24,227 nucleotides of DNA from a virus: IMG/VR virus record IMGVR_UViG_3300031787_000817, positions 1-24,227 of that record. One strand, 5' to 3'. Under the pieces are notes generated by a model. It was not told the DNA's origin, searched no databases, and saw only the letters and a program-made list of their open reading frames with translations. This document shows positions 1 to 24,227 of this stretch, piece by piece. A program made the translations under genes and the position numbers. Every line of letters begins with the position of its first letter. Position 1 is the first letter of the stretch.

Positions 1-86
1 TACCAGCCGTCGTAGACGGTGGCAGTCACCTGCCGGGCTTGAGCAGGCGACAGCAGCAGGATTGCTGCAGTGATCAGTGCACGCAT
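1..86 (-). CDS. Partial secreted protein, N-terminus with signal peptide
   Basis: An open frame starts with ATG at 86 and reads leftward off the window edge, giving 28 codons. It begins MRALITAAILLLSPAQA and continues RQVTATVYDGW. The first 17 residues form a classic signal peptide: a basic start, a hydrophobic core and a small-residue AQA cleavage site. The protein is therefore probably exported to the periplasm or envelope. The segment after the cleavage site resembles the start of some small double-psi beta-barrel or RlpA/3D-type wall proteins, but too little is visible to claim this. A promoter-like element lies 143-170 bases upstream, downstream of the terminator that closes the neighbouring operon, so this looks like its own transcription unit. 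Confidence 0.6.
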   Translation of the reverse strand, partial: MRALITAAILLLSPAQARQVTATVYDGW

Positions 87-228
87 GATGCTTGAGGTGA
101 TTGGTGTGCCGGGCCAACCGGCGGTGCGGGCTTAGTCAGGCCCTGTTGAGCTCGATTGCGGGGTCGTGTGCTCTGTTCCCCCTGGCAGCGTTTTTAGCGA
201 GGTGCCGGTCCCTTTCCCTCGTTCCTTC

Positions 229-256
229 AATATACCACATGCGCAGCCGTGGTCAA
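229..256 (-). promoter_or_regulatory. Sigma70-like promoter, copy B
   Basis: Reading leftward, TTGACC (256-251) is followed after 16 bases by TATATT (234-229). Both hexamers are close to the bacterial sigma70 consensus. The element lies after the operon terminator and points at the signal-peptide gene starting at 86, which would give a leader of about 135 bases. Apart from this element I see no convincing gene between 87 and 352. Confidence 0.5.
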
Positions 257-352
257 CCCTGCGAGTGATGGCGGCCTCCGATACGGTTGCAGCTGCAGCC
301 ACCGCGACTGCAGCACCGCGCGCGTCCTTGCGGATAGCGCCGACCGCTAAAT

Positions 353-377
353 ATAAAAAAAGGGGCCGAAGCCCCTT
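353..377 (-). terminator. Intrinsic terminator of the leftward operon
   Basis: On the minus strand, AAGGGGC pairs with GCCCCTT (7 bp) around a TTCG tetraloop, and the transcript then runs into a T tract. This is a textbook Rho-independent terminator with a stable UUCG loop. It starts three bases after the TAA stop of the last operon gene (380-649). There is no T tract on the plus strand side, so it works leftward only. Confidence 0.9.
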
Positions 378-379
378 GG

Positions 380-649
380 TTACTGGAGCCGGTCTTCTAG
401 ATCCATGCAGGTGCTCACCAGTGTGTCAACCAGCGGATTAGAGATAATCTCATCCCACTCGTCGTTGGTGGTGCAGTCCCGCAGATCTTCCAGCGCTTGT
501 TTGACTGCCTCACAAGAGGCAATCAGATCAGCGATGGCTTCAAGGCCGGCGCTCAATTTCTTCATTTTTCTAGGTGCGGTGGATGCCGGGATCGCTCCCA
601 ACTCCTTCAATATAGCCCATGCGCCGCCCTGATCAACCCTAAGCAACAT
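380..649 (-). CDS. Small acidic hypothetical protein, last gene of leftward operon
   Basis: An 89-residue protein that I do not recognise. The C-terminal 60 residues are acidic and probably helical, beginning MKKLSAGLEAIADLIASCEA and ending DLEDRLQ. The ATG at 649 overlaps the stop of the upstream nuclease gene by 11 bases, the same overlap seen at the previous gene junction, which suggests translational coupling and supports this start. An alternative start is the ATG at 565 (61 residues). That start would place a sigma70-like promoter (609-636) just upstream of the gene rather than inside it. The TAA stop is followed directly by the operon terminator. No signal peptide or membrane segment is visible. 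Confidence 0.6.
   Translation of the reverse strand: MLLRVDQGGAWAILKELGAIPASTAPRKMKKLSAGLEAIADLIASCEAVKQALEDLRDCTTNDEWDEIISNPLVDTLVSTCMDLEDRLQ
609..636 (-). promoter_or_regulatory. Sigma70-like promoter, copy A
   Basis: TTGATC (636-631), a 16-base spacer and TATATT (614-609) read leftward. The surrounding bases, including GCGCATG in the spacer and the following GAAGGA, match copy B at 229-256 closely. It lies inside the first codons of the small gene 380-649. It could drive an internal start at 565, or it may simply be coding sequence shared with copy B. Confidence 0.35.
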
Positions 650-989
650 CTCTTAACAATGCCTCGGCATCGCTGACCGAGCGCGCCACGCCTGCAATGC
701 CGCCAGCCGCCTGGACTGCATCTAGCCACTGCTGCTGCTCAGGGCGCAGCCTGCCGGTTGCGGTCTTCACCTCTATAGACAGGAACACAGCCACGGTGCT
801 GCCGACCATCTCCGGCGTCACGGTGACGCGCTTCCAGCCGATCAGGTCAGCGCTGCCCTTGCACAGGCCGAACTGCACCGGTCTGCCGTTCTGATCACGC
901 AGCGTGCCGGTGTTATTGCGGAACAAACGCGTGTCACCGTTGCTGCAGGCGATGCGGATCTCTTGCTGGATCTGTTGCTCAGATGCCAT
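639..989 (-). CDS. VRR-NUC domain nuclease
   Basis: A 116-residue protein of the size of stand-alone phage VRR-NUC proteins, a PD-(D/E)XK-fold nuclease family. The active-site pattern is visible: GSADL with Asp48, then SIEVK with Glu73 and Lys75 (the ExK motif). The helix RPEQQQWLDAVQAAGG and the GVARSVSDAEALL end are typical of the family. Members are structure-specific DNA nucleases, often encoded beside phage helicases. Here the gene overlaps the upstream SF2 helicase gene by 11 bases. A role in processing replication or recombination intermediates, or in a restriction-like complex with the helicases, is inferred from context. Start ATG 989 is the only reasonable choice. Confidence 0.87.
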   Translation of the reverse strand: MASEQQIQQEIRIACSNGDTRLFRNNTGTLRDQNGRPVQFGLCKGSADLIGWKRVTVTPEMVGSTVAVFLSIEVKTATGRLRPEQQQWLDAVQAAGGIAGVARSVSDAEALLRDVA

Positions 990-2325
990 ACCTCTTAGCC
1001 AGTCGCGCCTGATAAACCCGCTCAGCCCATCCTCGCTTGTAGCCGCGTTGCTGCGCTAGCTCGCGGAGAGCTTCAAGGTCACGGGCAGAGGACTGCTCAC
1101 GGCGCTTAGCCACTGCCAACTCCTGCAACTCGCCGTCAACCTGCTGCAGCTCACGCCGCTCCTGTGGTGCAAACACATGGCCGCACTCGCGGCATACCTG
1201 CGCAGCACTGGCGCTGGTGGCGAAGCACTGCGGGCAGACCTTGACTGATGGCGCTGCCTCGCGGTCTCTGCGGGCAACCCCGTCTAGCGTCCAGTCGCGT
1301 GGTTCTAGATGGTGGCCAAGCCGGAGCGTGTTGCCCACGTGATCGAGCACCACGGCGCGCTTGCCAGGCTGTGGCCTCAGGCAGCGACCGATCATCTGCA
1401 GGTGCAGCGCCACTGATGCGGTAGGCCGCAGCAGGATGCAGCCGCCGACGCTTGGCACGTCCACGCCTTCACCGATCAATGCGCAACTGGTGAGCACCTT
1501 GAGCCTCCCGGTGCCGAGATCGCTGAGCAGCTGCCGACGCTGCGCGGTATCCATGCTGCCGTCGATACTGGCCGCGGCGATGCCTGCTGACTGGAAGAGT
1601 GCAGCCACTGCCTCCGCGTGCGTCACGGAGCAGCAGAACGCAATTGCCGTCTGTCCTGGCAGGTGCTTGCGGTAGTGGCCAAGGCAGTCACCCATGATCG
1701 TGCCGACTCGCTGCTCAGCCTCCTTGGGGTCGAAGTCACCCATCCGCTTGCGCAGGCCGGTTGAGTCAAAACCAGGCGGTGCCAGCACTTTGGCGCCAGC
1801 GAGGAAGCCGGCATCCGTGAGCTGTTGCGCTGCTGGACCCTCCACCATGCACTGATAATGCTCACCTAGGCCGCGGCCATCGCTGCGGATTGGTGTGGCG
1901 GTGACGCCGAGCAGCTTGGCTTGTGCAAAGTGCTCGATCACGCGCGCCCATGTGCCGGCGGTGGTGTGGTGCGCCTCATCCACCACCAGGAGCTGGAAGA
2001 AATCCCGCGGCAGCAGGTGCAGCCTGCGGGCAAGTGTCTGCACACTGGCAACCTGCACCGTGCGGGATAGGTCCATTGCCTTACCGGCGCTGATGCGGCC
2101 ATGCGGCACCGGCATGGCGCGGCTTGCTTGATCCAGCAACTCTTGCCGGTGCACCAGCACCAGTACGCGGTTGCCTTTGATGCTGGCTTGCTGAGCGATG
2201 TAGCTGAATATGTAAGTCTTGCCGCCGCCGGTGGCGAGCACTGCCAGCACCGACCGTTTGCCCAGTTGGTACTGCAGGCGGATGTCGGTGATCAGTTGTT
2301 GCTGGTATGGGCGGAGTTGCATCAC
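979..2325 (-). CDS. SF2 DEAH-type DNA helicase with C-terminal zinc ribbon
   Basis: A 448-residue superfamily 2 helicase of the type III restriction/UvsW-like group. Visible motifs: Walker A ATGGGKT (31-37), DEAH (116-119), VTATP (141-145) and motif VI QMIGRCLRP (310-318). A CPQC...CREC zinc ribbon follows at 364-381, then a basic helical tail. Such phage helicases unwind or remodel branched DNA during replication and recombination. The start ATG overlaps the stop of the helicase-methyltransferase gene by four bases (ATGA), and the gene is followed by the VRR-NUC gene, so the three are co-transcribed. The protein begins with two Met codons and either could be used. The helicase assignment is firm; the substrate is not visible from sequence. 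Confidence 0.92.
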   Translation of the reverse strand: MMQLRPYQQQLITDIRLQYQLGKRSVLAVLATGGGKTYIFSYIAQQASIKGNRVLVLVHRQELLDQASRAMPVPHGRISAGKAMDLSRTVQVASVQTLARRLHLLPRDFFQLLVVDEAHHTTAGTWARVIEHFAQAKLLGVTATPIRSDGRGLGEHYQCMVEGPAAQQLTDAGFLAGAKVLAPPGFDSTGLRKRMGDFDPKEAEQRVGTIMGDCLGHYRKHLPGQTAIAFCCSVTHAEAVAALFQSAGIAAASIDGSMDTAQRRQLLSDLGTGRLKVLTSCALIGEGVDVPSVGGCILLRPTASVALHLQMIGRCLRPQPGKRAVVLDHVGNTLRLGHHLEPRDWTLDGVARRDREAAPSVKVCPQCFATSASAAQVCRECGHVFAPQERRELQQVDGELQELAVAKRREQSSARDLEALRELAQQRGYKRGWAERVYQARLAKRYGI

Positions 2326-4580
2326 ACCAGCACCCCCTGACGGTTGCTGGCAACCTCAGTCAGGTTCTTGACTGCGCAGTTGAAATACGACGGCTTCAGC
2401 TCAAACCCGACAAACTGGCGCCCAGCTTGGATGCTGCAGTAGCCCTCGGATCCGATGCCAGCGAACGGGCTGAGCACTACATCACCTGGGTTGCTCCACA
2501 GTTGCAGGCCGCGGCGGATCACCTCCAGTTGCAGCGGGCAGATGTGGCGCTCATCCTCATTGGCGCGAGCGCTGCGGTATTGCAGCGTGTCCGATGGGTT
2601 GATATCCATCCATACGGGGCTGGCGTACCGCTGCCAGATGTTGATCGAGTCCTTGATCGGATCCTTGGTCTTAGCTGGTGGATTCTCACCGGCAAACTCC
2701 GTGAACGGGCCAGCCACTGGCTCTGGGTTGTCGCCCAGCTTGCGCACCGTTACCAGATAGTCAGGGATGCCTTGGCGGCTGAGTGCAGAGTCCTTACGCA
2801 CTTGCTTATGCAGCAGGCCGATTGCCTTGGTGCGCTGCATGGCGGTGACTGGATCCTTCCAGATGCACACCTCGCTATGGAACACGAAGCCAGCGGCTTG
2901 GAAAATGCGCAGCATGTCGCCGCGGAAGTCCTTCACGCCAATGAAGCCATCGCGCTCCTTGCTGCTAGGCAGATTCATGCAATGGAAGCTGATCAACCGG
3001 CCAGGCATCATCACGCGGTGAAGCTCACTGGCTAGGAATCCGAAGTGATCAAAGAACTCCTGTTCAGTGCGGCTGTTGCCCATATCGCGGTCGCTGTTGC
3101 TGTAGGTGTAAAGCGACGCGAACGGCGGGCTGAAAATGCTGTAGTGGATGGAGTTGCTGTCGAGTTGCTTAATGCTCTCCACGCAGTCACCCATATACAT
3201 GTCCCAGCCGTCGCCGGACTTGTGCTCAGTGACATGCGGCGCCACTTGACGTTGGATCTTTTTGAGTTGTTCCATGGTTTGTTGCTTCATGATTTCAACC
3301 ATTGATTGGGCCATCTGGATGCTGTCCGCTTCTTTGCGGCGGATGTTGTCGATCACGCGGCCTTCTGCCACGTCGTAGATGATGTGTGCATTGACGGGCT
3401 GCTCTTGGCCGAACCGCCAGCAGCGGCGGATGGCTTGATAGAACGCCTCATAGCTGTGCGACAGTCCAACGAATGCGACGTTGTGGCAGCGCTGGAAGTT
3501 GAGCCCAAACCCAAAGATGCTGGGCTTGCTGACCAGAACGCGGATCTTGCCATCTTGAAAGTCGATGGCAGCTTGCCGCTTGTGATCGTCGGAGTCTGAG
3601 CCAGACACCTCAACCGCGCCGTTAATCGCAGCAGTCAGCGCCTTGCTCTCATCGTTGAGATCACACCACACCAGCCATTGCTCGCTGTTGCTGTTGGCAA
3701 GCTTGGCAGCGGCTGCAACGCGGAGGGTGAGCGATGCCTTGCGCACCTTGCGCTGATCGTTGAGCGTACGGGCCTCCATGGCGAACAGCGCCATCTGCCC
3801 GTCATCTCCTGCTGTTGCCTCGCGCGGGGTCTCAACCGTGCAGTCTTGGATCTGCAGCGCCGGCAGCACGAAGTTGCCGTCCTCGTAGCCAAGGTCTGAT
3901 GGCTTGCGGATGGTCACCGCCCAGCTGCAGACCCACTCCCAGAACTTGTCCCGTGCGTGACCCTTGAGCCGCCACTTAGCAGTGTCGCCGCCGTCATGCA
4001 CGAAGAACATGGCCAGCATCTCGGTGCGGGTCATGACGCCGATGAACTCAGCGTGGTTGCCGAGCTCCATGTGGTCATTGGGTGCCGGCGTCGCCGAACA
4101 CGCCAACCGGTATGGCGTCAGGCTGAATGACTCGATGATCTGGTTGCGGATCTTGCCGGTGTATGCCTTGAGGATGCTGGACTCATCCAGCACCACGCCT
4201 TGGAAGCTGCCGGGATCAAAGTGGCTCAGCTTCTCGTAGTTGGTCACCGTGATGCCGGGCTTGACCTCAGCTTGAGTGGCAGCGAACGAGCATGGGATGC
4301 CGAACTTGCTGCCCTCGCGCACTGTCTGATGCGCCACCGCAAGCGGTGCCAGCACCAGCACGTTGCCGCCGGTCTCTTGGTGCACCTGATGCGCCCACTC
4401 GAGCTGCATGGCGGTTTTACCCATGCCGCAGTCGGCCCAGATGCAGAACTTGCCGACACGGCAAGCCATGGTCACGATGTCCCGCTGAAACGGGAACAGC
4501 GGCGCGGTGAACTGCTGCGGGTCAAAGCCGGCAACAGGTGCTGCAGTGGATTTGGAGGCTAGGAAGTCTTGGTAGGTCAT
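2322..4580 (-). CDS. SNF2-like helicase fused to DNA amino-methyltransferase
   Basis: A 752-residue two-part protein. Residues about 25-430 are an SNF2/SF2 ATPase: Walker A ADCGMGKT (49-56), LDESS (131-135), SATPAPN (162-168), FGFGLNF (356-362) and motif VI QAIRRCWRFGQ (382-392). A helical linker joins residues about 455-745, a DNA N4/N6 amino-methyltransferase. The catalytic motif SPPF (484-487) comes before the AdoMet-binding motif SPFAGIGSEG (704-713), the permuted beta-class order. HICPLQ (679-684) sits where motif X is expected. An SPP rather than DPP catalytic motif leans toward N4-cytosine, but this is not decisive. It heads the helicase-nuclease block and overlaps its neighbours by four bases on each side. 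It may modify phage DNA against host restriction while translocating. Confidence 0.9.
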   Translation of the reverse strand: MTYQDFLASKSTAAPVAGFDPQQFTAPLFPFQRDIVTMACRVGKFCIWADCGMGKTAMQLEWAHQVHQETGGNVLVLAPLAVAHQTVREGSKFGIPCSFAATQAEVKPGITVTNYEKLSHFDPGSFQGVVLDESSILKAYTGKIRNQIIESFSLTPYRLACSATPAPNDHMELGNHAEFIGVMTRTEMLAMFFVHDGGDTAKWRLKGHARDKFWEWVCSWAVTIRKPSDLGYEDGNFVLPALQIQDCTVETPREATAGDDGQMALFAMEARTLNDQRKVRKASLTLRVAAAAKLANSNSEQWLVWCDLNDESKALTAAINGAVEVSGSDSDDHKRQAAIDFQDGKIRVLVSKPSIFGFGLNFQRCHNVAFVGLSHSYEAFYQAIRRCWRFGQEQPVNAHIIYDVAEGRVIDNIRRKEADSIQMAQSMVEIMKQQTMEQLKKIQRQVAPHVTEHKSGDGWDMYMGDCVESIKQLDSNSIHYSIFSPPFASLYTYSNSDRDMGNSRTEQEFFDHFGFLASELHRVMMPGRLISFHCMNLPSSKERDGFIGVKDFRGDMLRIFQAAGFVFHSEVCIWKDPVTAMQRTKAIGLLHKQVRKDSALSRQGIPDYLVTVRKLGDNPEPVAGPFTEFAGENPPAKTKDPIKDSINIWQRYASPVWMDINPSDTLQYRSARANEDERHICPLQLEVIRRGLQLWSNPGDVVLSPFAGIGSEGYCSIQAGRQFVGFELKPSYFNCAVKNLTEVASNRQGVLV

Positions 4581-4741
4581 TTGGCATCGTTAAAAGGAGA
4601 ACCGACGCAAACCCAAACCCAGCCCTCTCTTGTCCACTGCAGATCCCATACGTCGCCATCACTATCAAGCGCGTAGAGGCATGTTCTGCCTTCATCGCTG
4701 CTGCTGGTTGAGATCTGAATGATTTTTGGAATGCGATCCAT
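4577..4741 (-). CDS. Small hypothetical protein, first gene of leftward operon
   Basis: A 54-residue protein from ATG 4741. A longer frame from GTG 4765 would start upstream of the transcription start predicted from the promoter-like TTGACA at 4792-4787, so the ATG is preferred. The sequence is beta-rich and aromatic at the end (LYALDSDGDVWDLQW, then WVWVCVGSPF) and resembles short proteins that wrap a single beta-sheet. I do not recognise a family. The stop overlaps the start of the helicase-methyltransferase gene by four bases, so translation of the two is probably coupled. Confidence 0.55.
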   Translation of the reverse strand: MDRIPKIIQISTSSSDEGRTCLYALDSDGDVWDLQWTREGWVWVCVGSPFNDAK

Positions 4742-4809
4742 GGCGGTGCCGTGTGGCTTGCTCACCGTAGACTAACCGTATACGCTTGTCAAGCCACTGG
4801 CCGGACCCG
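4742..4809. promoter_or_regulatory. Divergent promoter and operator region
   Basis: This short gap separates the leftward and rightward early genes. Leftward, TTGACA (4792-4787) and TACGGT (4769-4764) have a 17-base spacer and would start transcription about 15 bases before ATG 4741. Rightward, TTGCTC is followed by a TATACG/TACGCT box with less ideal spacing. The sequence CCGTA occurs twice, and CGTATACG is a perfect 8-base palindrome, so a repressor could bind here and control both directions. The ribbon-helix-helix-like protein encoded next door is an obvious candidate, by inference only. Confidence 0.45.
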
Positions 4810-4977
4810 ATGCCACTAGCCCGACCAATACCCCTGCGCCTTGCCCCAAACCAGTTGCAATGGCTGGATTCATGGCGTGGCGACACCCTGTCACGCAGCG
4901 CTGCCATCCGGCTACTGCTGGAGCAAGCCATACACCTGCACCGCGATGGCGTGCTGGCCGCGCCGGAGTCCAAGTGA
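4810..4977 (+). CDS. Ribbon-helix-helix-like small DNA-binding protein
   Basis: A 55-residue protein from ATG 4810; a TTG at 4786 in the same frame would add eight residues but sits in the promoter region. The pattern fits a CopG/Arc-type fold: a short strand (RPIPLRLAP), then a helix (NQLQWLDSWRG), then a second helix starting at SRSAAIRLLLEQAI. Such proteins bind palindromic operators as dimers and usually repress their own promoter. The gene is first in the rightward transcript, beside a palindrome in the divergent control region. Its TGA stop overlaps the GTG start of the primase gene in the string GTGA, indicating translational coupling. Confidence 0.6.
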   Translation: MPLARPIPLRLAPNQLQWLDSWRGDTLSRSAAIRLLLEQAIHLHRDGVLAAPESK

Positions 4978-7346
4978 AGGAAGTTGACTTCTCAGAGGCC
5001 CGCCGGTTCATTGCCTTACTCGGCAAACCGGCAGGCACCATCCGCCTGCGTGCTTTTCTCCACCGACTGCATCCAGACAAACCCAATGACAAAGGCCGCA
5101 AAGGTGGCGCCCGCAAGCCGCTGATCAAGCAGTGGCAAGCCGAAGGCCGCGGCGTTTACGTGGTCATCAATGACGGTGGCGACACCAACGCAGAGATCAC
5201 AGCCTGCCGTGCTTTCTTTGCCGAATGGGATGACCGCCCGCGTGAATGGCAGCTCACGGCATGGCAGGAGCTGGGGCTGCCGGAACCCACCTTCCAGATC
5301 AATACCGGGGGCAAATCCATCCACAGCTATTGGGTGCTAGCAGACCCGATCACACCAGCCCATTGGGAGCTAGTGCAAGGGCGGTTGCTTGATTACTGCG
5401 ATGCAGACCGCAGCATCAAGAACTCATCCCGCGTCATGCGGCTACCTGGCAGCTACTACGCCGAAGCCGATGGCAGCCTCGGTGAGATGTGCCGCATGGT
5501 CACCAGCGCCGGCCATCGCTACAGCGTTGCCGACATTGAAGCGATCCTGCCCAATGAGGCTTACTACCAGCACGAAAAACCTGCGCAGCATTACGTAGAA
5601 CCTGCAGAGCGCGGCATTGATGAGATCCGTGAAGCACTAGCCGCCATACCACCTCGCGTGCCAGGGTCCGGCACTTATCACATATACCGCAATATCTTCT
5701 GGGGCTTGATCCAAGCCTGCGGCAGCGCTGAGCAAGCCATTGACTTGATGCAGCAGCACAGCCCGCAATGGCAAGGGCTGCAGCAGATCGCTGCATCAGG
5801 TGGTGACCGCATCGGCGCCGGGACGTTCTGGTACTGGGCGCGTCATCACGGTTGGCGGCCAGCACTGCCGATGCTTGCGCCGCAGCGTCAGCGCCTTGAA
5901 CCCGCTGGCGATGGTGAAGCGGTCAACCTGCAGCTATACGACAAGTCCGGCACTGAATGGCTAGAGCTAGCCGTGGAGCATGTCTTCTGCCATCCGGCTG
6001 AGCGCTGGATCTGTGTTGACGGCGTATTGCATTGCTGGAATGGCACGCACTACCAAGCCAAGCCAGACGAAGAGCTAGCGCCCAAGCTCGCGGAATTCCT
6101 GTCCATGCTGCATGTCATCAACCAGCAAGGCGCCACCACATACCCATGGCGCAGGCCCCGATACGTGGATGAAGCGCTGCAATGGATGCGGCGACTGCTC
6201 AAGCCGGTTGAGGTCAACCCAGCCAATGCCATCAACTGCCGCAATGGCGTAGTGGCGTGGGCATGGTCTGGCCGCAAGCTGGATCTGACCTTTACGCCGC
6301 ACGATCCAGCGGTTGCCTTCACCTACGTCACCGCCTACGACTACGACCCAGAAGCCAATGCCCAGCACCTATGGCGGCTGCTGGAAGCCGTAGAGCCCGG
6401 CGACCGTGACACGCTGCAGCGCATCCTTGGCAGCGGGCTTGACCTCATCAAATACCGCGCCACACGAGGCAGACCGCGTGCTGTGTTGATGATCGGTGAG
6501 GGCAGCAACGGCAAGGACACCATCCGCACCGCGCTGCGCGACACTCTCGGCAGCCGTAATTTCACGAGCTGCACGCTTGCCGATTTCCGTCAATACGACC
6601 AAGGCCGTAAGTTTCCCATTGCGCCATTACGTGGCGCCTCAGTGAACTGGTCAAGTGAAAACTCGCAGTTCGTCAGTATTGACAACCTCCAGTCATTGAA
6701 GGCTGCCATCAGTGGCGAGGAACTGTCATATGAACTCAAGGGCGTACAGGAGTCGCAGTTTGTTCCGTCGTCTTTGTTTGTGTTCAACCTCAACAAAGAT
6801 CCATCGCTAACTGGTGAGCAGGCTGCTATTGAGACACGTTTTCACGTGTTCAAATTCCGCAAAACCTTCATGGCGACACCTACTGAACCCAACCACCTGC
6901 AAGCTGACCCGAAGCTCAAGGACGACCCTGACTTCATCCAGCAGCAGATATGCCCTGCATTCCTGAATTGGCTGCTTGAAGGGATGGCGCTAAGCATTGC
7001 AGATGGCATTGATTACACAACTGGAAGCCAAGCAATGCAAGACGTTAGAAGAGCCAGCTGCCATCTTTGGGACTTCTGTGACTCTATCGGACTGACCTAT
7101 GAAGAGGGCGCCCAGGTATCAACCAAGCGGGTATGGGATGCCTTGCAAGAGTGGTATCGAGAAGAGGGCTATTTGGACGATAAAGGTAGGTGGTTAACGG
7201 ATCCACCAAGTGACCGCACCGTCAAGGCACCCAGGCTTCTGGTGCCGGCATTGCGCCAGATCTTCCCAAAACTTGCGTCCGACAGAGGCTCCGGTAAGTC
7301 CCGTGAACGTCTCATCTCGGGTCTCAAGCTGGACTTGTGGTCGTGA
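4974..7346 (+). CDS. Bifunctional primase-helicase (AEP-like primase plus D5/SF3 helicase)
   Basis: 790 residues from GTG 4974. An ATG in the same frame at 4860 lies deep inside the upstream gene and its extra residues look non-coding, so the GTG overlapping the upstream stop is chosen. The N-terminal part has archaeo-eukaryotic primase features: AFFAEWDDRP (about 79-88), GGKSIHSYWVL (112-122) and NSSRVMRLPGSY (150-161). The C-terminal half is a D5/superfamily 3 helicase with Walker A GEGSNGKD (508-515) and the downstream KGVQESQFVPSSLFVFNLN region. Such proteins initiate phage or plasmid replication by unwinding the origin and laying primers. The last codons already carry one TTGCGTCCG repeat of the array that follows. 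Confidence 0.9.
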   Translation: MKEVDFSEARRFIALLGKPAGTIRLRAFLHRLHPDKPNDKGRKGGARKPLIKQWQAEGRGVYVVINDGGDTNAEITACRAFFAEWDDRPREWQLTAWQELGLPEPTFQINTGGKSIHSYWVLADPITPAHWELVQGRLLDYCDADRSIKNSSRVMRLPGSYYAEADGSLGEMCRMVTSAGHRYSVADIEAILPNEAYYQHEKPAQHYVEPAERGIDEIREALAAIPPRVPGSGTYHIYRNIFWGLIQACGSAEQAIDLMQQHSPQWQGLQQIAASGGDRIGAGTFWYWARHHGWRPALPMLAPQRQRLEPAGDGEAVNLQLYDKSGTEWLELAVEHVFCHPAERWICVDGVLHCWNGTHYQAKPDEELAPKLAEFLSMLHVINQQGATTYPWRRPRYVDEALQWMRRLLKPVEVNPANAINCRNGVVAWAWSGRKLDLTFTPHDPAVAFTYVTAYDYDPEANAQHLWRLLEAVEPGDRDTLQRILGSGLDLIKYRATRGRPRAVLMIGEGSNGKDTIRTALRDTLGSRNFTSCTLADFRQYDQGRKFPIAPLRGASVNWSSENSQFVSIDNLQSLKAAISGEELSYELKGVQESQFVPSSLFVFNLNKDPSLTGEQAAIETRFHVFKFRKTFMATPTEPNHLQADPKLKDDPDFIQQQICPAFLNWLLEGMALSIADGIDYTTGSQAMQDVRRASCHLWDFCDSIGLTYEEGAQVSTKRVWDALQEWYREEGYLDDKGRWLTDPPSDRTVKAPRLLVPALRQIFPKLASDRGSGKSRERLISGLKLDLWS

Positions 7347-7632
7347 TGTCGGACGCAAGTTGCGTCCGGGTCGGACGCAAATCGGACGCAAATTTCGGAC
7401 GCAAAAACCCAGTCCCTATCTACCTTTTCTCTTGTTCGGACGCAAATAGGGGTAAATCAAGTCAGGTATGGAAACATGAGGGGAAATGTAACGGCGTGAA
7501 CAAAACACACATATAGGGGGGGGTAAGGAGAAACCCCGATTTTGCGTCCTCCCTTGGTATGACTGGGTTTTTTGCGTCCGACTTGCGTCCGCTTGCGTCC
7601 GAACCCAGTCGTGGACAGGGTTTTTGCGTCCG
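7273..7632. repeat. Iterated TTGCGTCCG array, probable replication origin or operator
   Basis: The 9-mer TTGCGTCCG occurs in plus orientation at 7273, 7360, 7572, 7583, 7593 and 7624, with a one-mismatch copy at 7542. It occurs in reverse orientation (CGGACGCAA) at 7350, 7372, 7383, 7396 and 7437. Neighbouring copies are often 10-13 bases apart, about one helical turn. Copies 7350 and 7360 form the perfect palindrome GGACGCAAGTTGCGTCC. Left copies are mostly reverse and right copies all forward. The noncoding stretch 7347-7664 lies between primase-helicase and sliding clamp genes and contains an eight-G run at 7516-7523. This is typical iteron architecture; an operator array is the alternative. 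Confidence 0.75.
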
Positions 7633-7664
7633 ACCTACCATTTGCACCATCATCACCACCAGAA

Positions 7665-7946
7665 ATGCCCGAAATCAAGATCAATGTCACCGGTGACGAC
7701 CTGGCGCGACTCAACGCCGAAGCAGCGGCGCATGGCATCCCCCGCGCGCACCTGATCCGGCAGCGTGCTTTGAGTGGTGGAGTTGTTGCAGGATTGACCA
7801 CGGCGGCGTACCATGCGCTGGTGGCGGACGCCTGCGCATTCATGCGCGGTGACCTGAACCGCCGTCACGTTGAAACTCTCGTTGCATATGTCATCGCTCA
7901 TTCACATTCCAGCCAAGCAGCAACCGGTGATCAATCGGCTGCATGA
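7665..7946 (+). CDS. Small ribbon-helix-helix-like protein
   Basis: 93 residues from ATG 7665. An upstream in-frame ATG at 7572 would translate the repeat array and is rejected. The protein opens MPEIKINVTGDDLARLNAEA, a strand followed by a helix, then AAHGIPRAHLIRQRAL, matching the CopG/Arc pattern. The remainder is helical and ends in a polar tail. The gene starts about 30 bases after the last iteron, so the array may be its promoter region. It could bind the repeats; that is inference. No other family is recognised. Confidence 0.65.
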   Translation: MPEIKINVTGDDLARLNAEAAAHGIPRAHLIRQRALSGGVVAGLTTAAYHALVADACAFMRGDLNRRHVETLVAYVIAHSHSSQAATGDQSAA

Positions 7947-7950
7947 GACC

Positions 7951-8097
7951 ATGACCCAAGCAGTGGCGTACGCCGCAGCCATTGCCGACAACGCCATTGA
8001 TGACGGCGTACCGCTACCCATGGAGCTCGTGGATAGCTTCGCCGCTGATTACGAACGCATCATCACCAGCCTCGTCACTGCCGCCACCGCCAAATGA
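7951..8097 (+). CDS. Very small hypothetical protein
   Basis: 48 residues from ATG 7951, four bases after the previous stop. An in-frame ATG at 7888 would give 69 residues but would overlap the preceding gene by 59 bases. The sequence is Ala-rich and helical (TQAVAYAAAIADNAIDDG, then LVDSFAADYERIITSLVTA). The stop overlaps the ATG of the sliding clamp gene in the string ATGA, so it belongs to the same transcript and is probably coupled to it. I recognise no family. Confidence 0.5.
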   Translation: MTQAVAYAAAIADNAIDDGVPLPMELVDSFAADYERIITSLVTAATAK

Positions 8098-9134
8098 AAG
8101 CCGTCACCTGCCAAGCTGATCTCGATCACGCGTTGCGCACCATTGCGCCAGCTGTTGGCCATCGCAGCAGCCACCCGATCCTTGATTGCTGCCTGATCCA
8201 AGCCGCTGGTGGTGTCATGACCATCACCGGCTTCAACCTTGACCTCGGCATCACTGTCACCATCCCAGCCGCAGTGGACACCGATGGCGCTGTAGCGCTG
8301 CCGTATCGGCTGCTGGCTGGCCTTGTGAGCCGCTTTGATGGCGATGAGGCTCTGACCCTCGCAGATGGCGCTCTGACGGCTTCTGCGGGCTCCTACGGGC
8401 TTGCAGCGGCTGATGCGGCGGATTACCCCGCGCTGCCGGTTGTGGACGCTGCTACGAGCGAGCTGCACCTATCCGCCGGCATCCGCGCCTGCATGGCAGC
8501 CGCCAGCACCGATGCCAGCAAGCAGATGCTCCAAGGCATCCACCTCGGCAGTGGCCACATGGAAGCCACTGACGGGCATCGCCTGATGCGTTACGCCATT
8601 GACCTGCCAGATGGCCTAGACCTCGTGCTGCCCGCCAGCACCATGCGTCTGCTGCAGGATCGCGTGGTCACCATCGCCGTTGCCAAAGGGCAAGCCGTGA
8701 TCGACGCAGGTGATGGCATCACCATCTACAGCCGCATCATGGATGGCACCTACCCAGACGTGGCCAAGCTGGTGCCCGCTGAGTTCAAAAGCACCATCAC
8801 CGCTGATCGTCGCCGCCTGACCCGTGCATTGGAGCGTGTTGCCATCATTGCCGATGCGCACAACTCCATCGTCAAGATCGAGGCAGCAGGTGGCACCATT
8901 GCCATCACCGCTGAATCAGACGCCAACAACGGCAAGGAGCTGCTCAAGGTGGAAGGCATCGCTAATGGCGCATGGGCGTTTAACGTCCACTACCTGCTAG
9001 ACGGCATCAAGGCGTTTAAGCCCGCAGAAGCCATCACGCTGCACGCCAATACGGCAACCACACCCGTGGTGTTGACACCTAGTGGCGTGGACGGTGTAAC
9101 TTATCTGGTAATGCCTGTGCAGGTTAGAAGCTAG
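8094..9134 (+). CDS. dnaN: DNA polymerase III beta subunit-like sliding clamp
   Basis: 346 residues, slightly shorter than bacterial beta clamps (about 365-390). Hallmarks are the domain-type segments SSHPILDCCLIQA near the N-terminus, ATDGHRLMRYAI in the middle, SRIMDGTYPDVAKLVP, NVHYLLDGIKAF near the end, and the C-terminal VMPVQVRS, equivalent to the VMPM(R/K) ending of bacterial clamps. Three repeats of the clamp fold fit this length. The ring tethers the replicative polymerase to DNA and, as in T4, could also affect late transcription. No polymerase gene is in the window, so this clamp either serves a polymerase encoded elsewhere in the phage or recruits that of the host. Confidence 0.9.
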   Translation: MKAVTCQADLDHALRTIAPAVGHRSSHPILDCCLIQAAGGVMTITGFNLDLGITVTIPAAVDTDGAVALPYRLLAGLVSRFDGDEALTLADGALTASAGSYGLAAADAADYPALPVVDAATSELHLSAGIRACMAAASTDASKQMLQGIHLGSGHMEATDGHRLMRYAIDLPDGLDLVLPASTMRLLQDRVVTIAVAKGQAVIDAGDGITIYSRIMDGTYPDVAKLVPAEFKSTITADRRRLTRALERVAIIADAHNSIVKIEAAGGTIAITAESDANNGKELLKVEGIANGAWAFNVHYLLDGIKAFKPAEAITLHANTATTPVVLTPSGVDGVTYLVMPVQVRS

Positions 9135-9143
9135 CATTTATGT

Positions 9144-9491
9144 ATGGCCAGATCTAAGACCAAAGACAAAACTCACTACACTCACGAAGAGCTGTTGTGC
9201 ATTTGGTCGGAACTGGCCGAGATCATTGCTGCTGGTAATAACCAGATCTCCATCCCCAAGCTCATCATTGAAAAATGGGGGGTGTGCCGCCCTACCGCCG
9301 ACAAGTGGTACGACTGCGCCAAACAACTGCTGTACCAGACATGGGATCAATCAACCTTGGCTGAAATGAAAGCCAAGCGTTTGCAAACGCTGGAGATGAC
9401 AATCGAACGCGGAATGCGGACTAACCAGTTAGGTTCAGTGATTGGCGCAGTCAGGCTGCAGGCTGAAATGCTTGGACTTGTTGGCAAGTGA
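9144..9491 (+). CDS. terS: Probable terminase small subunit
   Basis: 115 residues, directly before the large terminase gene and overlapping it (GTGA). The N-terminal half contains a helix-turn-helix-like segment (SIPKLIIEKWGVCRPTADKWY), as expected for the DNA-recognition domain. A helical C-terminal part (LAEMKAKRLQTLEMTIERGM) suits oligomer formation. Small terminases recognise the packaging site and regulate the motor. The assignment depends more on position and HTH pattern than on a clear family motif. Start ATG 9144 follows the clamp stop by nine bases. Confidence 0.75.
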   Translation: MARSKTKDKTHYTHEELLCIWSELAEIIAAGNNQISIPKLIIEKWGVCRPTADKWYDCAKQLLYQTWDQSTLAEMKAKRLQTLEMTIERGMRTNQLGSVIGAVRLQAEMLGLVGK

Positions 9492-10834
9492 GCTGCATTG
9501 AATCCGAGCTGCTTACACGCTCGGCATTGCAATTAGATGAATCAAATCAGCTTGACCTAGAGGAGCGCCTTAATACCATCCGCGCTGACCTGCACCCGGG
9601 GCAGCTTGCGTTTGTAGACGACAGCAACACGCAGATCCTTGGCATCTCAGCTGGTTATGGCGCCGGCAAGACACGTGCGCTGTGCGCTAAGGCGGTGATG
9701 CTGGCCGCGGCCAATCAAGGCTTCATCGGCGCAGTAATGGAGCCGACTGGCCCATTGATCCGTGATATCTGGCAGAACGACTTCGAGCAGTTCCTAGAGG
9801 CGTATGAGATCCCATACACATTCAGGGCAAGCCCGTTGCCGGAATACATGCTGCACCTGCCGGGCGGCGACACGAAGATCCTGTGCCGCAGCTTCGAGAA
9901 CTGGAGCCGCATCATCGGTTTGAACCTTGCATGGGTGCTCGCCGATGAGATCGACACCGTGACTCCCAGCATTGCCAATAAGGCATTCCCCAAGATCCTT
10001 GGCCGCTTGCGGTCCGGCAACGTGCGGCAGTTTGGTGCTGCCAGCACGCCAGAGGGTTTCCGCTGGATGTGGAACACGTTTGGCAGTGAGGACGCCAAAG
10101 GGCGCGCTGATCGCAAGCTGATCAAGATGCGGTCAGCAGACAACCCGCATCTGCCGCCGGACTTTATCGAGCGGCTAGAAGCCAACTACGACCCCAACCT
10201 GCTGCGGGCGTACTTGGATGGAGAGTTCGTCAACCTCACCACCGGCACCATCTATGACCGCTTCAGCCGCGAGAAGCACGTGGTAGCTGAGCTGCCGGAC
10301 CTGGACCGCGAGCCGCTGCGTATTGGCGTTGATTTCAACGTTGGCAACATGTCTGCAGTGATCGGCGTCCGCACCGGCAACAACCTGCTACTGATTGATG
10401 AAATCAGCGGCGCCCATGACACCGATGCATTGGCGCAAGAGATCCAAGCGCGTTACCCGCAGCGGCGCATCTACATCTACCCAGATGCCAGCGGCGGCAA
10501 CCGCAGCACCAACGCAAGCCAGACCGACATCCAGATCCTGGAGTCCTACGGCATGTCAAACCAGTCACCACGCGCAAATCCTCCCGTCCGTGATCGCGTG
10601 GCTGCTGTTCAAGCTTTGCTGGAAAACGGCAAGGGTCAAGTCCGGCTCACCATTCACCAGCGCTGCAAGCGGTTGATTGAATGTCTAGAGCTGCAGTGCT
10701 ACACCGACAAGGGCGATCCGGATAAGGATGCCGGCCATGACCACATGAATGACGCACTGGGTTACCTGATCTGGCGTGAGTTCAACCCATTGCACGCAGG
10801 TGCTGGGCGATCTACGGGTATCAGACTATATTGA
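9488..10834 (+). CDS. terL: Terminase large subunit
   Basis: 448 residues, starting at a GTG that overlaps the preceding stop. The ATPase domain has Walker A SAGYGAGKT (54-62), Walker B LAWVLADEID (147-156) and a coupling motif AASTPEG (184-190). The RNase H-like nuclease domain shows VDFNVG with Asp282, YPDASGG with Asp333, and GHDHMNDALGY with Asp422, the usual three acidic metal ligands. The enzyme cuts concatemeric DNA and pumps it into the prohead through the portal. Size and domain order are normal, with no sign of truncation. Confidence 0.95.
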   Translation: MSCIESELLTRSALQLDESNQLDLEERLNTIRADLHPGQLAFVDDSNTQILGISAGYGAGKTRALCAKAVMLAAANQGFIGAVMEPTGPLIRDIWQNDFEQFLEAYEIPYTFRASPLPEYMLHLPGGDTKILCRSFENWSRIIGLNLAWVLADEIDTVTPSIANKAFPKILGRLRSGNVRQFGAASTPEGFRWMWNTFGSEDAKGRADRKLIKMRSADNPHLPPDFIERLEANYDPNLLRAYLDGEFVNLTTGTIYDRFSREKHVVAELPDLDREPLRIGVDFNVGNMSAVIGVRTGNNLLLIDEISGAHDTDALAQEIQARYPQRRIYIYPDASGGNRSTNASQTDIQILESYGMSNQSPRANPPVRDRVAAVQALLENGKGQVRLTIHQRCKRLIECLELQCYTDKGDPDKDAGHDHMNDALGYLIWREFNPLHAGAGRSTGIRLY

Positions 10835-10858
10835 TTCCGCCAACCATTACCACTACCC

Positions 10859-11194
10859 ATGCTCAAGGGTGCTGAACTACTCGCTAAGGTCAAAGAACTG
10901 GCCGGCAATGCAACCAAGTCCGAAATGGTGCGAGAATGCGGCTACACCTCGCTCAAAACAGATGGCACTGAACGATTGAGCTTCAGCGCTTTCTATGACG
11001 CATTGCTCGAAGCAAAGGGTTTTGAGCTTGAAAAGGCACCTAAGCGCGGCCGCGGCCTGACCTACAAAGCCAAGGTGCAATTCAATGGCAAGCTGCAGAT
11101 TGGTGACGGCTACCTGCGCGAGATGGGTTACAAGCCCGGCGCTGAGTTTGACATCAAGATACGCGGCAACAGCATTACGCTGACTGCTGCCTAA
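10859..11194 (+). CDS. Cyanobacterial AbrB-like (cyAbrB) transcription regulator
   Basis: 111 residues matching the cyAbrB pattern. The N-terminus reads LKGAELLAKVKELAG, then SEMVRECGYTSLKTDGTER, then FYDALLEAKG. The C-terminal AbrB-type swapped-hairpin domain reads YKAKVQFNGKLQIGDGYL, then MGYKPGAEFDIKI. CyAbrB proteins are nearly universal in cyanobacteria and regulate carbon, nitrogen and other global responses by binding DNA with low specificity. In this family, unlike Bacillus AbrB, the DNA-binding domain is C-terminal. The gene lies between terminase and portal in the same orientation, with only short gaps, so it is expressed with the late genes. It could reset host transcription or repress phage genes. 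Confidence 0.88.
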   Translation: MLKGAELLAKVKELAGNATKSEMVRECGYTSLKTDGTERLSFSAFYDALLEAKGFELEKAPKRGRGLTYKAKVQFNGKLQIGDGYLREMGYKPGAEFDIKIRGNSITLTAA

Positions 11195-11220
11195 ACTGCA
11201 CCTATGACTGCGGCGCTGTA

Positions 11221-12666
11221 ATGTACACAGGCTTTAATAACTACGACCGACCTATTGCGCAGCGCCGCGTTACTCGCGTGCAGGATGCCAATACGGCGTG
11301 GTATGCACAAGAGGCGCATTGGATCCTGATCGAGGATCTGCTGCAAGGCACTTATGGGATGCGCCGCAAGCATCGCCGATATCTGCCGCAAGAGCCGCGC
11401 GAGCTAGACGAGTCCTATGACAACCGCCTTGCACGCAGCGTATGCCCGCCGTTCTATCAACGCCTAGAGCGGATGCTGGCTGGCATGTTGACGCGTAAGC
11501 CCGTGCGGCTTGACGACACTGCTGACATCATCCGTGAACAGTTGTTTGATGTTGACCTGCAAGGCAATGACCTCAACGTCTGGACCTACGAAACCACCCG
11601 TAAGATGGTCCGTTATGGCCACGTTGGTGTACTGGTGGATGCACCTGCTGATGGGGGTAGACCCTACTGGGTGAGCTATACACCACGGCAGATCCTTGGC
11701 TGGCGCGCTGAGCAGCAGGAAGGCCGGCAGGTGCTGACGCAACTGCGCCTGGCTGAGATGGTCACCGTGCCTGATGGTGAGTTCGGCGAGAAGGCAGTGG
11801 AGCAGATCCGTGTACTGACGCCAGGTGAGTTTCAACTACACCAGAAGCAAGACAACGGAGATTTCCAAGTTGTCGACGAAGGCCGCACCAGCCTTAGCGA
11901 GATCCCGTTTAGCGTTGCCTATGCGCAGCGCCACGGCTTCATGGAGTCACGGCCACCGCTGGAAGACATCGCCGAGCTGAACCTGAAGGCGTATCAGATC
12001 CAGAGTGACCTCGACAACCAGCTCCACATCAGTGCTGTGCCGATGCTGGCGTTTTATGGCTTCCCGTCTGCAGCAGAAGAAGTCAGCGCCGGACCGGGTG
12101 AAGCCATCGCATTCCCCGCTGATGGCCGCGCTGAATACATCGAACCCGCTGGCCGCAGTTTTGACTACCAGTTCCGCAGGCTTGAGCAGCTTGCACTGCA
12201 GATCAACGAGCTAGGGCTATCGGCAGTGTTGGGCCAGAAGCTATCCGCTGAAACTGCTGAGGCAAAGCGCATTGATCGCAGCCAAGGCGATAGCACCATG
12301 ATGGTGATTGCGCAGAACGTGCAGGACATGATCGACAACTGCCTGCAGTTTCATGCGCAGTACATCGGCAACAACACATCACCTGGCAGCAGCTATGTCA
12401 ACCGCGACTTTCTCGGCACACGCCTTGAGCCGCAGGAGATCCAATCGCTGCTGCAGCTTTACACCTCAGGCACCATCACGCAGGAAACGTTGCTGCGTGA
12501 GCTTGCCGAAGGCGACGTACTAGGCGACGACTTTAACGTGGATGAGGAGCTTGAAGCTACGGCCAATGCGGGGCTTGATCTACAACCTGCTGGACTGGGT
12601 AACCGACCGCTTAGTGGACCTGATGATCTGGATGGAACCGAGGAAACCCAGGAGACAGGAGCTTGA
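11221..12666 (+). CDS. Portal protein (DUF4055-like)
   Basis: 481 residues located right after the terminase region and before the minor head protein, the standard portal position. The sequence resembles the DUF4055 group of phage portals, including YLPQEPRELDESYDNRL, the FYQRLERMLAGMLTRKP segment and the later PRQILGWRAE stretch. The acidic tail (GLDLQPAGLGNRPLSGPDDL onward) is typical. Portals form a dodecameric ring at one capsid vertex through which DNA is pumped, and they bind the neck proteins. The 3' end overlaps the next small gene by about 35 bases. Start ATG 11221 follows the cyAbrB gene by 26 bases. Confidence 0.85.
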   Translation: MYTGFNNYDRPIAQRRVTRVQDANTAWYAQEAHWILIEDLLQGTYGMRRKHRRYLPQEPRELDESYDNRLARSVCPPFYQRLERMLAGMLTRKPVRLDDTADIIREQLFDVDLQGNDLNVWTYETTRKMVRYGHVGVLVDAPADGGRPYWVSYTPRQILGWRAEQQEGRQVLTQLRLAEMVTVPDGEFGEKAVEQIRVLTPGEFQLHQKQDNGDFQVVDEGRTSLSEIPFSVAYAQRHGFMESRPPLEDIAELNLKAYQIQSDLDNQLHISAVPMLAFYGFPSAAEEVSAGPGEAIAFPADGRAEYIEPAGRSFDYQFRRLEQLALQINELGLSAVLGQKLSAETAEAKRIDRSQGDSTMMVIAQNVQDMIDNCLQFHAQYIGNNTSPGSSYVNRDFLGTRLEPQEIQSLLQLYTSGTITQETLLRELAEGDVLGDDFNVDEELEATANAGLDLQPAGLGNRPLSGPDDLDGTEETQETGA

Positions 12667-12886
12667 TTATCACGTCAGTGCCTTGCCGCAAAAGGTCTTG
12701 GCCATCGTGCGGATCAGTTGGTACAAGCAAGGCAAGCCAGATGAAATTGACGAGACGATCCTGTACGAAGACGGCCAAAACGGTTACGACGCATTTGCTG
12801 CATTGATTACCACTGCATTGAACCGCGGCGCTAATGTCAGCATCCGCAGCGGCTACCAACCGGAAGATCTTGGCATTGAACGATGA
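12632..12886 (+). CDS. Small hypothetical protein between portal and minor head protein
   Basis: 84 residues if started at ATG 12632. The frame is open from ATG 12542, but that start would overlap the portal gene by 125 bases, so a later start is preferred. AGGAG motifs at 12650-12654 and 12657-12661 hint that initiation may be even later, perhaps TTG 12683. The reliable part is the beta-alpha sequence VLAIVRISWYKQGKPDEIDE, then YDAFAALITTALNRGA, then SGYQPEDLGIER. The stop overlaps the next start in ATGA. I do not recognise the family. Confidence 0.6.
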   Translation: MEPRKPRRQELDYHVSALPQKVLAIVRISWYKQGKPDEIDETILYEDGQNGYDAFAALITTALNRGANVSIRSGYQPEDLGIER

Positions 12887-14919
12887 GCACACCAGAAGCG
12901 CTCTATCGCAATGCAATCGACCTGAACCGCTACAGCAATAGCGTTGCGCGGCGCGTGATCAATGCCTACAACGACATCATCATTGATGCGGTCAATCAGC
13001 TGCGCACCATTGATGAGCTGTCGGCACCGGTCAAGGCAGCACGGCTGCGGGCGATCCTTGCGCAGTTGAAGGACAGCCTGGCAACGTGGGCAGGCGATGC
13101 AACGGAGCTGACCGCATTGGAGCTGCAAGGCATTGCGCAGTTGCAGTCTGAGTTTGTGACCGATCAACTGCGGCGTGCATTGCCGGCAGGTGCACGTGAT
13201 GCAGTGCGCACCGTGGAGATCAGCCCGCAGTTTGCGCAGTCAGTGGTCACCACTGATCCAACGCAGATCAATGTGGTGGCGTTGTCGGACGATCTGTACA
13301 AGTCTGTGTATGGCGCCGATGCGCTAGCGCGCCAAGCTGGATCTGGAGTTTTCAGCCTCACTGCAGCGCAAGGCGCCACGATCACGTTGCCCAATGGCGA
13401 AGTGGTCACCAAAGCATTTCGCGGCATTGCCGTTGACCAGGCTGAGCGGTTTTCTCAAGTCGTGCGGCAAGGCTTGCTGACTGGTGAGCCGACGCCAGCC
13501 ATTGCCAAGCGGCTGATCGGAAACCTTGAATTTGGCGAAGAAGCCAAGACCGTGAAACAGCTAGTTGCAGCAGGCGGCCAGGCAACAGCGGTTGCCGACA
13601 ATCAAATCGTTAGCCTTGTGCGCACCAGTATCAACCAAGTAGCTAATGCAGCTAGTCAGCAAGTGTATGAAGCCAATCAAGACATCACTAAAAAGTATCG
13701 CTATGTGGCAACATTGGATACCCGCACCAGCAGCATTTGCCGTGCATTGGATGGCCGCGAGTTTGAATACGGCAAAGGTCCAACACCGCCGCAGCACTTC
13801 AACTGCTTACCTGGGGACGCGCTCGTAGCGCCCCGTGGCAGGATTGCGGCGGTTTACCGTCGGCGTTATGAGGGCTTTCTCTACGTCATCAAGACCGCCG
13901 ATGGTGACGTAGTCAGAGTCACCCCAAATCATCCGATATTGACAAATGCCGGCTGGCAGCCTGCTCAAAGCATCAAGGTGGGTGATCAAGTTTTCAGCTG
14001 CTCGATCATTCCAAGCAAACTCATTGAGAATTGCCAAGAAGGCGATGCTGTAGCCACTGCTGAGGATGTATTTAGTGCGTTCCGGAAATCGAACACTGTG
14101 AGCGCCGTGGAAGTGCCAACCACCGCCCCAGATTTCCACGGCGATGCTTGGAGTGGTCTTGCAAAGCAGGTCGCAGTTGTACTTGCCGATCGGGAACTGC
14201 TGCTCACAGCCAATCCCGGCTTGCTCAAGGCATTGCTTGACCTTGGATTCCAGGGGTCCAACTTTGCGGCAGCGGCTAGCAGCCATCTTGAGCTGAGCGG
14301 CCTCACTGTTGGGGCGACCGCGCTTGGCGGCATGAGCAGCGGCGGCCAATGCCTTGCGCTCAGCGGAGGTAGCGCGACCCATGCGGGCAAATTGCTGCTC
14401 GCTTCGATTCCTGAGCTTGCGCCCGGATTCAAGGACGATCCGCTCTATGGGACGTGGCGAGACGTTGAATTGCTCGGCAATGCCTCGAATCCCAATGCCG
14501 CTGTCGTAGGCGGCAATGATCAGGTCGATGTCACCTGGGTTGGGCGGGAACCATTTAGTGGGCATGTCTACAACTTTGAAACAGAAAGCGGCACCTACTG
14601 GGCCGATGGCATCCTAACTCATAACTGCCGCAGCACTACCGTGCCGGTGATTGACTACAAAGAGCTGGGTTTCACGCCACCACCGCCAGCTAATCGTGCA
14701 TCAGCAGGCGGTCAGGTGCCGGCGGATCAGACTTACGGGCAATGGCTAGCAAAGCAAGACCTCGAAACCAAGGCCAAGGCATTGGGCGCTAACAAAGTGC
14801 CGTATTTCAACCGGCTTGCTGATAAGTATGGCCCGACTGACGCCATCGCCAAGCTAGTCCGTGATGACGGCTCAGAGCTAACCTTAGATCAGCTTCGCGC
14901 ACGATATGGACCTGCCTAG
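12883..14919 (+). CDS. Minor head protein (Mu F/SPP1 gp7-like), interrupted by an intein
   Basis: 678 residues as translated, 404 after removal of the 274-residue intein. The N-extein carries the phage head morphogenesis motif of the Mu F/SPP1 gp7 family: LVRTSINQVANAA, then YRYVATLDTRTSSICRALDG and PPQHFN. The C-extein resumes CRSTTVPVIDYKELGF, so the uninterrupted motif would read HFNCRSTTVP, as expected in intact relatives. These minor capsid proteins associate with the portal inside the prohead and can be injected with DNA. Splicing must occur to restore the conserved Cys-Arg-Ser segment. ATG 12883 overlaps the upstream stop by four bases. Confidence 0.9.
   Translation: MSTPEALYRNAIDLNRYSNSVARRVINAYNDIIIDAVNQLRTIDELSAPVKAARLRAILAQLKDSLATWAGDATELTALELQGIAQLQSEFVTDQLRRALPAGARDAVRTVEISPQFAQSVVTTDPTQINVVALSDDLYKSVYGADALARQAGSGVFSLTAAQGATITLPNGEVVTKAFRGIAVDQAERFSQVVRQGLLTGEPTPAIAKRLIGNLEFGEEAKTVKQLVAAGGQATAVADNQIVSLVRTSINQVANAASQQVYEANQDITKKYRYVATLDTRTSSICRALDGREFEYGKGPTPPQHFNCLPGDALVAPRGRIAAVYRRRYEGFLYVIKTADGDVVRVTPNHPILTNAGWQPAQSIKVGDQVFSCSIIPSKLIENCQEGDAVATAEDVFSAFRKSNTVSAVEVPTTAPDFHGDAWSGLAKQVAVVLADRELLLTANPGLLKALLDLGFQGSNFAAAASSHLELSGLTVGATALGGMSSGGQCLALSGGSATHAGKLLLASIPELAPGFKDDPLYGTWRDVELLGNASNPNAAVVGGNDQVDVTWVGREPFSGHVYNFETESGTYWADGILTHNCRSTTVPVIDYKELGFTPPPPANRASAGGQVPADQTYGQWLAKQDLETKAKALGANKVPYFNRLADKYGPTDAIAKLVRDDGSELTLDQLRARYGPA
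13804..14625 (+). other. Intein with intact splicing blocks (274 residues)
   Basis: The intein begins at Cys308 of the precursor (CLPGDALV, block A) and ends with ILTHN at residues 577-581; the +1 residue is Cys582. Block B is VTPNHPILTNAGW, with the TxxH residues Thr347 and His350. Block F is VYNFETESGTYWADG. All nucleophiles for standard class 1 splicing are present: Cys1, block B Thr/His, penultimate His, terminal Asn and Cys+1. The roughly 170 residues between the Hint halves show no LAGLIDADG or HNH motif in the sense frame and look like low-complexity filler. The same DNA encodes a nuclease on the other strand, which accounts for the size. Confidence 0.93.
13807..14565 (-). CDS. Antisense homing endonuclease (HTH plus Vsr/EDxHD-like nuclease) inside the intein
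   Basis: 252 residues on the opposite strand to the intein, codon-aligned with its frame. Residues 15-50 form a helix-turn-helix (GIRGIAEQFNVSPRPIERIV). A basic linker (AAKRGRPNSEAA) leads to a PD-(D/E)XK-type core: LESK with Glu106, IGKYNCDLL with Asp132, IAVEIWGGGWHFHG with Glu144, Trp150 and His151, then RFPERTKYILSSGYSIAFLAI, and QYRMIWGD at 209-216. This order matches Vsr-like EDxHD homing endonucleases. The ATG is opposite the His of GHVYNF and the TAA stop is opposite intein residue 2, so the gene fits entirely within the intein. No ribosome site is obvious. Long antisense frames also arise by chance here, so the call rests on the motifs. Confidence 0.85.
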   Translation of the reverse strand: MPTKWFPPNPGDIDLIIAAYDSGIGIRGIAEQFNVSPRPIERIVLESGRKLRNRSEQQFARMGRATSAERKALAAAAHAAKRGRPNSEAAQLKMAASRCRKVGPLESKVKQCLEQAGIGCEQQFPIGKYNCDLLCKTTPSIAVEIWGGGWHFHGAHSVRFPERTKYILSSGYSIAFLAILNEFAWNDRAAENLITHLDALSRLPAGICQYRMIWGDSDYVTIGGLDDVEKALITPTVNRRNPATGRYERVPR

Positions 14920-15205
14920 CCTCCGTCATTTTCAGAATGCTGGCATCTACTTCATTTCAAGCGATCCCGTAGAAGCATTGCATGGCGAGGCATGGGTGCC
15001 AGCTATCTACACCGACAAAGGATGGGCAACGGCTGACGGCTCTACACTGTTAACAGGTATTGAGGAATGGCGCAATGCCACTGAAGCGGGGCAAGTCGCA
15101 GGCTGCAGTATCAGCCAACATCAAAACCGAGATGAAAAAAGGCAAGCCGCAAAAGCAAGCGGTGGCAATCGCGCTCGCAAAAGCCGGCAAATCACGCAAG
15201 GGTAA
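14906..15205 (+). CDS. Small hypothetical protein after minor head gene
   Basis: 99 residues from ATG 14906, overlapping the end of the minor head gene by 14 bases. The first 56 residues look like a real folded protein (HFQNAGIYFISSDPVEALHG, then WVPAIYTDKGWATADGSTLL). From about residue 57 on, the frame overlaps the next small gene (15075-15212), and its sequence becomes polar and irregular, more like a shadow of that gene. The functional part may therefore be the N-terminal domain with an unconstrained tail. I do not recognise a family. Confidence 0.55.
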   Translation: MDLPSLRHFQNAGIYFISSDPVEALHGEAWVPAIYTDKGWATADGSTLLTGIEEWRNATEAGQVAGCSISQHQNRDEKRQAAKASGGNRARKSRQITQG

Positions 15206-15212
15206 GAAGTAA
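15075..15212 (+). CDS. Very small basic phage protein
   Basis: 45 residues from ATG 15075, beginning MPLKRGKSQAAVSANIKTEM, then KKGKPQKQAVAIALAKAGKS and a Lys/Arg-rich end. This resembles a type of short, highly basic protein often seen in phage head gene clusters; its function is unknown to me. It overlaps the 3' part of the previous gene in another frame by 131 bases, and its TAA shares one base with the next ATG (TAATG). The strong Lys bias and the tandem basic neighbour make it convincing despite its size. Confidence 0.7.
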   Translation: MPLKRGKSQAAVSANIKTEMKKGKPQKQAVAIALAKAGKSRKGKK

Positions 15213-15364
15213 TGGCTAAGAAACCCGGCCTCTACGCCAACATCGCCGCCAAGCGCAAGCGCATTGCAGCCGGCAGCAAGGAGCGCATGGCACGCAAGGG
15301 TGAAGCCGGCAGGCCATCTGCTGCTGCGTTCAAGGCGGCTGCTAAGACTGCAAAGAAGAAATGA
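15212..15364 (+). CDS. Very small basic phage protein
   Basis: 50 residues, beginning MAKKPGLYANIAAKRKRIAA and ending in AAAKTAKKK. Small Lys/Arg/Ala-rich proteins starting MAKKPGLYANI are common in phage structural regions, with unknown role; nucleic acid binding is plausible from the charge. The start codon overlaps the stop of the preceding gene (TAATG), so translation is coupled. A 35-base gap with a hairpin follows before the scaffold gene. Confidence 0.75.
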   Translation: MAKKPGLYANIAAKRKRIAAGSKERMARKGEAGRPSAAAFKAAAKTAKKK

Positions 15365-15381
15365 TAACCTTAGGACGTAAT

Positions 15382-15396
15382 TAAGCCTGCGGCTTA
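15382..15396 (+). other. Small hairpin before scaffold gene start
   Basis: TAAGCC (15382-15387) and GGCTTA (15391-15396) form a perfect 6 bp stem with a TGC loop. It ends three bases before the ATG at 15400 and there is no T tract. It would sit at the ribosome-binding position, so it may modulate translation of the scaffold; it is not a terminator. Confidence 0.35.
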
Positions 15397-15399
15397 TCC

Positions 15400-16071
15400 A
15401 TGTCTGATGAACAACAAACCCAGGAGCCTGCGGCTACTACTGGAAATGCTGATGTACTGCAGCGCAGTATTGAAGCGTTAGAACGCAAGAATCAAGAGTT
15501 GATTGCAGAGCTGCGTGCAGCAAAAAAGTCCAAGGCGCCTGATGGGGTCAATGTCGATGAATTGCTGGAGTTCAAGCGCAACCACGAACAACAGCAGCTT
15601 GAATCCCAAGGCAAGTATCAAGAAGCCCGGCAAGCTTTGGAGCAGCAGTTCCGTGAGGCGACGGCGGAGAAGGACCAGCGCATCACAGAACTTGAGTCCC
15701 GCGTCCGCGAGCTAGAGCTGGTCACACCAGCAGTCACGGCATTGGCTGAGATCGTGCACGATCCTGATCTTGTGCTTAAGACCAAGCTGTCGCCTGATGC
15801 AATCCAGCGCGAGGCGGATGGCACCGTGGTCGTCGTCGATGGCTACCAGCGCACACCCGTCAGCGAATGGGCCAAGACGCTGCCTGCATGGATGCAGAAG
15901 CAACCCAAGCCGCAAGGCAGTGGCGCACCGACCGGCGGCAGCAATGGAACTATCCCTGCCGGCATGGCTAATCCATTCAGCCGCGAAGGTTTCAACCTCA
16001 CTGAGCAGTCACGGCTATTCCGTACAGATCGTGACCTATACGACCGGATGAAAGCAGCAGCTAACCGTTAG
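15400..16071 (+). CDS. Capsid scaffolding protein
   Basis: 223 residues immediately before the major capsid gene, the usual scaffold position. Residues about 20-115 are predicted coiled coil (IEALERKNQELIAELRAA; EKDQRITELESRVRELEL), with acidic and glutamine-rich composition. A glycine/proline-rich linker (GSGAPTGGSNG) precedes a C-terminal amphipathic segment (REGFNLTEQSRLFRTDRDLY) that probably contacts the coat protein. Scaffolds guide prohead assembly and then leave or are degraded. No protease domain is visible, so maturation proteolysis, if any, uses another gene. ATG 15400 is the only sensible start. Confidence 0.8.
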   Translation: MSDEQQTQEPAATTGNADVLQRSIEALERKNQELIAELRAAKKSKAPDGVNVDELLEFKRNHEQQQLESQGKYQEARQALEQQFREATAEKDQRITELESRVRELELVTPAVTALAEIVHDPDLVLKTKLSPDAIQREADGTVVVVDGYQRTPVSEWAKTLPAWMQKQPKPQGSGAPTGGSNGTIPAGMANPFSREGFNLTEQSRLFRTDRDLYDRMKAAANR

Positions 16072-16155
16072 TATTTGAGTGTCTGCTCGTGATGGCTGCG
16101 CCACATAGAGCCTAGGGCTGCGCCCGCATCCGTAAACCCTTTTTGAGGATTAGTC
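16072..16155 (+). promoter_or_regulatory. Leader of the major capsid gene
   Basis: This 84-base gap is the longest in the head gene cluster. GGCTGCGCC occurs twice (16094-16102 and 16116-16124), and a TGAGGA Shine-Dalgarno-like motif lies just before ATG 16156. It may carry an extra promoter or an mRNA processing site that raises capsid expression. I see no clear -10/-35 pair. Confidence 0.35.
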
Positions 16156-17187
16156 ATGGCGACCCTTCGCTCTGACATCATCATCCCCGAGGTATTTACG
16201 CCTTACGTCATTGAGCAAACCACTCAGCGTGATGCCTTCCTGGCTTCCGGTGTGGTGCAGCCTCTGGCGGAGCTAAATGCCACCGAGGGCGGTGATTTTA
16301 TCAACGTTCCCTTCTGGAAAGCCAATCTTTCCGGTGACTTTGAGGTGCTGACCGACAGCAGCAGCCTCACCCCCGGCAAGATCCAAGCTGACAAGCAAGT
16401 CGGCGTGATCCTGCACCGTGGCCGCGCCTTTGAGGCTCGTGACCTGGCTGCTCTGGCTGCTGGTTCTGACCCCATGGCCGCCATCGGCGCCAAGATCGCT
16501 GATTACATCGCTAACCAGCGCCAAAAGGATCTGCTGTCCTGCCTTGCCGGCGTGTTCGGCACCCTGGGCACCACCTCTAGCTCGGCTGCTTTCTTCCCCC
16601 TGACCATCGACGGCGAATCGGGCGACACCCCTACTGCGCTGTCCCCGCGTCATGTGGCAGAAGCCCGCAGCCTGCTGGGCGATCAAGGCGACAAGCTGGC
16701 TGCCGTTGCCATGCACTCCAAGGTCTACTACGACCTGGTTGAGCGCAAAGCCATCGATTATGTGACCGAGACTGACGCTCGTCTGACGTCTTCGGTGACT
16801 GATTTCGTTGGTGGCAGCATCGCTGGCGCTTACGGCAACCCCACTGTCCCTACCTACATGGGCCTGCGCGTAATCGTCTCTGACGACGTGCAAACCGAAG
16901 GCAGCGGCTCCACCACTGAGTACGCCACCTATTTCTTCACCCAAGGCGCTGTCGCCAGCGGTGAGCAGATGGCAATGCAGACCGAAACCGACCGTGACAT
17001 CCTCGCCAAGAGCGATGCCATGTCGATCGACCTGCACTACGTCTACCACCCGGTGGGCGCTAAGTGGGGCGTGACCACCACTAACCCCACTCGCGCCCAA
17101 CTGGCAACCGTGGGCAACTGGTCGAAGGTGTACGAAACCAAGAACCTGGGAATCGTGCGCGCGACCAACACCTCTAACTTCGATTGA
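16156..17187 (+). CDS. Major capsid protein
   Basis: 343 residues downstream of the scaffold. It shows features of one siphophage coat group with an HK97-type fold: an N-terminal IIIPEVFTPYVIEQTTQRDA, then GGDFINVPFWKANLSGDFEV, RGRAFEARDLAALAAGSDPM, and a late YFFTQGAVASGEQMAMQTET. Codons are strongly C-ending and regular compared with neighbouring genes, consistent with very high expression. That same bias leaves a 310-codon antisense open frame which is a shadow. The preceding leader has a good ribosome-binding site. Confidence 0.9.
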   Translation: MATLRSDIIIPEVFTPYVIEQTTQRDAFLASGVVQPLAELNATEGGDFINVPFWKANLSGDFEVLTDSSSLTPGKIQADKQVGVILHRGRAFEARDLAALAAGSDPMAAIGAKIADYIANQRQKDLLSCLAGVFGTLGTTSSSAAFFPLTIDGESGDTPTALSPRHVAEARSLLGDQGDKLAAVAMHSKVYYDLVERKAIDYVTETDARLTSSVTDFVGGSIAGAYGNPTVPTYMGLRVIVSDDVQTEGSGSTTEYATYFFTQGAVASGEQMAMQTETDRDILAKSDAMSIDLHYVYHPVGAKWGVTTTNPTRAQLATVGNWSKVYETKNLGIVRATNTSNFD

Positions 17188-17198
17188 GGTAACTGACC

Positions 17199-17612
17199 AT
17201 GGCATCCATCTTTGAGCTTGGCGACATCCCCGGCGGCCTTCTGCCCGGGCAAATGGGTCTGGCAGCTCCTACTGCCACTGCAACCCTGAGTGCAGCCAAC
17301 AGCTACAACACCATCATCCGTGGTGTGCCCGCTGCTGCTGCCACCTACACCACTGCTACCGCTGCTGAGATTGTTGCTGCCATTGGCGGTGACTGCGCTG
17401 TGGGCACCACCTTCATGGTGGTTGTGCTCAACGCATCGGCTGGCGCCAACACCATCACCATTGCTGGTGGTACTGACGTGACCGTGAGCGGTGTAGCAAC
17501 TGTTGCCCAGAATGCTTCCAAGGTATTTCTTGGCCGCGTGACTGCTGTTACCAGCGGATCTGAAGCGATCACCCTTTACGGCCTTGGCAGCACTGCTGCT
17601 GCTGTTGCCTGA
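17199..17612 (+). CDS. Ala/Thr-rich small structural protein, possible head decoration
   Basis: 137 residues, 11 bases after the capsid stop. The sequence is a beta-rich, Ala/Thr/Gly/Val repetition (NTITIAGGTDVTVSGVATVA; SEAITLYGLGS), with very few charged residues. Position directly behind the major capsid gene and a composition similar to virion surface proteins suggest a capsid decoration or head-stabilising protein. No family motif is recognised, so the function is inferred. Codon choice resembles the capsid gene, in line with a structural, abundant product. Confidence 0.65.
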   Translation: MASIFELGDIPGGLLPGQMGLAAPTATATLSAANSYNTIIRGVPAAAATYTTATAAEIVAAIGGDCAVGTTFMVVVLNASAGANTITIAGGTDVTVSGVATVAQNASKVFLGRVTAVTSGSEAITLYGLGSTAAAVA

Positions 17613-17615
17613 TAA

Positions 17616-17813
17616 ATGGGCCTGTTCGCTTTCCGGCGACTGCGTGAACTAGAGGCTGCTTCTAACGAGGCAGCCTCTCTTTCTATTGCAGAGCCCACAC
17701 TTACACTTGAGATGACGGAGCCACCCAACGATGGCAGTAGTAATCGACGCAACGGTGGGCGGCGCAAACGCCAACAGCTACCTGACGCTGGCAGCAGCGC
17801 AGGAGATCATTGA
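17616..17813 (+). CDS. Small basic-tailed hypothetical protein
   Basis: 65 residues, beginning three bases after the preceding stop. It opens MGLFAFRRLRELEAASNEAA, an amphipathic helix like those at the N-terminus of small phage head proteins, followed by a Pro/Glu stretch and an Arg/Lys-rich tail (NRRNGGRRKRQQ). The last third overlaps the next gene by 83 bases in another frame, so its tail may be partly unconstrained. The coupling and the plausible N-terminus support it; a false positive is possible. Confidence 0.55.
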   Translation: MGLFAFRRLRELEAASNEAASLSIAEPTLTLEMTEPPNDGSSNRRNGGRRKRQQLPDAGSSAGDH

Positions 17814-18294
17814 CGGTTTTGTGCAAGATGCTGATGTAACGGCATGGGCATCGGCTACCACTGATCAAAAGAATCGGGCGCTGTTTACCGCTACTCAGCG
17901 CTTGGATCGTGAGCGGTTCCTAGGTGCTCGCGCTACCGATACGCAGGCATTGCAGTGGCCGCGTACTGGCGTGCGCAAGCCTGACACCTACATCAACACG
18001 TACGCCGTAGGCTTTCCGTTTCGCATCACGACGGACTACTACACCGACGACGAGATCCCGCAGCAAGTGCAGTATGCGCAGGTTGTGCTTGCCACTTACC
18101 TCAACAACAACCCCGACGGGATTGGACTGAGCGGGCTGGAGGATTACAAAAACGTCAAGATCGGCAGCATCAGCGTTACGCCGAATCTTGGCTACGGCGC
18201 TGTTGGCGTCGATAAAATCCCACCGATCGTAGAGCGATACCTGACCGGGCTTAGAATTAGCGGACCAGGCAACTTTGCAATCAAGCGGTCATGA
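17731..18294 (+). CDS. Head-tail connector protein (annotated in relatives as DnaT-like)
   Basis: 187 residues with the pattern of a phage neck protein family often labelled DnaT-like: GGANANSYLTLAAAQEIIDG at the N-terminus, then NRALFTATQRLDRERFLGAR and DTQALQWPRTGV. Despite that label its position after the capsid genes fits an adaptor that binds below the portal. The rest is beta-rich (NVKIGSISVTPNLGYGAVGV). The stop overlaps the next start in ATGA. The role is inferred from gene order and family pattern. Confidence 0.75.
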   Translation: MAVVIDATVGGANANSYLTLAAAQEIIDGFVQDADVTAWASATTDQKNRALFTATQRLDRERFLGARATDTQALQWPRTGVRKPDTYINTYAVGFPFRITTDYYTDDEIPQQVQYAQVVLATYLNNNPDGIGLSGLEDYKNVKIGSISVTPNLGYGAVGVDKIPPIVERYLTGLRISGPGNFAIKRS

Positions 18295-18518
18295 GTTACA
18301 TGTATCCCGGTGCCGAATACATCGACGACACCGCAGCACATACCGGACGCTTCGGCAAGATCGTTGCCCTTGAGGATTCGGTGATCGCCAGCCTGACTGC
18401 AATGGACTGGACCGGCAACACGCTGAGCGCCATCCCATTCAAGGCAAGCACTGAGATCAAAGGCGTCTTCACCAGCATCACTCTGACTAGCGGCACCGTT
18501 ATCGCCTACAGGCTTTGA
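18291..18518 (+). CDS. Small beta-rich structural protein, paralog 1
   Basis: 75 residues. The segments YIDDTAAHTGRFGKIVALED, then WTGNTLSAIPFKAST and the ending GVFTSITLTSGTVIAYRL predict a compact beta-sandwich. The next gene encodes a clear paralog with the same order of motifs. Proteins of this kind are found near neck genes of phages and may be decoration or fibre-anchoring components, but the function is unknown. Coupled to the previous gene by a four-base overlap. Confidence 0.75.
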   Translation: MSYMYPGAEYIDDTAAHTGRFGKIVALEDSVIASLTAMDWTGNTLSAIPFKASTEIKGVFTSITLTSGTVIAYRL

Positions 18519-18520
18519 CC

Positions 18521-18769
18521 ATGAGTGACATTAACTACCTTGCCATTGATTACTCGATAGGCGCTACTTACATTAGCGACACGACCACACGCACTGGTAG
18601 GTGGTGCGCAATTCACTTCACGAGTAATTCACAAGTGAGTGCCATTGTTGCGCAGAATTATGACGGCAATACTATTTCAGGGCAGTCATTCAGCGCAGCA
18701 ACAACGCTTTACGGTGTGTTCACCAGCATTACGCTGCAAAACGGTCACTGCGTCGCCTACAAGCTCTGA
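18521..18769 (+). CDS. Small beta-rich structural protein, paralog 2
   Basis: 82 residues from ATG 18521; an in-frame TTG at 18515 is possible but unnecessary. It aligns with the previous protein over its C-terminal two thirds: YISDTTTRTGRWCAIHF, then YDGNTISGQSFSAATTLYG and GVFTSITLQNGHCVAYKL. The two are a tandem duplication that has diverged, since DNA similarity is low outside the GVFTSITL block. Its stop shares one base with the next ATG. Function unknown; likely a virion component. Confidence 0.75.
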   Translation: MSDINYLAIDYSIGATYISDTTTRTGRWCAIHFTSNSQVSAIVAQNYDGNTISGQSFSAATTLYGVFTSITLQNGHCVAYKL

Positions 18770-19125
18770 TGGCATTAGCTAGCCCGCTACGCAAAGTTGC
18801 CAGCAAGCTGATGGCAAAGTTTGGCGGTACTGCTACCATCCGCCGCGTGGTGCCGGGCGCTTACAACCCAACGACTGGCACCGTCAGCGAAACCACCACC
18901 GACACTGCAGTGCGCGGTGTGCTGGAAGATGTCAACTTGCGTGAGGTTGATGATCTGATTCAGGCAAACGACAAGCGGCTTTTGATCGCTGCGGCTGACA
19001 TTGCAAATCCACCTACCACTGCCGACGAAGTGCTCATTGGAGCAATCACGCATCAGGTGATCACGGTGCGCACCATTGAGCAGGACAACACCCCGATCAC
19101 TTACGAGTTGATCCTGAGGGCATAA
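18769..19125 (+). CDS. Head closure/stopper-like neck protein
   Basis: 118 residues. The pattern of a basic N-terminal helix (LRKVASKLMAKFGGTATIRR), a Thr-rich strand region with a turn (YNPTTGTVSETTTDTAVRG), and later VDDLIQANDKRLLIAAADI and HQVITVRTIEQDNTPITYEL fits small beta-barrel head-closure proteins of the SPP1 gp16 type. These plug the portal after packaging and dock the tail. Position between the connector and the HK97 gp10-like protein supports this. The assignment is from order and fold-like pattern. Confidence 0.75.
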   Translation: MALASPLRKVASKLMAKFGGTATIRRVVPGAYNPTTGTVSETTTDTAVRGVLEDVNLREVDDLIQANDKRLLIAAADIANPPTTADEVLIGAITHQVITVRTIEQDNTPITYELILRA

Positions 19126-19562
19126 TGGCACGCACAATCCGCGTTGGTGATATCGGCGACTATGCCAGCCAGCAGATGGAGAAGTTGCTGCGGGTTGCGG
19201 TGCTAGAGACGGATAGCCGCCTTAAGCAGGCAAGCCCTGTCGACACAGGCCGGTTTCGCGTTAGCTGGCAGGTAGGCGAGAATGCGGCCGGCTCTTACGA
19301 CGGCGGGCCGCAACAGCCGCCTTCAAACACAGATCGATCAAAAACATCTCCGCCAGGCGGATTGATCGTTCCGTTGCGCAAGATGAACTACCAACAAGAG
19401 AAGCTAGGCAACGTCTACAGCGTGCACAACAACCTGCCGTATGCAGAGCCTCTTGCCAATGGCAGCAGCAAGCAAGCGCCAGCGGGTTGGGTGCAAGGCA
19501 TCGCCAAGGACATCCAAGGCTTTGTGCAAGTCAATGCTGACCGCATCGGAAGGGAATCATGA
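19125..19562 (+). CDS. HK97 gp10-like neck/tail completion protein
   Basis: 145 residues. The central SPVDTGRFRVSWQVG and the later YAEPLANGSSKQAPAGWV are recognisable hallmarks of the HK97 gp10-like family. Members act at the head-tail junction of siphophages. ATG 19125 shares one base with the preceding stop, and the stop overlaps the next start in ATGA, so the neck genes are translationally linked. Confidence 0.82.
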   Translation: MARTIRVGDIGDYASQQMEKLLRVAVLETDSRLKQASPVDTGRFRVSWQVGENAAGSYDGGPQQPPSNTDRSKTSPPGGLIVPLRKMNYQQEKLGNVYSVHNNLPYAEPLANGSSKQAPAGWVQGIAKDIQGFVQVNADRIGRES

Positions 19563-19966
19563 GCAGCACCTACAACGACGTTCGCGCCGCCATTGAAGGG
19601 CGCATTGCAACGCAGATGGCCATAGCGCCTGCGTATCCGGTCAGCTATCAAAACGTGCCATTCACCCCACCCAACAACACGCCATGGGTGCAGGTGTTCA
19701 TCCGCTTTGGCGACAACAACTATGCCACGCTGACTAGTTTTAACCGCCAGACTGGCACGCTGGTGGTCAATGTCTTTACGCCACAGGGTCAAGGCACTGC
19801 AGCTAATTTCACCATTGCAGAGCGGTTAAAGGATTTATTTGATCGCGCCAAGTTTTCTAGCATCATCTTTGATGCAGCCTCAGGGCCAGCGCAGGTAACG
19901 CCAGCAGCGCCTGAGCCTTACTTTCAGACTCAGCTAACTGCTACGTTTGAAGCGTATTTAGACTGA
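19559..19966 (+). CDS. Tail terminator protein
   Basis: 135 residues. N-terminal helix NDVRAAIEGRIATQMAIAP, then VSYQNVPFTPPNNTPWVQVF, followed by a strand TGTLVVNVFTPQGQGTAANF and a helix IAERLKDLFDRAKF. This matches the alpha-beta fold of tail terminators such as lambda gpU and SPP1 gp17, which end tail tube polymerisation and join to the head. The gene order, with the tube protein next, agrees. Confidence 0.8.
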   Translation: MSSTYNDVRAAIEGRIATQMAIAPAYPVSYQNVPFTPPNNTPWVQVFIRFGDNNYATLTSFNRQTGTLVVNVFTPQGQGTAANFTIAERLKDLFDRAKFSSIIFDAASGPAQVTPAAPEPYFQTQLTATFEAYLD

Positions 19967-19989
19967 CGGTAGCCAATACCGTTCACAAC

Positions 19990-20748
19990 ATGGCTGTCAC
20001 TGTTTTGTCCGGTACGTCCGGCGCCCTTTACTACAAACCCGCCGGGACTAACGGCAACTTCCCCGAATCTGGCGTCAACGCCAGCACTGATGTCATCACC
20101 GTTCAGCCGTATCTGAACTTCAAAGCTGGCGATCCGGTGAAATTCCGCGTCATCAACAGCCAGACCGGTGGATCTGGATCCGGTACGCTGCCGTCTCCCA
20201 TTGATGGTGCCACCACTTATTACGTGCTGAGCTACACCGCCGCTACTGGCGCGCTGACCGTCTCCACAGCAGCCGGCGGCACCATCCTCGCCATCACCGA
20301 CGACGGCACGGCTGTAGCACCTAACGAGTTCGAGGTGTATTACGCCGACTATGCGGCAGTCGGGCAAGTGCAGTCCTGGTCGTTTGAAATCAGCCGCGCC
20401 GAGATTGACGTCACCACCATCGGCCAAACCGCTGGGCAATACGCGCCCTTCCGCGTTTACATTCCCGGCTTCGCTGATGGCAGCGGCACTGCCACCATCT
20501 ACGTGACCAACGAAGATGCTGCGCTGTCCAACCGCATGGTGGAAGACGTGCTGCAGCGCCAGCAGGTTGGTTGCGGCTTCAAGCTGTACACCGACAAGGG
20601 CGCTACCGAAGCACTGAGCCGCAGCATCGCAATGGATGCCGTGCTGTTGACCGCCAGCTTGAACATCAACCCTGATGATGCTCAGCAGGTGGAGATCACA
20701 TTCCGCCCGGCGGGTGTGCCCACTTTCGACTTCAGCACTTCTGCTTGA
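19990..20748 (+). CDS. Major tail tube protein with inserted beta domain
   Basis: 252 residues. The tube-like part includes AVGQVQSWSFEISRAEIDVT, TIGQTAGQYAPFRVYIPGF, GSGTATIYVTNEDAALSNRM and FKLYTDKGATEALSRSIAMD. Residues about 35-105 (FKAGDPVKFRVINSQTGGSG, then TYYVLSYTAATGALTVST) look like a separate Ig-like beta domain inserted near the N-terminus, probably exposed on the tail surface. Codon use is C-ending as in the capsid gene, indicating high expression. No sheath gene is nearby, supporting a non-contractile tail. Confidence 0.85.
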   Translation: MAVTVLSGTSGALYYKPAGTNGNFPESGVNASTDVITVQPYLNFKAGDPVKFRVINSQTGGSGSGTLPSPIDGATTYYVLSYTAATGALTVSTAAGGTILAITDDGTAVAPNEFEVYYADYAAVGQVQSWSFEISRAEIDVTTIGQTAGQYAPFRVYIPGFADGSGTATIYVTNEDAALSNRMVEDVLQRQQVGCGFKLYTDKGATEALSRSIAMDAVLLTASLNINPDDAQQVEITFRPAGVPTFDFSTSA

Positions 20749-20757
20749 TAGTTGAAC

Positions 20758-20779
20758 GGCCCCGGCGTATGCTGGGGCC
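20758..20779 (+). other. Stable hairpin after tail tube gene
   Basis: GGCCCCGGC (20758-20766) pairs with GCTGGGGCC (20771-20779) around a GTAT loop: nine pairs including one G-U. It lies ten bases after the tail tube stop. There is no T tract downstream, so full termination is unlikely. It may stabilise the upstream abundant mRNA or attenuate read-through to the less needed chaperone genes. Confidence 0.6.
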
Positions 20780-20794
20780 ACCCACATTTATTGC

Positions 20795-21151
20795 ATGGCA
20801 TCATCTGCACTGGCACGGCTCAAAAAAGCAGCCAATCTTCAGCCAATCAAACGCGTCGTAACACTCAGCGATGGAACTACGTTTGAGTTTTATGCCACGG
20901 CTTTGACTATGGCAGAGCGCGAGCGCGCGCAGAAAATGCCAGGTGGCGATGACCCCAATGGCTTTGCGCTGAATCTGCTCGTGACCAAAGCAGCTGACGA
21001 TGCTGGCCAGCGGTTGTTTCAGGCCGGTGAAATTGCTGAGCTGAAGAATGACGTGCTTGATAGCGATTTGCAAGCCATGATGCTCGCTATCATCACCAAC
21101 CCTGAGGAAGCTGAAACCGACATGAAAAGCTCTGAAAAAGGAGCTAAGTAA
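20795..21151 (+). CDS. Tail assembly chaperone, zero-frame product (gpG-like)
   Basis: 118 residues between the tail tube and tape measure genes, the fixed place of the tail assembly chaperone. The sequence is like this class: VVTLSDGTTFEFYATALTMA, then NLLVTKAADDAGQRLF and LKNDVLDSDLQAMMLAIITN. It ends after a run of five A at 21135-21139 (codons GAA AAA GGA GCT AAG TAA). The following frame, 21138-21314, has no good start codon but a conserved-looking T-like sequence, so a fraction of ribosomes probably shift frame near the A run to make a longer G-T product. Confidence 0.8.
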   Translation: MASSALARLKKAANLQPIKRVVTLSDGTTFEFYATALTMAERERAQKMPGGDDPNGFALNLLVTKAADDAGQRLFQAGEIAELKNDVLDSDLQAMMLAIITNPEEAETDMKSSEKGAK

Positions 21152-21314
21152 AGACAATCTGCTGCTGCTGCAGCTTGGCGTAGCAAAAGAGCTGGGCTAC
21201 ACGCTAGCTCGGCTCAACCGTGAGGTAACGCTTGAAGAGCTGCTGCTTTGGTCTAGCTATTTTGAGCTTCAGAATGAAGAGCAGGATCGTAGAATGAAGC
21301 AACGCCGTAGGTAA
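21138..21314 (+). CDS. Frameshift extension of tail chaperone (gpT-like)
   Basis: 58 codons with no ATG, GTG or TTG start except an ATG close to its end. The sequence reads KELSKDNLLLLQLGVAKELG, then LARLNREVTLEELLLWSSYF and a charged tail, resembling the T part of phage G-T chaperones. Its frame is +1 (or -2) relative to the gpG-like frame. From the AAA codon at 21137-21139, a -2 slip re-pairs perfectly on AAA 21135-21137, and a +1 slip re-pairs on AAG 21138-21140. The -1 frame meets TAA at once. The fused product would be 172 or 173 residues. Confidence 0.7.
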   Translation, partial: KELSKDNLLLLQLGVAKELGYTLARLNREVTLEELLLWSSYFELQNEEQDRRMKQRRR

Positions 21315-21317
21315 GTC

Positions 21318-24227
21318 GTGTCGGTTGTCGCCAACGTTGCCATTAACGTCGACAGCCGGGACGCAGTTAGCAAGCTGCGGCAGGTTGAGTCGCAAGCAGC
21401 TACTACCGAGCGTGCATTTGGCGCGTTGCAATCTGCATTGGGCGCATTAGGCGTTGGCTTTGCGCTGACAAAGGTTATTGCAGATGTTAAAGAATTAGAT
21501 ACAAACATTCGCCGTCTTGCAACGGTTGGTGTAGATGTAGCCAAGATTAACCCTGCGCTTTCGTCTTTAAGCAAAGAGCTTGGTGGTGTTGCTAGCAAAG
21601 CTGAATTAGCAGCAGCTTCATATCAAGCCGCATCTGCAGGCTTTAGCGACACTGCAGGCAATGTTAATATATTGCGCGCTGCAACTAAAGCTGCTGTTGG
21701 CGGATTGGCTGATACGCAAGCTGTAACTGAAGTCTTGGTAAAGACTTTAAACAGCTATGGAATGTCTGGCAGCCAAGCAATACAGGTAACCGACAGCATT
21801 TCTAAAGCAGTCGAGCTAGGCAATCAAGAGTGGTCGGATTACACTAGTCAACTTGGCCGCGTAGCGAGCATGGCGGCATTGGCTGGTGTCAGCCTTGACG
21901 AGACGAATGCGTTTATTGCATCCGCCACAAAAAATGGCGCTACGGCAGAAGTGGCATTTACTGGCCTTAGTGCTGTACTGACACAGCTATTGCAGCCAAC
22001 CAAAGAAAGCCAAGAAGCAGCAGCAAAACTTGGCGTTCAATGGAACCTAATGGGCCTTCAGACTAAAGGTCTTGGCGGTTTAATGGAAGAATTAGCAGTT
22101 GCTATTGATAAAGACAAAGAAGCGGCGGCTCGCATGGTTGGACCCACGGAAGCCATGCGGGGTGCGTTTGCCGCTGCATCCAAAAATGGCTCCGACTTTA
22201 AAAATATCCTTGAACAAATTGGAAACGCATCTGGTAAAACAGATGCTGATTTTCAAACGATGAAAGTCAGCCTTGAGAATGCGCTCAAGGCATTAGATAC
22301 ATCATTTAAGAACCTTAGCGAAGCATTAGGCAAAGCTTTTGGACGAGCGGTTGTTTCAACTATTGAGGACGTTACGGATACAGTCAATGCTTTTGCTGAT
22401 GCAATCAATGCTGTGCCTCAACCAGTTGCAGCGGCAATCGCTGAAATTGTCAAAATCGTTGCGCAAATGATTCTGCTGCAAAAAGCAATCCAAGGAATTA
22501 TTGCTTTGCGCGCAGGTTTTGTTGCTGCAATGACTGGCATGGCGGCAACAACAGCCGCAACAGGAACGGCCGCAACAGCTAGCTCTTCTGCTTTTGCTCT
22601 TTATACAGCAAACACTAGAACGCTTCAAGCTGCTGCTGCAACTGCAACGCCAACTCTGGTTGGTTTGCGCGGTGTATTGGCAAGCCTAGCTTCTATTGGA
22701 ACAATCGCTATTGCCGTCAATATTGCTGTTTACGGCATACAAGCTGTTATGCAGGCTAGGGCAGAGCTAGATCGTTTGCGTGGCGTTCGACAAGCAGGCG
22801 GTGCAGCGGCAACATTTGGCGGATCCGCTCCGGCGGCGTCTAAAGAAACTGCGCGCAAAACCTTGGCGGCAATCGAAGCTGAGCGCGAAAAGAATTTGCC
22901 AATGCAGGCCATTGGGGCAATTAGCGGATTTGGTCGCGGACTGGGAAATACACGCGAACAAATCCTTGCCGAGCGCGAACGTTTTGCTCGCGGTGTTTTG
23001 GCTTTGCCAACGCGTACGGCGCAAACACCAGCACTCAACGCCATAAATACGCCTGTAGGCGCCACAGTGGGCGGCGGCAGTAACGGCCGCAAAGGCAAAA
23101 CCGACGCCGAGAAGGCAGCAGAAAAAGCAGCACGCGAAGCGGAAAAATTACGGCAAGAGCTTGAACGGTCGCTTGAAGTTGGCGATCAACTGGGCGTCCA
23201 GTTCAAACGCCAAGTCATCCTGTTGGATGAGTCATCCGAGCTGGAGCGGCAACGCTTGCAAATCCAGTTTGATTACGAAGATCGAGCAAAGCAGATTGGC
23301 GAACTCAAAAACGCAGAGCAGCGTATCAACCTAACGGATCTAAACAATGAAATCAAACGACTGGAAACGCTAAAGCTCCAGACCGATGAAATCAAAAAAC
23401 AGCTTGAAGAGTACTACAAGCGCGCTGGATTACAAGCTGGCGAGATGCTACCCGGCGGCGCTGGAACATTTAGGACCGATATCAACCTAATGCCGGGCGC
23501 TGGTGAGCAGCAAATGGCTAAATACCGGGAAGAGCTGGAAGCGCTGACCAATCCAATCAACATGGCGGTAACTGGCGCCAATGCCATAGGCGACGCTTTT
23601 GGTGCTGCGTTCCAAGACATTGCAACCGGCGCCAAATCAACTGAAGAAGCTTTGGCTGATGCGTTTAAAAGTATTGGCAGTGCGTTTATTAGTATGGCAA
23701 CAGAAATTATTGCCAAGCAAATGGCGATGATTGTATTTCAAACAATCCTTAAAGCGCTTGGCGGTGGCGGTGGCGGATTGTTTGGTGGCGACGGTCCAGT
23801 TGCAATGCCTGGTGGCGCAGGATTTGCGGAAGGATTTTCGATGCCATCACTGCTGCCGGGTCGCGCCAACGGCGGCCCAGTCGGCAGCAGCCAGCCCTAC
23901 ATCGTCGGTGAGCGCGGTCCCGAGTTGTTTGTGCCTGGCGTTAGCGGCAGCGTCGTATCCAATGCCGACACCCGCGCCGCATTAGCCCAGCAAGCCACAA
24001 ACCGTCAAGGCAATGACACGCGGGCAATGCTCAATCAGCAAACTGCCAACCGTCAGATGAATGCTGGCGGTAGCGCAATGCAGCAAAAACCGATCGAGGT
24101 GAAATACGAATCGACCGTGATCAACGGCGTTGAATACGTCACCACTGAGCAGCATCAGCGTGGCATTGCGTTGGCAGCAGAACGCGGCAGGGCGCTTACA
24201 CTGCAAACACTGCAAAACTCAGTAAAA
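21318..24227 (+). CDS. Tape measure protein, C-terminus beyond the window
   Basis: 970 codons from GTG 21318, open to the right edge. The N-terminus (VANVAINVDSRDAVSKLRQV) and the TP901-type core (ASYQAASAGFSDTAGNVNIL; VLVKTLNSYGMSGSQAIQVT) are typical. A hydrophobic, potentially membrane-active segment spans residues about 446-478, and another 784-815. A coiled coil lies near 594-705. Near the end comes ANGGPVGSSQPYIVGERGPE followed by LFVPG, a common tape measure C-terminal motif, so little is missing. It sets tail length and helps DNA enter the cell. The first two thirds are visibly more A/T-rich in codon choice than the tube gene. Confidence 0.9.
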   Translation, partial: MSVVANVAINVDSRDAVSKLRQVESQAATTERAFGALQSALGALGVGFALTKVIADVKELDTNIRRLATVGVDVAKINPALSSLSKELGGVASKAELAAASYQAASAGFSDTAGNVNILRAATKAAVGGLADTQAVTEVLVKTLNSYGMSGSQAIQVTDSISKAVELGNQEWSDYTSQLGRVASMAALAGVSLDETNAFIASATKNGATAEVAFTGLSAVLTQLLQPTKESQEAAAKLGVQWNLMGLQTKGLGGLMEELAVAIDKDKEAAARMVGPTEAMRGAFAAASKNGSDFKNILEQIGNASGKTDADFQTMKVSLENALKALDTSFKNLSEALGKAFGRAVVSTIEDVTDTVNAFADAINAVPQPVAAAIAEIVKIVAQMILLQKAIQGIIALRAGFVAAMTGMAATTAATGTAATASSSAFALYTANTRTLQAAAATATPTLVGLRGVLASLASIGTIAIAVNIAVYGIQAVMQARAELDRLRGVRQAGGAAATFGGSAPAASKETARKTLAAIEAEREKNLPMQAIGAISGFGRGLGNTREQILAERERFARGVLALPTRTAQTPALNAINTPVGATVGGGSNGRKGKTDAEKAAEKAAREAEKLRQELERSLEVGDQLGVQFKRQVILLDESSELERQRLQIQFDYEDRAKQIGELKNAEQRINLTDLNNEIKRLETLKLQTDEIKKQLEEYYKRAGLQAGEMLPGGAGTFRTDINLMPGAGEQQMAKYREELEALTNPINMAVTGANAIGDAFGAAFQDIATGAKSTEEALADAFKSIGSAFISMATEIIAKQMAMIVFQTILKALGGGGGGLFGGDGPVAMPGGAGFAEGFSMPSLLPGRANGGPVGSSQPYIVGERGPELFVPGVSGSVVSNADTRAALAQQATNRQGNDTRAMLNQQTANRQMNAGGSAMQQKPIEVKYESTVINGVEYVTTEQHQRGIALAAERGRALTLQTLQNSVK

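Follow-up and report, generated by a model that had tools for sequence, protein, structure and literature searches.

The window, a 24,227-base virus record analysed over its whole length, belongs to a virus that we describe as cyanophage-like. It carries a siphovirus tail module with a tail terminator (phrog_179), a major tail protein, a short gene (G) and a tape measure protein. A second reading frame (T) overlaps the 3' end of G, and the locus has the following features:

19990–20748, plus strand: major tail protein, upstream neighbour of G (phrog_158, E 1.8e-07)
20795–21151, plus strand: G, predicted tail assembly chaperone, zero-frame product of 118 aa (open reading frame; phrog_20784)
21104–21109, plus strand: weak Shine-Dalgarno (SD)-like GAGGAA, roughly 20 nt 5' of the slip, a possible stimulator (anti-SD energy)
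21123–21125, plus strand: T-frame stop TGA just 5' of the slip, bounding the overlap (TGA or TAA here in 198 of 199 +1 sequences)
21125–21130, plus strand: putative slip site AAA AGC, P-site AAA slipping +1 to 21126–21128, A-site AGC (conservation)
21126–21314, plus strand: T, predicted +1 frame extension with stop TAA at 21312–21314 (translation, no starts; tblastn and PHROG tail matches)
21135–21139, plus strand: five-A run, absent from many +1 relatives and not the conserved slip site
21161–21174, plus strand: small hairpin, not conserved (in the MFE fold of the window)
21318–24227, plus strand: tape measure protein, downstream neighbour, running off the window (phrog_991, E 3.3e-43)

The placement of a short gene between phrog_158 and phrog_991, with a conserved second frame that covers its 3' end and has no start of its own, is the arrangement of a G/GT pair. 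G ends in ...GAC ATG AAA AGC TCT GAA AAA GGA GCT AAG TAA, as the initial annotation had read it. The same annotation described a T-like frame in the +1 (equivalent to -2) register without a usable start and an immediate stop in the -1 frame. Both hold: T is open from 21126 to its stop codon and has no ATG, GTG or TTG until an ATG near the 3' end, and the -1 frame meets TAA at 21145–21147. Furthermore, codon periodicity in the T frame begins right after the slip site. A sequencing error, named at the outset as a possible refutation, is excluded because T keeps the same register in identical or near-identical contigs and in 199 distinct +1 sequences.

Elsewhere in the window, we identified a head morphogenesis gene (12883–14919, plus strand) with a Phage_Mu_F domain and an intein-like insert at about residues 309–581, for which the Intein_splicing match is sub-threshold (E 7e-06). 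An antisense open reading frame of 252 aa inside this insert (13807–14565, minus strand) has a weak helix-turn-helix match and may be an endonuclease gene opposite the intein. An AbrB-like regulator (10859–11194, plus strand; PF14250, E 4e-18) occupies an unusual position for a gene of its kind, between a terminase-like gene and a gene at 11221. The window also encodes a 752-aa protein (2322–4580, minus strand) that fuses a DEAD/ResIII-type helicase to an N6/N4 DNA methylase domain.

For G, an AlphaFold2 model with a mean pLDDT of 85.6 has the tail assembly chaperone of HK97 (2OB9) as its best PDB match, covering almost the full length of G (Foldseek E 2.5e-03, TM 0.51; VIA Z 7.8, rmsd 4.0, 99 residues aligned), a moderate match that gives the predicted model a tail assembly chaperone fold. 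Among viral models, predicted phage proteins named tail assembly chaperone come next. Some relatives have a weak, sub-threshold match to Pfam Phage_TAC_13, and T matches PHROG tail families weakly; a search of solved structures by sequence returned nothing useful. The fold of G and the family matches, the gene order and the parallel with lambda suggest a chaperone function. By analogy with lambda, G would coat the tape measure protein and the G-T fusion would recruit the tail tube protein.

Searches of viral contigs took as queries the G and T sequences from three sources, namely the window, Cyanophage KBS-S-2A and the marine virus AG-345-A17; a profile and one distant member served as further queries. 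Removal of duplicates left 238 relatives, 199 with T in the +1 frame (the window included) and 39 with T in the -1 frame; no relatives were found in genome contigs. Raw counts overstate independence because many relatives are closely akin, and entropy and codon tests were run on dereplicated sets.

Comparing the slip site across these relatives, a check that the initial annotation had suggested, identified AAA AGY (21125–21130 in the window) as the conserved element. The hexamer is in frame in 199 of 199 +1 sequences, with AGC in 193 and AGT in 6. G ends directly after AAA AGY in 60 sequences, nearly all of them marine, and in the marine form TTG AAA AGC TAA a UGA or UAA immediately 5' of the site shuts off the T frame. 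These two bounds confine the shift to AAA or AGC. The phase of variability also changes here. Among 64 dereplicated window-type sequences, entropy peaks at third positions of the G frame upstream (1.33 vs 0.72 and 0.61) and at third positions of the T frame downstream (1.27 vs 0.42 and 0.33), and the block ATGAAAAG is invariant between the two. The phase switches likewise in the marine group. Moreover, the slip AAA has zero synonymous variants in either of the two main groups (65 and 43 sequences after dereplication). It is, with a GAG six codons upstream, one of only two of the 38 conserved degenerate codons in the marine group without synonymous change.

As judged from sequence comparison, a G/GT tail assembly chaperone pair is very probably made by programmed +1 ribosomal frameshifting at AAA AGC. 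The initial annotation had proposed a programmed frameshift in a siphophage tail assembly chaperone; its register and the lack of an independent T start stand, and its five-A slip site, its -2 option and its stimulators do not. A +1 or -2 shift at the five-A run (GAA AAA GGA, 21134–21142) is improbable. The run lies inside the overlap in the window and would permit perfect -2 and good +1 re-pairing, but it is missing from most +1 relatives, whereas AAA AGY is found in all of them. Relatives without it read, for example, ...AAAAGCGGTAAAGGCTGA (27 loci), ...AAAAGCACTCAAGCGAGAAC (L106) or AAAAGCTAA; a large group with ...ATGAAAAGCGGTAAAGGCTGA and the marine form TTG AAA AGC TAA also lack it, and the run varies even within the window's own type (GAAAGGGGA in L099). 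Whole groups lack it and still require a shift to the same register, which argues that it is not the slip site. Slightly less probable again is the translation of T alone, via a non-canonical start or reinitiation. TTG does occur among the Leu codons of T in some window-type relatives, but none of ATG, GTG and TTG occurs among the first 20 codons of T in 48 of 112 window-type sequences and in 67 of 76 marine ones, and the possible starts, where present, have no conserved position. Selection in the T frame also starts immediately after AAA, and the -1 relatives require the same junction. Transcriptional slippage at the conserved site, which has only four A, we take to be unlikely.

The direction of the shift is also constrained by the products. 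The canonical -1 heptamer does not apply to the window; T is +1 in all 199 +1 sequences and the window's -1 frame stops immediately. Least probable of all is a -2 shift at AAA AGC or elsewhere, although it gives the same output frame and phage Mu uses it for its G-T equivalent (PMC5009743). The -2 codon at the conserved site is UGA, UAA or CCA, on which tRNA-Lys would need to re-pair, and a slip that lands on UGA or UAA makes this mechanism very unlikely. The -2 product would also be one residue longer than its -1 homologues. Indeed, the predicted +1 fusion (DMK-ALKKEL) is residue-for-residue colinear with the -1 fusion of KBS-S-2A (DVKN-LKQEL), as are those of the sisters L352 (+1, DMK-VLQAEL) and L355 (-1, DPK-ILGAEL), a colinearity that fits +1 and not -2. 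Skipping the first A after the ATG codon would yield the same +1 peptide as AAA slippage.

In the +1 frameshifting at AAA AGC that we favour, most ribosomes would read G through to its stop. A minority would pause while the P site holds tRNA-Lys on AAA (21125–21127) and the A site holds AGC. The peptidyl-tRNA would then move one base forward onto AAA (21126–21128), and the next codon would be GCT (Ala, 21129–21131), giving the fusion ...ETDMK-ALKKELSKDNLLLLQLG... In 199 of 199 +1 sequences this movement re-pairs tRNA-Lys from AAA to AAA, consistent with P-site slippage as the step.

What might stimulate the shift differs between groups. The initial annotation listed the five-A run, AAGGAG (21138–21143) and the hairpin, all present in the window, the hairpin in its minimum-energy fold. 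As stimulators the last two did not hold up: AAGGAG is not conserved among relatives, and the hairpin has a local z of -0.4 to -1.0 and is missing from the 32-sequence consensus fold. No clear downstream structural stimulator was found (mean z -1.0 in the window type and -0.5 in the marine group), and the downstream consensus fold is weak and about 60 nt away. Upstream, the anti-SD energy of window-type +1 sequences is below that of synonymous shuffles at -25 to -18 (z about -6, 53 sequences). The marine group has a strong SD-like stretch from -29 to -22 (mean energy of -10.5 kcal/mol; z -24 vs synonymous shuffles), which is kept while the encoded residues vary (KEV, RGV, REV and KGV). On its 3' side is a conserved GAGGCUAAAGCC with a possible GGC-UAAA-GCC hairpin. 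Marine members of the AG-345-A17 type, such as L209, L222 and L240, combine this strong internal SD-like stretch, 22 nt 5' of the slip codon, with a near-invariant GAGGCTAAAGCC, the nucleotides being kept despite amino acid changes. Relative to the slip codon, the SD-like stretch of the -1 members lies at about -15 to -7, a placement similar to that of dnaX, and the one in window-type +1 members is weaker. Shifting to +1 can be stimulated by upstream hairpins adjacent to the site and by an SD duplex formed at the E site (PMC6321510); an SD about 20 nt upstream does not fit these known +1 stimulators adjoining the E site.

No Ser codon is used more often in the window than AGC (26.8 per 1000), so a rare A-site codon, and with it a rare-codon pause, is not supported there. 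In the marine group AGC is rare, accounting for 8 of roughly 300 Ser codons within G. By itself the hexamer is unlikely to suffice, since AAA AGY occurs in frame at two other places in the 6,487 codons of the window.

A canonical X XXY YYZ heptamer is present in 38 of the 39 -1 relatives. The closest annotated relative, Cyanophage KBS-S-2A (HQ634187), has a G 65% and a T 75% identical to those of the window and the same gene order; its tail chaperone differs in the shift, which is -1 on A AAA AAC. The cultured relatives S-H1, Roseobacter CRP-823, Pelagibacter HTVC202P and HTVC026P share this heptamer, A AAA AAC, and likewise place T in the -1 frame, which suggests that -1 may be ancestral. The public annotation omits T from KBS-S-2A (L082) and gives it a wrong start in S-H1 (L166, MK105819), and each should be a -1 G-T fusion.

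The tree of G needs four changes of direction, three of them forced by well-supported branches such as the one that places L352 (+1) beside L355 and L364 (-1). A single +1 clade, and with it one origin for every +1 member, is nevertheless not rejected by the AU test (p 0.084). The nearest cultured relatives shift -1 on canonical heptamers and the +1 and -1 fusions are colinear, which indicates a change of direction inside a single family. One switch at the least is secure, and repeated switching is likely, though not proven. Between close relatives the skip has changed direction while the protein stayed the same.

Recoding of tail chaperones is among the commonest frameshifts in nature and has been described nearly always as -1. 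A large aquatic phage family that uses +1 on one fixed hexamer beside near relatives that use -1 is a natural experiment on what sets the direction of shift and how it changes. The AAA_AGY site is short and can be tested in standard reporters, and the frameshift accounts for a T missed in annotation (absent in KBS-S-2A, wrong start in S-H1). It also offers an added motif for frameshift predictors, whose authors identified no general forward motif (PMC10885494). A literature search for the AAAAGC motif returned incidental matches only, and no description of AAA_AGY or of the window's chaperone family was found in the literature searched, which did not extend to subscription papers. Somewhat short of an even chance, in our estimate, is the combined reading that AAA_AGY is an undescribed bacterial +1 signal needing neither a stop nor a rare codon, that in marine members the strong internal SD, some 22 nt 5' of the slip, and a mini-hairpin close to the E site assist it, and that the signal was gained more than once in phage tail chaperones from -1 ancestors via two-base indels that kept the fusion colinear.

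The kind of recoding is known, as -1, -2 and +1 shifts have all been described for the G/GT pair of tailed phages (PMC5009743). What is new, as far as sequence can tell, is a predicted +1 site, AAA_AGY, that involves neither a stop nor a rare codon within that known scheme. Like gpG/gpGT of lambda, the window has two overlapping frames before the tape measure gene and a C-terminal extension of G via a frameshift near its end; lambda and most phages use -1 on a heptamer (PMC5009743), whereas the window family would use +1 on AAA_AGY. Phage Mu and HSTV-2 have the same output frame, +1 relative to G, but Mu goes back two bases, unlike the window family (PMC5009743). For the tail chaperone of HSTV-2, a myovirus of haloarchaea, the +1 shift is a prediction described as very likely (PMC5009743). 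Slippage of +1 in phage structural genes is established in capsid or tail tube genes of the Listeria phages PSA, A118 and A500 and of SPP1, where it takes place on CCC beside a stop or a pseudoknot (PMC5009743, PMC6316719). The Listeria relatives differ in direction too, with cps shifting -1 in A118 and A500 and +1 in PSA, and the tail chaperone of SPP1 itself has a predicted -1 shift on UUUUUUC (PMC5009743, PMC6316719). The shift is +1 also in prfB and in yeast Ty1 and Ty3, known sites with a slow A-site codon, which in Ty3 is also Ser (AGU) (PMC5009743, PMC6321510). However, prfB depends on a stop codon together with an SD next to the E site (PMC5009743, PMC6321510), whereas the A-site codon of the window is a common sense codon.
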